NCBI GenBank assembly: GCA_905234985.1
Contig: CAJOJQ010000005.1
Location: 1-64,000, forward strand
Length of the DNA stretch: 64,000 nucleotides
Direction: 5' to 3'
Origin: an uncultured Christensenellaceae bacterium
Lineage (GTDB): Bacteria > Bacillota > Clostridia > Christensenellales > Aristaeellaceae
Below the pieces are notes generated by a model that was not told the DNA's origin, searched no databases, and saw nothing but the letters and a program-made list of their open reading frames with translations. A program made the translations under genes and the position numbers. How positions within the stretch are numbered: the first letter of the stretch is position 1; every line of letters begins with the position of its first letter. Below, one piece after another: positions 1 through 64,000 of this stretch.

Positions 1-37
1 CCAATAGTGCTGTCACTATTGTAGGGCATATAGTCGG

Positions 38-91
38 GTGGCTCAAATATTCGCTGGCATTTTAGCGAATGTGGCTCAAGTACATTTTAGC
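38..91. repeat. Short direct repeats resembling an insertion-sequence end
   Basis: The nonamer GTGGCTCAA occurs at 38-46 and 71-79, and each copy is followed by CATTTTAGC (58-66 and 83-91). An inverted repeat ATTCGCT/AGCGAAT lies between them, and a second hairpin AATAGTG/CACTATT lies at 3-20. Multiple short repeats of this kind are typical of transposon ends, and GGCTCAA-type repeats recall IS21-family termini. No transposase is visible because the window stops here. The family guess is from memory and weak. Confidence 0.35.
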
Positions 92-111
92 ATTCACAGC
101 GAAGAATCCGC

Positions 112-1131
112 TTACCTGTTCGCGTACATCCGCTGATAATACTTCTGATATTCGCCGCTGATGATTTCCTTCCACCAGGATTGGTTCTCCAGGTACCACG
201 CAATGGTCTTTTTGATGCCGTCCTCAAATTTGGTTTCCGGCAGCCATCCCAGCGCATTGTGGATTTTCGTGGGATCAATGGCATAGCGAAGATCGTGCCC
301 TTTTCGATCGGTCACGAAAGAAATCAAATCCTCGCTCTTATCCAGGGCGTACACGATCAGTTTCACGATATCAATGTTCCGCATTTCGTTGTGTCCGCCC
401 ACATTGTAGACCTCGCCGACCTTTCCGTTTCTTACGATCAAGTCGATGGCCTTGCAATGATCCTCCACATACAGCCAGTCCCGCACGTTCAGCCCTTCGC
501 CGTACACCGGCAGGGGCTTATCATGCAGCGCATTGATAATCATGAGCGGGATCAGCTTTTCGGGAAATTGATAGGGACCATAGTTGTTGGAGCAGCGGGA
601 AATGGTAACGGGCAAGCCGTAGGTACGGTGATAAGCCATCACCAGCAGATCGGCGGACGCTTTGGAAGAGCTGTACGGCGAGGATGTATGAATCGGCGTT
701 TCTTCCGTGAAAAACAGATCCGGACGATCCAGGGGAAGGTCGCCGTACACCTCGTCGGTGCCCACCTGATGGAAACGCTGAATCCCGTATTTCCGGCAGG
801 CGTCCATCAAAACAGAAGTGCCGATGATGTTGGTTTGCAGGAAAACGGAAGGGTTTTCAATGCTCCGATCCACATGGCTTTCGGCAGCGAAATTGATCAC
901 CACGTCCGGCTTTTCTTCCTCAAAGAGGCGGTACACGCCTTCTCTGTCGCAAATATCCAGCTTGACAAAACGAAAATTCGGATAGTTCATGACCGCCGAC
1001 AGGGTGCTTAAATTCCCGGCATAGGTCAGCTTGTCCAGGCAGATCACCCGATCCTCCGGATGCGCTTTCAGGTGATAATAGATGTAATTTCCGCCGATGA
1101 AACCGGCGCCGCCGGTAACGATAATCGTCAT
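112..1131 (-). CDS. rfbB: dTDP-glucose 4,6-dehydratase
   Basis: Converts dTDP-D-glucose to dTDP-4-keto-6-deoxy-D-glucose in the cytoplasm, the second step towards dTDP-L-rhamnose and related 6-deoxysugars. The 339-residue protein has the usual family length. It shows the NAD-binding TGGAGFIG motif at residues 6-13, the catalytic T125-D126-E127 triad and the Y153xxxK157 pair of extended short-chain dehydrogenases. It is the last gene of the capsule locus in the window, 69 bp after capF, and its substrate would come from rfbA about 5 kb upstream. No rfbC or rfbD is present here; they may lie beyond the left edge, or another sugar may be made from the keto intermediate. Confidence 0.95.
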   Translation of the reverse strand: MTIIVTGGAGFIGGNYIYYHLKAHPEDRVICLDKLTYAGNLSTLSAVMNYPNFRFVKLDICDREGVYRLFEEEKPDVVINFAAESHVDRSIENPSVFLQTNIIGTSVLMDACRKYGIQRFHQVGTDEVYGDLPLDRPDLFFTEETPIHTSSPYSSSKASADLLVMAYHRTYGLPVTISRCSNNYGPYQFPEKLIPLMIINALHDKPLPVYGEGLNVRDWLYVEDHCKAIDLIVRNGKVGEVYNVGGHNEMRNIDIVKLIVYALDKSEDLISFVTDRKGHDLRYAIDPTKIHNALGWLPETKFEDGIKKTIAWYLENQSWWKEIISGEYQKYYQRMYANR

Positions 1132-1200
1132 GATCAGTGCCTCTCTTTTCTTTTAGCCAGCCAAGCTGACAATACGCTTTATTCCTGCCCGTTTCCGGTC

Positions 1201-2436
1201 TTATACTTTTTCAAAGAAAGTATCCGGATGGGCCGGATCAAACATTTCGTTGGCCCACATCACTGTGACCAGGTTTTCCGTATCAGATAGATTGATGATA
1301 TTGTGGGTGTAGCCCGGCAGCATGTGAACGGCCTGGATACGGTCGCCAGACACTTCAAATTCGATCACTTCATCCGTGCCGATCCTCCGTTTCTGAATCA
1401 GCCCGTGACCGGACACCACAATAAAAAATTCCCATTTGCTGTTATGCCAATGCTGTCCTTTGGTGATGCCCGGCTTGGAGATATTTACCGAAAACTGACC
1501 GTGATCCGCCGTTTTCAAAAGCTCCGTAAAGCTGCCCCGGTCGTCGCAGTTCATTTTGAGATCAAAAGCGACCTTCTCCTTGGGCAGATAGGACAGATAC
1601 ATGGAATAGAGCTTTTTCTCGAAGCTGCCGTCGGGGATGGCGGGCATGACCAGCGTTTGCGGCTGATCGTGGAAGGTGTGCAGCAGCTCCACGATGCGGC
1701 CCAGGGTGGCCTTGTGCGTGACGGGCGCATAGCAATAACGCCCGTTTTCCATAGGCCGGGGCGTCAGGCCGTCATACGTTACGCCATCGACGGTTTCTCC
1801 TGCTTTCGGATATTCTGCCCGGTGCGGATGTCCTTCCAACGCGTCATACATTTCTTCGATCAGGTCGTCGATGAAAAGCATTTCCAGCTCTACGGACGGG
1901 TCGTTGACGGTGATCGGCAGCTCATGGGCGATGTTGTGGCAGAACGTGCCTACAGCGCTGTTATAGTTGGGCCGCACCCACTTGCCTACCAGATTGGGGA
2001 AGCGGTACACATACACCGGCGCGCCGATATCATCGGCATATTGGAAGAACAATTCCTCTCCGTCCCGCTTGGAAAGGCCGTATTCGGACGTACCGAAACG
2101 CCCCGCCAACGTCGCCTGCAAAGAACTGGACAGCATCACGGGACACTTGTTGCCGTGCCTTTTCAGCGCATTCAGCAGTTTAGACGCGAAACCATAGTTC
2201 CCCGCTTTGAAATCCGCCGGGTCTTTGGGCCGGTTTACCCCTGCCAGATTGAACACGAAATCGCAGTCCGCGCAAAAAGCGCCCAGCTGTTCGGGCGTAT
2301 TCTCCATATCGTATTCGTAGATACGATCAATGTGGATGTTTGGCCGCGTCCTGTTCTTCCCATCCCTGATATTTTTCAGGTTTTCCACCAGGTTTCTGCC
2401 CACGAAACCCGCGGAACCGGTCACAAGGATGTTCAT
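1201..2436 (-). CDS. capF: UDP-2-acetamido-2,6-dideoxy-hexulose reductase (CapF/FnlB type)
   Basis: Two-domain enzyme of UDP-N-acetyl-L-fucosamine synthesis. An N-terminal extended SDR domain (TGSAGFVG near residue 6, then YGLSKRDGE with the YxxxK pair) is followed by a C-terminal cupin domain (about residues 285-411, with WHNSKWEFF and HMLPGYTHN). This SDR plus cupin layout is diagnostic of CapF/FnlB/WbjC. The ATG at 2436 is preferred over the in-frame start 15 bp upstream: it overlaps the capG stop codon as ATGA and has GGAGAAAAG about 9 nt before it. It acts between CapE and CapG although it is placed last of the three. Confidence 0.92.
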   Translation of the reverse strand: MNILVTGSAGFVGRNLVENLKNIRDGKNRTRPNIHIDRIYEYDMENTPEQLGAFCADCDFVFNLAGVNRPKDPADFKAGNYGFASKLLNALKRHGNKCPVMLSSSLQATLAGRFGTSEYGLSKRDGEELFFQYADDIGAPVYVYRFPNLVGKWVRPNYNSAVGTFCHNIAHELPITVNDPSVELEMLFIDDLIEEMYDALEGHPHRAEYPKAGETVDGVTYDGLTPRPMENGRYCYAPVTHKATLGRIVELLHTFHDQPQTLVMPAIPDGSFEKKLYSMYLSYLPKEKVAFDLKMNCDDRGSFTELLKTADHGQFSVNISKPGITKGQHWHNSKWEFFIVVSGHGLIQKRRIGTDEVIEFEVSGDRIQAVHMLPGYTHNIINLSDTENLVTVMWANEMFDPAHPDTFFEKV

Positions 2437-3611
2437 ACGTCTTTTCTCCACACCATCTTATTGACCACGCCGACGTAGGACTGGATGATCTTGACGACCT
2501 TGTCGGACACGTTGATGTCCGTGTAGTCCGGCACAGGAACCGCGCCGCCGTTCTTTTCTTCCTTCACCATCTCCACCGCCGTATCGACCGCCTGGAGCAA
2601 GCCCTTCGTGTCAATGCCGGACAGGATAAAGCAGGCCTTGTCCAGCGCCTCCGGGCGCTCTGTGGATGTGCGGATGCACACGGCCGGGATGGGATGCCCG
2701 ATCGACGCAAAAAAGCTGCTTTCCTCCGGAAGCGTTCCGGAATCGCTGACCACGCAGAAGGCGTTCATTTGCAGGCAGTTGTAGTCATGGAAGCCCAGTG
2801 GTTCATGCCGAATGACACGGGGATCCAGCTTGAAGCCGGACGCCTCCAGCCGTTTCCTGCTCCGCGGATGGCAGGAATACAGGATCGGCATATCGTACTT
2901 TTCCGCCATGCGGTTGATGGCCGTGAAAAGAGAAGTGAAGTTCTTTTCGGTGTCGATATTCTCCTCCCGATGGGCGGACAGCAGGATATACCGCTTCTTT
3001 TCCAGGCCCAGCCGGGCATGCACATCTGACGCTTGAATCGCCGCCAGGTTCTCCGTCAGCACCTCCGCCATGGGGCTTCCGGTCACATAGGTGCGTTCCC
3101 TGGGCAGGCCGCAGTCGGCGAGGTATCTGCGGGCGTGTTCGGAATAAGCCATGTTCACATCGGAAATGATGTCCACGATGCGGCGGTTCGTTTCCTCCGG
3201 CAGGCATTCATCCTTGCAGCGGTTCCCCGCTTCCATGTGGAAAATGGGGATGTGCAGCCGCTTCGCGCCAATGACGCTCAGGCAGGAGTTGGTGTCGCCC
3301 AGCACCAGCACGGCGTCTGGCTGCTTGGTCACCATCAGCTGATAGCTCTTGGCGATGATATTGCCCATGGTTTCCCCAAGGTCAGCGCCCACGGCGTCCA
3401 GATAGATTTCGGGATCGTCGAGCTTCAAATCCCGGAAAAAAACGCCGTTCAGGTTATAATCATAGTTTTGCCCCGTGTGGGCAAGGATTGTGTCAAAGTA
3501 TTTCCGGCATTTCCTGATCACGGCCGCTAAACGAATGATTTCCGGCCGCGTTCCCACGATGATCAGCAGCTTCAGTTTTCCGTTTTCTTTCCAATTTGGG
3601 TATTCCATCAT
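2433..3611 (-). CDS. capG: UDP-N-acetyl sugar 2-epimerase (CapG/WecB family), UDP-L-FucNAc synthase
   Basis: Member of the non-hydrolysing UDP-GlcNAc 2-epimerase family, 392 residues. Visible family motifs are VGTRPEIIRLA near residue 19, HTGQNYD, the nucleotide-site LGDTNS, FHMEAGNRC, SAHREENID and SDSGTLPEES. General WecB enzymes make UDP-ManNAc. Because capE and capF flank it, the expected reaction is the last C-2 epimerisation that yields UDP-N-acetyl-L-fucosamine. It has a clear GGAGGAAAAG site and a 4-bp overlap with capF, so the two are probably translationally coupled. Confidence 0.9.
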   Translation of the reverse strand: MMEYPNWKENGKLKLLIIVGTRPEIIRLAAVIRKCRKYFDTILAHTGQNYDYNLNGVFFRDLKLDDPEIYLDAVGADLGETMGNIIAKSYQLMVTKQPDAVLVLGDTNSCLSVIGAKRLHIPIFHMEAGNRCKDECLPEETNRRIVDIISDVNMAYSEHARRYLADCGLPRERTYVTGSPMAEVLTENLAAIQASDVHARLGLEKKRYILLSAHREENIDTEKNFTSLFTAINRMAEKYDMPILYSCHPRSRKRLEASGFKLDPRVIRHEPLGFHDYNCLQMNAFCVVSDSGTLPEESSFFASIGHPIPAVCIRTSTERPEALDKACFILSGIDTKGLLQAVDTAVEMVKEEKNGGAVPVPDYTDINVSDKVVKIIQSYVGVVNKMVWRKDV

Positions 3612-3630
3612 CGTTTCTTTTCCTCCGCGC

Positions 3631-4695
3631 TTACGTTTCGACAGCGTGGGGGCGGCCCTCCAATTCTTCCCGCACGTAATCCGTGGTCATGATCTTCTTC
3701 ACAACGCCGTCCACGTCGAGCCGGTTTGTGTTGTGGCTGGTATACGCCTCGTCCGCCTCGGTCAGCACGTTGCCTTCCACATAGAATTTATCATAATTCA
3801 GGCTGCGCCCGTCGGGTGAAATGCGGAAATAATTGCCCATATCCGTGCTGCGGAGGCGCTCTTCCCTGGTCATCAGGGTTTCGTAGAGCTTTTCCCCATG
3901 GCGGGTACCGATGATCTTCTTCTCCGTCTGTCCGAACACCTTCATCACGCCGTCGGCAAGATCGCCGATCGTGCTGGCGTCCGCTTTCTGAATGAACAGA
4001 TCACCCGGTTCGGCATGCTCAAAGGCAAAGGCCACCAGATCCACGGCTTCGTCCAGGTTCATGAGAAAACGGGTCATGTTGGGATCGGTAATTGTTATGG
4101 GCGCCTGTCTTTTAATCTGATCAATGAAGAGGGGGATCACGCTGCCTCGGCTGCACATGACGTTGCCATACCTGGTACAAGCCAATACAGTGCCTCCGCG
4201 TTCAAAGGCCTTCTGCGCCCTTGCCTGCACCACCTTTTCGCCAACGGCCTTGGTCATGCCCATGGTGTTGATCGGATAGGCGGCCTTGTCGGTGGAAAGA
4301 AATACGACGCGCTCGACCCGGTTTTCAACCGCCGCTGTGATTACGTTATCAGTCCCGATAATATTCGTTCTTACCGCTTCCATGGGGAAGAATTCGCAGG
4401 AGGGCACTTCCTTCAGCGCCGCCGCATGGAACACATAATGGACCCCGTGCATCACGTCCCGAACGCTGTCCACATTGCGCACGTCGCCCACATAAAACTG
4501 AACTTTACCCGCATATTCCGGATAGCGCGCCTGTAACGTGTGCCGCATCCAGTCCTGCTTCTTCTCATCCCGAGAGATGATCCTGATTTCCGCAATATCC
4601 GTGGTCAAAAAATGCTTAAGGACAGTGGACCCAAAAGAACCCGTGCCGCCGGTGATCACCAGCGTTTTGTTTTTGAAAGAATCGTTAATGTTCAT
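3631..4695 (-). CDS. capE: UDP-N-acetylglucosamine 4,6-dehydratase/5-epimerase (CapE/FnlA type)
   Basis: First enzyme of UDP-L-FucNAc synthesis, acting on UDP-GlcNAc. The Rossmann motif TGGTGSFG lies near the N-terminus, and the polysaccharide-synthesis epimerase signature STDKAAYP is followed by NTMGMTKAVGEK. A methionine stands where many short-chain dehydrogenases have the catalytic tyrosine, as is usual in the CapE/FlaA1 group. The start at 4695 gives a 354-residue protein, close to the family length, and has an AGAGGAAAC site upstream; the longer in-frame extension to 4797 has no family-like sequence. It is followed 19 bp later by capG. Confidence 0.92.
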   Translation of the reverse strand: MNINDSFKNKTLVITGGTGSFGSTVLKHFLTTDIAEIRIISRDEKKQDWMRHTLQARYPEYAGKVQFYVGDVRNVDSVRDVMHGVHYVFHAAALKEVPSCEFFPMEAVRTNIIGTDNVITAAVENRVERVVFLSTDKAAYPINTMGMTKAVGEKVVQARAQKAFERGGTVLACTRYGNVMCSRGSVIPLFIDQIKRQAPITITDPNMTRFLMNLDEAVDLVAFAFEHAEPGDLFIQKADASTIGDLADGVMKVFGQTEKKIIGTRHGEKLYETLMTREERLRSTDMGNYFRISPDGRSLNYDKFYVEGNVLTEADEAYTSHNTNRLDVDGVVKKIMTTDYVREELEGRPHAVET

Positions 4696-4768
4696 GAATC
4701 GCAGTTTCCTCTCTGTCCGCGGAACAATACCGCGGCTTTCTGATCGAAGCGCCGGTTTCACCCGCCGC

Positions 4769-5980
4769 TTATTCTTCAATCCCCTCTTCAATCCCAAACG
4801 CTTGATAGAGTTTCCGTCTTTCGTATGCTTCCTTGCTCATTTGCGCAAAGTCCAGCTTTTCCCGTTTGCCCGTCAGGATGCGAACGCCATACCGGGCCAC
4901 CGAATACACCATGCCGAAAAAGAGCAACACTTTATTCTTCTGCGTCCGGGGCCAATGGTATTCCACAGCGTTCCGCAGAGTGGCCATCATATTGCCAATG
5001 CCGCTTCTGTGCCCGACGCGAATAGAGAACCCTTCTGATACCATCCAATCCGCTTGATCGAATTCACGATTGAAATCGTAATCGCCGTCGCGCAGAAATT
5101 CATCCATCAGCTTATCAACGGCGTCCGCGTCAACATCACCCGTCCAATCGTTTTTCTTTGATCCCAAATATCGCTCGCACACCGCCGTCAGCACTTGCGC
5201 AAATCGCCAGACGCGCAGGCTTTCAAATTCCTGCTGAAACACACGCCGAAACTCGCTATCGTCAAAACGGTTTACAAACGCGGCCCAGTCGCACAGATGC
5301 CGCAAGCCCAGGCCGCCCGACAGAAGATGAGAGGCGGTGTGAAGCAGGATAATCAGGCCGTGGTGAAAATCGGAGGGGATCACGATCTCCCCGGCCTTGC
5401 TTTTCACCCATTGCCGTTCGCGAACAGCGCCCTCCAGCGCCCGAAGAAAAGGCTCCCCTTCTTTCCCCCGCGGAACGCCGGATATCGCGAAGTGAAGCTC
5501 ATATGAAATCCCGTGCTTATAATACAGCCAATCATGGTGACGCTTCAAGTCCTTTTCTTCGTATCCGTTGGCAAGCAGGAGTTCACGCGCTTTGGCCCTG
5601 TACGCGTCTTCAACAAAAAAATCCACATCCCCCATGGCGCGGTATTCCGGACGCGGATAGTAGTAAGCGGAGGCATAGCCTTTCAGGCACACCGTGGGAA
5701 CGCCGTTTTCCTCCAGCAGCTTGCAAACCTTGCTGTGCGCCTCCATCACGCGGAAGCAGGCGCCGATTCCGTAATACGCCGCGGCACGCCACTGTTTTCT
5801 TGCTTTTTCCGGAATGGCGTTCTTATCCATGCAGAAATAGCATATGGCGCATACGCCCTGCGCCAACGCTTCTTTCAGGAACGCCTGCCAGTCCAGAGAA
5901 GCGGGCGGCGCGGCCGGGCATTTCTCCCTGCGAAGAAACGCGGATAAGATTTGCAATATGTATTGCTGTTCAGTCGTCAT
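4769..5980 (-). CDS. Nucleotidyltransferase-fold family protein (NTP_transf_5 type), function unknown
   Basis: A protein of about 403 residues resembling the uncharacterised nucleotidyltransferases often found in polysaccharide loci. The core reads VPTVCLKGYASAYYY, then PRPEYRAMGDVDFFV, where the DVD carries the acidic pair expected to bind metal and nucleotide, then a conserved histidine region HHDWLYY and LLHTASHLLSGG. It could transfer a nucleotidyl or phosphoryl group to a sugar or carrier, but no substrate is established. The start at 5980 fits the usual beginning of the family; an in-frame start at 6067 would add 29 residues and would place the gene nearer the end of rfbA. Confidence 0.7.
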   Translation of the reverse strand: MTTEQQYILQILSAFLRREKCPAAPPASLDWQAFLKEALAQGVCAICYFCMDKNAIPEKARKQWRAAAYYGIGACFRVMEAHSKVCKLLEENGVPTVCLKGYASAYYYPRPEYRAMGDVDFFVEDAYRAKARELLLANGYEEKDLKRHHDWLYYKHGISYELHFAISGVPRGKEGEPFLRALEGAVRERQWVKSKAGEIVIPSDFHHGLIILLHTASHLLSGGLGLRHLCDWAAFVNRFDDSEFRRVFQQEFESLRVWRFAQVLTAVCERYLGSKKNDWTGDVDADAVDKLMDEFLRDGDYDFNREFDQADWMVSEGFSIRVGHRSGIGNMMATLRNAVEYHWPRTQKNKVLLFFGMVYSVARYGVRILTGKREKLDFAQMSKEAYERRKLYQAFGIEEGIEE

Positions 5981-6088
5981 TGCGTTTATGTTTCCATCCC
6001 TGTCTCTTATGCAAAAGGCAACGTATGAGGTCTTGAAAGTTTCTTCCAGCGTGCGGGTTCTTGTCATCCATTTCGCCGACCGCGGTAA

Positions 6089-6964
6089 TCACGCTTTTCC
6101 TTCCCCCGCAATGGTCAGCAGATACTGGCCGTAATCCGTCATTTTCAATTCATCGCCCAGGGCGGCAAGCTGCTCCGTGGTGATGAAGCCGCGCCGCCAG
6201 GCGATTTCCTCAATGCAGGACACATAAAAGCCCTGCCGGTCCTGCACCGCTTCCACGAATTCCGCCGCTTTCAGCATATTGCTGGGCGTTCCTGTATCCA
6301 GCCATGCCATGCCGCGCCCCAGCAGCGTCACGTTCAGCTCGCCCATTGCCAGATAGGCGTTATTGACCGCCGTGATCTCGATTTCACCCCGGGGGGAAGG
6401 CTTCACGTTCTTTGCGATGTCCACCACCCGATTATCATAGAAATACAGTCCGGGGACGGCGTAATTGCTCTTGGGATGCTGGGGCTTTTCCTCGATGGAA
6501 AGCACCTTGTTGTGCTTATCGAACTCCACCACGCCGAAGGAGCGCGCGTCCTTCACCGGATAGCCGAAAACCGTCGCTCCGGTTTTGTTTTCCATGGCTT
6601 TCCGCAGCGTTCTCGTCATGTCCTGGCCGTAGAATACGTTGTCGCCCAGGATCAGGCATACGCTGTCATCCCCGATGAAATCCGCGCCTAAGATGAAAGC
6701 GTCCGCCAGTCCCCTGGGCGTTTCCTGCACCTTGTAGGAGAACTTCATACCCAGCCGACTGCCGTCCCCCAGCAACTTTTCATACAGCGGCGTATCCTCC
6801 GGTGTGGAGATAATCAGCACTTCCCGAATGCTCGCCAGCATCAGGATGGACAGCGGATAATAGATCAGCGGCTTGTCGTAGATGGGCAACAACTGCTTGG
6901 ATACCGCCTGGGTCATGGGATACAGCCGCGTCCCTTTGCCGCCAGTCAAAATCACACCCTTCAC
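6089..6964 (-). CDS. rfbA: Glucose-1-phosphate thymidylyltransferase
   Basis: Makes dTDP-D-glucose from dTTP and glucose-1-phosphate, the first step of dTDP-sugar synthesis and the supplier of RfbB. It has the [11 protein letters not shown] nucleotide-binding signature at the N-terminus, LGDNVFYG with the metal-binding aspartate, SIEEKP, and [11 protein letters not shown]. The GTG at 6964 is the probable start: GGAGG lies 8 nt upstream and the resulting 291 residues match the family. A TTG 33 bp further upstream lacks a ribosome-binding site. It lies 60 bp after the acyltransferase gene, with a perfect CGCGGATATCCGCG palindrome at 6999-7012 between them. Confidence 0.95.
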
Positions 6965-7023
6965 CCCAGCAGCCTCCAGAGCCTTTACTTCCTTCAAGCG
7001 CGGATATCCGCGTTTTTCATTGA

Positions 7024-8052
7024 TTACTTCCCCACGATTCGGGAACGAACAACAGAAAAAGCACGGTCAAACAGCACAGAAACAACAATTGTAATAATAA
7101 AACAAGTGGAAAGATATAAATACCGGTTGTCAATTTTATCTTGCAATAGTATCATAGGTATTCTTTGCAAAATGTAGATACTAAAAACATGGCTACCCAA
7201 AAAGTATAGAATCTTATTGCCAATTCTTATTTTCATCGTTAATAATATGACAGATGAAGCAAATAATAAGGATAACAGTATATAGCCAATGTCAAGGTCA
7301 AAACGCAAGTAAATCCTAAAGAGAATCAGGAAAAGGGAAACCACTGGAATTGACACGATGAGATGATTTTTAGGCTTTTGGAGAAAAACATCTATTTCCT
7401 TCTTATACTGGGCAAACCACATGCCAAGAGGAAAAGCTAACAATGTATTCCACCAATAGCTCTCCTTGGTAAAGAAAAGAATCGCCGTTAAAGTGCATGA
7501 AGCAACCGAAAATAAAATCAAATTGCTTTTGCCTGGCAAAGATTTGATAAATGAGAAGAAGACAAGCAGATACAGCGCAAAGGTATCAAACATGAACCAG
7601 TTGGAATTGCCAATGCTTGTCCACCCGGTAAACGCGAGGATAACATGTCCGATCGAGTATGAACTTAAGCTCCCTATCGCTAAATCCATAACCAAAAACA
7701 AGCCTACGCAAATCGCAAATTGAACCCAGACCGGCAAGAATCGTTTTTTCAGGAACCCTTTGGTATACCCCCCCTGGTTTTCCATAATCTTCCTATATAT
7801 TCCAAACCCTGAATAGAACAAGAACATGACGACCATGAGTTGTCCGATCCATGAATTGAGAATCCGAAATGCCTCGTCCAACTTATTACCCGTCCAGGTA
7901 ACATAACTCGAAAAATGACTAATGAATACCAAAATGACAAAGATTCCTTTAATCGAAGTTGTCTGCTCACGGGAACAGTATTCAGAATTAAAATGCACGA
8001 AGCGTGCACCATATATACAAATTCCAAATATTAGAACATATGCAAATATCAT
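7024..8052 (-). CDS. Membrane acyltransferase (acyltransferase-3/OafA-like)
   Basis: A 342-residue integral membrane protein with about ten hydrophobic helices. The N-terminal region [17 protein letters not shown] carries the histidine expected in the active site of acyltransferase-3 proteins, and a second family-like stretch, [14 protein letters not shown], follows near residue 85. Such proteins usually move an acetyl or other acyl group onto surface sugars from the membrane. Its place in the locus suggests O-acylation of the polymer or of a lipid-linked repeat unit. Codon use is AT-rich, unlike rfbA immediately downstream, so it belongs to the AT-rich block of the locus. Confidence 0.8.
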
Positions 8053-8093
8053 AACAATTCACCGCAGAATTCCTTTCATGCCGCCGCATTTGC

Positions 8094-8795
8094 CTATAGT
8101 TTGGCTTTTTCAATCAGAAAATCTACAACCCGCTCAGAGTTTTTTCCGTCTGTCGAATAATTATATAAATCCCGTACTTCACGACGTTCCTGCTTTAGGC
8201 GATCCACGCCTGTAGCAACATCCTGCACGAAGTTTTCCAGTTCTTCAAGCGTATATATTTTGACTCCGCCCTTCATCGCCGCGTCCATATCAACCGCAAA
8301 TCCAGGATTTTTCGCGTATTCCTCATAATCTTCCCAGATCAAACCAATTGGTTTGTCACAAAGCGTATAATCAAAGTAGATAGAGGAATAGTCGGTCAAC
8401 AGCGCATCGCAGCTTCCGACAAAGCGATAAGATGTAATGTCATTTTGGAGAAAAAAATCATCGCTAATAAAGATAATATTACTGAGATCAAGCGCCTTTA
8501 TTGCGGAAACATCCTGAGCAAAATGGGGTTTCAAAACAACCAGCACGTTGTTTTTTCTTGCGCATTCATTAAGGGCAATAGCTTTTTCAACATTCCATAA
8601 TACTGGAAGAGCATGAATCGAGCCATATTGTTTCCCGCTCTTATGCTGCCGAAAAGTTGGATACCAAACGATAATCTTATTAAAAGAACGCTTTGGGAAA
8701 CAAAAATGCAAATCTATAGGCGGCAATGACAAAACATCATTTCGCGGATAACCTAATACTGCTATTTTTTCTTTTGTAACTTTGTGTTCCTTTCA
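8094..8795 (-). pseudogene. Truncated CDP-glycerol glycerophosphotransferase-like gene (TagB/TarF family)
   Basis: The open frame encodes only the C-terminal half of a teichoic-acid-type polyglycerolphosphate transferase. After the stop at 8793-8795 it reads through LGYPRNDVL, a hallmark of the family that normally lies mid-protein, then VWYPTFRQH, LKPHFAQD, SDALLTDYSSIYFDY-like sequence and PIGLIWEDYEEY. No start codon with a ribosome-binding site precedes the conserved part. A different frame upstream (ATG at 8871 or 8862) encodes about 40 residues and ends inside this region. This fits a gene that lost its N-terminal half by deletion with a frameshift. The full family length is near 380 residues; about 233 codons remain. 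Confidence 0.75.
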
Positions 8796-8906
8796 TCTTC
8801 AACTCACTATTTATGGCCTTACGAAGAAGATCAAGTATAAATAGTTCATCAATAGTCAACATTAAATTCATCTACCTTCTTTAAATGCAAGTCATTAATA
8901 TCTTAA

Positions 8907-10454
8907 TCAGGCCTTCTTCCGTTTTTGTCTAATTAACATCAACAAATCATAGATTTCTTTTACTTGCAATATATTCATCATAAGCAAATAGACCGCCACG
9001 CCAATAGCCGCTGAGCAAGCAAGTGTTAAGTACTTATTAAAATGGTATACCCAGAATATTGCACGCGGAACGAAGCATGATACAGTAGACGCGAAAAAAA
9101 CCTTTAAACTCGTCGTAATCAATAGCTTTCTCTCAATTTTCACATATTTTTCTACTGCTGACATACGTATGAGAAATGTGAGAATAGCGGAAAGAGATGT
9201 AGCAAGCGCAAGTCCGTTTACACCTAGGAAGCGAATCAGTATGAGATTCAACAACACGTTAATAAGTAAGTTTACAATGCTAATATGCATTGGAGTTTTA
9301 GTATCACCATACCCATAGAATATGTTACTAATAACAGTATTACATGCAACAAAAAATAGGCTCAAACTATATAAAGCAAACACATTTGCTGTCAGTTTTG
9401 TACTAGTTTCATCAAACGCGCCCCGTTGAAAAACCGCAGAGACCAGCTCATATCTAAAAGCTACGCAAGCAATTGTGATAGGAATCATTAATACACAGAA
9501 GATATTAACAATCCTAACAATAAGCTTTCCCAATTCCTCTTTCTTATTTAGGCTTATTAACTCTATCATTTGTGGATACATAGCTGTTGCAATAGCTGAA
9601 GAAAGAAGTCCACTGAATACATTCAACAATTTATGACCATAGTTTAAACCTGAAACTGTACCTGTCGGCAAAGTGGATGCCATTGCCTTATCAACTAACG
9701 TATTTAACTGCGCAACACCAGCTGAGATTAATGCAGAAGGGAGTCTTTTGAGCATCAACCGAAATTCAAGCGTATTGAAATCTGTATCTGGCTTAAACCT
9801 GTAACCCCATCTCACAAATGGTAGTTCGATAAGTAGGCGTAGAACACTCGCTATAACCAATGCTATAGCCATAGCTTCGATGCCAAAAGTACGATAAAAA
9901 AAGACTGCAGCAATTATAGTTGGAATATGAGACACTACTTCACGAATTTGACTACCTAAAAACTGGTCATGGCACTGTAACACCGATGCATACACAGCCG
10001 CAGAAATAATGAACACATACATTGGAGCAGAGATCCGAACCAGTCTAATGCATAGTTCTCTCGTTTCACCCTTAAATCCAGGTGCTACAACAGAAACGAC
10101 CAACGGGGCTAGAACAAATAGCAAAATGATGACTACAATAGATATCAATGTGAAGAACGAAATAGTTTTGTTTGTCAAAGAATCAGCTAAACTATATTCG
10201 TTTTTCGCAATATGGCCTTTATAAAGTGGGAGAAAAACTCTCCATATTCCTACACTCATCATCGGGTAGACAACAGCATGAACGCTCCATATCATATAAT
10301 AAGCATCGCTCTGAGAAGTCGTTCCAAGAAATGCAGCCAAAACGGCCTCTGAAATAAAAGATGCAAACTTTGCAACTATTCCAACTGCAATTATAACTAT
10401 TGTTCCATTCAGTATTTTATTACCTATTGACTTTTCCACGTTATTATTGTCCAA
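8907..10454 (-). CDS. MurJ/MviN-like polysaccharide flippase (Wzx role)
   Basis: A 515-residue protein with about 14 membrane helices and the MurJ-type signature SDAYYMIWSVH near residue 48, plus the conserved GLNYGHKL and FQRGAFD stretches. MurJ itself flips lipid II. Inside a capsule locus with Wzy-like and PglC-like genes, the likely job is export of the undecaprenyl-linked repeat unit. Codon use is strongly AT-rich. The apparent start at 10454 is TTG without a close ribosome-binding site, so the exact N-terminus is uncertain; a GTG 15 bp inside is an alternative. Confidence 0.87.
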   Translation of the reverse strand: MDNNNVEKSIGNKILNGTIVIIAVGIVAKFASFISEAVLAAFLGTTSQSDAYYMIWSVHAVVYPMMSVGIWRVFLPLYKGHIAKNEYSLADSLTNKTISFFTLISIVVIILLFVLAPLVVSVVAPGFKGETRELCIRLVRISAPMYVFIISAAVYASVLQCHDQFLGSQIREVVSHIPTIIAAVFFYRTFGIEAMAIALVIASVLRLLIELPFVRWGYRFKPDTDFNTLEFRLMLKRLPSALISAGVAQLNTLVDKAMASTLPTGTVSGLNYGHKLLNVFSGLLSSAIATAMYPQMIELISLNKKEELGKLIVRIVNIFCVLMIPITIACVAFRYELVSAVFQRGAFDETSTKLTANVFALYSLSLFFVACNTVISNIFYGYGDTKTPMHISIVNLLINVLLNLILIRFLGVNGLALATSLSAILTFLIRMSAVEKYVKIERKLLITTSLKVFFASTVSCFVPRAIFWVYHFNKYLTLACSAAIGVAVYLLMMNILQVKEIYDLLMLIRQKRKKA

Positions 10455-10606
10455 TCAAATAATGATAGCTCTTTCCGTTTTAATTTCATCAGGGAACTGG
10501 TGATGGATTTACGCGACTGATTTGCCACAAAACTAAATAAACATGTAACCAATCCTCTGTATGTATAAATTGAAACTGATCTCTTCTCTAATTATTTAAA
10601 ACCCGT

Positions 10607-10823
10607 ACTTGCACACGGTGCCTATCGCAATGATGAAATAATTACGAATCATCGCAAAAACGAACGAATTATATATTATTTGAAACAGAGTAATAGTCAA
10701 AATTGAGTCAGCGAAAAACAAACTTTAAGCCATATAGTCTAAAAAAGTCCTGTTACGCGTAGATTCTTTAGGCTTTTAAGCAGTTTTCCAACATTTGAGT
10801 ATTATCAGGCACCGCGTGCAAGT
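10607..10823. mobile_element. 217-bp non-coding element with terminal inverted repeats (MITE-like)
   Basis: This 383-bp gap between the LicD gene and the flippase gene (10455-10837) holds no gene. ACTTGCACACGGTGCCT at 10607-10623 is mirrored by AGGCACCGCGTGCAAGT at 10807-10823; 16 of 17 positions are complementary. The ends enclose about 180 bp of AT-rich, non-coding sequence. No transposase is present and no clear target-site duplication was seen, so it may be a MITE or the remains of an insertion sequence. Confidence 0.5.
10673..10700 (-). promoter_or_regulatory. Possible internal promoter upstream of the flippase gene
   Basis: On the minus strand, TTGACT (10695-10700) and TAATAT (10673-10678) are separated by 16 bp, a plausible sigma-A promoter. 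It lies inside the 217-bp element with inverted ends, so the element may have brought it. The untranslated leader would be about 210 nt. Confidence 0.4.
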
Positions 10824-10837
10824 CTGGATTTTATTAT

Positions 10838-11626
10838 TTATTCTTTTAGCTCTTCAATATAGAATGACCTATTCATCATTTTGGCTCGATATTCCTCAGA
10901 TGGGTATTCCAAATAATTCCCATACATTATTGTTAGGAGTTCTTCTGCTCCGCTTGGAATCCTTACTTTGTAGTTTGCATATTCATGGATTTCATATCTC
11001 TCAAAATAACTCTTATCATAAATCGCCCCTTGCCCCATTACTCTTCCAACATAATTGGTGCTGAATACATCTATCTTTGCACAAAGCTGATCTATAGATT
11101 TTATAATGAATCCCATGGAAAATGGAGCCGCTAATACTTTTATTAATATAGCCCCAATTCTTTTCCTCTTGCTCTTTTTGTAATATTGTGAAGGATTAAT
11201 TGATTTTGCTTTCCAAAGAATCCATAAAGTCCTGCCCCGCTTAGTTAACAGTTTTTGCTGAAATTTATTGTCCGGTAAGCCCGACATTCTAAATACATCA
11301 ATATGTAATATCTCAGTATCATAACCTCTCAACCCTATTCTCGGAAATGGTTTAGGTACAATCCCCTTGTCTCTAAAATCGACCCAATACTTGTTGCTTA
11401 GTTTTGCTTTAACAGCAGAAACAAATCTTCCTATTTCATTTTCCGGAACATAAATATCAATATCTGGGTCCCATGGGATAGGTCCACTATGCCTTATCGC
11501 TCCAAGCAAAGTACCATATACCACATAATATGATATTTTTTCTTCTTCACATAGTTCTGATATGCTCTTCAGCATTTCAATACAATATCCATGCATTTCT
11601 TCAATAGTAAGGTATAAATCAGCCAT
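10838..11626 (-). CDS. LicD family phosphotransferase
   Basis: A 262-residue LicD-family protein. These enzymes transfer a phospho-amino-alcohol such as phosphocholine from a CDP-linked donor to surface glycans. The core motif GTLLGAIRHSGPIPW is followed by DPDIDIYV; the first of the three usual acidic residues is a proline here, but two aspartates remain. Further family segments are HIDVFRMSG and a C-terminal IMYGNYLEYP. AAGGAG lies 8 nt before the start, and the gene overlaps the Wzy-like gene by 8 bp. It is one of three LicD genes in the locus; the acceptor and donor are not known. Confidence 0.85.
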   Translation of the reverse strand: MADLYLTIEEMHGYCIEMLKSISELCEEEKISYYVVYGTLLGAIRHSGPIPWDPDIDIYVPENEIGRFVSAVKAKLSNKYWVDFRDKGIVPKPFPRIGLRGYDTEILHIDVFRMSGLPDNKFQQKLLTKRGRTLWILWKAKSINPSQYYKKSKRKRIGAILIKVLAAPFSMGFIIKSIDQLCAKIDVFSTNYVGRVMGQGAIYDKSYFERYEIHEYANYKVRIPSGAEELLTIMYGNYLEYPSEEYRAKMMNRSFYIEELKE

Positions 11627-12848
11627 TCACTATTCTCCTTGCCGAATTTATATTATGGAATCCAATAAGTACAAAAAGCATCCAGTACATTGGTTGCCGA
11701 GTATTAACTAAGAACACTGCTTCTGACATTAGTGCAGCAAAAACGAATTTATATTGTGCTCCTTTTATTCTATTAATCATCCATCTTGCAAATAGAGCAA
11801 AAGGAATAATGCCATAGTAGAATAGGGGGCCGATAATTGAACTGTGGATTTCAAGCCATGTGTTAAATCTTTCAAAGCCACCTTCTCCTGCACCGATTAA
11901 GAAATACTGAGGTGAGGCAACAACTCGTGTCCATCCTCTATCCGCCAAAAGTGTAGAACTATCTTGAGAACGTGCGAAAAAATTGAGCTTACTAATAATA
12001 CGGATATACATACTATTTGATGTAATATACCTTGGAAGCGGCAACTTCCCATAGCTCAGCAACACAAACCCTATAATAAAAAATAGCAGTACTATTCCCC
12101 ATACTATTTTATCATGATTATTTAAGCTCTTGACCACGGAAAGATACAGTCCTCCCCAGAACACCAAAATACCAAGCATTGTTCCAGTTGAAGTAGACGG
12201 TAAAACCAGAGCCGTACCTAAAACACACCATATAATCCATTTCTTCTTATTTGTATACTTATCAATTAGAAATATCATCAGAAAGGTAAAAAAAATGAAA
12301 ACACTGTATTGGTTTGGATCGTTAAATGATCCACTGTATCTTGTTGCATATGCCCATCTTCCCAAACCAGATAGTAATAATCCTAATTGTACTATTAATG
12401 ACGCTTTAAGCGTTCTACCGATCTTTTCCATAAAGCAAAAACGATTATCCATATGCAGAAAAGACGAAAAAGATATAACAACAATAAAATTATAAAAATA
12501 ATAAGCAATTGGTTTAAGAAAACTTTGATTATGAAGAAATGCAAAATACAGCAGATTTATAATGGCAATAAGCAAAACATAAGCGATTAGCGGATTGTTA
12601 GAACGATCAACAGATATTCTACCTTTCTTAGTAAATACCAGGTGCATAAAGCAACCTGTCATCAACAAAAGATCTCCGATTTGGAAGCTTCCAGAGGGGA
12701 GCAAGTAAAACTGTTTTGCAAATAACCCTATAATAAATATGTATTCTGGAACTGTTATTGTTTTTTTTTCATTAATTAGAGCCTCCAAGCTAGGACCTCC
12801 CATGAAATCATGCTTATTATATATGTAGCTGATTGATTGTTGTTTCAA
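11619..12848 (-). CDS. O-antigen ligase/polymerase-like membrane protein (Wzy role)
   Basis: A polytopic membrane protein of up to 409 residues with about ten helices. It carries the Wzy_C-type features YSGSFNDPNQYS (near residue 172) and a large extracytoplasmic loop ending in LEIHSSIIGPLFYYG, matching the E-x-H-S/N motif of O-antigen ligases and polymerases. In this context it most likely polymerises flipped repeat units outside the membrane. The start is uncertain: the frame opens with TTG at 12848, overlapping the upstream gene by 32 bp without a ribosome-binding site, and the next ATG is at 12803. A clean GGAGG lies slightly further downstream. Confidence 0.82.
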   Translation of the reverse strand: MKQQSISYIYNKHDFMGGPSLEALINEKKTITVPEYIFIIGLFAKQFYLLPSGSFQIGDLLLMTGCFMHLVFTKKGRISVDRSNNPLIAYVLLIAIINLLYFAFLHNQSFLKPIAYYFYNFIVVISFSSFLHMDNRFCFMEKIGRTLKASLIVQLGLLLSGLGRWAYATRYSGSFNDPNQYSVFIFFTFLMIFLIDKYTNKKKWIIWCVLGTALVLPSTSTGTMLGILVFWGGLYLSVVKSLNNHDKIVWGIVLLFFIIGFVLLSYGKLPLPRYITSNSMYIRIISKLNFFARSQDSSTLLADRGWTRVVASPQYFLIGAGEGGFERFNTWLEIHSSIIGPLFYYGIIPFALFARWMINRIKGAQYKFVFAALMSEAVFLVNTRQPMYWMLFVLIGFHNINSARRIVNG

Positions 12849-13893
12849 CTACTTTTGTTTTGTCGAACACACTTTCCACATGTTTTCTGCCAGCTAGACC
12901 CATATTTTTTCTCTGTTCGTTACTCATTTGCATAATCGTTTTCATGGCATCATATAAGCTATCTACGTCTTTAGGCTTACACAGCAGCCCAGAAACTTCA
13001 TTAATTACAGCTTCTCTACACCCAGGTATATTTGTTGTGATAACTGGCCTTCCACTTGCGGCACATTCAAGATTTGTATTAGCCATACCCTCATGGTAGG
13101 ACGGTAGGACAAAGCAATGAGTCTCTGCAATAAATGGTCTTATATCGCTTTGCCATCCCTCGAACCTAATATGCTTATTGTTCTTTACAATCTCAGAATA
13201 GTCTTCTTCAAGACTACCCAAAATTGTTAAAATACATTGCTTCCCTTCTTTGTTTAATCTTTCAATGGATTCAATAACCTCATTAATTCCTTTTTCACGC
13301 ATTACACGCCCGACGAAAAGGAAATTGAAGACATTTGTGTCTTTAGGATATTCTTGATAATAAAACCTTTCCAGATTCACACCAGCTCCATGTAAAACAC
13401 AAATCTTATTACAATCAGCTATTTTATCTTTAACGAATTCATCTTTAATAGACTCATTCTCACAAAAAATCACATTCGCGTTTCTTAAGGCCTTTCGATA
13501 CATGTAAATGAGAATTTTTTTAATTCCATCAGACTGAAATCCTGTACCCAGTCCAGTTATATTTGCTGCATAAGGAACTTTTAATAGACTTGCTATAGTC
13601 CCTCCATAAATATTGGGCTTAATCGTATACGTAATCACTAATGTCGGATGAAGCTCACGGGTTTTTTTTAAGAAATCTTTCAAGAGTATTATTTCATTTA
13701 CAGGATTTAACCCTCTTCGATCAAACGGTATAGTAGAGACTTTACAGCCAATATCCCGAAGGTCATCGACTCTGCCTGTATCACCAGCAAGTATTTCTAC
13801 TTTATATTTTTTTAGCAAGCATTCTATTAATTCTCTTCGAAACATGAATAGTCCATTCGTTGTATTACTAATAATAAGTATGGTTCTCTCCAT
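12817..13893 (-). CDS. Glycosyltransferase family 4
   Basis: A 358-residue GT-B fold glycosyltransferase. The N-terminal half has NTTNGLFMFRREL and the acceptor-domain stretch ANITGLGTGFQSDG. The C-terminal donor domain has FLFVGRVMREKGI, FEGWQSDIRPF and the retaining-enzyme EX7E signature region YHEGMANTNLECAASGRP. It adds one sugar of the repeat unit on the cytoplasmic face; the sugar cannot be read from sequence. AAGGAG lies 9 nt before the ATG. It is the only conventional glycosyltransferase in the AT-rich block besides the initiating enzyme, so the repeat unit may be short or LicD-decorated. Confidence 0.88.
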   Translation of the reverse strand: MERTILIISNTTNGLFMFRRELIECLLKKYKVEILAGDTGRVDDLRDIGCKVSTIPFDRRGLNPVNEIILLKDFLKKTRELHPTLVITYTIKPNIYGGTIASLLKVPYAANITGLGTGFQSDGIKKILIYMYRKALRNANVIFCENESIKDEFVKDKIADCNKICVLHGAGVNLERFYYQEYPKDTNVFNFLFVGRVMREKGINEVIESIERLNKEGKQCILTILGSLEEDYSEIVKNNKHIRFEGWQSDIRPFIAETHCFVLPSYHEGMANTNLECAASGRPVITTNIPGCREAVINEVSGLLCKPKDVDSLYDAMKTIMQMSNEQRKNMGLAGRKHVESVFDKTKVVETTINQLHI

Positions 13894-14202
13894 AATAACA
13901 AACTCCTTGGTGAATACTGTCTTCTATTCAAATCTCCCGTTGATATTTCAAGAAACCAATGAGTATTGATGCTAACACCCCCATGCTTTATCGCACACGT
14001 TAGGCACCTATTATTAATCGAAAGCTCATCGAATAATTCCGTATAGTCAGCAAGCAACCTCTTTTTGCCGATTAATACTCTGAAAAATGCATGAAATGCA
14101 ACAAAACATAAATATAAAGCAGATTTCTAAGTACTAAGAAGGATGCAGCACGAATCTCTGCGTTCTTAGCATCTTCTATATTCCTCTTTTAGGACATAAT
14201 GT
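13894..14202. other. 309-bp AT-rich intergenic stretch
   Basis: No coding sequence with a start signal, no inverted ends and no convincing promoter was found. A minus-strand open frame of 76 codons (13827-14057) runs into the glycosyltransferase gene, but it has no ribosome-binding site and no recognisable protein features. Confidence 0.5.
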
Positions 14203-14697
14203 TTAAAACTTATAAAACCATCTTTCCGAATTTTTATCAAAACAAACGCCACCGTTCTTTTCACAAACGATTTTTGAGGCTTCATTAGCTTTATCAATTG
14301 TTAACAAGATTTCCTTAACTCCAATTTTCCTTGCCTCTTCTAATAACAGTTTTAATAATACCACACCATATCCTTTTCCTCGCTGAGACCGCCTGATAGC
14401 ATATCCAATATTTCCGCCATTTGCCCTTGAAATATCTGTCAGCTCATGTCGGATTTTACCTATTCCGACTGGGAAGCCATCATCATATAGCCAATATATG
14501 GATTGGGCAACGTAGCCTTTTGGCAACATTTCCCCACGATCCCATTTCTCTTGTTGAAACAGCCAATCCTGGTATTCCTGAAACGTCATTTCATTTGCTG
14601 GATTCGTAAAGGAATTCTCAATTGGTTTTATTTCCTTTAGCATATCAAATACATCTTCACCGTCGGAATGAGACAGTTTTTGCAGATATAGCATCAT
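14203..14697 (-). CDS. GNAT family N-acetyltransferase
   Basis: A 164-residue acetyl-CoA-dependent N-acyltransferase. The acetyl-CoA loop is visible as IRRSQRGKGYG (residues about 100-111), preceded by the core strand GIGKIRHELTD and followed by LLLEEARKIG and the C-terminal IVCEKNGGVCF. GNAT proteins in capsule loci often acetylate an amino sugar or an amino-alcohol group. The ATG overlaps the LicD stop codon as ATGA (ATGATG), implying coupled translation with that gene and the same pathway. Confidence 0.82.
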   Translation of the reverse strand: MMLYLQKLSHSDGEDVFDMLKEIKPIENSFTNPANEMTFQEYQDWLFQQEKWDRGEMLPKGYVAQSIYWLYDDGFPVGIGKIRHELTDISRANGGNIGYAIRRSQRGKGYGVVLLKLLLEEARKIGVKEILLTIDKANEASKIVCEKNGGVCFDKNSERWFYKF

Positions 14698-15542
14698 ATT
14701 CCCCCAAAGTCATAGTCTGAAACTGGAGCGTGCTGTGCTCGCTCATCTAGTGGCGGAAGAGTCATATAATCCCCGTAAGAAAACCGCAGATATTCATCGT
14801 AGTTTTCTAGTCCAACAAGCTGTTTACCTTCAAAAATGAAATCCTTTGTTCTTCTAAACCATTCTTTGGGCATTCCATAGCGCTCTTTAAGTGGATGTTT
14901 ATAATAAAGTTTTCCGATCGATGTATAGCACAGTGTCCTAACTTTATTTGGAGACTTATTACTACTCTTTTTTGCATACCATTCAATCTGCCTAAATACC
15001 GAGTCTACTGGGATCTTTGACAATAAATAGTACCATGTCTTTAGTAATCCCTTTTCATTATTTTTTCCAACTTCAGACCAAAGAATTTTTCTTAAAACAA
15101 AGCAATGAAAATCTTGAAGCATTTGTCCAAATGTATTCATTGGAATATCATCCAAAGGAAAAATATCAATAAATACTCCCGTCTTACATTTGATATGCTC
15201 CTGGCCTAATCTTATGTATTTGGTTCCAGTTCTTCTCAGTTTTCCATATTGCCAGCGATATTCGGGGTCGTTGTAATGATCCTGAAAGAAGCATATATCT
15301 GGATTTAATTGATCCGCAACTGATCTAAACTTTTCGTATTCTTCTCTTAGCATAACAATATCTGCATCGTCATCCCATGGTATAAATCCTTTGTGTCGTA
15401 CTGCGCCGAGCTGTGTTCCCGCCCATATCTGGTAAGTAATATGATTTTCCTTGCAAACTCGATCCAGTTCCATCAGCAGATCTAACTCAAGAAGTTGAAG
15501 CTTTCTAAAGTCCTCACCCTCGATTGTCTTTTTTGTTTTCAT
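14694..15542 (-). CDS. LicD family phosphotransferase
   Basis: A second LicD protein, 282 residues. The motif GTQLGAVRHKGFIPW is followed by DDDADIVM, with all three acidic residues, then KTGVFIDIFPLDDIP and a C-terminal YLRFSYGDYMTLPP. Probable role: transfer of a phosphorylated small alcohol from a CDP donor to the polysaccharide. The ATG at 15542 has AAAGAGAA upstream; a TTG 45 bp earlier has no ribosome-binding site. It lies just after the cytidylyltransferase/oxidoreductase fusion, a natural supplier of a CDP-linked donor, and is coupled to the downstream GNAT. Confidence 0.87.
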   Translation of the reverse strand: MKTKKTIEGEDFRKLQLLELDLLMELDRVCKENHITYQIWAGTQLGAVRHKGFIPWDDDADIVMLREEYEKFRSVADQLNPDICFFQDHYNDPEYRWQYGKLRRTGTKYIRLGQEHIKCKTGVFIDIFPLDDIPMNTFGQMLQDFHCFVLRKILWSEVGKNNEKGLLKTWYYLLSKIPVDSVFRQIEWYAKKSSNKSPNKVRTLCYTSIGKLYYKHPLKERYGMPKEWFRRTKDFIFEGKQLVGLENYDEYLRFSYGDYMTLPPLDERAQHAPVSDYDFGGI

Positions 15543-15597
15543 ATAGGTTCTCTTTTCTTGAAGAAATGATGAAAGTAACCGACTCAAATAACGACCA

Positions 15598-16872
15598 TTA
15601 TATCCCAGTATAATTATGATTGTAGAACTCTTCTACTATTTTTATGATATTCTCTGATACATCATTATTGATATAGTAGCTTTCTTTACCGCTTTCAATT
15701 GCTTTCGCAAAGGCAACAATTTCATATCTAATTCCCTCGCCGTCAAGCTGATAAAAATATCGCTTATTATTTGCTGGGTTTTCATATCTAACCTCAAAAT
15801 AATCAGTTTTCCACCACGGAGCAGGTACATAGATATAGCCTTTCGATCCTGTAATAATCAGTTCACCTTCTGCTTTTGCAGCTTTTCCGACTTTTACAGA
15901 AGCAACCGAACGATCGTATACAAAATCTATCTTTGTGAAGCCATCGAACTGTATCTTTTCATCTATTATTTTGGATACAATGTTTTTAGACTGATAATCG
16001 GTTCCCAACAATTGAAATATTGGGAGCATTGCTGTCGGGCCCCAAGCGCATATACTATTTTGTTTTTTCGATAGATCTGCTCCTGCTTCACCTGCTCCAT
16101 TTGATAGGCTTGTACATACAGAATCTACAGAAACAATATTGCCGATTCTTCCGCTCTTGGCAACCACCAGAAGACGAGAATATGCTGTCGAATATGCTGT
16201 TTTTATTCCATCTGCCAAGACAAGTCTGTTTCTTTGTGCAAGCTCTTTAAGCTCTTGATAATCTGCTATACGCAAAGCAATCGGTGATTCGCATATTACG
16301 TGCTTACCCGCCTTCAATGCACTCTTTACATCGTTATAATGTTGACTCGGATGTGTAGCAATATATACAGCATCTACATCATCGAGCGAGTTTATTATTT
16401 CTTTATACTCAACGCCGTTAACATATTGCATTTCTCGAATGAATTTTTGACATAGCATTCCATCTCCAAGTGTCCCTATCACCAGTTTTCTTTTTTCTGC
16501 TCTGATTTCAGAACTTGAAATCCCTTCTGTACGAGGGAGATATACCACTTTACAATACTCATTCAAGTAATCAAAATAACCAACCCAATCAGAACCAACG
16601 GTAAAAATATCTACGCTCAGCCTACGAATGTCGTCAATTTTCTGCCCCTCATACTCTTCTACGATAATCTCATCAGCAAGACCTGTAGCCTTTACTGCCG
16701 CAATTCGTTCGATTAGTGACTGTTGATTGTTAATCTTTCCCCTTGTTTTATCATAATCATCACTAGTAATGCCTACTATTAAATAATCACCGAGTGCTTT
16801 AGCTCTCTCCAGCAATCGAATGTGTCCGTAATGAAGTACATCGTACGTTCCATAAGTAATGACCTTAATCAT
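15598..16872 (-). CDS. Fusion of a TagD-like cytidylyltransferase and a Gfo/Idh/MocA oxidoreductase
   Basis: Residues 1-125 form a glycerol-3-phosphate-type cytidylyltransferase: GTYDVLHYGH with the H14-Y-G-H17 catalytic motif, and ISSSEIR at 118-124 in place of the usual ISTTKI. Residues 130-424 form a Gfo/Idh/MocA-type domain: Rossmann strand VIGTLGDGM, and IATHPSQHYNDV. The expected E-K-P motif reads CESP (E195-S196-P197), so its catalytic lysine is replaced by serine. The protein may make a CDP-linked polyol, aldehyde or amino-alcohol for the LicD enzymes; that role is inferred from context. A GGGAGAA site precedes the ATG, and the aminotransferase lies 17 bp upstream in the same direction. 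Confidence 0.85.
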   Translation of the reverse strand: MIKVITYGTYDVLHYGHIRLLERAKALGDYLIVGITSDDYDKTRGKINNQQSLIERIAAVKATGLADEIIVEEYEGQKIDDIRRLSVDIFTVGSDWVGYFDYLNEYCKVVYLPRTEGISSSEIRAEKRKLVIGTLGDGMLCQKFIREMQYVNGVEYKEIINSLDDVDAVYIATHPSQHYNDVKSALKAGKHVICESPIALRIADYQELKELAQRNRLVLADGIKTAYSTAYSRLLVVAKSGRIGNIVSVDSVCTSLSNGAGEAGADLSKKQNSICAWGPTAMLPIFQLLGTDYQSKNIVSKIIDEKIQFDGFTKIDFVYDRSVASVKVGKAAKAEGELIITGSKGYIYVPAPWWKTDYFEVRYENPANNKRYFYQLDGEGIRYEIVAFAKAIESGKESYYINNDVSENIIKIVEEFYNHNYTGI

Positions 16873-16889
16873 ACTTGTTCTCCCAAGGC

Positions 16890-17948
16890 TTATCTATCTA
16901 ATTCAAGTAGGGCCTCAACAAATTGTTCCATGTATTTCCGTTCTCCTATCGAAACTCGAAGGCAATTACCAAACTGGCCAACATTTGGGTAAGCCTTAAT
17001 CAGTATCTTCTTTTCAGACTTCATCTTATCTACTATATATTGAGCATCTGTCTTTGGTTTGATGAAAATAAAGTTGCCAGCTTCACCTTTGTGAGCATAT
17101 TGATTTTTATCAAGTTCATCAATTAGGTACTGACGTCCCTCCTGGAAGTTAGAAATCAGTGTATTCAATATCTCTGGGGTCTCTATTATTGCTTCAGCAA
17201 AATGCAAAGCGAACGCATTTGTATTGTGAGGTGTGCATAATTTTTGCACCATTTTTACTCCCTCAGGCCAGCCAGCCACATAACCAAGCCGACAACCAGC
17301 CATTGAGAACAGTTTGGAAAATGTTCGTGTTACAAATACATGTTCACCTTCAAGCGCATATTTAATGAAAGTTTTTGGATAAAAATAGTGATAGGCTTCA
17401 TCAATGAGAATGTTTACCTGTTTCTCCTTTGCAGCATTTAATATCTTTTCAAATTCTTCATCCGTGTACACATTACCCATAGGGTTATTAGGATTGAGAA
17501 GAATAAGCAACTGTGTTTCCTCTGTCAAAGCGCTGATGATATTGTTAACATCCATGCTGAGATCTTCATTGTAAGGTACCTGCACGAAATTCCGTCCATA
17601 CATTTCTGAATAAACCTGGAACATAAAGTATGAGGGTACAACGCCCACAATACGGCCACCAGGCGCGGTAAAAGCCTGTATGATATATCGTATCCCTTCT
17701 GCAGATCCATTTACTAAGCAAAGGTGACTAATATCTGTACCTAGAAAGTGCGCCAAAACCTGTGTAAAATGAAGGGTTTCCGGGTATTGAGCTACGAATT
17801 GAGGATTAACTTTATCAAGAGCTTTTTTGATAAAATCTTCTGGAAGGCCACCAGGATTCTCGTTAAGGTCAAGTCTAAGGTAATCCTTACGCTCATTTTG
17901 GTCAAAAATGCGATAGAGTTTCTCAATTTTCGGATCTAAATAGTACAT
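16890..17948 (-). CDS. HisC-like class I/II PLP-dependent aminotransferase
   Basis: A 352-residue fold-type I enzyme related to histidinol-phosphate aminotransferases and threonine-phosphate decarboxylases. It shows LDLNENPGG near residue 27, the PLP-phosphate region NGSAEGIRYI, LLNPNNPMGN, the LIDEAYHYF aspartate that pairs with the PLP nitrogen, and the Schiff-base lysine K212 in TRTFSKLFSMAG. Related enzymes in Campylobacter capsule loci act on small phosphorylated substrates such as dihydroxyacetone phosphate or phosphoserine. With a cytidylyltransferase fusion next to it, an amino-alcohol-phosphate product is a reasonable inference. It has a strong GGGAGGAAA site. Confidence 0.85.
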   Translation of the reverse strand: MYYLDPKIEKLYRIFDQNERKDYLRLDLNENPGGLPEDFIKKALDKVNPQFVAQYPETLHFTQVLAHFLGTDISHLCLVNGSAEGIRYIIQAFTAPGGRIVGVVPSYFMFQVYSEMYGRNFVQVPYNEDLSMDVNNIISALTEETQLLILLNPNNPMGNVYTDEEFEKILNAAKEKQVNILIDEAYHYFYPKTFIKYALEGEHVFVTRTFSKLFSMAGCRLGYVAGWPEGVKMVQKLCTPHNTNAFALHFAEAIIETPEILNTLISNFQEGRQYLIDELDKNQYAHKGEAGNFIFIKPKTDAQYIVDKMKSEKKILIKAYPNVGQFGNCLRVSIGERKYMEQFVEALLELDR

Positions 17949-17971
17949 AATTTCCTCCCATTTTCTTTCAA

Positions 17972-18754
17972 TTATTCTTTCATGCCTACATGTTCATGGT
18001 TCGTTTTTCTTGCATTCATATCTGGCATTTTCATATACTCGTCATACATGGTAGAAAGGAATATATCCCATCCAGCAATCCCCATAAAGGTGTGATCTTC
18101 AAATAGGATATCTATATAAGAATCTATTACATATAACGGGTATCTCATATGGTCAATGCCACTGTATGAGCCATTAAATCGTGCTATTGTATCTGCACGT
18201 ATATCGCGGTTTCCCCATTGAGAAACCGCATCATACCACCCCTGCTTAACCTTTCTTGGGAGTATCTTCCCCATTGTATGGGTAGCAAAAAGCATTGCTT
18301 TCTTTTGAACAGAAAACCCTTCATATATAATATTTGTCTTGAGCATTCCCTGAAGAGTTTTCAGCAAAAAAACCTGCCATTTCTCTTGTATTTTATCATG
18401 AGGAACCTTGTCAAAAATGAACAGATCAATACAACCCTCTGGTGGAAAAGAGTTCTTCTTTGGATTGTCTTTCCTTGTTATTCTCCTAATCCATATATCG
18501 TGAATGATTTCATATTCTTCCGGCAAAGACTCTTCTGCTGTTTTAATAAACTTTCTGAAATTCTCGCGATCAAACGTGATATCAATATCATCATCCCAAG
18601 GAATAAACCCTTTATGTCGCACCGCCCCCAGCAAAGTACCATCGCTAAGGGAATACTTAATGTCGTTTTCCCTGCAAAACTTATCTATATCGATAAGTAT
18701 CGGGAGCAGATACTGCTGCATCTGTAATGTGCCATATTCATTATTAATATCCAT
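17972..18754 (-). CDS. LicD family phosphotransferase
   Basis: The third LicD protein, 260 residues. GTLLGAVRHKGFIPW followed by DDDIDITF is the canonical core, near residues 39-62. GCIDLFIFDKVP and a C-terminal FLSTMYDEYMKMP also match the family. Because the core is intact it is the best candidate in the locus for an active phosphotransferase using a CDP-linked donor. AAGGAT lies about 9 nt before the ATG, and only 5 bp separate it from the ATP-grasp/HAD gene, so it sits in the same operon. Confidence 0.88.
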   Translation of the reverse strand: MDINNEYGTLQMQQYLLPILIDIDKFCRENDIKYSLSDGTLLGAVRHKGFIPWDDDIDITFDRENFRKFIKTAEESLPEEYEIIHDIWIRRITRKDNPKKNSFPPEGCIDLFIFDKVPHDKIQEKWQVFLLKTLQGMLKTNIIYEGFSVQKKAMLFATHTMGKILPRKVKQGWYDAVSQWGNRDIRADTIARFNGSYSGIDHMRYPLYVIDSYIDILFEDHTFMGIAGWDIFLSTMYDEYMKMPDMNARKTNHEHVGMKE

Positions 18755-18759
18755 ACATA

Positions 18760-20346
18760 TTATCCTTCTTGCACTGTGAGAATTGCAGCAATTTCATTTA
18801 TGCTATTTACAAACTGCATGGTACCTTCCGTGTAATACAACCCATCCACATTCTTAAACCATAGACGTCTCATCCCCAGCTGGTATGGTGCCTGAAAATC
18901 CTTTACAGGGTTATCTCCAACATAGACAACATCAGCAGGGTTCAGTCTCCACCGTGTAGTCATTATACGGAACGCTATATCACAAGGCTTCCGGAACTGT
19001 ACTCCTCCAAGCTCATCAGTTATAATTACATCATCAACATCCAAGCCAAGAGCATCTAGCTTATTTCTCTGTCCTTCGGGTCTTCCATCGGTGATGACAC
19101 CAACTTTGATCCCTTTAGCTTTTAGTCCCTTTATCATCTTAGCCACACCAGGGTAAAGATGAATATCAGGCTTGTGGGAACGATATACTTCTAATACTTC
19201 TACCTTCTCGTTATCTCGTCCCAATTCTCTCAATAGCTCATCAATAGCTGGTTTACCATCCTCAAAGAAACTCCACAGCTTATCTTCATAACCACCGCCA
19301 AGGTAGTCACTCACAGCCTTATAACCAGATCGTACATACTCTTTTTCGCTGTACAAAGTATCATCTAAGTCAAAGATCGCACCTTTTATCTGACCTCTAC
19401 CTTCGGTAATACATACTGATTGATCAAAACGGCTATAGATTGCACCATCGGCAATCTGCCAATCTTCGATATCTTCTCCATCGAGAAAATGCAATATCGC
19501 CTCCGCGCTTCTCGCTCCAGCTTTCATCGATAGAGGCGCCCCACCGCCATATCGAGGATTAATTTCAATGAACCAATCAATGCCAGCTTCGTCCCTGATC
19601 AGCTGCACCGTCATCGGGCCACAGGGCTTGAAAGCTTTACAAAGTATATTCACTTCATCGATCATGGTTTGGTCCATGCAAATACGAGTTTTTAGAACTT
19701 CACCTGCTCTAATCTGAAGCCGCTCTCTTGGAACAATACTGATCGGCTCACCCTGCCAATTACAGAAAGCATCGATTGTATATTCTCTTCCGCTAACAAA
19801 AGGCTGTACAATGTAGTCCTCTACTTGTCCTGCGTAAACCTCAAGCTCCTCTTCATTTTCAATTTTAAATGCGTTAATGGAGCTACTTCCATCCTTAGGC
19901 TTAATAAAAGCAGGGAAGCCACTCTTATACTCTCTCCAATCATTCACAGGCATTGGAGCATGAAGTCCACATTTAATGAAGAATTGACTTGTATTATTCT
20001 TATCTCGGCAAATACGGATTTTGTCAGGATCAGAAATCATCACCCGTGTTCCGATCTTGTCAAACTTCTGTTTGTTCTCGGACAACACTAACAGATCTGT
20101 ATCGATCGTAGGAATAAGAAGGTCGATTCTATCATCGATGCAAATCTGTAAGAGATTGTCGATATACCCCTCGCTTTTCATTGCAACAACACGCCTTGGA
20201 AAATCGCAGAAGGCTAAGGCTGGAGCTGTTCCGGCCATATCCGCCCCATAAATTTTCAAGTCCTTATTCAAAACCAATGCGGCATTTCGGAAAGCTTGTA
20301 TTAGTTCAATACGCCTTCCAACTCCCGTAAATAGAATCCGCATCAT
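18760..20346 (-). CDS. ATP-grasp ligase fused to a HAD-family phosphatase
   Basis: Residues 1-305 form an ATP-grasp protein of the carbamoyl-phosphate-synthase-like group: FPAFIKPKDGSSS binds ATP, IVQPFVSGREYTID follows, and EINPRYGGG (261-269) carries metal ligands. Residues about 320-528 form a HAD hydrolase: FDLDDTLYS with D326 and D328, VITDGRPEGQ, and YVGDNPVKDF. ATP-grasp enzymes join a carboxylate to an amine; the HAD half would remove a phosphate. The fused pair suggests attachment of an amino-acid-like group to a sugar and clean-up of a phosphorylated intermediate, but the substrates are unknown. The ATG overlaps the stop of the sugar transferase as ATGA. Confidence 0.85.
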   Translation of the reverse strand: MMRILFTGVGRRIELIQAFRNAALVLNKDLKIYGADMAGTAPALAFCDFPRRVVAMKSEGYIDNLLQICIDDRIDLLIPTIDTDLLVLSENKQKFDKIGTRVMISDPDKIRICRDKNNTSQFFIKCGLHAPMPVNDWREYKSGFPAFIKPKDGSSSINAFKIENEEELEVYAGQVEDYIVQPFVSGREYTIDAFCNWQGEPISIVPRERLQIRAGEVLKTRICMDQTMIDEVNILCKAFKPCGPMTVQLIRDEAGIDWFIEINPRYGGGAPLSMKAGARSAEAILHFLDGEDIEDWQIADGAIYSRFDQSVCITEGRGQIKGAIFDLDDTLYSEKEYVRSGYKAVSDYLGGGYEDKLWSFFEDGKPAIDELLRELGRDNEKVEVLEVYRSHKPDIHLYPGVAKMIKGLKAKGIKVGVITDGRPEGQRNKLDALGLDVDDVIITDELGGVQFRKPCDIAFRIMTTRWRLNPADVVYVGDNPVKDFQAPYQLGMRRLWFKNVDGLYYTEGTMQFVNSINEIAAILTVQEG

Positions 20347-20975
20347 TCTTCCACCTTGCTTCCAGTAAATTCTTCCATTGTCGCTGATGTGTTAGAATTA
20401 ATACCTTCTCGGTTAATAACGGTCTTTATTGTTTCAAAAATGATTTTCCAGTCTCCGAGAAAACTAATGTCATCCACGTATTTAACGTCCCAATCGAATT
20501 TTTCTTCCCAGCTAATTGCATTTCTTCCATGCACTTGTGCAAGCCCGGTAAAACCCGGCCTGACTTCATGTCTTCGCGCCTGATGTTCATTGTAAAGGGG
20601 TAAATACCGTGGCAAAAGTGGGCGTGGTCCACACACGGCACAGTCCCCCCGAATAATGTTAACCAGCTCGGGGAGTTCGTCCAAAGAAGTACTGCGCAAC
20701 CATGCTCCAAAGGGTGTGAGCCGTTCTTCGTCAGATAGGAGATCTCCATTCTCATCACGCTCATCAGTCATAGTGCGGAACTTATACATCTTAAAAATCT
20801 TGCCATCTTTTCCCGGGCGCTCCTGTGTGAAAATAACAGGAGTGCCTAATTTATGTCGTACAAGTATCGCTGTGATGAGCATTACCGGACTTAGCACCAC
20901 AGTAGCCAATGAAGCACAAATCAAATCTTGTGGACGCTTTATATATTTCTCATAGAATCCCTGTTTATGAGCCAT
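20343..20975 (-). CDS. Initiating phosphoglycosyl transferase (PglC/WbaP-type sugar transferase)
   Basis: A 210-residue monotopic phosphoglycosyl transferase that places the first sugar-1-phosphate on undecaprenyl phosphate. One re-entrant hydrophobic segment (about residues 18-38) is followed by QERPGKDGK, MYKFRTMTD, the catalytic Asp-Glu pair in SLDELPELVN, and CGPRPLLPRY. It lacks the extra N-terminal membrane domain of WbaP, so it is the short PglC-like form. GAGGAG precedes the ATG. Likely substrates are UDP-linked amino sugars; UDP-FucNAc made by CapEFG or a product of the upstream aminotransferase are the candidates. Confidence 0.93.
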   Translation of the reverse strand: MAHKQGFYEKYIKRPQDLICASLATVVLSPVMLITAILVRHKLGTPVIFTQERPGKDGKIFKMYKFRTMTDERDENGDLLSDEERLTPFGAWLRSTSLDELPELVNIIRGDCAVCGPRPLLPRYLPLYNEHQARRHEVRPGFTGLAQVHGRNAISWEEKFDWDVKYVDDISFLGDWKIIFETIKTVINREGINSNTSATMEEFTGSKVEE

Positions 20976-20985
20976 ATTATGCTCC

Positions 20986-22287
20986 TCATCTAAAACACCT
21001 ATGGATTACATCTATAATCACATCTTGCTGTTCCGAGGTCATCTTGTTGTCGCTCGGCAAACATAGGCCTCGGTTAAAAATGTCCATCCCAACATCGACA
21101 GTTTTCCGCTCTCTTATGTATGCATTGCTTCTGCCTCTACCGTTACCGTCTTTAGTGATATACCCGTGAAGTCTATAGGTAGGCTGCATGTGCATTGGCT
21201 TCCATATCGGACGACCTTCGGCATTTATGGCTGCTATCGCCTCAAGAATTTCTGTTGGGCAACTTTTGCCCGGTTCATGGATATACAATGCGTCTTTTTC
21301 ACCACGAACCTGTTTGCACATTGCATCAGAATCAACCGTCAAACATGACAGCCAGAAGTTGGGGACACTGTTCTCGACATCATAAGGATTCATCTTGACT
21401 GGCAGGTCTTTCAGTCCTTCTTTATACCTCTCATAGATTGCTCGCTTCTGTGCTATATGAGTTTCCAGGAAAGGGATTTGTCCACGGACAACGCCAGCAA
21501 TGATATTACTCATCCGGTAGTTGTATCCCATCTCCTCATGCTGATACCAAGCAGCATTTTCACGGCTTTGTGTTGACCACTTTCTGGCCTTGTTTGCAGC
21601 CTCCGTATCTTCAGTCAAAAGCATTCCGCCTGATGAGCCTGTGATAATCTTGTTCCCATTAAAGGAGATCGCATTATAGTCACCAAAAGAACCGGTTTGC
21701 TTCCCTTTATATGAAGCTCCAAGAGACTCTGCCGCATCCTCCACGATCAGGGCATTGTGTTTCTTGCAAATCGCTCTGATTTCATCTATTTTCCCAGGAG
21801 TTCCATACAAATGCGCAACGACGACGAGCCGTACATCTGGATATATCTCAAACGCTTTTTCGAGCGCCACAGGGTCCATATTCCAAGTGTCATATTCAGT
21901 GTCAATAAATACCGGCTCTCCGGATTCGTAACAGATCGGATTCACTGTCGCGTCGAACGTAGTGTCGGATGCGAACACCCGATGCCCTTCAAGAACGCCA
22001 TGCCCAATCTTCGGTTGACCGTAGATTCTTTCCCCAGCCAGTTTAATTGCAAGATGCAGAGCTGCTGTGCCTGCAGAAAGACCAACTGCGTTTTTGCAGC
22101 CTATCTTCTCGCTGATCAGTCTTTCAACTTCATTGATATTTTCTCCTACTGTACTTACCCAATTTTTCTGGATTGCATCATCAACCCAATGCTGCTCCAT
22201 CCCATGCATTGTTGGGGAAGACAACCATACTTTCTTCTCGAAAGGTTGAATGCCTGCAAATCTCGCGTCTTTTTTTAAATCGTGCAT
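20986..22287 (-). CDS. DegT/DnrJ/EryC1/StrS sugar aminotransferase
   Basis: A 433-residue PLP-dependent aminotransferase that adds an amino group to a nucleotide-linked keto sugar. Family motifs are GLSAGTAALHLA, IVEDAAESLGASY, and NAISFNGNKIITGSSGG with the PLP lysine K213. Such enzymes next to a PglC-like transferase often make UDP-4-amino sugars such as the bacillosamine precursor. It is the first gene of the locus, with AAGGAA 8 nt before the ATG. It is preceded by a long structured leader and a consensus promoter, so its expression probably sets that of the whole operon. Confidence 0.92.
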   Translation of the reverse strand: MHDLKKDARFAGIQPFEKKVWLSSPTMHGMEQHWVDDAIQKNWVSTVGENINEVERLISEKIGCKNAVGLSAGTAALHLAIKLAGERIYGQPKIGHGVLEGHRVFASDTTFDATVNPICYESGEPVFIDTEYDTWNMDPVALEKAFEIYPDVRLVVVAHLYGTPGKIDEIRAICKKHNALIVEDAAESLGASYKGKQTGSFGDYNAISFNGNKIITGSSGGMLLTEDTEAANKARKWSTQSRENAAWYQHEEMGYNYRMSNIIAGVVRGQIPFLETHIAQKRAIYERYKEGLKDLPVKMNPYDVENSVPNFWLSCLTVDSDAMCKQVRGEKDALYIHEPGKSCPTEILEAIAAINAEGRPIWKPMHMQPTYRLHGYITKDGNGRGRSNAYIRERKTVDVGMDIFNRGLCLPSDNKMTSEQQDVIIDVIHRCFR

Positions 22288-22583
22288 GCGGATTTCCTTA
22301 TCCTTTACTTATCAAATGACTATATGCTGATTCTATAGTGCTATACTTATAGCTGCTTTCTAAAAGCATGCTTATCCTGCCCCATCAAGGCATAGCTTCG
22401 CCATGACGGCATGAAGTTCATGCCGCCCGGAAGCGATGTGCGGGAGCATCAGGCGGCCCAGCAAGTGGCTTGGTGCCGCCTTCCGATGCTTCGTTGTGCC
22501 GGTCTGGCTTGATCGTCCCGCGGACGCGGTACGTTCCAAGAGCGTACTTTTGCATAAGACAAACAGTGAGTTTTTAACCTCAC
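22288..22583 (-). promoter_or_regulatory. Structured 5' leader of the polysaccharide operon
   Basis: The transcript from the promoter at 22590-22618 would carry about 295 nt before the first gene. In plus coordinates its stems are GTGAG/CTCAC at 22566-22583, GTACG/CGTAC at 22529-22547, a long stem at 22446-22489 (GCATC/GATGC outside GGCGGC/GCCGCC) and a perfect 9-bp stem CGGCATGAA/TTCATGCCG at 22407-22425. The leader is GC-rich inside AT-rich surroundings. It resembles no riboswitch that I can name. A processive antitermination or attenuation element is a sensible inference for a 20-kb capsule operon. No Rho-independent terminator was seen in it. Confidence 0.6.
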
Positions 22584-22589
22584 AGAGGC

Positions 22590-22618
22590 ATTATAGCATA
22601 AAACACGCCATAAATCAA
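22590..22618 (-). promoter_or_regulatory. Sigma-A promoter of the polysaccharide operon
   Basis: TTGATT (22613-22618) and a perfect TATAAT (22590-22595) are separated by 17 bp on the minus strand. Transcription would start near 22583 and enter the structured leader. No other strong promoter is visible for the first 10 kb of the locus. Confidence 0.85.
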
Positions 22619-22696
22619 TAATAGATGCGCCAAATTCGCAATATATGCCAAACTCGTATTCATAGTCAATAATAAACAATAACAGGCATAAATGTT

Positions 22697-22725
22697 GAAA
22701 AACCGCCGTGCTTTCGCACGGCGGT
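22697..22725 (-). terminator. Rho-independent terminator of the transporter cluster
   Basis: A perfect 10-bp stem ACCGCCGTGC/GCACGGCGGT (22702-22725) closes a GAAA tetraloop and is followed on the minus strand by a run of U. It lies 37 bp after the stop of the solute-binding protein gene and separates the transporter cluster from the polysaccharide operon promoter. Confidence 0.92.
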
Positions 22726-22761
22726 CTGTCATTCAAGGGAATACCGGGATGGATTCAGCGA

Positions 22762-24318
22762 TTATTTCGCGTTGAAAGCATCCAGCAGGCCCTGCCAAAC
22801 GGGAGTCTTGGCTTCCAGGAGTTCGGCGGGAGTGCTGCCAGCCAGGCTCCACAGGAAGTCCTGACCTTCCACGTCGTTCACGGAACCCAGGTACAGCACC
22901 TTATCAGAGGAGCAATGTTCGGGCTCGCGCAGCATGGCGTAGGTTTCCAGCACGGCGCGCTCGTCGGTGTAGTTCAGCTTGTTGCCGACCCAGCCCAGTT
23001 CGTCGTCATAGCCGGGGGTAGCGGCGGACCACAGCTGATAGATGTAGGACAGCTTGGCAACGGTTTCAGCATCGTACACGTTGGGGATAACGGTCACGTT
23101 GTCGGAAACGACGTTGGTGTAAGTGGTGCCCTTGGGGCCGACGGGGAAGGCAACGCAGCCCCACGCGTCAGCCATATCGGCCATTTCGGAGTTGTCGTTG
23201 AAGCCGCCGTAGGTCTGGTACATATAGAAGCCGCAGAAGCCCTGCTTCCAGGCATCCTTGTAGTAGTCCCAGGAGCCGTCGGCGGGCTGCTGGTAGAAGT
23301 AGGTGTTGTAGATGTCCTTGCTCCAGGTCAGAGCTTCCAGGGTGTTGTCGCTGCCGGCAGCGATGACCAGCTTGCCGTTTTCATCGGAATCGAAGAAGCA
23401 GCCGCCGTTGGCGAACACGGCCACGCGGTACATATCCACGTTGGAGCCGGTCATGCCGTAGATGTCGATGATGCCGTCGTTGTCGGTATCCTTCTGGATC
23501 TGCTTGAGCAGGTTTTCAAAGGCTTCCCAGGTCCACTTGCCTTCCTTCTGCATGTCGTAGATGGTGTTCCAGTCGATGCCCGCTTCTTCCAGCACGCGCT
23601 TGTTGAAGTACAGGCAGGCGCGGGGTTCGCTGTTGCCGGTGGACACGCCGTAGGTCTTGCCGCCAACGGTCATGAAGCTCACGGTGGCAGCGTTCCAGTG
23701 GTCGCTGGTCAGGTCGATCATGTCGTTATTCCAGGCCGCGAACGCGTTCTGAGCCATGGGGCCGCCCACGAAGTCCGGGGGCAGGATGTAGAGGCGCAGA
23801 GAGCCGTCGGGCGCGCCGAAGAAGTTCACCAGCTGGGAAGCGTTGCTGCCCCAGTCGCCGTCGGCGATCTGCTCGATTTCGCAGTTGTAGGTCTTCATGA
23901 TCCAGTCACGATAGTCGTACTGAGCCTTTTCTTCCTCGTTGGGGTTTTCCTTCCGGGCGGAGGAAGCAGTCCAGTAGTCGTAGATCCAGATCTTGGCGCC
24001 GCCGAAATCGATGCCTTCCTTGATTTCGGGATAGCCTTCGGGAACAGCCTTCGCGGCAGCGGCCTTGGCGGCTTCCTCGGCAGCCTTCGCGGCTTCCTCG
24101 GCGGCCTTGGCGGCGGCTTCTTCAGCAGCCTTCAGTTCGGTCTTGGCCGTTTCCAGATCCTTCTTGGCCGCGTTCAAATCGGAAGTGAGGCTGGTCACTT
24201 TCGCGGTCAGTTCGTCAACCTTCTTCTGCAGGTCGGCCTTCTGCGTAAAACCAATCACGCCAAAGACGATCGCAACAACCGCGATGACCGCCAACACGAT
24301 GGGGAGTGCCTTTTTCAT
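22762..24318 (-). CDS. Membrane-anchored extracellular sugar-binding protein with a coiled-coil stalk
   Basis: A family-1-type extracellular solute-binding protein of 518 residues. It starts with a single hydrophobic helix (about 4-24) and has no lipobox cysteine. A coiled coil with Ala/Lys/Glu repeats follows (about residues 25-92, including EEAAKAAEEAAKAA). The binding domain contains YFNKRVLEEAGIDW, WTWEAFENLL, a calcium-like loop DTDNDGIIDIYG and many aromatic residues typical of sugar sites. It probably captures an oligosaccharide and presents it to the permeases upstream. The start at 24318 has GGAGG 8 nt before it. The gene has its own promoter and ends at a strong terminator. Confidence 0.9.
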   Translation of the reverse strand: MKKALPIVLAVIAVVAIVFGVIGFTQKADLQKKVDELTAKVTSLTSDLNAAKKDLETAKTELKAAEEAAAKAAEEAAKAAEEAAKAAAAKAVPEGYPEIKEGIDFGGAKIWIYDYWTASSARKENPNEEEKAQYDYRDWIMKTYNCEIEQIADGDWGSNASQLVNFFGAPDGSLRLYILPPDFVGGPMAQNAFAAWNNDMIDLTSDHWNAATVSFMTVGGKTYGVSTGNSEPRACLYFNKRVLEEAGIDWNTIYDMQKEGKWTWEAFENLLKQIQKDTDNDGIIDIYGMTGSNVDMYRVAVFANGGCFFDSDENGKLVIAAGSDNTLEALTWSKDIYNTYFYQQPADGSWDYYKDAWKQGFCGFYMYQTYGGFNDNSEMADMADAWGCVAFPVGPKGTTYTNVVSDNVTVIPNVYDAETVAKLSYIYQLWSAATPGYDDELGWVGNKLNYTDERAVLETYAMLREPEHCSSDKVLYLGSVNDVEGQDFLWSLAGSTPAELLEAKTPVWQGLLDAFNAK

Positions 24319-24474
24319 AGTAGTACCTCCATTTTTTATTTTCCACGCGTGTTTTCCGCTTTCGCGCAAGAAACGCGCATAGAGACGAATTTTGAGAACG
24401 GCGTCCGCAAAGATCGCGCTGGATACGTTTCTCCTTCATTGCCGTTCAGGACAGAATACGTTTTAGCAATTCAA

Positions 24475-24503
24475 AGTATACACCGAAGCGCCGAGAAATG
24501 CAA
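24475..24503 (-). promoter_or_regulatory. Sigma-A promoter of the distal solute-binding protein gene
   Basis: TTGCAT (24498-24503) and TATACT (24475-24480) are separated by 17 bp, giving a leader of about 150 nt. This would let the binding protein be made in excess over the permeases. The 313-bp gap 24319-24631 holds this promoter, a terminator-like hairpin and no gene. Confidence 0.75.
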
Positions 24504-24568
24504 GCAAAATCCGACACATTTTTTCTAATCCGTTGCGCAAAGGCTGCGCAAAATTGCGAAAACCAAGA

Positions 24569-24614
24569 CGGGAGCCGGAACGCCCCGCCCGCGGCGGTTT
24601 TGCTCCGGCCCCCG
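24569..24614 (-). terminator. Terminator-like hairpin after the permease gene
   Basis: CGGGAGCCGGA (24569-24579) pairs with TCCGGCCCCCG (24604-24614) at 10 of 11 positions, around a GC-rich inner hairpin. It is followed on the minus strand by a broken U-rich run. It could lower read-through into the solute-binding protein gene. Confidence 0.5.
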
Positions 24615-24631
24615 GTTTTGCGGGATCAGGA

Positions 24632-25624
24632 TCATTCCTTGGAGCCGCTCATGGCGATGCTCTGCACGAAGGTGCGCTGGGTGAAGCAGTACAGGATCAC
24701 CAGCGGGATGCAGCACACCAGCACGCCGATGGAAATCAGCTGCTGCTGGCGGCCCACAGGCACGATGATGGGCTTGGAAGCGTCGCTGGAGAAGTAGCGG
24801 CTCATGCGGGAAACGATGGTGGAAAGCTCGGTGGAGAACAGGGGACGGGTGGAGGTGGTGAGGAAGTTGCGGGTATAGAACAGATCCGTCCACTGCCACA
24901 CGAAGGAGAACAGGAAGCAGGACAGGATGGTGGGCATGGCGTCCGGCAGCATGATCTTGACGAAGGTGTGCATGGTGTTGCAGCCGTCCACATACGCCGC
25001 TTCCTCCAGGGACTTGGGAATGCCCTTAAAGTACTGGCGCAGCATGTAGATGTACAGGCCGTCCTTTAAGCCCATGCAGGTGGCGCTCATCAGGGCGTAG
25101 GGCACAACCGAGCCGCGCAGGTTCAGGCTCTTTCCTGTGAAGAGCTTAATCAGGCCTAAGATATCGAACTGAGCGAAGTACGTGTACAGGGACGTCTGCA
25201 TGGTTTGGGGAGGAATGATAATCAGCAGAACCACGCAGGCGAACCAGAACTTTTTCAGCGGGAAATCGTACCGGGCGAAGCCGTAGCCCACCAGCGTGCA
25301 GGCGATCACCTGCAAAACCGATACCAGTAAGGAAGTCCACACCGTGTTAATCATGGATTTGGGGAAGGTGGTCAGGTCGAACACGATGCGGTAGTTATCC
25401 AGCGTCACGTTCCGGGGCAGCAGCACGATGGTGGAATCGTACAGATCCTTTTCTTCCATCAGACTGGTGCCCAAACGGGTGAGCATGGGCTGGATAATCA
25501 TGAAGCACAGGCCGAAGAGCAGCAGGCCCCGCGCCAGGGAAACCACCAGCTTCTTGGCCTTGGCTTTCAGCAGGTAGCCGCCCGAACGCTTGTTGGCCGA
25601 TTTGAAGGAGGTATTAGTCTTCAT
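24632..25624 (-). CDS. Carbohydrate ABC transporter permease (CUT1, MalG/LplC-like)
   Basis: A 330-residue inner-membrane permease with about six helices. The EAA loop that docks the ATPase is visible as SLEEAAYVDGCNTMHTF followed by KIMLP (near residues 215-235). It pairs with the permease encoded immediately upstream; their genes overlap by 11 bp. The last gene of the cluster, a solute-binding protein, is the expected partner. No ATPase gene occurs in the cluster, so the pump must use a shared ATPase such as an MsmX-type protein encoded elsewhere. Confidence 0.9.
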   Translation of the reverse strand: MKTNTSFKSANKRSGGYLLKAKAKKLVVSLARGLLLFGLCFMIIQPMLTRLGTSLMEEKDLYDSTIVLLPRNVTLDNYRIVFDLTTFPKSMINTVWTSLLVSVLQVIACTLVGYGFARYDFPLKKFWFACVVLLIIIPPQTMQTSLYTYFAQFDILGLIKLFTGKSLNLRGSVVPYALMSATCMGLKDGLYIYMLRQYFKGIPKSLEEAAYVDGCNTMHTFVKIMLPDAMPTILSCFLFSFVWQWTDLFYTRNFLTTSTRPLFSTELSTIVSRMSRYFSSDASKPIIVPVGRQQQLISIGVLVCCIPLVILYCFTQRTFVQSIAMSGSKE

Positions 25625-26594
25625 AGTAATGCACCCCCTTGGAAATAATCAGCGTAGCGACGCCGATAAAGGCCATGGCCACCGCGAAATAGATCCAGTT
25701 CATGGCGGATACGTGGCCGAATTCCAGCCGGTTCCATAGCTCGTTGATGCGCTCCATGACCCGGTTGTCGTTCTTCATGAAGAAGTCGATGATGGTGTAG
25801 ATGGCGTTCACCAGCAGCAGCGGGCTGACCATGGGGAAGGTAATTTTCCAGAACGCTTCCCAGGCGGTGCAGCCTTCCACGTCCGCCGCCTCGTACAGGG
25901 ACGGGGAAATGGCCTGCAGGCCGGAGAGGAACACGATGATCTGGATGCCGCTGGCCATGACGATGTCGTAGATGGCGTCGATCATCTGGAACAGCACGTC
26001 GAACACGCCGCTGCCCACCCCGGACACCGCCAGCAGATCCTGCAGGGTGGCGGACAGGTTCACGCCGGAGGCGGTGGCGATTTCCTCGTTGATGCCCTGC
26101 ATCATGTTGTAGAACTCATTCTGGCTTTCGATGCCGGGCAGCACGCCGGAGGACAGGATCACGGGCAGGAAGAAGATGGCGCGGGCCAGGGTCCTGCCCT
26201 TGAAATCCTGGTTCAGGATCACGGCGATGACGAAGGACAGCACCAGCGTAGCCACCGCGTTGATGGCCATGCGGGGGATTTCCTCCACCAGACGCATGTT
26301 GAAGTAGGGATCCACGCCCAGAGCGTACTTGAAATTCTCCAGGCCGATGAACTTCCGCTCAAAGCCGCCGCCTGCGGCCAGGGTTACGTTCTCGAAGCTC
26401 ATCCTGAACGAATCGATCAGCGGCACGAGCATGAACGTGAGGAAGCCGATAATGAAGGGCAGAATGAACATCACGCCGTGGCGGGCGTTCCGGGAGCGCA
26501 TGGTGCTGTACACGGAATTGCCGGGGATGAAGGTGAGGATGGACTCTCTCAGCCCCCAGCTTTTGCGCTTGTTTTTCTTATTCCGCGGGCTCAT
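25614..26594 (-). CDS. Carbohydrate ABC transporter permease (CUT1, MalF/LplB-like)
   Basis: A 326-residue permease starting with a basic cytoplasmic tail (PRNKKNKRK). About six helices follow, with an EAA-type loop in SLYEAADVEGCTAWEAF then WKITFPM. An unusual loop of about 50 residues between helices (around 155-205, with GINEEIATASGVN and VGSGVFD) is longer than in typical MalF-like permeases of this size. The start overlaps the stop of the DUF5696 gene as ATGA, and the stop overlaps the partner permease, so the three are probably translated together. Confidence 0.88.
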   Translation of the reverse strand: MSPRNKKNKRKSWGLRESILTFIPGNSVYSTMRSRNARHGVMFILPFIIGFLTFMLVPLIDSFRMSFENVTLAAGGGFERKFIGLENFKYALGVDPYFNMRLVEEIPRMAINAVATLVLSFVIAVILNQDFKGRTLARAIFFLPVILSSGVLPGIESQNEFYNMMQGINEEIATASGVNLSATLQDLLAVSGVGSGVFDVLFQMIDAIYDIVMASGIQIIVFLSGLQAISPSLYEAADVEGCTAWEAFWKITFPMVSPLLLVNAIYTIIDFFMKNDNRVMERINELWNRLEFGHVSAMNWIYFAVAMAFIGVATLIISKGVHYYED

Positions 26595-29185
26595 TTGGTT
26601 TCACCCCCTGTCACGATGTAGCTCCGGGCGGGAACGGTGGCGCCCGCCGCCGCGTAATCTTCCGTGCCGTAGTTGACGTACACCTTCGCGCCGTTTTCGT
26701 AAACGGTGACCTTCACTTCTCCGCTCAGGATCTCGTGGCCGGTGATGCGCTGCTGATTCAGCCCCGCCATGGCGGTCTGGTAATCGGCGATGATCTTCGC
26801 GGCGTCGTCCTTCCAGAAATCGTAGGTGGCGCCGTAGTAGTTGGTATGGAAGGTATCTTGTAGGATCTTGGCGTCCTCCGCCATGAAGCTGAAGTTCAGG
26901 CCCGCGCCGTATTCGGCGCACCGGAGCAGCTCGGTCTGCCAGTCGCTGTCCAGGTTGATGGCCTCGCCCGTGTAGTTCACCGTGCCGTGAATGGCGATCT
27001 GGTAGAAGGGCACGGAGGCGTCGATGATGGAATACGGGGTGCCCTCCAAATCCATGTCGGTGATCAGGTCGGCATAGGGCATAACGTAGTCGAAGCCTTC
27101 CTTAATCATCACCTTTTCCCCGGCGGCCCTGGCTTCCGCCACGGTGTCCAGGTTCATTTGCTTCACCTGTTCGCGGGTGGTGGTTCCCCTGGGGTTGTAG
27201 TCGCCGCTGAGGATGTAGCCGATATCCCGGAAAGCGATGCCGTCGGCCTTCGCGTTTTTCAGGAAGCTGATCAGGTTGCTGGCCTTATCCTGGGCGTAAT
27301 GGGGTTCCACCAGGTAGAAGGGATCAATAGCGTCGTAATCCATGGGCTGGAAGGTAATGGCGGAATAGGGATAGATTTTGATCTGCTCGCGGGTGGTGAA
27401 CCGGGCGGCGTCCCGGAAGGGGATGAAGCCCTGGAGGATGCCGCTCTTGTAGGCGAAGCAGGAAACGCCGTCGAAGTACAGGCTCACGCCCATGTCCTTC
27501 ACGTCGCTGATGAGCCGTTCCATGCCCCTGGTTCCGCCCAGTTCGCCCAGGACCCGAACGGAGGAAAGCACCTTCTGGTTCACGCCGCCGTTGCACCAGC
27601 CGGTGTAGCGCACGTTCAGGTTCTTCACGCCGCTCTGCACCAGATCGCGGATGATGTCCGCGGCCTGGGTGAAGGTGGTGGTGGCCTCCACGGAGTCCAC
27701 AGGCATGCCTAACTTCACCACTTTCTTGTCGATAGCGCCGATCATTTCCACGTTGACGGGCATATCCGCGCCGGCGTTTTGGTCGTTCAGCTCCGGATAC
27801 TTGGCCCGCAGATAATCGCCGTAGGCGTTGGCCATAGCCACATAGCTGTCGCTGTCGATGAAGCGGTAGCGCTGCACCACGGTGTCCTGGGGCAGTTCCT
27901 TTTCAAACATGTACACCAGGCGGGCCGTCTTGGCGGATACGTTGTACTTGTCGCTGTGCAGCACGGTATACTTGGCGCAGATCCAGTTGTAGCTGTTATA
28001 GCGCATGCTGATATCCGCCTGGATGCCGCCGTAGGAGGGCGCGCCCTCCATGATGCAGATGAAGGAGCCGCCGTTCTTGGCCATGCCGAAGACGGGGAAG
28101 GTGTTCTTGGTTTCGCTGACGACCTCCGTGCGCTCGCTGCCCCAGTCCCAGCCGTACAGGTTGGCGTAGTAGCTGTTCTGGGAGAGCTTGCCGTTGTTGT
28201 AGTTGATCAGCGCGCCGCCGCCCTCGGGAATGAACATGAAGCCCTCGTCCGCCGTGCCCGCCGCGCCGAACATGGGCAGCACAGTCACGCCAGTGATGGG
28301 GTATTCCGTCCGGTAGCGCATGGCCTGGTAAGGCACGCTGACCACGAAGTCGCCGCCCTCCAGCCGGTATTCCACGGTCACGTTGAAGATGGGGTTCAAG
28401 CTTTCCTCAACCCCGGCCACCAGCAGCATATCCTGCTCGTACTCCTCCTGGTTGTAGCCGGCGTCCGCAAACAGCTCCTGCAGCTTCTTTTTGTTGCTTT
28501 CGGAGGTGCTGCTGATGAGTACGTACAGAGCCTGGTTTTCCGCTTCGGGATACAGGGCCAGCAGGGCCTCGCGCTTGTCCGCCTCCATTTTGGCCACGCT
28601 CTCCGGGGTATAGGAGGTGTAGGCCTTGGAAACCCACAGCTTCACGTCGCTTGCCTTCATGCGGGAGGTGAAGTCCTGATAGCGTTCCGCCGTGATGGCC
28701 GTGGGGATCACATAAATCTTTTCGATTTTGCCCACGGAGTATTCCACGGCGACGCTGCCGTCCTGTCGCTGCTCCACGGTGTAGTTGCCGTTCTGGATGG
28801 AATACTGATAGTTGTTGTAGTCGATGACGCCGTCCGCGGAGGAATACGTCACCACCAGGGTGGACTGCAGCAGGTTTTTGTTGGCCGCCACGGCAATGGG
28901 ATCGCTGGCGGCGTTTTCCGGATTGGAACGCCACACCCGGCCCGTGGCCTTTTCGGTCAGCGTGAACTGGGTGGTGCCGGTGTCCAGCTCAAAAAGCAGG
29001 CTGTCGTTTTCCATGGTCAGCTTTTTGGGCTTTTCATCGAAATAGGAAATTTTCGGCGGGTTTTCCGTGACCGTTTCGCTCTGGGAGTACAGCGGAATGC
29101 CCACAAAGACGACCAGCGCCGCAATCAGCGCCAGCGCCACGGCCCACGGGATCAGGCGCCGCAGGATGGATTTTTCTTTGCGCAT
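26591..29185 (-). CDS. DUF5696 domain protein, exported and membrane-anchored
   Basis: An 864-residue protein with one N-terminal helix (about residues 10-31) and a large extracytoplasmic part. The N-terminal half is rich in beta structure and resembles a carbohydrate-processing domain (NDSLLFELDTGTTQF). The C-terminal half looks like a barrel of the kind found in glycoside hydrolases: YRFIDSDSYVAMANAYGDYL, NLNVRYTGWCNGG, LYFDGVSCFAYKSG, DGIAFRDIGYILSGDY. I recall this layout as DUF5696, found beside sugar transporters; no catalytic residue is established. Position between permease and Yip1-like genes suggests processing of the transported glycan at the cell surface. A strong GGAGGCGGTGAG site precedes the ATG. 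Confidence 0.75.
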   Translation of the reverse strand: MRKEKSILRRLIPWAVALALIAALVVFVGIPLYSQSETVTENPPKISYFDEKPKKLTMENDSLLFELDTGTTQFTLTEKATGRVWRSNPENAASDPIAVAANKNLLQSTLVVTYSSADGVIDYNNYQYSIQNGNYTVEQRQDGSVAVEYSVGKIEKIYVIPTAITAERYQDFTSRMKASDVKLWVSKAYTSYTPESVAKMEADKREALLALYPEAENQALYVLISSTSESNKKKLQELFADAGYNQEEYEQDMLLVAGVEESLNPIFNVTVEYRLEGGDFVVSVPYQAMRYRTEYPITGVTVLPMFGAAGTADEGFMFIPEGGGALINYNNGKLSQNSYYANLYGWDWGSERTEVVSETKNTFPVFGMAKNGGSFICIMEGAPSYGGIQADISMRYNSYNWICAKYTVLHSDKYNVSAKTARLVYMFEKELPQDTVVQRYRFIDSDSYVAMANAYGDYLRAKYPELNDQNAGADMPVNVEMIGAIDKKVVKLGMPVDSVEATTTFTQAADIIRDLVQSGVKNLNVRYTGWCNGGVNQKVLSSVRVLGELGGTRGMERLISDVKDMGVSLYFDGVSCFAYKSGILQGFIPFRDAARFTTREQIKIYPYSAITFQPMDYDAIDPFYLVEPHYAQDKASNLISFLKNAKADGIAFRDIGYILSGDYNPRGTTTREQVKQMNLDTVAEARAAGEKVMIKEGFDYVMPYADLITDMDLEGTPYSIIDASVPFYQIAIHGTVNYTGEAINLDSDWQTELLRCAEYGAGLNFSFMAEDAKILQDTFHTNYYGATYDFWKDDAAKIIADYQTAMAGLNQQRITGHEILSGEVKVTVYENGAKVYVNYGTEDYAAAGATVPARSYIVTGGETK

Positions 29186-29200
29186 CTTCTCACCGCCTCC

Positions 29201-29887
29201 TTAATATAGCCTGAACACGATTTCCCGGTACAGAGATACGAAGAAACCGATCGCGTCGCTCAAAAGGCTGAAAAACACCAGGATCAGGAACAGGATCACC
29301 AGCGCGCCGAAGATGGTGAAGAACAGGAAAATGAGCGTTTTCCCCGGGGAATAATCGTGTACCTGCATCAGGCCCACGAAAGCCAGGAACAGGCACCAGA
29401 TCACCGATACGCTGGCCAGCACGGAATAGTACGCCGCCTCGTCGAAGGAGATCATGTGGCTGATGAGGATCATGGGCAGCTGGATCAGCACGTAGGGCAC
29501 CAGCGCGTAGCACATGGCCATGTAGATGTCCTTGAACCGGCCCTTGCCGTCAAACAGCGTGGACAGCGCCCAGTTGCTCAGGCACAGGATCAGGAAGGGC
29601 AGCAAAAGGGACGCGCACTGCTCGTAAATGTTGATGTACTGGATGGGCGCGGTGATGAACTGGAAGTTGGTCAGCATCAGCCGCATCACGTAGGTGAGCA
29701 GGAACAGGAACAGCCAGGTGTGGGCGGCCAGCAGGCTGCCCCGCTTTTCATGCACCAGATCCCAAAAGCCGTCGAAGGGATGGAAAATCACGTAGGTGCC
29801 ATATTTGAGGGTGGCCAAATACCTGCGCCAGCCCTCTCCCCTTGCGCCCTGGGCGGATACGTTATCGAGCGACTTTGCGGCGTTCAT
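29201..29887 (-). CDS. Yip1-family integral membrane protein
   Basis: A 228-residue protein with five predicted membrane helices after a cytoplasmic segment. The stretch FHPFDGFWDLVHEKRGS is the typical entry to bacterial Yip1-domain proteins, and ALVPYVLIQLPM with a proline-rich helix also fits. The function of bacterial Yip1 proteins is not established; a scaffold or membrane-partner role for the neighbouring exported proteins is an inference. GGAGGTGGAAG precedes the ATG, and the start overlaps the end of the NHL-repeat gene by 26 bp. Confidence 0.75.
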   Translation of the reverse strand: MNAAKSLDNVSAQGARGEGWRRYLATLKYGTYVIFHPFDGFWDLVHEKRGSLLAAHTWLFLFLLTYVMRLMLTNFQFITAPIQYINIYEQCASLLLPFLILCLSNWALSTLFDGKGRFKDIYMAMCYALVPYVLIQLPMILISHMISFDEAAYYSVLASVSVIWCLFLAFVGLMQVHDYSPGKTLIFLFFTIFGALVILFLILVFFSLLSDAIGFFVSLYREIVFRLY

Positions 29888-31370
29888 ACGCTTCCACCTC
29901 CCATTTCATTTTCTTCACGCGGCCGACAGCCAGGGGGATGATCAGCAGGCAGGCTGCGATCGCCACGATCCAGCCGATGTTCTTTTCCACCATGACCTTG
30001 CGGTAATAGCGGTAGGCCCGACCGTAGTTTTCCCGGTCGTGGGCCATCTTGAAATACTCCATGGCCTCGCCGTACTTTTCCTGCCGCATCAGCGCCCGAC
30101 CGATGCCGATAAAGGCTAAATTGTAGTTGGCGTTCAGCTTCAGCACCTCGCGCCAGGTATCGGCGCTGCCGTCGTAATCGCCCTTTAAGTACTGGTCGCT
30201 GGCCTGATAGATCAGATTGCCGTACTCGGTGGGGGTGAACACGGTGATGCTGCATTCGTTTTCGTCTAAGCAGATCAGGTCGGTGCCCATATGCTCAATG
30301 GACACGGCGCCTAAGAACGCGCCTTCGCTGTTGCCCTTGGTGCCGAAAGCCCACAGCATGATGCCCTGGGGATCGTAGCCGAACAGGCGGCCCCTGGTGC
30401 GGTCAAAGGCGATATAGATATCGTTGTCCAGCACCGTGATATCCTTGAGCTTGGAGGGGCCGTATTCGATGCTTCCCTCCGTCCACTGCAATTCGCCGAT
30501 GGGGGGATAGCGGTCGTTTTTGATCAGGATATCGCTGCCGATGGCGTTCAGGCGTCGGATGGGCTTGGCCGCGTCGTACAGCAGTTCGTATTCGCTGAAC
30601 ACGGTGTTGGTGGCGTAGATGAAGCCTTCCTTGTCGATGTAGATGTTCTCGTACTCGGTGGGCACGAAGGACGCCTGCTGGGCGCGCTGCTCCTTGGTGG
30701 TGAAGAAGGTTTTCCAGATATAGTCCCACATATCGTACTTCACCGTGTTGGCCCCGATGAAGCCGGTGAAGGCGCCGTCCGCCTCGAATTTGACTAGGCC
30801 CTTGTTCACGTTGGTGGCCAGCACGAACACGCGGCCCACAGCGTCGGTCACGATCTTGCTGGGCAGGAAGCTGAGCTTCTGGTCGAAGGTGGAATCGTCG
30901 GGCTTTAAGAAGGACTGAATATAGTTCAGATCATTGTCGGCCTTGATCACCCGGTTGTTGTTGGTGTCGGCAATGTAGATATTGCCCTCGCTGTCCACGG
31001 ACACGTCGCTGGGGGTGCTGAAGGTTTCCGGTTCCGCGCCCGCCACGCGGTCAATGACGCGAACCAGGGAAAAATCCTTGCCCTCCCGGCGAAGCTGCAG
31101 CACGCGGTTGTTGCCCGTATCGCACACATACAGGTCGTTTTCGTGTACGAACAGGCTCTGGGGGCGGCGCATGGGCGTGTCCAGTTTCAGGCTGGCGCTG
31201 TAAATCACCTGATCCACCCGGTAGGCGTCCGGAGATTCCCGCAATTCGCCCCAATAATCGTAATTGTAGGTATACGTGCTGGAAACGCCGTCGTCCGCCA
31301 GGGCGCAGCCCAGGGGCAGAGCCAAAGTGAGAACAAGAAGCATCGCCAGCAGCCGGATCATTCTTTTCAC
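29862..31370 (-). CDS. Exported NHL-repeat protein with TPR region and C-terminal membrane anchor
   Basis: A protein of about 502 residues. A signal peptide (MKRMIRLLAMLLVLTLALP, probable cut after ALA) is followed by NHL/beta-propeller repeats: RPQSLFVHENDLYVCDTG then NNRVLQL, PSDVSVDSEGNIYIADT then NNNRV, and three or four weaker blades. A short helical TPR-like stretch (DTWREVLKLNANYNLAFIG then QEKYGEAMEYFKMA) precedes a transmembrane helix and a basic tail. It thus faces outwards from the membrane and may bind glycan or protein partners. The GTG at 31370 is the likely start, with GGGAGGGAG about 10 nt upstream; longer versions would read into the permease gene. Confidence 0.82.
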   Translation of the reverse strand: MKRMIRLLAMLLVLTLALPLGCALADDGVSSTYTYNYDYWGELRESPDAYRVDQVIYSASLKLDTPMRRPQSLFVHENDLYVCDTGNNRVLQLRREGKDFSLVRVIDRVAGAEPETFSTPSDVSVDSEGNIYIADTNNNRVIKADNDLNYIQSFLKPDDSTFDQKLSFLPSKIVTDAVGRVFVLATNVNKGLVKFEADGAFTGFIGANTVKYDMWDYIWKTFFTTKEQRAQQASFVPTEYENIYIDKEGFIYATNTVFSEYELLYDAAKPIRRLNAIGSDILIKNDRYPPIGELQWTEGSIEYGPSKLKDITVLDNDIYIAFDRTRGRLFGYDPQGIMLWAFGTKGNSEGAFLGAVSIEHMGTDLICLDENECSITVFTPTEYGNLIYQASDQYLKGDYDGSADTWREVLKLNANYNLAFIGIGRALMRQEKYGEAMEYFKMAHDRENYGRAYRYYRKVMVEKNIGWIVAIAACLLIIPLAVGRVKKMKWEVEAYERRKVAR

Positions 31371-31408
31371 TGTTTTTCTCCCTCCCATCTTATCGTTCAG
31401 GATCACCG

Positions 31409-32677
31409 TCAATCCTTCAGGCCCGAGCTGGCCATGGTTTCCACGATCTGGCCCTGGGAGAGGATGAAAATCGTAATGGGCACGATCATGACCACCACGG
31501 TGACCGCCGCGGCCTGGCCCGTGCGGGCGATGCCGCCGGCCTGAATCTGCTGCAAAGCGTACACCAGGGTCTTTTTGGACTCGGTGCGGATCACCGTGGC
31601 CGCGTTGGTGTTCCACAGGCTCTGCACGGAGAAGATGCTGATGGTCAGCCAGGCGGGCTTCACGTTGGGCATGACGATGGACCAGAAGATGCGCATTTCC
31701 CCCGCGCCGTCCAGGTGGGCCGCCTCGATCAGGGAATTGGGCAGACTCTCCATGAACTGCTTCATCAGGAACAGGCCGATGGGGGCGGCGAAGGCAGGCA
31801 GGATCACGGCCCAGTACGTGTCGATGATGCCGATCTTGCTCATGATGACGAAGTTGGGAATGCCCGTCACGTAACCGGTGAACATCAGGGCGGTGATAAC
31901 GATCTTGAAGAACGTTTTCCCGCCGGGGAAATCATACTTCGACAGCACGAACGCCGCCATGGACGCGATCAGCACGTGGCCGAAGGTGCCCACGAAGGTG
32001 ATGAACACCGTGTTGATCAGATAGCGGGAGAAGGGCACCCAGCTTTGGCCCATGGTAACGATCAGGTCGCTGAAATTGTCGAAGGTGGGATGGTCGGGAA
32101 ACACCTTGGGCGGGAAGCGGAACAGCTCGTCCAGGGGTTTCAGGGACGCCGCAATGGAGAACACCAGCGGGAACGCCATGGCCACGGCGATGATGAACAG
32201 CAGGGTGTAGATGCCCAAATCGCCCCAGAAGCTGCGGTTGGGCTTGCGGCGCTTGGGCTGCAAAAGAGTGATGAAGGCAAAGAAGCCGTAGATCACCAGG
32301 CCCGCGATGGCGATGACCCGGATCAGCAGCATGATGGACGACCAGCTGTTCAGCTTGGTCAGATCGTCCGCCGTGACCTCGGCAACGCCCTCCCTCGCCG
32401 TCTCGATGCCCTTGCCCAAGAACAGGATCAGGGAACGGGAAGTGGTTTTCAGATCCACGTTGGCCGTTTCGATGGCGTTAAACAGGAAATTGGAATACAC
32501 CAGCACGCCCGCCAGGAGCGCCAGGACGATCAGAGAGATGATAGCGAACTTTTTCTTGTTCAGCTTGGGCTTTTCTTCCTCGATCTCGCCCCGGAGCTGC
32601 GCCAGATAATGCAGCCGCGCCGCCCGGGACTGGGTTTTGGGCTGCTCGATTTTGACGATCGGTTTCTTCGTACTCAT
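31409..32677 (-). CDS. Carbohydrate ABC transporter permease with an extra N-terminal membrane domain
   Basis: A 422-residue MalG-like permease. Residues about 150-422 form the usual six-helix domain with the EAA loop SLIEAAHLDGAGEMRIF then WSIVMP. Residues 1-145 are an addition: a basic cytoplasmic segment (RAARLHYLAQLRGEIEEEK), two membrane helices (about 44-66 and 112-135) and an extracytoplasmic loop between them. Most CUT1 permeases are near 280-300 residues, so the extension is unusual. The ATG at 32677 overlaps the stop of the partner permease as ATGA and has AGGAAGG upstream. Confidence 0.87.
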   Translation of the reverse strand: MSTKKPIVKIEQPKTQSRAARLHYLAQLRGEIEEEKPKLNKKKFAIISLIVLALLAGVLVYSNFLFNAIETANVDLKTTSRSLILFLGKGIETAREGVAEVTADDLTKLNSWSSIMLLIRVIAIAGLVIYGFFAFITLLQPKRRKPNRSFWGDLGIYTLLFIIAVAMAFPLVFSIAASLKPLDELFRFPPKVFPDHPTFDNFSDLIVTMGQSWVPFSRYLINTVFITFVGTFGHVLIASMAAFVLSKYDFPGGKTFFKIVITALMFTGYVTGIPNFVIMSKIGIIDTYWAVILPAFAAPIGLFLMKQFMESLPNSLIEAAHLDGAGEMRIFWSIVMPNVKPAWLTISIFSVQSLWNTNAATVIRTESKKTLVYALQQIQAGGIARTGQAAAVTVVVMIVPITIFILSQGQIVETMASSGLKD

Positions 32678-33612
32678 GTGCCCACCTTCCTCAGCGCAGA
32701 CTGGATCACTTTGTTGCAAAGGAGCATAATCAGGAACAGCACCGTGGCGATGGCGGAGGCGTAGCCCATCTCAAACCGGGAGAAGCCATAGTCGAACAGG
32801 TGCGTCACGATGGTGCGGGCGGCGTAGTCCGTGCTGGGGTAGCCCGCCAGGGCGCGGGGCACGTCGCTGACGTTGAACGCGCCGGTGATGGACATGACCG
32901 CGCCGAAGAGCAGCATGGGCTTCATGCTGGGCAGGGTGATGAAGTACAGCTCCTGCCAGCGGTTGCGGATGCCGTCCACGTAGCCCGCTTCGTACATGGC
33001 GCGATCCACGCCCTGCAGGCCGGCCACGAAGGAGAGGAAGCCGGAACCCATGCTCATCCAGAGGCTGACGATGATGACCACCGGCAGAATGTACTTGGGG
33101 TCCAGCAGCCACAGATAGGGCGCGTCGATCAGGCCGAACTGAAGCAGGACGGAGTTCAGATAGCCGTAGGCGTCGCCGCGGAAAATGATGCTGAATACAG
33201 CGTAAGCGCCGCCCGCGATGGACGGGGCGTAGAAGACCACCACGGCGATGGTGCGCAGCCAGCGGGGCAGTTCGTTAATGAACCAGGCGAACAGGAAGGA
33301 AAGGATGTATCCCACAGGGCCGATGATCACGGCGATCACGAAGGTATTCTTCACCGCCGTCAGGAACACCTCGTCCTGCAAAACCAGGTTGATGTAGTTC
33401 TGGAAACCGATGAAGCGGGCGGGTTCCAGGATGTTGTAGTAGGTAAAGCTGTAATAAATTGAAGTGACGATGGGCAGGATGATGAAGGTGGTAAACAGCA
33501 CCGCGTAGGGCAGCAGGAACAGATAGCACACCTTCATCCGTTTGGCCTTGCCCCAGTTATAGTGCAGGTTTTCCCGTTTCATACTCCAGTATTTGCTCAA
33601 AGTAGACTGCAT
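32674..33612 (-). CDS. Carbohydrate ABC transporter permease (CUT1, MalF-like)
   Basis: A 312-residue permease with six helices; the hydrophobic core begins at CYLFLLPYAVLFTTFIILP. The EAA loop is degenerate but present as MYEAGYVDGIRNRWQEL then YFITLP, where glycine replaces the second alanine. A sugar-permease-like sequence, YSFTYYNILEPARFIGFQNY, precedes the second helix. It works with the downstream permease, to which it is coupled by a 4-bp overlap, and with the large solute-binding protein just upstream. A GGAGGAAAA site precedes the ATG. Confidence 0.9.
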   Translation of the reverse strand: MQSTLSKYWSMKRENLHYNWGKAKRMKVCYLFLLPYAVLFTTFIILPIVTSIYYSFTYYNILEPARFIGFQNYINLVLQDEVFLTAVKNTFVIAVIIGPVGYILSFLFAWFINELPRWLRTIAVVVFYAPSIAGGAYAVFSIIFRGDAYGYLNSVLLQFGLIDAPYLWLLDPKYILPVVIIVSLWMSMGSGFLSFVAGLQGVDRAMYEAGYVDGIRNRWQELYFITLPSMKPMLLFGAVMSITGAFNVSDVPRALAGYPSTDYAARTIVTHLFDYGFSRFEMGYASAIATVLFLIMLLCNKVIQSALRKVGT

Positions 33613-33634
33613 ACGGTTTTCCTCCTTTCTCCTC

Positions 33635-36532
33635 TCATTCGTACACGGGCAGGTTGAATTCTTTGCGCTTGACCTTGATTTCCTCGTTGATGGTGCGGGC
33701 GTAGGTCAAAAGCGTTTCGCGGGCGTCTTCCTTGTTGTTGATGACGCGGCGGATGGCGTTGGTCATATGGCGGGTGGTGGAATAGCCGCCCGCGATTTCC
33801 CGGAAGCCCACCGTCTTTTCCATCTGATCCTCCAGCACCTTGAGCTGATCGGCGCTCCAGGCCAATTGCTTGAGCGCCTCGGTGTTAGCGGTGGTGTAGC
33901 GGGCGGAGGAACCCAGCACGCTTTCGATCTCGCGGCCGAACCGCACCTGGGTTTCGGTACTCACCCACCATTTGAGGAATTCCCAGCCGTTGTTCTTCAC
34001 GTTCTCGTTATCCGTGGCGATCATCATGCAGCACAGGCCGGAGGAATGCACGGAATGGTCCACCGTGCCGTCGGCCTTCAGGGTGCCGGGGAAGGCGGCG
34101 AAATCCCACAGGTTGCGGATTTCCGGCGCGGACACGGACAGGGTGTTGAACTGGCTGTAGGTCGCCAGGGCGATGGGCATTTCGCCGGAACGGAAGCGGC
34201 TGACGAAGTCGTACACCGTGGGCAGGCCGTAGTCGTTGTACAGGGAGGTGTACAGCTTGAAGGCCGTCACGCCGTTTTCGCTGTCGATCATGGTGCGCAT
34301 GGCCTGATCGTCATAAATGGCGCCGCCGTTCTGATAAATGAGGGAATTGAGGATGGACATATCCACCGTGGTGATGTCCGGGTAAGGCACGCCCACGGAG
34401 AGGTTGTTGCCCTGAATGGTGGGCAGGAGGGCGATCAGGTCGTCCCAGGTTTCGGGCGCTTTCAGGCCCAATTCCTCCAAAACGTCCTCGCGGTAGAACA
34501 GCACGGAGAAGTCCTGAGTCTCCGGCAGGGCGTATACGCCGCCGTTATACTTTAGGGAGGTGAGGGCGCTTTCGTAGAAGGGCTTCACCACCTGGTCAAA
34601 GTCGGCGAACTGGGTCAGATCCTCCACGGCGTTGCGCATGGCGTAGTTCACCGGGAACCAGCTGCCCACGGAAAGCACCACGTCCGGCCCGTTGCCCGCC
34701 ACCACGGCGGTGAGCAGCGTATCGGCCACCACCAGCTTCACGTTCACCCGCACGCCGGTGGCGGGGGTGAAGGTGTCGTCGATCATGGTTTTCAGCACCG
34801 TACTCTGGTCGCGGCCCGTGGTGATCCACACCTCGATCAGCTTGTCGGCGTTCTCGCCGTTTTCTTCGTAGGTATCGCCTAAGGCGTTGTAATCCACAAA
34901 GTAGGAAGCCACGGCGGAGCGGATCTCATGGGCCGTCTTCTCCAGGAAGCCGTCGCGCACCTTGGGCAGCACGGCGTTTTCGCCGCTGATCACCAGCAGG
35001 TCCACGTCCAACTTGGTTTCGGCCATATTCAGCATGGCGGTGCCCAAGCTGGTGATGTTGTCCTTGAAGTTGGAGAAGGACTGGGTGATGCGCTCGGTGT
35101 GGGCCACGAAGTTTTCCAGCTGCACGGCCAGGGTCTGGGCCACGGCCACGCGGTCGCTCTTCTGGCCGGTAATGGCCACCGTGTCGTCCACCAGCTTATA
35201 CAGGCGCTTGCTTTCCAAGCTCATGGCCTCGATCACTTCGGGATACACCTTTTCCAGGCCGTAATCGCGGAAACGGTCGGGGTTGGGACCGGTGAGCACC
35301 AGGATCTTGCGGTAGATCAGGTTCAGCCGGTAAATGCTGTCCTCCATCTGCTGCAGCACCGTGCCCATATCGCCTAAGGTGGCTTCCATGCGGATGGTGT
35401 GGGCGCCCTTGGTCAGGTAGAAGCGGTAGGGAGTTCCCTTTTCGTCCGAAAGGGTGCGCATTTCCCAGGAAGTATTATAATCGAAGGCCACGTTGCTCAT
35501 GGCGTCGAACAGGATCTCCCCGTCGATATACACCATGCGGCTGGAAATGGCGCCGCGCTGGTACGCCTGGCGACCCTTGATGGACAGGTTGTAATACCCG
35601 TCCTCCGGCACGTCCACCTGCCACTCGATCCACTGGCCCGCGTTGTTCCAGGGGTCGCCGCCGATGTAGTTGAGTACCGTGTTTTTCACGCTGTAAGGCT
35701 CGGTGGCGGGAGAGGACCGGTCATACCGGGCGTACAGGGAGGGTGAGGAGCGCAGGGTGCTGCTTTCGCCCTGCACCGTCACCTGCCAGCTCTTGGCGGC
35801 ATCCGACATGGAAGCCTGGGGCTGGGCGGCGGTGTATTCCGCGTAGGTGGCGAACACCTGCACCGGGGTCAGGGTGATGGAGCCGATGATCATGGGTTCG
35901 TTCACCGCTTTGAGGGACAGGGTGTTTTCCCCCGCCTCAAAGTAGAACTTATACGGCTCGGCCGCGTAGCCCATATCGTCCTTGCAGCGCACGCGCTGCC
36001 AGTCGAAGGTCTCCACCTGGGTGGGGCGGATGTCGTTGCCCTGGTTGTCCTGGCGCACGGCCGCCCCGTCCTTCCACAGACGGGTGAAGCACAAAGAGCG
36101 CGCCCCCGAGAAAGGAAGCTCGCCGTTGATATACAGTTCGCGCTCGATATCCACCCCGCGGGCGGCGGTGGTCAAATAATCCAGCTGGATGTTGTACATA
36201 CCGGCCTGCTCCACGTTCACCTTCCAGGTGACGTAAGAGCCGTCCGGCGTATACACGCAGGGCACGCCGTTTTCCTCCCGCAGCTCGGCGTCGCCCTCAA
36301 AGGCCGTGATGTCGATCACAGCCTCGGTGCTGCCGCTGGGCGCGTCCTTATGGGCCTGGAGGTAATTGGCGTAGGTATCCTCCCGCCCCATGCCGGACAC
36401 GTCGGCGGTCAGGTCCACGCCCTCATACTTCTCGTGGAAATCCTGCGTTCCGCCGCCGAGCAGAATGATTGCCGCGATGACCGCGGCAAGGCACAGAATC
36501 CCGATCAGCCAGCCAAATCCTTTCTTTCGCAT
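33635..36532 (-). CDS. Large membrane-anchored solute-binding protein with two carbohydrate-binding-like domains
   Basis: A 965-residue protein. A membrane helix at residues about 7-27 lacks a proper lipobox. Two related beta-sandwich modules follow (about 70-260 and 265-420), each with a matching core (AGMYNIQLDYL then ELYINGELPF; DGYYNLSIKG then MVYIDGEILF) that recalls CBM6/35-type domains. After a helical linker (about 430-570) comes a family-1-type solute-binding domain (YREDVLEELGLKAPETW, GGVYALPETQDFSVLF). It probably holds a polymer near the membrane and hands oligosaccharides to the permeases. The ATG at 36532 has AGGAGAGAGG upstream; the frame continues upstream without signal-like features. 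First gene of the cluster. Confidence 0.87.
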   Translation of the reverse strand: MRKKGFGWLIGILCLAAVIAAIILLGGGTQDFHEKYEGVDLTADVSGMGREDTYANYLQAHKDAPSGSTEAVIDITAFEGDAELREENGVPCVYTPDGSYVTWKVNVEQAGMYNIQLDYLTTAARGVDIERELYINGELPFSGARSLCFTRLWKDGAAVRQDNQGNDIRPTQVETFDWQRVRCKDDMGYAAEPYKFYFEAGENTLSLKAVNEPMIIGSITLTPVQVFATYAEYTAAQPQASMSDAAKSWQVTVQGESSTLRSSPSLYARYDRSSPATEPYSVKNTVLNYIGGDPWNNAGQWIEWQVDVPEDGYYNLSIKGRQAYQRGAISSRMVYIDGEILFDAMSNVAFDYNTSWEMRTLSDEKGTPYRFYLTKGAHTIRMEATLGDMGTVLQQMEDSIYRLNLIYRKILVLTGPNPDRFRDYGLEKVYPEVIEAMSLESKRLYKLVDDTVAITGQKSDRVAVAQTLAVQLENFVAHTERITQSFSNFKDNITSLGTAMLNMAETKLDVDLLVISGENAVLPKVRDGFLEKTAHEIRSAVASYFVDYNALGDTYEENGENADKLIEVWITTGRDQSTVLKTMIDDTFTPATGVRVNVKLVVADTLLTAVVAGNGPDVVLSVGSWFPVNYAMRNAVEDLTQFADFDQVVKPFYESALTSLKYNGGVYALPETQDFSVLFYREDVLEELGLKAPETWDDLIALLPTIQGNNLSVGVPYPDITTVDMSILNSLIYQNGGAIYDDQAMRTMIDSENGVTAFKLYTSLYNDYGLPTVYDFVSRFRSGEMPIALATYSQFNTLSVSAPEIRNLWDFAAFPGTLKADGTVDHSVHSSGLCCMMIATDNENVKNNGWEFLKWWVSTETQVRFGREIESVLGSSARYTTANTEALKQLAWSADQLKVLEDQMEKTVGFREIAGGYSTTRHMTNAIRRVINNKEDARETLLTYARTINEEIKVKRKEFNLPVYE

Positions 36533-36786
36533 AGGCACCTCTCTCCTGTCAGATTCGTCCATTTGTGATGGCCGTCTTTCATTTTCTGTTTTCTCCGTTT
36601 CCTTCCGCAGTTCAGCCGCGCTTCCGGGAATGCGCAGGGCCGGTGGCGCGGGGCGGTGATCTTTTCTGCGGAATGAAAGAAAGAAAACATTTGGGCTTCC
36701 GCCGAAAACACGGAATAAGCGGGCGGAACCGATACAGAATCGCGCAAATTCTCCTTTTTTGCACACTTTCTGCCATATTCCTGTCC

Positions 36787-36815
36787 ATTATACTGTGATA
36801 ATTGGCCTCTGTCAA
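36787..36815 (-). promoter_or_regulatory. Sigma-A promoter of the transporter cluster
   Basis: Perfect TTGACA (36810-36815) and perfect TATAAT (36787-36792) with a 17-bp spacer on the minus strand. The leader to the large solute-binding protein gene is about 250 nt. The 435-bp gap 36533-36967 between this gene and the divergent LysM gene holds this promoter and no other gene. Before the LysM gene, AC at 36911-36912 and a CATAGAAT box near 36930 weakly resemble a late-sporulation promoter. Confidence 0.9.
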
Positions 36816-36967
36816 TCAATAAAAAACTATGAAACGCGCTTTCCGTTTTCTTTTTGTTCTCATTTATTGCGCGTCCTGCCGGCCCGGGATTCTGTACCCG
36901 GAAAAAGGGCACCTTTCCCCCGCCTCCGCATAGAATGGGACTGTAAATCAGGAAAGGGGTGGATCAC

Positions 36968-37564
36968 ATGTCCGAAACGCCAACCAATTGCGCCTACCGC
37001 TATACCGTCCGTCGGGGAGACAGCTTCTATCTCATCGCCCAGCGCACCGGCGTGCAGCTGCGGGATCTGCTGGAAGCCAATCCCGATATTCCGCCCGCCC
37101 GTCTGACCGTGGGGGACGTGCTGTGCATCCCCTATTGCAGCACCGCCGATACGCCCGCCGCCGACCAGCCCGATCAGGACGGCGGAAAAACCGACGGCGG
37201 CAATGACAATGGCGGAAACGCCGACGGCGGCAGCGGTTACGTCTGCCCCGCCAACCGCCGCGCCGTGGTGCAGGAGGGACAAACGGCCAGCGATTTGCAG
37301 CTGCGCTACAACCTGAGCTATCACACCCTGAAAACGGCCAACGCCGATAAGGATTTGGACAATCTGAACGGCGGCGACATCGTGTGCGTGCCCGAAAGCA
37401 ACATCGCCTGTCCCCTGCCCGCCAGCGTGGTGTTAGGCGACAGCGACACCCTGGAAACCATCGCCACGCAGTACAACGTGCCCATCGCTTCCCTGCTGCG
37501 GGTCAACCCTTGCCTGGCCCCGGAGGACTTTACAGCGGGCATTACGGTCCGGCTCCCCGACTAA
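36968..37564 (+). CDS. Triple LysM-domain protein
   Basis: A 198-residue protein made of three LysM modules: residues about 10-57 (YTVRRGDSFYLIAQRTGV...VGDVLCIP), about 97-143 (VVQEGQTASDLQLRYNLS...GGDIVCVP) and about 150-198 (VVLGDSDTLETIATQYNV...GITVRLP). An Asp/Gly/Asn linker joins the first two. LysM modules bind peptidoglycan or chitin-like glycans. There is no signal peptide, as in several spore-coat LysM proteins of Clostridia and Bacilli, so a spore-envelope role is plausible but not shown. The ATG at 36968 is chosen over GTG at 36959 because the GGAAAGGGG site is correctly spaced for it. Confidence 0.87.
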   Translation: MSETPTNCAYRYTVRRGDSFYLIAQRTGVQLRDLLEANPDIPPARLTVGDVLCIPYCSTADTPAADQPDQDGGKTDGGNDNGGNADGGSGYVCPANRRAVVQEGQTASDLQLRYNLSYHTLKTANADKDLDNLNGGDIVCVPESNIACPLPASVVLGDSDTLETIATQYNVPIASLLRVNPCLAPEDFTAGITVRLPD

Positions 37565-37569
37565 AGGAA

Positions 37570-37603
37570 GGGGAGGGCCGCTGCCGGACGGCTCTCCCCC
37601 TTT
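37570..37603 (+). terminator. Terminator after the LysM gene
   Basis: GGGGAGGGCCG pairs with CGGCTCTCCCC (one mismatch) around a short loop, followed by a short run of T. It starts 5 bp after the stop codon. The T run is short, so efficiency is uncertain. Confidence 0.6.
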
Positions 37604-37612
37604 GATCTATGC

Positions 37613-37715
37613 AGAGTTGAGAGTTAAGAGTTGAGAGTTGAGATGAAGAAACGATGACATCCTCCTATTGGCTGACTATATCAATCTAAACTCTCCACTC
37701 TCAACTCTCAACTCC
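37613..37715. repeat. Palindromic heptamer-repeat element, copy 1
   Basis: The left arm (37613-37643) is made of tandem GAGTTGA heptamers, the right arm (37691-37715) of the complementary TCAACTC units, with about 47 bp of non-repeated sequence between them. It lies between the convergent LysM and VanY genes. Copies 2 and 3 are at 41012-41124 and 52658-52763 with the same arms and different centres, so this is a dispersed element rather than a simple terminator. Confidence 0.85.
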
Positions 37716-37761
37716 TTTTCAAACGAAAATCGTCCATTCTGTATCGAAGCCTGCTGAACCG

Positions 37762-38859
37762 TTAATTTCCTTTCAAATAATCAACGTATTCTTCCAGGCA
37801 ATAGTCCATCTCCCGCATGGCCTGGGCATGGGCGACGCCCACATAGCGGATATGCCATTCCTCGCCGGTGATGCCGGTGATGTCGTCCTTTTCGTCGGTA
37901 TAGCGCATGATGAAGCCGTAATCCCAGCAATGCTGCTTGAGCCAGATATACTGGGCGGTATCCGAAAAGTACTGGCCCGGCACGTTCAGGTCGAACGCCA
38001 GGCCGGTATGATGCTCGCTGGCCCCCGGGTCGGCCACCTCCCGCCGGGTGATGCTCAGCGCCTGGGCATGGGTGTTCCCGGCCTCCTCATAGGATTTCAC
38101 GCGGTTGTTGAAAATCCGCTGCTGATCGGCCACCGTGCGGTAGGCTTCCCGCAGCTTCCAGGGGGAAACGCCGTCCTTTTCGGCATCCCGGATCATGGAA
38201 ATCAGGGCGTCCACCGCCTCCCCCACCGCCTGAATGCTGTCCTTTTCGTAGGTCATCAGGTTCCCCGCCTTCTCCTTCACGTTGACCAGATTGGCGGGTT
38301 CAAAGCTGACGGGCAGGGGATTCTGCTTGTTCACCAGCAGGGGAATATCCCCTTCCAGCGTGTCCACCGGGCCGGGCTTGGGCAGGGCGCTGTCGGCATA
38401 CAGGACGGTCAGGGTTTTCGCGCCCACCACGCCGTCGGCTTTCAGGCCGTTCACTTCCTGAAACGCCTGCACCGCGTTTTTGGTGCCGCTGCCAAAATCC
38501 CCGTCCAGCTTTCCGCTGTAATAGCCCAGGGCTTGCAGGCGCTCCTGAAGCCCTTTCACCGCGTCTCCCTTGGCCCCGGATTTGAGTACCCCGGGGGTTG
38601 CTGTGGGGGCGGGGGTGGGCGTCGGCGTCGGCACGGGGGTAGGCGTGGGCGTCGCCCGATTGGGATCCGGCGTCACGCTGATGGGCAGCACAGTGGGGGT
38701 GGGCGTGGGCGTCACCGCCGCCTCCGCCGCGTACACGTTCCAGGTGTTCATGGCGGTGGCCCCCACCGCCGCTAAGGCCGTAAGCAGCAGCGCGCAGAGC
38801 AGGGCAAACAGATAAGGGGAACGGCTTTTTCTTTTTGGAGAAGAACGGCGGTTGGACAT
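37762..38859 (-). CDS. VanY-family D-alanyl-D-alanine carboxypeptidase with peptidoglycan-binding domain
   Basis: A 365-residue exported cell-wall enzyme. An N-terminal membrane helix (about 16-36) is followed by a Thr/Pro-rich spacer (PTPTPTP repeats, 50-90), a PG_binding_1 domain (about 92-155, GDAVKGLQERLQALGYYSG then KLDGDFGSGT) and a VanY peptidase domain. The zinc site is visible as SEHHTGLAFDL and EEWHIRYVG. It trims the terminal D-Ala from peptidoglycan stems. It sits 9 bp after the membrane/PlsC fusion gene and ends at repeat copy 1. Confidence 0.93.
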   Translation of the reverse strand: MSNRRSSPKRKSRSPYLFALLCALLLTALAAVGATAMNTWNVYAAEAAVTPTPTPTVLPISVTPDPNRATPTPTPVPTPTPTPAPTATPGVLKSGAKGDAVKGLQERLQALGYYSGKLDGDFGSGTKNAVQAFQEVNGLKADGVVGAKTLTVLYADSALPKPGPVDTLEGDIPLLVNKQNPLPVSFEPANLVNVKEKAGNLMTYEKDSIQAVGEAVDALISMIRDAEKDGVSPWKLREAYRTVADQQRIFNNRVKSYEEAGNTHAQALSITRREVADPGASEHHTGLAFDLNVPGQYFSDTAQYIWLKQHCWDYGFIMRYTDEKDDITGITGEEWHIRYVGVAHAQAMREMDYCLEEYVDYLKGN

Positions 38860-38868
38860 TGTTTCCTC

Positions 38869-40923
38869 CTATGAATCGTTTTGCATTCCGGCGATTTTCA
38901 GCATTTCCCCCCGCAGGTACTCGCACAGCCTTTCCTTTTCCTCGTTGGCGGGAATATCCGGGTTGTAGCGGGTGGGGGTGCCGAAGGTGATGGTGCGCTT
39001 GTGCCTATCGGCGTACAGGGGCACGAACAGGGGGCATTTGCCCGTTTTGTTGTAATACAGCTGGCCGACCATGGTAAAGCCGGTAAAAAATTCGTTCACG
39101 CCTTCCCGGGCGTATTTCTGCTCGCCTGACGCCTGGGGGTTTTCCGGGAAAATCAGGATGTTGTCTCCCGCCTGCATGGACGTCACGGTTTCCCGGAAGG
39201 TCTGCATCAGCTGGCGGGGATTGTCGTGGTATACCGGAATGCTGTCCAGGGATTTCATCACCCAGGCGATAAAGGGCGCGCCGATCTTGCGCATGATCCA
39301 ATCCAGCATTTTCCGCGGGAAGCCCTTCACGTTCTGAAACGCGCCGTTCATGGATCGGTCGGCAATGCAGTTCACGTCGGCGATTTCATACGTCACCCAG
39401 GTGCGGAAGGAAAAGGGGATGTACAGGGTGGCCACCACCGGGCCGTAGATTTCCCCGTGATTGCACACGAACACGCAGGGAATATCCTCGTCCAGCTTCA
39501 CCTTTTCCTTGCCCTTGATCTTGTGATAGCACAGGGGCCAGAGGGTGAAAATGACGGCCTTGATGCCGTAGCGTTTCAGACTCCGCTTCACCACCACGGC
39601 CTCCAGCTGGTCGTGGAGCGGGGCGTTTTCCCGGCCCTCCTGCTGCAATGCCGTATACCGGCGCAGCTTTTCCAGATGCTGCCGGGTCAGGGGGAAGCGC
39701 AGGGCGAACAGGATCGCCGCGCCCACCAGGAGCAGGGCGGGCAGGGTGAGCAGGGGGCTGAAGGAGCGGAAAGCCGCGTCCCATTCGTTGGGAAAGTCCG
39801 TGGCGGTGAAAATGCTGATGAGGGTCAGCCCCGCCAGAGCCACCATCTGGCCTAAGAGGGCGGCAAATTCAAACCGCGCCTGCTGGGCCAAATCCACCGC
39901 CCCGCCGGGATCGTGGCCCATAGCGAAGGCCGCCACCCGGCGCATATCCTGTTCCAGCCAGGTCAGCACCCGCACGCAGGCCGTGGCCCCCGCGGTACAC
40001 AGCGCCAGAGAAAGATAAGCGTCCACCGACTTGGGCGCGTCTAAGGAATTGATAAACAGCACCAGGCCGTACAGCCATAGGACCAGCCCGATCATCAGCA
40101 GGAAATTGGGATCCGTATTTTTTTTGATGCTTTTGCGCAGCAGGCTGTCCGCCGCGGCGCTGGCCCCATAGGTACACAGCAGGGCGATGCCCATGCACAG
40201 GATCAGGGCCTTGGCGGTGAGGGCGATATAGGTATAGCTCATGACCTGGGTGATCTGCAGCGCCGCCGCCACCACCAGCATCACGTTCTGGAACATGCGG
40301 TAGGCGTGCGCCCCGCGCAGGGCGGCAATTTCCCGCTTGTCTTCCTCGGTAAAGGCCCGCATCCTGCTGCGCAGACGCCCCAGGGGAAAGGATTCCAGAA
40401 TGCCGCTGACCGCGTACCCCCCCACCAGCGCCCATACCGCGTTCCGGCTCATGGGGCTGAGCAGCAGCATGAGCAGCAGCGGCGGCAGGAACACCGCCTG
40501 CACCCCCGCGATGCGCAGCAGGATATTCATGGTTTTTTTGTTGGCGATCAGGGCGCGTTCCAGCACGTACCGGGTCAGGCCCGGCCGCAGCAGCATGCAC
40601 AGCACGATGCCGCCCAGCCGCCAGAAATCGGGATTGCTTAATGCAATAGGATATACCGTAATCAGCGCCAGCAGCAGCACCGCCAGCACGATCAGCAGTG
40701 CCGTACCCAGCCGACGCATGGTTTTGGATACGACGCCCTCCTGGCTGGGCCGCCGCAGGTCGCCGAATAAAAGGGCGCACTGGCCCGTCAAATACAAAGC
40801 GCCGCCCATGATGGGCATGTTCAGCATCACGTTGGACGCCAGCATGCAGTACAGGCAGGAATACAAGGTGCCAATGGTCATAAAGCCGCGCACGGCGTTG
40901 TCCGCTTGTTTCTCTTGCCGCAA
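38869..40923 (-). CDS. Multi-pass membrane protein fused to a PlsC-like acyltransferase domain
   Basis: A protein of about 684 residues. Residues 1-430 contain about twelve hydrophobic helices of transporter type. Residues about 455-680 form a PlsC/LPLAT-like domain: FVCNHGEIYGPVVATLYIP, MLDWIMRKIGAPFIAWV, ILIFPENPQASGEQ. The family H-x4-D motif is not intact (HGEIYG has no aspartate at the fifth position), so catalysis may differ or be lost. The combination suggests coupled lipid flipping and acylation, as in LplT-Aas systems, but this is inference. The TTG at 40923 is the likely start, with GAGAGGAGG 7-8 nt upstream; an open frame extends upstream into a repeat element and is not coding. 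Confidence 0.75.
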   Translation of the reverse strand: MRQEKQADNAVRGFMTIGTLYSCLYCMLASNVMLNMPIMGGALYLTGQCALLFGDLRRPSQEGVVSKTMRRLGTALLIVLAVLLLALITVYPIALSNPDFWRLGGIVLCMLLRPGLTRYVLERALIANKKTMNILLRIAGVQAVFLPPLLLMLLLSPMSRNAVWALVGGYAVSGILESFPLGRLRSRMRAFTEEDKREIAALRGAHAYRMFQNVMLVVAAALQITQVMSYTYIALTAKALILCMGIALLCTYGASAAADSLLRKSIKKNTDPNFLLMIGLVLWLYGLVLFINSLDAPKSVDAYLSLALCTAGATACVRVLTWLEQDMRRVAAFAMGHDPGGAVDLAQQARFEFAALLGQMVALAGLTLISIFTATDFPNEWDAAFRSFSPLLTLPALLLVGAAILFALRFPLTRQHLEKLRRYTALQQEGRENAPLHDQLEAVVVKRSLKRYGIKAVIFTLWPLCYHKIKGKEKVKLDEDIPCVFVCNHGEIYGPVVATLYIPFSFRTWVTYEIADVNCIADRSMNGAFQNVKGFPRKMLDWIMRKIGAPFIAWVMKSLDSIPVYHDNPRQLMQTFRETVTSMQAGDNILIFPENPQASGEQKYAREGVNEFFTGFTMVGQLYYNKTGKCPLFVPLYADRHKRTITFGTPTRYNPDIPANEEKERLCEYLRGEMLKIAGMQNDS

Positions 40924-40953
40924 AATCGCAGCCTCCTCTCCGTATACCCTCCC

Positions 40954-40982
40954 ATTGTACCGCGAAACCCCAAAAATCGCAA
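40954..40982 (-). promoter_or_regulatory. Promoter of the membrane/PlsC and VanY genes
   Basis: TTGCGA (40977-40982) and TACAAT (40954-40959) are separated by 17 bp on the minus strand, just upstream of the TTG start with its GGAGG site. It lies next to the terminator of the clostripain-type gene. Confidence 0.75.
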
Positions 40983-40984
40983 GT

Positions 40985-41008
40985 AAAAAACAGCGCCGCG
41001 CGGCGCTG
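40985..41008 (-). terminator. Terminator of the clostripain-type gene
   Basis: A perfect palindrome CAGCGCCG/CGGCGCTG around CG (40991-41008) is followed on the minus strand by six T. It lies 120 bp past the stop codon, beyond repeat copy 2, so the mRNA carries the repeat element in its 3' end. Confidence 0.9.
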
Positions 41009-41011
41009 CTT

Positions 41012-41124
41012 AGAGTTGGGAGTTGAAAGTTGGGAGTTGAGATGAAACAATGTTTCAAATGTCGTAAGTCGACCAGGAACAAACCATCTAAATCTCAACT
41101 CTCCGCTCTCAACTCTCAACTCTT
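41012..41124. repeat. Palindromic heptamer-repeat element, copy 2
   Basis: The left arm (41012-41043) has GAGTTGGGAGTTGAAAG-type units and the right arm (41093-41124) the complementary CTCTCAACTC units, around a centre of about 49 bp unlike that of copy 1. It lies between the stop codon of the clostripain-type gene and that gene's terminator. Confidence 0.85.
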
Positions 41125-41128
41125 ATTC

Positions 41129-44032
<2,904 letters not shown>

Positions 44033-44089
44033 ATTGATCCCTTCCTTTTATAGATCGCTCCGCGCGCGGCGCGGAAATGATTTTTAATC

Positions 44090-44118
44090 ATTATACCACG
44101 CTTTTCTCCATCCGTCAA
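44090..44118 (-). promoter_or_regulatory. Sigma-A promoter of the clostripain-type gene
   Basis: TTGACG (44113-44118) and TATAAT (44090-44095) are separated by 17 bp on the minus strand. The -35 box overlaps the U-run of the rarA terminator, so the two transcription units abut without spare sequence. Confidence 0.87.
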
Positions 44119-44146
44119 AAAAAGAAAGCGCGCTGTGAAACGCGCT
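44117..44146 (-). terminator. Terminator of the nitroreductase-rarA unit
   Basis: AGCGCG (44127-44132) pairs with CGCGCT (44141-44146), followed on the minus strand by TTTCTTTTTTT. It begins 3 bp past the rarA stop codon. Confidence 0.82.
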
Positions 44147-44148
44147 CC

Positions 44149-45450
44149 TCAGGACTGTTCCTCCTGCCCCCGAGGCTTGAGCTTGGCCTCGTGGCCCTGG
44201 TCGCTGGGGAAATAGTATCGGGCGCCGATTTTATCGCTCGGCATGTATTGCTGGGCCACCCAATGGCCGGGATAATCGTGGGGATATTTGTATTCTTCCC
44301 CGGTTTTCACACCCAACCGTTCGTTGCCCGCGTAATGGGAATCCCGCAGGTGGGCGGGCACGGGACTGAAACCGCCCTGCTCCGCGTCCTGCCGGGCGGC
44401 GTCCATGGCCATGACGACAGAATTGGATTTGGGGCTGACGCACACGGCCAAAATGGCCTGGGTCAGGCTCAGGCGCGCTTCCGGCATGCCCACCGTTTCC
44501 AGGGCCTGAGCGGCGGCCACCGCCTGGAGCATTGCGATGGGATTGGCCAGCCCCACGTCCTCGCTGGCGTGGGCGATGATGCGCCGGGCCAGCATGCGGG
44601 GGTCGGCCCCGGCGTACAGAAGCCGGGAAAACCACAAAAGCGCCGCGTCGGGGTCGCTGCCCCGCATGGACTTGCAGAAGGCGGACAGCATATCATAAAA
44701 CTCCGTATCGCCGCAGCGGATGACGGGCTGCTGAATGCTGTCCTCGGCGATGGACAGGGTGATATGAATGTGTCCGTTCACCGTGGGCGTGGTGAGCGCC
44801 GCCAGCTCGATGGCGTTCAGGGCGGTGCGCACGTCGCCGTTTGCGATGCGGGCGATATGGCGCAGGGCTTCTTCATCCGCCTGCACGTGCAGCTTGCCAA
44901 GACCCCGTTCCTCGTCCGCGATGGCGCGGCGCAGGGCCTTTTCCACATCCATCTGGGTCAGGGCTTGAAAAGCGAACACGCGGCACCGGCTCACGATGGC
45001 GGGGGTCATGGAGATCATGGGGTTTTCGGTGGTGGAGCCGATAAAGCGGATGAGGCCGCTTTCCATAGCGGGCAGGATGGAATCGGACTGGGCCTTGCTC
45101 CAGCGGTGGCATTCGTCCAGCAGAAGATAGGTGGGCTGGCCGTACAGCGCCCGCCGGTCCGCCGCCTTTTTCAATTCCTCCCGCACGTCGGAAACGCCGC
45201 TGGTGACGGCGTTCAGCTTGATGAAGGCGGCGTTGGTCTGCCGGGCAATGATGCCCGCCAGGGTGGTTTTGCCGCAGCCGGGCGGCCCGTAGAAAATGCT
45301 GGAGGTGAGGCGGTCCGCTTCGATGGCCCGGCGCAAAAGACGGCCGGGACCGACGATATGCTCCTGACCAAAAAATTCATCCAGGGTGCGGGGCCGCATC
45401 CGGTCGGCCAGGGGCGCGCCCGCCTGTTCGTTCTGGGTAAACAGACTCAT
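44149..45450 (-). CDS. rarA: Replication-associated recombination protein A (RarA/MgsA)
   Basis: A 433-residue AAA+ ATPase of the clamp-loader-like group, acting at stalled replication forks. It shows the N-terminal LADRMRPRTLDEFFGQ, Walker A GPPGCGKTT (55-63), Walker B LLLDECHRWSK, sensor 1 GSTTENP and sensor 2 region NGDVRTALNAIE. The C-terminal tetramerisation region has RRIIAHASEDVGLANP and FSPVPAHLRDSHY. The family usually has DEIH in Walker B; here it is DECH, a mild change. The ATG overlap with the nitroreductase stop is 4 bp. Confidence 0.95.
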   Translation of the reverse strand: MSLFTQNEQAGAPLADRMRPRTLDEFFGQEHIVGPGRLLRRAIEADRLTSSIFYGPPGCGKTTLAGIIARQTNAAFIKLNAVTSGVSDVREELKKAADRRALYGQPTYLLLDECHRWSKAQSDSILPAMESGLIRFIGSTTENPMISMTPAIVSRCRVFAFQALTQMDVEKALRRAIADEERGLGKLHVQADEEALRHIARIANGDVRTALNAIELAALTTPTVNGHIHITLSIAEDSIQQPVIRCGDTEFYDMLSAFCKSMRGSDPDAALLWFSRLLYAGADPRMLARRIIAHASEDVGLANPIAMLQAVAAAQALETVGMPEARLSLTQAILAVCVSPKSNSVVMAMDAARQDAEQGGFSPVPAHLRDSHYAGNERLGVKTGEEYKYPHDYPGHWVAQQYMPSDKIGARYYFPSDQGHEAKLKPRGQEEQS

Positions 45451-46199
45451 GGCCTTTCCTCCGCGATGAGGGCGGCGATTTCCTTGCCCTCGCCCCAGCG
45501 CATCACGTGGCGCTGATCCCGCGCCCCCAGGGTCATGTGCAGCATGGCGATGCCCATATCCAGGTTTGCGCCCGCCCGCGCGGAGGAAAGCGTCAGCGTG
45601 TTCCCCGCGAAGGACAGCCGCCAGGGCTGCAAATTCACCGCCGAAGGGGCGACGCGCACATATTCCGCCGCGTTATAGGCCCAAAAAGGCCAGTCCGCGG
45701 GATTGGAGGCGCAGATTTCGGAAAGACGCTTGCGCTTCCGGGAGCCGCCCTCCTTATCCGGCACGCCCAAGGCGATGACGGCCTTCACCTTTTCCCCTTC
45801 CTCCAGAGGAAGGTTCACCCCGCCGCGCTTAAAAGCGGCCACCCAGCAGGTGCCGAGGCCCAGGGACACGGCCTCCAAAATGAAGGCTTCGCCGCTGATC
45901 CCGGCGTGAATCGCCGCGTGAGGCACGCGCTCGTCCGCGATGACGGCGGCATAGCGGCGGCTGCCGTGAATATGTTCCACCAGGGGCAGGCGGCGGTAAA
46001 GATCTTCGGCGGGCGCTTCGCTCAGGGCGATGCGTACCCCCGGCAGGGCCACCCGCGCGGCGGCGTAATGCAGGGCGCTCATTTGCCCCACGTCCGGGTC
46101 GCCTTTGAAAGCGCGCACGCTGCGGCGCTTTTGCACGGCGGCGCTGTATTTTTCGATTTGCGCGGATGAAAAAAAGCCGTTTACGGCACAGGCGTCCAT
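45447..46199 (-). CDS. Nitroreductase family protein
   Basis: A protein of about 250 residues with an FMN-dependent nitroreductase-like fold. KRRSVRAFKGDP near the N-terminus and AFILEAVSLGLGTCWVAAF then GVPDKEG match the family, and SAVNLQPWRLSF marks the flavin-contact region. The electron acceptor is unknown. ATG at 46199 is chosen because GGAAGG lies 8 nt before it; an ATG 6 bp upstream is too close to that site. It is the first gene of the unit with rarA, read from one of two back-to-back promoters. Confidence 0.85.
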   Translation of the reverse strand: MDACAVNGFFSSAQIEKYSAAVQKRRSVRAFKGDPDVGQMSALHYAAARVALPGVRIALSEAPAEDLYRRLPLVEHIHGSRRYAAVIADERVPHAAIHAGISGEAFILEAVSLGLGTCWVAAFKRGGVNLPLEEGEKVKAVIALGVPDKEGGSRKRKRLSEICASNPADWPFWAYNAAEYVRVAPSAVNLQPWRLSFAGNTLTLSSARAGANLDMGIAMLHMTLGARDQRHVMRWGEGKEIAALIAEERP

Positions 46200-46219
46200 G
46201 TTCATCACCTTCCGTTGGC

Positions 46220-46248
46220 ATTGTAGCATGTTCGTTCTTTTCCGTCAA
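46220..46248 (-). promoter_or_regulatory. Sigma-A promoter of the nitroreductase-rarA unit
   Basis: TTGACG (46243-46248) and TACAAT (46220-46225) are separated by 17 bp on the minus strand. Its -35 box is only 3 bp from that of the divergent promoter, forming a palindromic core CGTCAATGATTGACA. Confidence 0.87.
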
Positions 46249-46251
46249 TGA

Positions 46252-46280
46252 TTGACAAAGGTTTCCAGGAACAGTATAAT
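46252..46280 (+). promoter_or_regulatory. Sigma-A promoter of the AEC transporter gene
   Basis: Perfect TTGACA (46252-46257) and perfect TATAAT (46275-46280) with a 17-bp spacer. The leader is about 85 nt. Confidence 0.9.
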
Positions 46281-46370
46281 CCGGATGAGCGCACGGGCGC
46301 AGCCGTGGCGCGTCCTGCCGCTTCCGAATGGAGCAGCGGCAGGCATCCCGAATGAAAGGAGGGGACCCCC

Positions 46371-47297
46371 ATGAGCTTCCAAATCGCCCTGACCCAGGTG
46401 CTGCTGACCCTGTTTTATATCCTGCCGGGCTATGGGATCAGCAAAATGAAAAAGGCGTCGGCCCAGCATTTGCCCACGCTGTCGGCGGTGCTGGTGTACG
46501 TGTGCGGCCCCTGCCTGCATATCTCCGCCTTTATTTCTATGGATTTTTCCTGGGAAGGGCTGCGGGACATGGGGCTGGTTTTCGCGCTGACCTTCCTTTT
46601 GCAGGCGGCGTTCATGGCGATTCTGTACGTCCTCCTGCGCCGGAAACAGGCGGATGGCCGCTACCGTATTTGGAACATCGCTTCCACCTTGGGCAACGTG
46701 GGCTTTTTCGGCCTGCCGGTGGTAAAGGCCCTGCTGCCCGATCACCCGGAGGCGGCCTGCTATTCCGCCATCTTCTGCGTGAGCATGAACGTGCTGGTCT
46801 TCACCATGGGCGTGTACTGCCTGACCAACGATAAAAAGTTCATGAGCCTGCGCTCGGCCCTGCTGAACCCCACCATGTTCGGCTTTGCATTAGCGATTCC
46901 GCTTTACATGTTAGGCGCGAAAAACTTTTTGCCCCGGCAGGCCCTGGACGCGGTGGAACTGCTGGGCCGCATGTCCACGCCCCTGTGCATGTTCATCTTA
47001 GGCATTCGCCTGGCCCAAAGCCCCTTGAAGCGCCTGTTCAGCCAGCCGTTGGTGTACGCGGTCAGCCTGTCCAAGCTGGCGGCGTTCCCCCTGTTCTGCT
47101 TCGCCGCGGTGTCGTTCCTTCCCTTGGCCATGCCCATGAAAGCCAGCATCGTGATCCTGTCCGCCGCGCCCTGCGCTTCCATTATATTAAGTTTGGCGGA
47201 GTTGCACGGCAGCGGCGCGGAATTTTCCGCCAACTGCCTGCTGGTGAGTACCCTGCTGTGCTTCCTGACCATGCCCTTGTTTACGCTGCTATTGTAA
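46371..47297 (+). CDS. AEC-family (auxin efflux carrier-like) transporter
   Basis: A 308-residue membrane protein with ten predicted helices in two bundles, typical of the AEC family of permeases for small organic acids. Conserved features are LPGYGISKMKKAS near the N-terminus, NIASTLGNVGFFGLPVVKA, LLNPTMFGFALAIPLY and the repeat-2 LGRMSTPLCMFILGIRLA. The substrate cannot be told. AAAGGAGGGG precedes the ATG. It converges with recX and overlaps it by 9 bp at the 3' ends. Confidence 0.92.
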   Translation: MSFQIALTQVLLTLFYILPGYGISKMKKASAQHLPTLSAVLVYVCGPCLHISAFISMDFSWEGLRDMGLVFALTFLLQAAFMAILYVLLRRKQADGRYRIWNIASTLGNVGFFGLPVVKALLPDHPEAACYSAIFCVSMNVLVFTMGVYCLTNDKKFMSLRSALLNPTMFGFALAIPLYMLGAKNFLPRQALDAVELLGRMSTPLCMFILGIRLAQSPLKRLFSQPLVYAVSLSKLAAFPLFCFAAVSFLPLAMPMKASIVILSAAPCASIILSLAELHGSGAEFSANCLLVSTLLCFLTMPLFTLLL

Positions 47298-47891
47298 TCT
47301 TACCGCTTCTTCCGCCGCGTTTTTCGCCATGCGCCAATGATAGCCCTTTCGCGTCAGCGATTGGGCGATTTTTTTCGGGTCGTTTTGGAATTTGCGGCAC
47401 AGCTTTTTGGCCTGCTCCACGGCGCGGCGGTATTCGTCTTCCTCGGAGAGGGTATTCAGGGCAGTTTCCGCTTCCTGCCGGTCAACGCCCTTGACGCGCA
47501 ATTCCTGGGCGATGCGGTTCTTCCCATACTTCCGGGAACGGGCGTGTACCCAGGCTTCCGCAAAGCGGGAATCGGAGACTAAATCGTGCAGCCCCAGGGT
47601 GTCCAGTACTCGCTGGATCGTCGCTTCATCGTAGCAGGAGCGCCGCAGGCGGGTTCGCACCTCCTGTTCGCTTCGCTCCCTTAGGGCCAGATATTTCATG
47701 GCCGCTTCCAGGGCGTGGGGATAGCCCCGTTCTTGGAGATACAGCCGATAGGCCTCCGGGTCGATTTGTTGATGCGTATGCAGCCGCCGCTCCAGAAACA
47801 GGGCGGAGGGCGCGCGCAGGGTTTCGCCGCTTTCCATTTTGATCGTAGCGACGCCGTTTTTCCGTTTGATTTCCGTAATTTTATCGCTCAT
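47289..47891 (-). CDS. recX: Regulatory protein RecX
   Basis: A 200-residue modulator of RecA filaments. RecX-type three-helix repeats are visible: AAMKYLALRERSEQEVRTRL, RFAEAWVHARSRKYGKNRIA and KIAQSLTRKGYHW. The N-terminal extension SDKITEIKRKNGVATI is usual for Clostridia. It is not next to recA; it follows a serine hydrolase gene and overlaps it by 11 bp, so the two are likely co-transcribed. Confidence 0.93.
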   Translation of the reverse strand: MSDKITEIKRKNGVATIKMESGETLRAPSALFLERRLHTHQQIDPEAYRLYLQERGYPHALEAAMKYLALRERSEQEVRTRLRRSCYDEATIQRVLDTLGLHDLVSDSRFAEAWVHARSRKYGKNRIAQELRVKGVDRQEAETALNTLSEEDEYRRAVEQAKKLCRKFQNDPKKIAQSLTRKGYHWRMAKNAAEEAVRLQ

Positions 47892-49023
47892 TTCTGCACC
47901 CCATCAGCATGCCGATCATTGCACGGTTCAAATCGGCCAGCACGCCGTTGCGCGCTTCGCTGGCCCCGGTGGTGAGCAGGGCGAACCCCTTGCCCGCTTC
48001 CGGATCGAAGAACAGGCCGTGTACCGCCCCGTAGGCCATGCCCTGGTGGCCGTAAATCACGGGTGCGGTGAAAAATCTGTCTTGCAGGATGAAGGTGCCG
48101 ATCCCCTGGGACAGGTTGTGCGCCCGTTCCCCAAAAGGCGCGATCACCCGCCGCATTTCATCCAGGCTCTCTCGGGGCAGGAATCCCGGCGTCATGCCCG
48201 CTATACCTAATTTAGCCAGCTCCGGGGCGGATACGCACAGCGAACCGTGGGCTAAATTGTAGTGCTTTTCCGGGTTCACTTCGACCGGCGGCAAGGGCCG
48301 GGAGCGGCGTTCCGCGGCGTTGAAGTTGGGCGTTTTGCTCCTCGGCAGGATGCGGACGGCGTCGGCCAAATCCCCCCGCACCTTCTGGGGGTAATAGGTA
48401 GCCTTCACGCCCAAGGGCCGGAACACCGTTTCCTGCATGAGCGTTTCAAAATCCGTTCTCGTGGCGGCTTCCATGACCACGCCCGCGATGCCCGCGCCGA
48501 AATTGGAATACTCCCATTGGGTCCCCGGCAAATGGTCGGTGAAGCTGTCGCCCTGCAATAATTGGGTCAGCGGGACACCCTTTGCGATGCCGCCGTTGTA
48601 ATCCGCCCCGTCGTGGACGCCCGCCGTGTGGCTTAGCAGCATGCGCAGAGTAATGGGCGTGTCCGGCGCTTTTGGGTTCCGCAGGGAAAAGGGAAGATAC
48701 GCATTCACGTCCCGATCCAGGTCGATTTTCCCCTGCTCTTTCAGCTTCATGGCCCCCATGGCAGTGACGAATTTGCTGACGGAAGCGGCACGGAATACCG
48801 TCTCCGGCTGAACCAATGTATGCGGCGCGTGGGAAATCCCAAAACTCAGCGTACCGGTCGCGCCGGTTTCGTCGAACAGGCACAGGGAAGCCCCCGCGCA
48901 GCGAAAACGGCGCAGCACATGTTCCGCCGCATGGGCAATTTCCGGCGGCAAATCGGAAACGTTGATTTTTCCTTTTGCGGGAAGAAATTGAAGAAGCAAC
49001 CGATACAGTCCCCAGTTTTTCAT
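47881..49023 (-). CDS. Serine hydrolase of the beta-lactamase/class C family
   Basis: A 380-residue penicillin-binding-protein-like hydrolase. The three active-site motifs are S81-V-S-K84, Y172-S-N174 and HQG near residue 325. No signal peptide or membrane segment is visible, so it is probably cytoplasmic and acts as an esterase or peptidase rather than as a beta-lactamase. The start at 49023 has only a weak AGGAAG site. It overlaps recX downstream. Confidence 0.88.
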   Translation of the reverse strand: MKNWGLYRLLLQFLPAKGKINVSDLPPEIAHAAEHVLRRFRCAGASLCLFDETGATGTLSFGISHAPHTLVQPETVFRAASVSKFVTAMGAMKLKEQGKIDLDRDVNAYLPFSLRNPKAPDTPITLRMLLSHTAGVHDGADYNGGIAKGVPLTQLLQGDSFTDHLPGTQWEYSNFGAGIAGVVMEAATRTDFETLMQETVFRPLGVKATYYPQKVRGDLADAVRILPRSKTPNFNAAERRSRPLPPVEVNPEKHYNLAHGSLCVSAPELAKLGIAGMTPGFLPRESLDEMRRVIAPFGERAHNLSQGIGTFILQDRFFTAPVIYGHQGMAYGAVHGLFFDPEAGKGFALLTTGASEARNGVLADLNRAMIGMLMGCRNER

Positions 49024-49108
49024 AGACCGTCTTCCTATCTTTTTCAGTATAAGCAGCCGTTTTCATGCGCATCCTAAGGCCGTACCCAATAAAAAGGAGG
49101 GAAACGTC

Positions 49109-49318
49109 ATGCCCAATCAAAGCGGATGCGCCCTGACCAGCAAGGATCTGAGTGTGCTGGAGGACCAGCTGACCCACATCGCCATGAGCTGCCGGGTGGC
49201 TATGCACCACGCCAACGCCTTCCAAAGCCCGGAGCTGAAAAACTTAGCCGCCACCGTGGCCCAGCATCACCGCCAGCACTTTGACGCGCTGTTCGCGTTT
49301 CTCAACGGCTGCCAGTAA
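49109..49318 (+). CDS. Small helical spore-coat-associated protein (putative)
   Basis: A 69-residue, mostly helical protein (SVLEDQLTHIAMSCRVAMHH then FQSPELKNLAATVAQHHRQH). The His-rich helices recall CotF-type or ferritin-like bundles. It has AAAAGGAGG 8 nt before the ATG and lies 15 bp upstream of a CotF-family gene, so a shared role in the spore coat is likely by context. I do not recognise it as a named family with certainty. Confidence 0.72.
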   Translation: MPNQSGCALTSKDLSVLEDQLTHIAMSCRVAMHHANAFQSPELKNLAATVAQHHRQHFDALFAFLNGCQ

Positions 49319-49333
49319 AAGGAGGAAAGCGGC

Positions 49334-49654
49334 ATGAATCAGCAGAACCAAACCTGGAACCAGAACCAGAAAGCCCAGGCGGGCCAGAATCAGCCCTTGA
49401 GCGACCAGGAGCTGGCCTTCGACCTGCTCTATCAGGAAAAATCCCTGCTGGCCAATATTGCCTCTGAGGTGCTGGAGGCCAGCCAGCCCGGCATGCGCCA
49501 GGTGCTGAACGACTGCTATATGCAGATCGGCCAGGATCAGCTGGAAATCTTCAACCAGATGCAGCAGCAGGGCTGGTATCCCGTGAAAAACGCCCAGCCC
49601 CAGGACGTGCAGACCGCCAAGCAGAAATATCAGCAGATGCGGGGCACGCTCTAA
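49334..49654 (+). CDS. Spore coat protein of the CotF family
   Basis: A 106-residue protein. A Gln/Asn-rich head (NQQNQTWNQNQ) is followed by a CotF-like helical domain: LSDQELAFDLLYQEKSLLA, VLEASQPGMRQVLNDCYMQ, and a C-terminal NQMQQQGWYPVKNAQ. This small domain is common in clostridial coat proteins. It has a strong AAAAGGAGG site and forms an operon with the 69-residue gene. A perfect 13-bp hairpin begins at the base after the stop codon. Confidence 0.9.
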   Translation: MNQQNQTWNQNQKAQAGQNQPLSDQELAFDLLYQEKSLLANIASEVLEASQPGMRQVLNDCYMQIGQDQLEIFNQMQQQGWYPVKNAQPQDVQTAKQKYQQMRGTL

Positions 49655-49830
49655 TCGGGTGGCGAAAAAATTTCGCCACCCGACGGAAGCAAATTTCATT
49701 TGCTCCTCGGCGACGTACACGCCGCCGCCTGCGGATTGAAGTCGAAGGGGCTGCGGCCCCTTCGAGCTACCCCAGGGTTTTTGAAATCTTAGACGCCTTT
49801 CCCGTCTGGGAAGGGCGCCGTTTCTTTTTT
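49655..49830. repeat. Array of perfect hairpins after the spore-coat operon
   Basis: Four inverted repeats follow one another: TCGGGTGGCGAAA/TTTCGCCACCCGA (49655-49683, 3-nt loop), GCAAAT/ATTTGC (49689-49703), GGCG/CGCC (49709-49723) and CGAAGGGGC/GCCCCTTCG (49743-49764). A terminator hairpin (49795-49830) ends the stretch. The rest of the 437-bp gap (49831-50091) is AT-rich and holds no gene. The array could be a structured 3' end of the coat mRNA, a small RNA or a dispersed palindromic element. Confidence 0.6.
49795..49830 (+). terminator. Rho-independent terminator
   Basis: GCCTTTCCC pairs with GGGAAGGGC (one G-T pair) around GTCT, followed by GCCG and TTTCTTTTTT. It would end transcripts from the coat operon or from the hairpin array. 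Confidence 0.75.
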
Positions 49831-50091
49831 GGGGAAAGCCCGCCGGTGTTTTCGTTTTGATTATAACACACCGCAGTAAAAAATGAAAAGAAAATTTGCT
49901 TCGGTTTTGCATACAATATGCAGGATGCTTTTTGTTCGCCTGCCGTCAATTCCTTATTTCTGACAAATTTGATTGATCTGTTCAGTTTTGATTATTTTAT
50001 TATTTTTTATAATCAATATTGCAGGAATTATGAAATCCCCGGCGAATAGAAAAGCAGAAAATCATTATCATACAAGGAGGACAAACCACAA

Positions 50092-50406
50092 ATGCCGAAG
50101 TATAATCAGGAAACACGGGAACGCGCCATGGCGATCATGGCGGAAAAGGGAGCGAAGGCCGCCAGCGAGGAAATGAACATCAACATCATGACCCTGTATA
50201 AATGGCGCAGGGAAGACAACGGCGCCGCCCCCAAGGCCAAGGCCGCGCTGGAGGGAATGGACGCGCTGCTCGCCGAAGACGTGGCCGCCAAGGATCGCCG
50301 CATCGCCGAACTGGAAGCGGAAAACGCCCGCCTGAACGAGACCGTCAAGGGCTTAGAGGAACGCGCGTCCCGCTTCCGGGCGATCATCGAAGCGCTGATT
50401 CGCTGA
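50092..50406 (+). CDS. Orphan helix-turn-helix/coiled-coil protein (transposase OrfA-like)
   Basis: A 104-residue protein. Residues 3-40 form a helix-turn-helix like that of IS3-type OrfA proteins (YNQETRERAMAIMAEKG then MTLYKWRRE). Residues about 65-98 form a coiled coil (RIAELEAENARLNETVKGLE). No OrfB/integrase follows and no insertion-sequence ends are visible, so it may be a domesticated DNA-binding protein. AAGGAGG precedes the ATG, and the region before it is very AT-rich (TTGATT and TATAAT-like boxes near 49988-50014). Confidence 0.7.
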   Translation: MPKYNQETRERAMAIMAEKGAKAASEEMNINIMTLYKWRREDNGAAPKAKAALEGMDALLAEDVAAKDRRIAELEAENARLNETVKGLEERASRFRAIIEALIR

Positions 50407-50588
50407 ACATATTTCTCATTCCGGCATTCACCGCGCGTTGGGCCGCTTTATCCCTTTCACGCTGTCCGACGCTGACCAATGAAATACCTTGAATCCGCGC
50501 CGCATAGATTGGGCGGGAGAAAGGGCGCTGTTTTGCGTACCCTTTTCCCGTCCTTTTTGCGGTCGTTCAGGAAGGAGACTGACAGCCC

Positions 50589-52697
50589 ATGAATGATTCC
50601 CCGGAGCGGGAAGACGCGCTGATTCCCTCCATATTCAGCGATGAAACGTCCCTGTTCTGCTCCCCCGCCGAACCGGAAATCGGGGACACGGTGACGGTGC
50701 GCCTGCGCCTGCGGAAAGGCGCCAAGGTACAGGTGACGCTGCTTTCCGGCTTTCCCGCCCAGGTGCTGCCCATGGAAAAGGTGAAGAGCGACGGAGCCTT
50801 TGACTGGTATGAAACGCATCTGCAATGCCGGGATGGGGCGGCGGTTTTTTATTCGTTCCTCATCGCGTGGAAGGGAAAATATATTCATTACCGCAAAACC
50901 GGCGCGGTGCTGACGGATGCCGTGCCCTTTCCTGATCCCGCTCATTCCTTCCGCCTGCTGCCCGGCTTTCACGTGCCCGCCTGGGCCAAGGGCGCGGTGC
51001 AGTACCAGATTTTCCCCGACCGCTTCCGCAACGGCGACCCCGAAAACGACGTGCTGGACAGGGAATATCACTATACCGGCGGCTGCGTGCGGCATATCGC
51101 GGACTGGAACGCCCTGCCCCAGGAGGGGGATTTCCGCTGCTTCTACGGCGGCGATTTGCCCGGCGTTATGGAAAAGCTGGATTATCTGCAATCCCTGGGC
51201 GTGGAGGCGCTGTACCTGAACCCCATTTTCGTTTCTCCCTCCAATCATAAATACGACGCCCAGGATTACGCCCATGTGGACCCCCATCTCACCGTGATCG
51301 CCCATGACTGCAGGGTGACGCTCAAAAAGAACGAGCGAAAAAATATTCGCGCGGCGGGGTATATCCGGCGCACCACCCTGCCCGAAAATCTGGAAGCCAG
51401 CGACGCGTATTTTGCTTCCTTCTGCCAGGATCTGCACCGCCGGGGCATGAAGATCATTCTGGACGGGGTATTCAACCACTGCGGCTCTTTCCACCGCTGG
51501 ATGGATAAGGAAAAGCTGTACGAAACGGCGGGCGGGTACCAGCCCGGCGCGTTCGGCCATCCGGGCAGCCCCTACCGGAATTATTTTCAGTTTTGGGACA
51601 ATAAGCATTACGACGGCTGGTGGAACGTGGACACCCTGCCCAAGCTGAATTACGAAAATTCCTGGGCGCTGTGCGAGGAAATCCTGCGGGTGGCGGAAAA
51701 GTGGGCCTCTCCCCCGTATGCTATCGACGGCTGGCGGCTGGACGTGGCGGCCGACTTGGGCCACAGCCGGGAATTCAATCACATGTTCTGGCGGGAATTC
51801 CGGCGCAGGGTGAAAGCGGCGAACCCCAATGCGCTGATCGTGGCCGAGCATTACGGCAATCCCTCCGAGTGGCTAAAGGGCGAGGAATGGGACAGCGTAA
51901 TGAATTACGACGCTTTCATGGAACCCGTCACCTACTTCCTCACCGGCATGGAAAAGCATTCCGATTACCGGCGGGACGACCTGTACCAGAACGGCGAAGC
52001 GTTTTTCGATACCATGCTGGAAACCATGTCCCGCCTGCCGCTGCCCGCTCTTCATTGCGCCATGAACGAGCTGAGCAATCACGACCACAGCCGATTCATG
52101 ACCCGCACCAACGGCCGAGCGGCGCGCCTTTCAGACGCGGGCAGCGCCGCGGCGTCCGAGGGCATTCGCCCGGCGGTGTACCGGGAGGCGGCGGTGATCC
52201 AGATGACCTGGCCGGGCGCGCCCACCATCTATTACGGGGACGAAGCAGGCCTGACGGGCTGGACCGACCCGGATAACCGGCGGCCCTACCCTTGGGGGCA
52301 CGAGGATCAGGGCCTGATCGGGCTGCATATCGCCTTGGCCCAACTGCGCAGGGAATTGCCTTTCCTGCGGGAAGGCAGCTTGAAGCCCCTGTGCTGGGGC
52401 GTCGGATTCATCGCTTACGCCCGGTTCGACGGGGAATACTGCGCCGTGGTGGCCTGCAATAACGACGACGCGCCCCAGGTGATCAGCCTGCCCCTCCGGG
52501 ATATAGGCGTCAGAGACGGCACGGAGATGATACGCCGCCTGCTGACCGACGAGGACGGCTACCGGGAACAGCCCGTTTCCGTTGGCCCGGTGCGGCAGGG
52601 CAAGCTGCTGCTTCGCCTGACGGCCCGCAGCGCGGCGGTGCTGATCCCGGCAAAAAAAGAGTTGAGAGTTGAGAGTGAAGAGTTGAGATTTATATAG
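50589..52697 (+). CDS. Glycoside hydrolase family 13 enzyme (neopullulanase/cyclomaltodextrinase-like)
   Basis: A 702-residue alpha-glucan hydrolase. The N-terminal beta-sandwich domain (1-125) is followed by the GH13 barrel: QIFPDRFRNGD, YLNPIFVSPSNHKYD, LDGVFNHCG, the nucleophile D385 in GWRLDVA, the acid/base E420 in IVAEHYG and D499 in LSNHDHSR. GAPTIYYGDEAGLTG and NRRPYPWG close the active site. No signal peptide, so it acts on imported maltodextrins. The last 13-14 residues (after LIPA) are encoded by repeat copy 3, which carries the stop codon. GGAGACTG precedes the ATG. Confidence 0.93.
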   Translation: MNDSPEREDALIPSIFSDETSLFCSPAEPEIGDTVTVRLRLRKGAKVQVTLLSGFPAQVLPMEKVKSDGAFDWYETHLQCRDGAAVFYSFLIAWKGKYIHYRKTGAVLTDAVPFPDPAHSFRLLPGFHVPAWAKGAVQYQIFPDRFRNGDPENDVLDREYHYTGGCVRHIADWNALPQEGDFRCFYGGDLPGVMEKLDYLQSLGVEALYLNPIFVSPSNHKYDAQDYAHVDPHLTVIAHDCRVTLKKNERKNIRAAGYIRRTTLPENLEASDAYFASFCQDLHRRGMKIILDGVFNHCGSFHRWMDKEKLYETAGGYQPGAFGHPGSPYRNYFQFWDNKHYDGWWNVDTLPKLNYENSWALCEEILRVAEKWASPPYAIDGWRLDVAADLGHSREFNHMFWREFRRRVKAANPNALIVAEHYGNPSEWLKGEEWDSVMNYDAFMEPVTYFLTGMEKHSDYRRDDLYQNGEAFFDTMLETMSRLPLPALHCAMNELSNHDHSRFMTRTNGRAARLSDAGSAAASEGIRPAVYREAAVIQMTWPGAPTIYYGDEAGLTGWTDPDNRRPYPWGHEDQGLIGLHIALAQLRRELPFLREGSLKPLCWGVGFIAYARFDGEYCAVVACNNDDAPQVISLPLRDIGVRDGTEMIRRLLTDEDGYREQPVSVGPVRQGKLLLRLTARSAAVLIPAKKELRVESEELRFI

Positions 52698-52763
52698 TCA
52701 ACCAAACAGGGTTGTCCTGTGATAACCATTTTATCTCAACTCTCAACTCTTAACTCTCAACTC
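52658..52763. repeat. Palindromic heptamer-repeat element, copy 3
   Basis: The left arm (52658-52688) is AGAGTTGAGAGTTGAGAGTG-type, the right arm (52733-52763) is its complement, and the centre is about 44 bp. It lies between the convergent GH13 and sirtuin genes. The left arm overlaps the last codons of the GH13 gene and supplies its stop. Confidence 0.87.
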
Positions 52764-52775
52764 TGACTTCAAAAC

Positions 52776-53522
52776 TCAAATCTCTCCCATCACTTTTGCC
52801 ACGCTGTCCCGAATCACCAGGGAAGCCCGGCTGTCGGCGGGAGTGGGTTCCCGATTGACGACCACCAGGTTTTTGCCGCTGAAATATTGGAGGAAGGACG
52901 CGGCGGGTTCCACGGACAGGGAAGTGCCCGCCACGATGAGGGTATCGGCGTTGGAGATTTCCCGGCAGGCCCCCATGCACACGTATTTGTCCGGGGCTTC
53001 GCCGTAGAGTACCACCGAGGGCTTGATCACGCCGCCGCATTGGGGACAGCGGGGAATGCCTTCCGATTCAAGCACCGCCCGAAGGGGATAGAAAGCGCCG
53101 CAGTCCATGCAGGCATTGTCATGGACGCTGCCGTGAATTTCGTACACCCGGCGGTTCCCGGCGGCTTTATGCAGGCCGTCGACGTTCTGGGTCACGACGC
53201 CGCGCAGGATGTCCCGCTGTTCCCATTCGTACAGTTTCAGGTGGGCGGCGTTGGGGCGGGCGTCGGGATAGACCATATACCGCCGGTAAAAGGCGAAGAA
53301 CTGCTCCGGGTGCAGGTAGAAAAAGGATTTGCTCAGGATCATTTCGGGAGTGAGGCCCTCAAAATCCCCGGCATACAGCCCCTCCGGCGAACGGAAATCC
53401 GGGATGCCGCTTTCGGTGGACACACCCGCCCCGCCGAAAAACACGATGCGGCGGGATTTTTCAATGATTTTTCGCAGTGCGGCTGCGCTTTCCTCATACT
53501 CACAGGAAACGCGGTCACACAT
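52776..53522 (-). CDS. cobB: NAD-dependent protein deacylase (sirtuin)
   Basis: A 248-residue Sir2-family enzyme that removes acetyl or other acyl groups from lysines using NAD. Motifs are GAGVSTESGIPDFRS (31-45), TQNVDGLH, the catalytic H130 in YEIHGS, and a zinc site formed by C138, C141, C159 and C162. GTSLSVEPAA binds NAD. It is the last gene of a four-gene unit with pepC, a HAD hydrolase and a 48-codon gene. Its start overlaps that small gene by 8 bp. Confidence 0.95.
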   Translation of the reverse strand: MCDRVSCEYEESAAALRKIIEKSRRIVFFGGAGVSTESGIPDFRSPEGLYAGDFEGLTPEMILSKSFFYLHPEQFFAFYRRYMVYPDARPNAAHLKLYEWEQRDILRGVVTQNVDGLHKAAGNRRVYEIHGSVHDNACMDCGAFYPLRAVLESEGIPRCPQCGGVIKPSVVLYGEAPDKYVCMGACREISNADTLIVAGTSLSVEPAASFLQYFSGKNLVVVNREPTPADSRASLVIRDSVAKVMGEI

Positions 53523-53661
53523 TGTCTTTTTCGTGGGACCAGCACTCGTTCACGGCGCTGCCGTCCCGGTAGACGGCGTCCCCCTCGGCGGGCCTGGGTT
53601 CTTCCTCGGGGATGCTGTCGCCCCAATCCCTTTCCTTTTGCTGCTTTTTGATTTCGCTCAT
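53515..53661 (-). CDS. Small hypothetical protein, 48 residues
   Basis: A short, acidic protein (MSEIKKQQKERDWGDSI, then PEEEPRPAEGD, then NECWSHEKDN). Its ATG overlaps the stop of the HAD gene as ATGA and has GGAGG 9 nt upstream; its end overlaps the sirtuin start by 8 bp. The tight coupling on both sides makes it likely to be translated. No family recognised; it could be a small regulator or partner of the sirtuin. Confidence 0.65.
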   Translation of the reverse strand: MSEIKKQQKERDWGDSIPEEEPRPAEGDAVYRDGSAVNECWSHEKDNV

Positions 53662-54548
53662 TGTTCCATGCCTCCGTTTTCCGTTTCCCGCGCCGCTTTG
53701 GCGTGGGCGTTTTCCACCTTTTCCCGGGCGGCGGCGCACAGCAGGATATCCTTGATCAGTTTGTCCAAGGGAGCGCCGTCCCGGTAATCGGCGGGGGCGA
53801 AATATCGGATGCGGTTTTCCCGCATCATGCGGTACACCTTTTCCCGGCTGCCCGTGTCCGGATTGTATACGCCGACGGAGAAGCCGCCGTAGGTGTTCAC
53901 CAGCTTCATGCAGGGAATGTCCGTATCGCTGTCCCCGATATAGATCATGTTGCGGAAGGGCACCCGCAGCTGATCCGGGGGAAAGTATTCGTTCACGCCG
54001 GGGTCGTTTACGTCCAGGACGCCTTTTTCGATGCGGAACAGGAACTGGGTTTTGTTGGTGAAGTTGACCACCTGGGCAGGCCAGACGGCGATGCCCCGGT
54101 CGTTATAGCAGAAGGCGCTGGCGTAGATTTTTTTGAACGCGTCGTTTTGGGCCGGTTCGGTGCCCTCGATCATTTCCTTGAGGCCGGAGGAAATGATATA
54201 GTGTTCCACGATCACGCCGTTTGCTTCACCGAAGGCGCGCAGGCGGCCAAACCATTCGTTCACGCCTGGAAACAGAGCCACCTTGGCCCCATAATCCATG
54301 AGGGCGGCCCGGCTGAACACGAAATGTCCCTCCGCCTCCCGCACCATTTTGTGCATGTAGGCCAGGTTCTGATCCATGTCGTGGGCCACGGCGAAGGCGT
54401 CGGATTCCTCCCAGAACCGCTCCACGTCAAAGCCCACGGACTGAATGAACCCCTGGGCCTGCATATCGTCCGGGGACAGGGTTTTGTCAAAATCATAGCA
54501 GATCGCCACCACAGGCAGGGGTTCCTTGCGTTCCCGGGGAAAAGTCAT
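53658..54548 (-). CDS. HAD-superfamily hydrolase
   Basis: A 296-residue phosphatase-like protein. CYDFDKTLSPDD carries the nucleophile D19 and acid/base D21. HYIISSGLKEMIEG provides motif II, and MIYIGDSDTDIPCMK motif IV. The cap region (about 35-110) is helical. The substrate is unknown. It lies 20 bp after pepC and is coupled to the 48-codon gene downstream. Confidence 0.9.
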   Translation of the reverse strand: MTFPRERKEPLPVVAICYDFDKTLSPDDMQAQGFIQSVGFDVERFWEESDAFAVAHDMDQNLAYMHKMVREAEGHFVFSRAALMDYGAKVALFPGVNEWFGRLRAFGEANGVIVEHYIISSGLKEMIEGTEPAQNDAFKKIYASAFCYNDRGIAVWPAQVVNFTNKTQFLFRIEKGVLDVNDPGVNEYFPPDQLRVPFRNMIYIGDSDTDIPCMKLVNTYGGFSVGVYNPDTGSREKVYRMMRENRIRYFAPADYRDGAPLDKLIKDILLCAAAREKVENAHAKAARETENGGMEQ

Positions 54549-54568
54549 GGCGTCGGCCTCCTTTTTGC

Positions 54569-55903
54569 TTATTCCGCCAGTGTTCCCATGGGATCCCAGG
54601 GTTCCAGGGCGATGGGTTCCTGTTTGGCGTATTCCGCCAGCTCGCCCAGGTATTCCTTTTCGATGGCGGCCTGGAACACGTATGCGTCGAACCAGGAATC
54701 GGAACAGATGTAATAGCCCTTTTTCCCATGCTCGTCGCCCCAGCTGTTTTCGATCCTCCAGCGGGTGGGCTTGCCGTCTTCTAAGTTCACGCCGGTGATC
54801 ACCATGGCGTGATCCATGGCGGCGAAGCCGTAGTCTAAGCTGTCCTCCTTGGAAATGGTCAGGTCAAGGCCCGTTAGCAATTCGGCGTTGTAGCTTTGAT
54901 CGTCCCAAATGCCGTTCTCCCGATCCCCGAACTTGCCCACGTCGCTGCCGAACCAGACCACCTTGCCCGCCTGAAGCTGGCGGATGATAGCGCCCTTCAT
55001 TTCATCCATGGTGATGTTCAGGTGCTTGACGATATTGCCGCCCACCACGTTGCCAAGCATTTTGATGGTGAAGGTCTTGTGCCAGGGCTTATCCTGAGTG
55101 GGGGCGTTGATCACGCTGACGGTATCGTCCAGCAGGGAACCCACGTACTTTTCGCAGAAGCGCTGGGGCGTGAATCCTTTTTCGATGTGATACTGCTTGT
55201 CCTTGTCCACGTAGGAAAAATCAAAGGTTTTGGGCGGCTCGGTGTAGCAGGAGCAGAGGAAGCCGTAAATTTTCTCCAGCATGGCGGCCTTTTCCGCCTG
55301 AATGTCTGCTTCTTTGGCCCCGGCAGCAACCATCTTCCGCAGCTTGGCCGCGCAGATTTTCAGGTTGCGGTTCAGGACGTGGTTCATGTCATGTGTGTTG
55401 GAGCTTTGGAAGGTTTCGTCATACACGTCCTTGGGCACCACGCCGTATTTGCGCACGATGTTGGCAAACATGTCCCATTGGCCGCCGTCATGCACGCCGG
55501 TGGCGAGAACGAAGGCCACGGTGCGATCGTCCGTGGGGAGAGAAGCCGTTTCCAGCATGCATTCCAGGAAATAATTGGCCCGCTCGAATTTATCCCAGAA
55601 GGCCAAATAGCTCTGGGAAAGCTCAATATTTTCCAGGTTCAGCCGCTTGGCGATGCGCTCCCGCAGCACGTTGGTGGCGGCGAACAGCCAGCACCGGCCG
55701 CTGTGCTTCTGGTTGGTCACGGGCAGGGTGGGAATTTCAATAGAAAACTTGTGCCGCATAGCGAAAGCGCCGACGGGAGAATAAGCCGCGTCGTTCACGC
55801 CGGCTTTCGATAAGGCCAGGGTGGCGATCTGCCGGGCTTCGGATGCGTTGTAATGTTCAGACCAGGCGGTAAGCTGTTCCTGGGTAATGGGTGTTTTCTG
55901 CAT
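54569..55903 (-). CDS. pepC: Aminopeptidase C (bleomycin-hydrolase family, C1B)
   Basis: A 444-residue cytoplasmic cysteine aminopeptidase that frees amino acids from peptides as a hexameric barrel. The active site is Q65 and C71 in NQKHSGRCWLFA, the histidine in AAMDHAMVITGV and the asparagine in RIENSWGDEHG. The ATG at 55903 is used because GGAGG is 10 nt upstream; a TTG 6 bp earlier is too close to it. It starts a unit of four genes with its own promoter. Confidence 0.95.
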   Translation of the reverse strand: MQKTPITQEQLTAWSEHYNASEARQIATLALSKAGVNDAAYSPVGAFAMRHKFSIEIPTLPVTNQKHSGRCWLFAATNVLRERIAKRLNLENIELSQSYLAFWDKFERANYFLECMLETASLPTDDRTVAFVLATGVHDGGQWDMFANIVRKYGVVPKDVYDETFQSSNTHDMNHVLNRNLKICAAKLRKMVAAGAKEADIQAEKAAMLEKIYGFLCSCYTEPPKTFDFSYVDKDKQYHIEKGFTPQRFCEKYVGSLLDDTVSVINAPTQDKPWHKTFTIKMLGNVVGGNIVKHLNITMDEMKGAIIRQLQAGKVVWFGSDVGKFGDRENGIWDDQSYNAELLTGLDLTISKEDSLDYGFAAMDHAMVITGVNLEDGKPTRWRIENSWGDEHGKKGYYICSDSWFDAYVFQAAIEKEYLGELAEYAKQEPIALEPWDPMGTLAE

Positions 55904-55941
55904 AATCAATCAACCTCCGTGCAATCTCTATGATGAAATTT

Positions 55942-55970
55942 ATTATACCCCTTTGTTTTGCCGGGGACAA
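55942..55970 (-). promoter_or_regulatory. Sigma-A promoter of the pepC unit
   Basis: TTGTCC (55965-55970) and a perfect TATAAT (55942-55947) with a 17-bp spacer on the minus strand, about 32 nt before the GGAGG... start region of pepC. Confidence 0.85.
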
Positions 55971-55981
55971 GCGATAATTAG

Positions 55982-56018
55982 AAAAAAACTCCCCTGCCTC
56001 GCATGGAAGCAGGGGGAG
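55982..56018 (-). terminator. Rho-independent terminator of the copper operon
   Basis: CTCCCCTGC pairs with GCAGGGGGAG around a short loop, followed on the minus strand by seven T. It lies 15 bp after the copA stop codon. Confidence 0.93.
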
Positions 56019-56032
56019 AAGGAGACCGGCAA

Positions 56033-58534
56033 TCAGCCCACGACCTGGTAGCCCGCGTCGGTGACGGCCTTTTTCAGCACGTCGTCGGATACGTTCTGAT
56101 TGAGGGTCACCACGGCGGTGCCGGTTTCGTGGCTCACATTGGCGCTCACCACGCCGTCGATGGCTTCCAGGGCCTTCTGTACCCGGCCAGAGCAGTGCAT
56201 GCACATCATGCCTTCGATTTTCAACGTCTTTTCCATGGTTTTTCTCTCCTTGATCTTGATTTTTTTATCCCGCTTCGCGCTGTACAGGTCAAAGAAATTG
56301 AGCCGCAGCGCGTTGGATACCACGCAGAAGCTAGACAGGCTCATAGCCGCGGCCCCGAACATGGGGTTCATGGTCCAGCCGAACAGGGCGATGAACGCCC
56401 CCGCCGCTAAGGGGATGCCGATGATATTGTAGATGAACGCCCAGAACAGGTTTTCGTGGATGTTGCGCAATGTGGCGCGGCTCAGCCGGATGGCGGCGGG
56501 CACGTCGGTCAGGCGGCTGTTCATCAGCACCACGTCCGCCGCGTCGATGGCCACGTCGGCCCCCGCGCCGATAGCGACGCCCATATCCGCCCGGGTGAGG
56601 GCCGGGGCGTCGTTGATGCCGTCGCCCACCATGGTCACCTTGCCCTGCTTTTTGAGCTTTTGGATCACCTGCTCCTTGCCCTCTGGCAGCACGCCCGCGA
56701 TCACCTCGTCCACCCCCGCCTGTTTGCCCACGGCTTGGGCGGTGCGTTCGTTATCGCCGGTGAGCATCACCACCCGAATGCCCATGCTTTGCAGCTGCCG
56801 GATGGCGACCGGACTGTCTTCCTTGATTGTGTCCGCCACGGCGATCACGCCTAAAGCCTGACCATTTTGGGCGAAGAACAGGGGCGTTTTTCCTTCGCTC
56901 GCTAAATACTCCGCCGCGTTTTGCAGGCTGTCGGGAACAGAAACTTTTGAGGAAACGAATTTCTGATTGCCGCCTAACAGCATTTCGCCGTTCATCGTGC
57001 CCGACAGCCCGTTGCCGGGCAGGGCGGTGAAGCCGTCGATTTCCGCGACCGTCAGGCCCTTGCTTTCTCCGTATGCCACGACGGCCCGAGCCAGGGGATG
57101 CTCGCTTTTCTTTTCCAGGGCAAAGGCGGCGGTCAAAAGCTTCTGTTCGGAAACGCCGTCCAGGGGCAGCACGTCCGTCACCTGGGGTTCGCCCCTGGTG
57201 ATGGTGCCGGTTTTATCAAAAGCCACGATTTGCGTCTTGCCTGCTTCCTCCAGGGAAACGGCGGTCTTGAACAGCACGCCGTGCCGCGCGCCCAAGCCGT
57301 TGCCCACCATGATGGCGACCGGCGTCGCCAGCCCCAAGGCGCAGGGGCAGGAGATCACCAGCACCGAAATGCCCCTTGCCAGGGCGTAACCGAAGGGTTG
57401 GCCCAGCAGCAGCCAAATCACGGTGGTGATTGCCGCGATGGCAATGACCGTCGGCACGAACACGCCGGACACTCTGTCTGCCACCTTGGCGATGGGGGCC
57501 TTGGTAGCTGCCGCGTCGCTGACCATTTTGATGATCTGGGAGAGGGTAGTGTCCTGGCCCACTCTCGTTGCCCGGCATTGCAGGAAGCCGGACTGGTTCA
57601 CTGTGGCGGCGGACACGCTGTCGCCCTCCGCTTTGTCCACGGGAATGCTCTCCCCCGTCAGGGCCGCTTCGTTCACCGCACTGCCGCCGGACAACACAAC
57701 CCCGTCCACGGGGATGCTTTCGCCGGGACGGACGGTGAAAATATCCCCGGGCCGCACCTGATCAATGGGTACGGTCGTTTCCTGGCTGTTCCGCAGCAGG
57801 GTGGCCGTCTGAGGAGCCAGCTTCATCAGGCTTTTCAGGGCGTCGGTGGTTTTGCCCTTGGACCGGGCTTCTAACATTTTGCCCACGGTGATCAGGGTCA
57901 AAATCATGGCGGCGGATTCAAAATAGAATTCGTGCATGTAGCCCATCACCGCCGCCCCGTCTCCCCTGGTCTGGGCTGCGGTCATGGCGAACAGCACATA
58001 CACGCTCCAGCCGAAGCTGGCCGCCGAGCCTAAGGCCACTAAGGTGTCCATGTTGGGGGCCTTATGCCACAGGCTTTTAAAGCCGCTGATAAAGAATTTC
58101 TGGTTGATGACCATGACGATGGCGGCCAGCAGCAGCTGGGCCAGGCCCATAGCCACATGATTGCCTTCCATGAACGCGGGCAGGGGCCAGTTCCACATCA
58201 TGTGCCCCATGGAAATATACATGAGTACCATCAGGAAGCCCAAGGAGGTAAACAGCCGCCTTTTCAGTTTGGGCGTTTCGCGGTCGGCCAAAGCGTCCTC
58301 CCCAGTCGCGACGGACGCCTGAACAGCGGTTGATCCGTCCTTGCTTTGCGCTCCGTAGCCCGCTTCCTCCACGGCGCGAATGACGTCGCTTTCGCTGGCC
58401 GTGCCCTCCACGCCCATGCTGTTGGTCAGCAGGCTCACCGCGCAGCTCTGCACCCCCGGCACCTGACTGACCGCCTTTTCCACCCGGGCGCTGCACGCCG
58501 CACAGCTCATGCCCGTTACGGTATACTGTTTCAT
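56033..58534 (-). CDS. copA: Copper-exporting P1B-type ATPase with N- and C-terminal heavy-metal-binding domains
   Basis: An 833-residue Cu(I) exporter. The N-terminal HMA domain has [12 protein letters not shown] (C11, C14). Eight membrane helices include the ion-binding CPC at 396-398. The ATPase core has TGES, the phosphorylated D440 in [13 protein letters not shown] in SEHPLARA and [11 protein letters not shown] second HMA domain (about 767-833) with [12 protein letters not shown] is fused at the C-terminus, where most CopA proteins end. This domain looks like a CopZ chaperone, and a good internal start precedes it. The gene lies 7 bp after csoR in one operon. Confidence 0.96.
56234..56251 (-). 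promoter_or_regulatory. Internal ribosome-binding site and start for a CopZ-like domain
   Basis: AAGGAGAG (56244-56251) lies 7 nt before an in-frame ATG at 56234-56236. Initiation here would give a free 67-residue HMA protein (56033-56236) with the GMMCMHC copper site, besides its fused copy in CopA. Confidence 0.5.
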
Positions 58535-58541
58535 ATCATCC

Positions 58542-58850
58542 CTACTTCATCAATTTCTGCAGCGTCGCCAAAAGCTCGTCCAAGGTCTCGTCCTTCCCCG
58601 CTAAAATATCCCGTTTCACACAGGTTTTGATGTGCTGGCCCAGCAATTCCCGGTTAAAGGCCGCCAGCGCCGCGTTCACCGCCGCCACCTGTACCAGAAT
58701 GTCCGGGCAGTAGGCGTTTTTTTCCACCATGCCCCGGATGCCCCGCACCTGCCCTTCGATGCGGTTCAGTCGATGGATCAGGCAGGTGTATTCTTCTTCC
58801 GTCCGCTCCCTCACCTTATGGCAGGTGCATTCTCTTTCTTCCTGATTCAT
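58542..58850 (-). CDS. csoR: Copper-sensing repressor CsoR
   Basis: A 102-residue DUF156-family repressor. The Cu(I) ligands expected in CsoR are all present: C48 in [10 protein letters not shown]73 and C77 in GQHIKTCVK. The helix [16 protein letters not shown] is the family signature. An additional N-terminal CTCH pair may bind metal too. It releases DNA when Cu(I) binds. Palindromic operators overlap its promoter, so it represses itself and copA. GGAGGACTG precedes the ATG. Confidence 0.95.
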
Positions 58851-58870
58851 TATACCCAGTCCTCCGGTTT

Positions 58871-58917
58871 ATATACCCCATTGGGGTATATAAATTATAT
58901 ACCCCCCGACGGTATAT
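58871..58917. promoter_or_regulatory. Two CsoR-type operators
   Basis: Site 1 (58871-58891) is a perfect palindrome ATATACCCC-ATT-GGGGTATAT. Site 2 (58897-58917) is an imperfect copy ATATACC...GGTATAT. The TACCCC/GGGGTA core matches known CsoR operators. Site 2 fills the spacer of the csoR promoter and site 1 covers the start of transcription. Confidence 0.9.
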
Positions 58918-58922
58918 GTCAA
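58894..58922 (-). promoter_or_regulatory. Promoter of the csoR-copA operon
   Basis: Perfect TTGACA (58917-58922) and perfect TATAAT (58894-58899) with a 17-bp spacer on the minus strand, overlapped by CsoR operators. Confidence 0.93.
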
Positions 58923-58970
58923 GCGAAATTTTACAAAAACCGTGGAATCCTCATTTTTCGCTTTCTTTTT

Positions 58971-58999
58971 TTGACGTTCCGGACAAAGTGTGCTATACT
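58971..58999 (+). promoter_or_regulatory. Promoter of the aquaporin gene
   Basis: TTGACG (58971-58976) and TATACT (58994-58999) with a 17-bp spacer. It is divergent from the csoR promoter and about 50 bp away from it, with no operator-like site over it. Confidence 0.87.
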
Positions 59000-59040
59000 A
59001 TGCGCCGAGCGCAAGCTCTATGAAAAAGGAGGAAATACGC

Positions 59041-59730
59041 ATGAAAAAGTATCTTGCCGAGTGCATCGGCACCGCCACCTTGGTGATCTTAGGCTGCGGC
59101 ACCGCCATGCTGGTGGGCTGCAACGCGGCTGCTGGCAGCGGCTATCTGCTCACCGCCCTGGCCTTCGGCCTGACCATCGTAGCCATGGCTTACTCCATCG
59201 GCAACATCTCCGGCTGCCACATCAACCCCGCCGTTTCCTTAGGCGTGCTGCTCACCGGCGGCATGAGCGCCAAGGAATTTGTGGGCTATGTCATTTCCCA
59301 GTGCGTGGGCGCGCTGGCGGGCGCGGGCGTCCTGGCCGCCATCTTCGGCCTGGGCAGCGTAACCGACATGACCGGCGGCCTGGGTTCCAACGGCCTGGCG
59401 GGCGTGGGCGGCAGCGCCCTTGCCGGTCTGGTGGTTGAAATCGTCCTCACCTTCATCTTCGTCATCGCCATCTTGGGCGTCACCAGCAAAAAAGCCAATC
59501 ACGGCTCCTTCGGCGGCCTGGTCATCGGCCTGACGCTGGTGGTTGTCCATATCCTGGGCATCGGCCTCACCGGCACCTCCGTGAACCCCGCCCGTTCCTT
59601 CGGCCCCGCCCTGGTGGCCGCCATTCGCGGCAACAGCGTGCCCCTGGCCGATCTGTGGGTGTTCATCGTGGGTCCTCTCGTAGGCGCGGCCCTGGCGGCC
59701 TTCACCTACAAGACGCTGGAAACCAAATAA
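59041..59730 (+). CDS. aqpZ: Water channel of the AqpZ type
   Basis: A 229-residue MIP-family channel with six helices and two NPA boxes (N62-P-A, N182-P-A). The selectivity filter reads F42, H170, T179, R185, which is the water-selective AqpZ pattern rather than the glycerol-facilitator pattern. AAAGGAGGAAA precedes the ATG at 59041; longer in-frame starts lie in the promoter. It has its own promoter and terminator. Confidence 0.95.
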   Translation: MKKYLAECIGTATLVILGCGTAMLVGCNAAAGSGYLLTALAFGLTIVAMAYSIGNISGCHINPAVSLGVLLTGGMSAKEFVGYVISQCVGALAGAGVLAAIFGLGSVTDMTGGLGSNGLAGVGGSALAGLVVEIVLTFIFVIAILGVTSKKANHGSFGGLVIGLTLVVVHILGIGLTGTSVNPARSFGPALVAAIRGNSVPLADLWVFIVGPLVGAALAAFTYKTLETK

Positions 59731-59748
59731 GGTTCTGCCCGTTCTCTT

Positions 59749-59781
59749 CCCCTTCGCCGAAACCCGGCGGAGGGGTTTTTT
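59749..59781 (+). terminator. Rho-independent terminator of aqpZ
   Basis: CCCCTTCGCCG pairs with CGGCGGAGGGG around a short loop and is followed by six T. Confidence 0.93.
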
Positions 59782-59918
59782 ACGCCGTTCAAAATTTTTG
59801 CTTCAAACTAAAAAGCCGCCGTTTTCCCGAAACCTGTCGATTTGCACAAAATGCCAGCGTATTTTCACCCGGTTCGGTCAAAATAGCATTGATCCTGAAT
59901 GAAGGAGGTGAAAAAGCA

Positions 59919-60134
59919 ATGAACCAGTCTGGCAGCAATTCCGACAGCCGGGTCAACGTGCCCGAAGCCCGGGGCGCCCTGGACAACATGAAGTTTGAAA
60001 TCGCCCGCGAACTGGGCATCAACTTCAAGCAGGGCTACAACGGCGACCTCACCAGCCGCGAAAACGGCTATGTGGGCGGATACATGGTCAAGCGTCTGAT
60101 CGAGCAGGCGGAGAAGCAAATGGCGGGCAAGTAA
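59919..60134 (+). CDS. Alpha/beta-type small acid-soluble spore protein
   Basis: A 71-residue DNA-coating protein of the spore core. The conserved parts are PEARGALDNMKFEIARELGI and NGDLTSRENGYVGG then YMVKRLIE, which match the SspA/B family, including the GPR protease site region (FEIA). GGAGGTGAAA precedes the ATG. A forespore-type promoter is likely: GCGTATT and CAAAATA boxes lie 15 bp apart just upstream (about 59856-59885), but this is weak. Confidence 0.93.
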   Translation: MNQSGSNSDSRVNVPEARGALDNMKFEIARELGINFKQGYNGDLTSRENGYVGGYMVKRLIEQAEKQMAGK

Positions 60135-60149
60135 GGCGATAAGGGAAGG

Positions 60150-60340
60150 GCGCGCCTGGCGGTCGGCGACGCGCTGCTTTGGAAGGACGGATATCATCCG
60201 CCCGGACAGAGGAGGGCAGAGCTGTTCCCGTCAGGAAGGAAAGCTCTGCGTTGATCGGCAAAAAAAGCCGGGAACCGCAGGGTGTTTCCCCTGACGGGAT
60301 CGGGCGGATGATATCTATCCTTTCCGTCCGGCGCGCTTTT
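60150..60340 (+). ncRNA. Candidate structured RNA with a pseudoknot between two ssp genes
   Basis: An outer helix pairs GCGCGCC (60150-60156) with GGCGCGC (60330-60336), which is followed by TTTT. A second helix pairs GATATCATCCGCCCG (60190-60204) perfectly with 60301-60315 and continues with GGAAGGA against TCCTTTCC. Inside are a hairpin GCAGAGCT/AGCTCTGC (60216-60249), a hairpin CGGC/GCCG (60256-60270) and GGGAA/TTCCC (60270-60290). The loop of the first hairpin, TCCCGTCAGG (60226-60235), is perfectly complementary to CCTGACGGGA (60290-60299), forming a pseudoknot. I do not recognise the class. It may be a stand-alone RNA, the 3' end of the first ssp mRNA or the leader of the second. Confidence 0.65.
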
Positions 60341-60444
60341 CCCCATTCCCGCCGGGGAGCGGCAAAAGCCGCACGATCCGGCGTATGCCCGCAAGGTGTT
60401 TACCTGAAAAATCAAAATAAAGCATCGAACAGGAGGAAATCGTC

Positions 60445-60687
60445 ATGTTCAATTCCAACAACGGTTCTATGGCCGCTTCCAGCAATTCCAGCAACTCCAA
60501 CCGCGCCAACGTGCCCGAAGCCCGCGCCGCCCTGGACAACATGAAATATGAAATCGCCAGCGAACTGGGCATCAACCTCAAGCAGGGCTACAACGGCGAT
60601 CTGCCTTCCCGCCAGGCCGGCTATATCGGCGGCTACATGGTCAAGCGCATGATCGAACAGCAGGAACGCCAGATGAGCGGCAAGTAA
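60445..60687 (+). CDS. Alpha/beta-type small acid-soluble spore protein
   Basis: An 80-residue paralogue of the upstream ssp product with an Asn/Ser-rich head (FNSNNGSMAASSNSSNS). The core reads PEARAALDNMKYEIASELGI then NGDLPSRQAGYIGG and YMVKRMIE. A proline replaces the usual threonine in the TSR stretch (LPSRQ). GGAGGAAA precedes the ATG, and the CAAAATA box seen before the first ssp gene recurs at 60413-60419, suggesting co-regulation in the forespore. Confidence 0.93.
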   Translation: MFNSNNGSMAASSNSSNSNRANVPEARAALDNMKYEIASELGINLKQGYNGDLPSRQAGYIGGYMVKRMIEQQERQMSGK

Positions 60688-60899
60688 GCGCCGAATGAAA
60701 AAGGGCCGGAATGCGCATAAGCCGTCCCGCGCCCTTTCCGCCCGCTTTCCGGGAAACCGGGGAGGGGGCGTTTTGTTGTCAAAGCATACAGCCTTTGCTT
60801 TAAGAAAGAAACTCCCGGTTGACTTCTCCTGTTTTCTTCCAAAAAACAGCTTCGGGCGTGACTTTTTGTTCCGGGTATTCTTATGCGCTAATATGCTCG

Positions 60900-62237
60900 T
60901 CAGCAGTGTTTCCCTCTGCCAAACACATGCTGAAATCTGTTTTCGCTAACTTGCATCAGCGAAACAAACTCCTCGTAGCTTTTTGCCTCCACGGGGATTC
61001 TCAATCCGCGCTTTGTAACAGAAACATCGTCTCTCGGCATCACATTCGATTCGTAAGTGATTCCCTTATTCATCCATAGCGGCTTGTCATCGACTTCTGC
61101 TGTCTCCGGATAAAGATAATAACCTGTCTTTGCATCGAAGCGGAACATATATGCCAATACTTGTAAATAATCTTTGTTTCCAATATGATCGACCGGCTTA
61201 TATTTCGCGTCGGCGACGATTCTCGTTTCCCTGTCCTTGCTTATGAAATCGGGATAAATCAGACCTGCGTGACCGCCGAACAACCGCTGCGCTCCTGTCC
61301 CATTTTTGTTCTTTGGATGATAAAAGCAGTCTTCAATCAATAAGCTGATATATTCTTCCCAAAGCCAAGCGCCGTCGAACAAAATGCCGTATATCTGCCT
61401 TGAGCCTGCGCCGATTTGGTGCTTTTGATGTTGAAGAATCAAAAGGCACAGCCGCTGGAGCGCGAGGTACTCACGGAAGTATGCATGCCGGACAGCGTTC
61501 TTCTTGTTCGCTTCGATGATTCTCTGCCGGTCATAAGTCTCGTAGCGCGGTGTGGAATTGATTACAAGTTTGATTTCATCCTTCACTCTGACAAGCAAAT
61601 TGTTCCCGTAAGGCTTTCTCCTGATGAACTCAATCGTATGGCGCACCAGCTCCATAAGGTTGTTGTCATATGAGAACTCTCTCTGGCTGTAGGCAATATT
61701 TCCTGTAAAAGGGGTATTTTCTTCAATGTGTCTCGCGATATCAATGGTTCCTTTCACATTTTCATCATTATAGCGATTGCGGATATACTGTTTGAAAAGC
61801 CCTTTTCGCATTGCCGTTTTCAGATAGTACGGAAACAAAAACAGCAAAAAATTGAACAGCCTGTTGTTCTGATCGGCATCCGATTCCAAATCCACAACAT
61901 TTGGAAAGTCCAGCACCCGATCAAGAAGATACTGAAAAAAGAAGTCCTCGCCTTCGCCGCAAAATCGGGAGTTGATAACCAAACGCTCGTTTCCGCAGCC
62001 AAGGAACCCCATCACATTTCCAGTGCGGTATGTATCATTTATGCTTTGAAGGATCATTTGATCCTTCGTAATATCCTCGGCCTCCGCAACAAGTTCAGGG
62101 AAAACAAACACGCCTTCCCGTTCAAGCTGCTCAAGCGTTTTGTCAGCGATTCTGCCAGCAAGGTTTTTGATATCTGAAAACGATTCTTTGATCGTTTGTG
62201 TATTGTCCCTAATCTTTAACAGCTTCATTGGCGTCAC
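60900..62237 (-). CDS. mcrC: McrC-like nuclease subunit of a McrBC-type restriction system
   Basis: A 445-residue protein with the PD-(D/E)xK nuclease core of the McrC family: WLWEEYISLLIEDCF, D330 in LIYPDFIS, and D343-A-K345 in RIVADAKYK. The N-terminal part (1-250) is the McrC-type helical domain that contacts McrB. It needs the McrB motor to cut modified DNA. GTG at 62237 has AGGAG 10 nt upstream; an ATG lies 9 bp further in. It overlaps mcrB by 29 bp. Base composition is lower in GC than the flanking genes, which fits horizontal transfer. Confidence 0.88.
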   Translation of the reverse strand: MTPMKLLKIRDNTQTIKESFSDIKNLAGRIADKTLEQLEREGVFVFPELVAEAEDITKDQMILQSINDTYRTGNVMGFLGCGNERLVINSRFCGEGEDFFFQYLLDRVLDFPNVVDLESDADQNNRLFNFLLFLFPYYLKTAMRKGLFKQYIRNRYNDENVKGTIDIARHIEENTPFTGNIAYSQREFSYDNNLMELVRHTIEFIRRKPYGNNLLVRVKDEIKLVINSTPRYETYDRQRIIEANKKNAVRHAYFREYLALQRLCLLILQHQKHQIGAGSRQIYGILFDGAWLWEEYISLLIEDCFYHPKNKNGTGAQRLFGGHAGLIYPDFISKDRETRIVADAKYKPVDHIGNKDYLQVLAYMFRFDAKTGYYLYPETAEVDDKPLWMNKGITYESNVMPRDDVSVTKRGLRIPVEAKSYEEFVSLMQVSENRFQHVFGRGKHC

Positions 62238-63981
62238 CGTTCACCGGCTCCTGATAGCCGTATGCTTTTGCAAAGCGATTCATGATGCCGTCTTCATCAT
62301 ACATTCCCTGAACATACTCCCGGAGAAGAGGCTGCAAATAATCCGTCCATAGCTGATCGAAGGTCAATGTTTTCAGTTTCAGAAAGTATGACGCGCCAAT
62401 TTGATAGTTTTCATTTAAATCTTCAACAGCGGCAATTTCCTTATTCAGCGCGGCCATGCGGCTGATGGCTTCCGCCTCCAAAGCCTCGTCCTCCAAAGAG
62501 GCCAGCATTTCCAGACGTTCATCCGCCTTTAATTCCACAAAGCGAAAACGCCTGCGCATAGCAAAATCAAAGCTGTCCACAGATCGGTCGATATCATTCA
62601 TCGTGCCAATGATGTAGACATTTTCCGGGATATAGAGCTTCTCGTCCGGGTCAGCATGGAGGTTGGCATACTGTGTGGATATTTCCCCGGCTTTGCCTCT
62701 GTATCCCGGATCAATTGCAAAGAATAGTTCGCCAAAGATTTTTGAAATCTCGCCTCGATTGATCTCGTCGATAATAAAAATGTATTTCTTTAGCTCCGTG
62801 TGTTTTGCTCTCGTCCTTGCCGATATTCCTTTCTTTGCCTTGATTGCTTTATAGATCGCAAAGTCATAGGAATATGCCTGCGTTGAAAAAGACTTGCCGA
62901 AGAAAGCAGTGATATCCTTGATCTTGGTAAACTTGATTTCAGATTCAAGCATTCTCCTGATTTCGTCCATGCTAAGAGAAAGCCTGTTTACAGTCGCGTT
63001 TCCAGGAATTGAAATATTGATATGTTCCTCATCAACACTCGTAATTGAAAATTCGTTGCCATTGATGGTCCTGAAAGTGTCAACGCCAAGTTCAATGCCG
63101 GAAAAAAAGTCCCTCATGGCTTCCTGAACCGATACTTCTTTCTCAATGGCTTCCGTGGATTTCTGGGAATCCTCATAATTCTTTTTCGCGCGGGCGATAA
63201 ACTTTTTGAAGATACCATCCTGCAATTCAAATCCCATTGTGCCGTCGTCATTTACCTTGGGCCGAAGGCCCTCAACGAAATCAGAGTAGTCATAGCTCGG
63301 ATGAAACTGAACAAACTCCACCTGCTTTTTCTGTTCATCGGAAAGTTGCGTGTAATTTTCGTAATAACCGTTGCTGACAATATCGGCCGCTATCTCTTTT
63401 GCGAGATAGGATTTCCCTGTTCCCGGAGCGCCGCGGAATATCAGGTTTTTGGATTCAATCAGCATGGAAGAAAAAGGATTGTTATATCCCTTGAATTGTT
63501 GAACAAGTTCTTCCTGCGCCGCAGCTTCGGCGGCAGGCATCTGTTCTTCCTGCTCGTCCTTTTCCCTATAGGTTAAAATCATTCGATCGCCCGGCTCGCC
63601 AAAGCGTTTCAAGCACTCCTGAACAAACAGAATCGTAGAAAAGATATTCCAGCTATAGAAAACGAACTGTCTGCCGTTATCATAGGTATAGACAAGATAC
63701 TCTATTGTTTTTCGATGCTGCCTGAACTCCTCAATGCTGGAATAGATACCGCAAATCGTTTCGCTGGCTGGACTGTATTTGCAAACAGGAAAGTTTTCCT
63801 TATTCTCGACAGACATGGAGGCCAGCTGCTTTTCAAATACCTGACAGGTAATGCGGGGCATCGTCTGATTTGAGTTGCGCCGTTCGCCTTTGCTGTAAGC
63901 GCGCTTTATTATCTCGCCATTTGCTTTCTGGAAGTATGCGCCCAGCGGTTTGTATTTGTCCCCAAGGTAAATGTTATCCAT
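62209..63981 (-). CDS. mcrB: McrB-like AAA+ motor subunit (5' end near the window edge)
   Basis: At least 590 residues. Walker A is GAPGTGKSYL (184-193), Walker B IFIIDEINRGEISKIFGEL, and the McrB GTP-specificity motif reads GTMNDIDRS (family consensus MNxxD). R-finger region MRRRFRF follows. The N-terminal 150 residues would form the DNA-recognition part; no named modified-base-reading domain could be recognised. The ATG at 63981 has no ribosome-binding site and the frame stays open to the window edge (TDERFS precedes it), so the gene probably starts outside the window. Confidence 0.88.
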   Translation of the reverse strand: MDNIYLGDKYKPLGAYFQKANGEIIKRAYSKGERRNSNQTMPRITCQVFEKQLASMSVENKENFPVCKYSPASETICGIYSSIEEFRQHRKTIEYLVYTYDNGRQFVFYSWNIFSTILFVQECLKRFGEPGDRMILTYREKDEQEEQMPAAEAAAQEELVQQFKGYNNPFSSMLIESKNLIFRGAPGTGKSYLAKEIAADIVSNGYYENYTQLSDEQKKQVEFVQFHPSYDYSDFVEGLRPKVNDDGTMGFELQDGIFKKFIARAKKNYEDSQKSTEAIEKEVSVQEAMRDFFSGIELGVDTFRTINGNEFSITSVDEEHINISIPGNATVNRLSLSMDEIRRMLESEIKFTKIKDITAFFGKSFSTQAYSYDFAIYKAIKAKKGISARTRAKHTELKKYIFIIDEINRGEISKIFGELFFAIDPGYRGKAGEISTQYANLHADPDEKLYIPENVYIIGTMNDIDRSVDSFDFAMRRRFRFVELKADERLEMLASLEDEALEAEAISRMAALNKEIAAVEDLNENYQIGASYFLKLKTLTFDQLWTDYLQPLLREYVQGMYDEDGIMNRFAKAYGYQEPVNGDANEAVKD

Positions 63982-64000
63982 CGAAAAACGTTCATCGGTA

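Follow-up and report, generated by a model that had tools for sequence, protein, structure and literature searches.

The stretch between two tandem spore-protein genes of the window (the whole 64,000 nucleotides of DNA analysed here) holds two elements of unrelated appearance: the relic of a REP doublet, which gives the conspicuous large hairpin, and, beside it, a conserved 36-nt hairpin that probably serves as an intercistronic cis element of the ssp messenger RNA. The features of the locus, by position and strand, are listed below.

59859–59885, plus strand: sigma-G-like promoter of ssp1 (GTATT, 15 nt, CAAAATA), an instance of the string CCAGNGTANN-N15/16-CANAATAGCA
59919–60134, plus strand: ssp1, alpha/beta-type small acid-soluble spore protein (SASP), 71 aa (PF00269, 98.2 bits)
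60143–60162, plus strand: flanking outer stem, 5' side, 80% complementary to 60324–60343 and alignable only in the two closest homologues
60181–60204, plus strand: degenerate GTAG-REP arm with GGAA in place of the tag, differing from the genomic consensus by 3 mismatches
60205–60300, no strand assigned: REP-doublet spacer with the hairpin 60216–60223/60242–60249 and the pairing 60226–60235/60290–60299, exact here and decaying in homologues
60301–60324, minus strand: second REP arm, in inverted (head-to-head) orientation, with GAAA in place of the tag and 5 mismatches from the consensus
60324–60343, plus strand: flanking outer stem, 3' side, placed by complementarity and including TTTT at 60337–60340
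60349–60384, plus strand: conserved hairpin, defined by a nine-genome alignment, covariation and covariance-model searches
60350–60355/60378–60383: P1 of this hairpin
60356–60358 (GGA) and 60373–60377 (ACGAT): its internal loop
60359–60363/60368–60372: its P2
60364–60367: its apical loop
60445–60687, plus strand: ssp2, alpha/beta-type small acid-soluble spore protein, 80 aa (PF00269, 102.4 bits)

The initial annotation had placed the region between two spore-protein genes, and both neighbours are indeed alpha/beta SASP genes (PF00269). The string CCAGNGTANN-N15/16-CANAATAGCA, which we call sigma-G-like for its resemblance to the sigma-G consensus, precedes ssp1 in 22 of 24 genomes of the genus, and the upstream regions of the other two contain what are, by eye, close variants of it. 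Nothing with a comparable score occurs in the 13 ssp1–ssp2 gaps of at least 90 nt: true promoters score at least 26.6, and the best gap score is 5.8, in G003, a value above all 30 shuffles of that gap (maximum −0.6). A search of 59740–60820 for a sigma-70-like site returned none. With one conserved promoter upstream of ssp1 and none comparable in the gaps, ssp1 and ssp2 look like one operon in which the 36-nt hairpin would be intercistronic. These comparisons draw on the 29 genomes of the genus. A match to ssp1 at 1e-15 is present in 24 of them, and the gap was extracted from 20; G004, G006, G018 and G027, with a single SASP motif near the match, were excluded from the gap counts. Gap length ranges from 39 to 650 nt in these 20 genomes, the values being approximate because ssp2 start codons were chosen by a simple ribosome-site rule.

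Other genes of the window surround this pair. Beside it on the minus strand lie an McrC-like protein (PF10117, 60900–62237) and an AAA protein (PF07728, 62209–63981), which probably form an McrBC-type restriction system. A P-type metal ATPase, recognised by its look, and a metal-sensitive repressor (PF02583) are encoded at 56033–58850 on the minus strand, and an aquaporin-type channel (PF00230) is encoded divergently from them at 58990–59730 on the plus strand.

When the stretch was searched against the window's own genome, the core helix returned many matches of about 20 bp, and at the places read the common unit was GTAGGGGCGGATATCATCCGCCCG, followed by a spacer and then by a similar unit in inverted orientation. 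The genome contains 50 matches to the arm with at most 3 mismatches (25 per strand, the window arm at 60181–60204 included), against 0 in a reversed control. As many as 32 of the 50 form 16 head-to-head pairs, 15 of them spanning 77–109 bp and one 161; a 17th listed pair, with a span of 27, was discounted because its two matches are the same palindromic site read on either strand. The window copy shares the palindrome body of this high-copy family and its doublet geometry, its arms at 60181–60204 (+) and 60301–60324 (−) standing head-to-head with a span of 144. The arms have 3 and 5 mismatches, and none of 200 shuffled versions of the gap came closer than 8. By sequence, 60181–60324 is thus best classed as a decayed head-to-head GTAG-type REP pair (REPIN-like). 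Against a REP origin stand the missing GTAG tag at the foot of the palindrome, where the arms start with GGAA and GAAA, and the failure to find a RAYT in the same genome; since both tags are changed, we describe the copy as a relic and not as a working member of the family.

The wider family resembles known systems closely. According to passages of PMC3733652, GTAG-type REPs combine a GTAG tag with a short palindrome and go with RAYT transposases, and head-to-head REP doublets that form a hairpin are termed REPINs in passages of PMC3116915. The family described here has the same GTAG tag and palindrome, many copies, head-to-head doublets and a RAYT-like gene with REP arms. Of 100 genomes searched, 20 contain the REP pattern, and 17 of these belong to the 29-member genus. 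Pfam Y1_Tnp gave no match in the window genome, which is 92.7% complete, and matches in 10 of the 29 genus genomes. Searched over the genus, the Y1_Tnp-matched protein of G026 has close relatives in six of the 29 (E ≤ 1.9e-48; G026 itself, G005, G027, G025, G004 and G016) and distant ones in three others. For the two RAYT-like proteins that were tested, the sole NCBIfam match was to the REP-associated tyrosine transposase family NF047646, with scores of 66.9 and 57.8 bits that fall short of the cut-off of 80. GTAG-tagged arms with 0–2 mismatches lie inside the matched range of the RAYT-like gene in five of the six genomes and only beside it in G025, and the loci of the three distant relatives contain no such arms. 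REP matches number 14 to 325 in the six genomes with the close gene and 0 in the three with a distant one; a further eleven genomes of the genus, among them that of the window, have REP matches and no close RAYT-like gene that we found. Close gene and GTAG arms thus occur together in 6 of the 29 genomes, as for a cognate RAYT of this REP family.

In G026 (L293:1305–1853) and G027 (L292:1305–1913), both on the minus strand, the frame of the RAYT-like gene contains both arms of a GTAG-REP doublet, and the genes flanking it are presumably dapL-like and dapF-like. G004, which has the close RAYT-like gene, carries 325 REP matches with at most 3 mismatches (169 and 156), the most among the 100 genomes. 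Unlike in described GTAG REP/RAYT systems, the window copy is tagless, and the arms lie inside the matched range of the RAYT-like gene in five of six relatives. The host also differs, being a member of the Clostridia: neither ‘Clostridi’ nor ‘Firmicutes’ occurs in the main text of PMC3733652, and main-text passages of PMC3733652, PMC6006769 and PMC12306157, supplements aside, contain no description of a REP family of this kind in Clostridia.

Our best guess is that the relic is now either neutral or co-opted. A co-opted doublet would form a long intercistronic hairpin that stabilises the ssp1 messenger and lowers ssp2, the 36-nt hairpin acting together with it, a reading that we consider rather unlikely. 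Intercistronic REPs can stabilise mRNA, as in E. coli operons, and the window doublet resembles such enterobacterial hairpins in placing a long hairpin between co-directional genes of an apparent operon. Co-option would fit a doublet whose position is shared by five species (G000, G003, G010, G028 and G023) and whose arms nowhere depart from the consensus by more than 5 mismatches, although G028 has no arm with at most 3 mismatches anywhere in its genome; ssp gaps shorter than 60 nt were skipped in this arm-mismatch scan. The doublets of G028 and G023 are diverged, with a quite different spacer, and all ten arms of the five species lack GTAG and start instead with G-(A/G)-A-(A/G). Such shared departures from the genomic consensus might mean selection on the long hairpin. 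The same could be true of G028, where one T–A pair has become C–G on both arms, but an inserted variant or template switching could also be behind this change, as template switching in quasi-palindromes can give matching changes on both arms. Passages of PMC3116915 describe compensatory changes as common in REPIN hairpins anyway. A further argument against co-option is that four of the nine carriers of the 36-nt hairpin have no recognisable doublet of the GTAG-REP type. In the gap of G013 (L051), the 36-nt hairpin is preceded by an inverted pair of another kind, around GGGCGAACGTCATCCGTCC; with 8 and 10 mismatches from the REP consensus, this pair may represent a second type of REP.

Under the reading that we prefer, the pair at 60181–60324 presumably owes its past spread to a tyrosine transposase of the RAYT type; it has since lost its GTAG tags and would now be passed on by descent. 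The large hairpin and an apparent pseudoknot arise from its arms and its partly complementary spacer. The second element, at 60349–60384, would be a single-copy structured element, so far seen in one genus only.

In the window, this hairpin reads CGCCGG-GGA-GCGGC-AAAA-GCCGC-ACGAT-CCGGCG over 60350–60383. Across the nine aligned sequences, 94 of 99 cells are paired (94.9%), and pairing falls to 31–44% when the partner is shifted by 1–3 columns. Two-sided changes affect 5 of the 11 pairs, a count matched by 2 of 500 shuffles, and the covariation score is matched by 1 of 500; the number of further pair types is unremarkable, being reached by 154 of 500. All two-sided changes are confined to the rows of G005, G013 and G020, which make up one weakly supported clade. 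The internal-loop bases GGA and A-Y-GAT are invariant save for one C/T, and columns outside the hairpin agree at 0.11–0.67. The element thus has the covarying stems of a conserved structured RNA (5 of 11 pairs, nine sequences), with a pairing that is strand-symmetric: 94 of 99 cells pair whether it is read as plus or minus strand, which does not favour a sense RNA over DNA or an antisense RNA.

The hairpin occurs once in each of nine of the 29 genus genomes, every time in the ssp1–ssp2 gap, at distances to ssp1 and ssp2 that vary widely. All nine gaps of at least 180 nt carry it, and none of the 11 shorter ones (39–133 nt) does. A covariance model built from seven distinct rows gave one match in each of these nine genus genomes; it recovered the same nine plus one weak match among 300 family genomes, and the window genome only among 398 phylum genomes, both under stricter filters with which weak matches are lost. 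The weak tenth match (G237/L163; 30.3 bits, E 0.005) lies inside a 434-codon open reading frame of the opposite strand, with no ssp seen nearby, and was put down to chance. A second model, of four rows and leaving out G005, G013 and G020, was run on 90 loci (L139–L152 not among them) and placed these three species immediately behind the rows from which it was built and the identical copies of those rows, at 36.5, 30.4 and 23.6 bits (E 2.3e-4, 0.0042 and 0.1), the next best candidate reaching 17.0 bits; the third species is therefore recovered only weakly, at E = 0.1. A strict pattern for the hairpin hit 20 loci, which through repeat fetches amount to nine genomes, and had 0 hits in 663,097 bases of reversed text. 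Phage records gave no match, and a pattern scan of viral contigs, with at least 120 stretches returned, was too unspecific to be informative.

Among 44 tandem ssp gaps measured in the fetched loci (drawn from 80 loci, same-genus genomes included and the remaining loci being without an ssp pair), 32 are 20–64 nt long and 7 are at least 180 nt, and every one of the latter carries the hairpin. As most tandem ssp gaps are short and those of at least 180 nt are all carriers, the long gap with its hairpin was probably acquired later, within a single lineage. The gene tree, in which 2 of 21 inner branches are well supported, is too weak to settle a single origin of the hairpin either way.

The initial annotation had been unable to match the region to any RNA class and had proposed a covariance-model search; in agreement with it, no Rfam 15 family matched (0 matches in the window, and nothing better than E 2.4 in the region 59730–60800). 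At the loci of the eight other carriers, Rfam 15 likewise gave nothing at the hairpin and a T-box below threshold elsewhere, this being a T-box leader match on the minus strand near the ssp locus of G028 (L159:630–872; 86.4 bits against an Rfam cut-off of 93). In its small covarying stems, nearly invariant internal loop and position beside one gene type, the hairpin is like the candidate cis-regulatory RNAs of Rfam, differing from them in having no match in Rfam 15. It also recalls a kink-turn, as by eye its internal loop could form G.A and A.G pairs. The standard kink-turn bulge has three nucleotides (PMC5061560), and the bulge A(C/T) before GA has two in all nine sequences, one short of the standard; this identity was therefore rejected.

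Most likely, then, the hairpin is an intercistronic cis element of a two-gene ssp messenger, in which it would set the stability or the relative output of ssp1 and ssp2, either as the binding site, at its internal loop, of a protein or as a barrier to decay. Against this reading, the hairpin is absent from 11 of the 20 gaps, so that the operon manages without it, its distance to both genes varies widely, and the strand symmetry of its pairing leaves room for a role at the DNA level. More tentatively, and at somewhat less than even chances, the hairpin may be an undescribed RNA class, a forespore mRNA element gained together with the longer gap in one lineage of Clostridia. Its nearly invariant internal loop would then be where a spore-specific protein or ligand binds, so as to adjust the relative amounts or the timing of the two ssp products, which protect DNA.

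Two alternatives take the hairpin for something else. It might be a DNA element, a hairpin recognised in recombination or by a transposase, and not an RNA element; its strand-symmetric pairing fits, as do carrier gaps of 180–650 nt, several of which hold inserted repeats, but a single match per carrier and the lack of any other in the 300 family and 398 phylum genomes, bar the weak one in an unrelated reading frame, make this improbable. Somewhat more doubtful still is a trans-acting small RNA that includes the hairpin and is either transcribed from the gap or derived from the ssp messenger by processing: the variable position of the hairpin relative to both genes would suit such an RNA, but the gaps have no ssp1-like promoter score, 59740–60820 has no sigma-70-like site and, by eye, no second stretch is common to all nine carriers.

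The initial annotation had described instead a pseudoknotted RNA of about 190 nt formed by long conserved pairings and ending in a terminator. The pairings themselves are real: the helices 60150–60156/60330–60336 (7 bp) and 60190–60204/60301–60315 (15 bp) are exact and without mismatch, as are the loop pairing 60226–60235/60290–60299 (10 bp) and the hairpin that bears this loop, 60216–60223/60242–60249 (8 bp). The fold of 60135–60360 is also far more stable than that of dinucleotide shuffles (−130.7 versus −93.8 kcal/mol; z −7.5; 0 of 200 as good). The conservation of these pairings was not confirmed. Near full-length matches to the stretch occur in two of 99 relatives, G003 (90%) and G010 (86%), in the same ssp gap, and across the three aligned sequences (window, G003 and G010) 0 of 40 pairs changed on both sides. 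The outer two helices are invariant over these close homologues and hence uninformative on conservation, and pairing has dropped to 75% of cells in the hairpin 60216–60223/60242–60249 and to 86.7% in the 60226–60235/60290–60299 helix. With the REP spacer compared in two close homologues only, three sequences being few, this weakens the pseudoknot in the window species and falls short of excluding it there.

The helices of the pseudoknot are thus present, but the minimum-energy nested fold contains nine of the ten loop-helix pairs and none of the eight hairpin pairs. Similarly, GGCGCGC followed by four T is present as described for a terminator, but a terminator scan came up empty there, its reach being limited to loops of 3–8 and the long-range stem lying outside it. 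With a REP doublet relic at its core, inner pairings that decay uncompensated and a nested alternative fold, the 190-nt pseudoknot was rejected as a conserved RNA; what survives of the structured-RNA proposal is the conserved 36-nt hairpin with its covarying stems, inside the annotated range although not named there. A single conserved RNA over the whole stretch, pseudoknotted, terminator-ended and either regulatory or acting in trans, is very improbable: exact helices, a z of −7.5 and outer helices intact in three species speak for it, and against it stand a core helix that is a genome-wide repeat, pseudoknot helices that lose pairs with 0 of 40 changed on both sides, the nested alternative fold, and a gap in which neither a sigma-70-like promoter nor a short-loop terminator was found. 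The suggested part in spore formation is plausible solely through the adjoining ssp genes.

We know of no description of post-transcriptional control inside an alpha/beta SASP operon. A literature search returned, by title or start of abstract, no described ssp-linked RNA, and a word search of the main text of PMC8040213 found no mention of spores. The eye-catching structure is an ordinary kind of thing, and the novelty is modest, consisting of the small hairpin and of the REP/RAYT pair in relatives. The analysis separates this conspicuous but ordinary REP doublet relic from its small conserved neighbour. It also points to uncultured Clostridia as hosts of a REP/RAYT system with arms inside the transposase gene, useful for asking how REPINs arise from the transposase, and if the 36-nt hairpin works as RNA, it would bring post-transcriptional control into an alpha/beta SASP operon.
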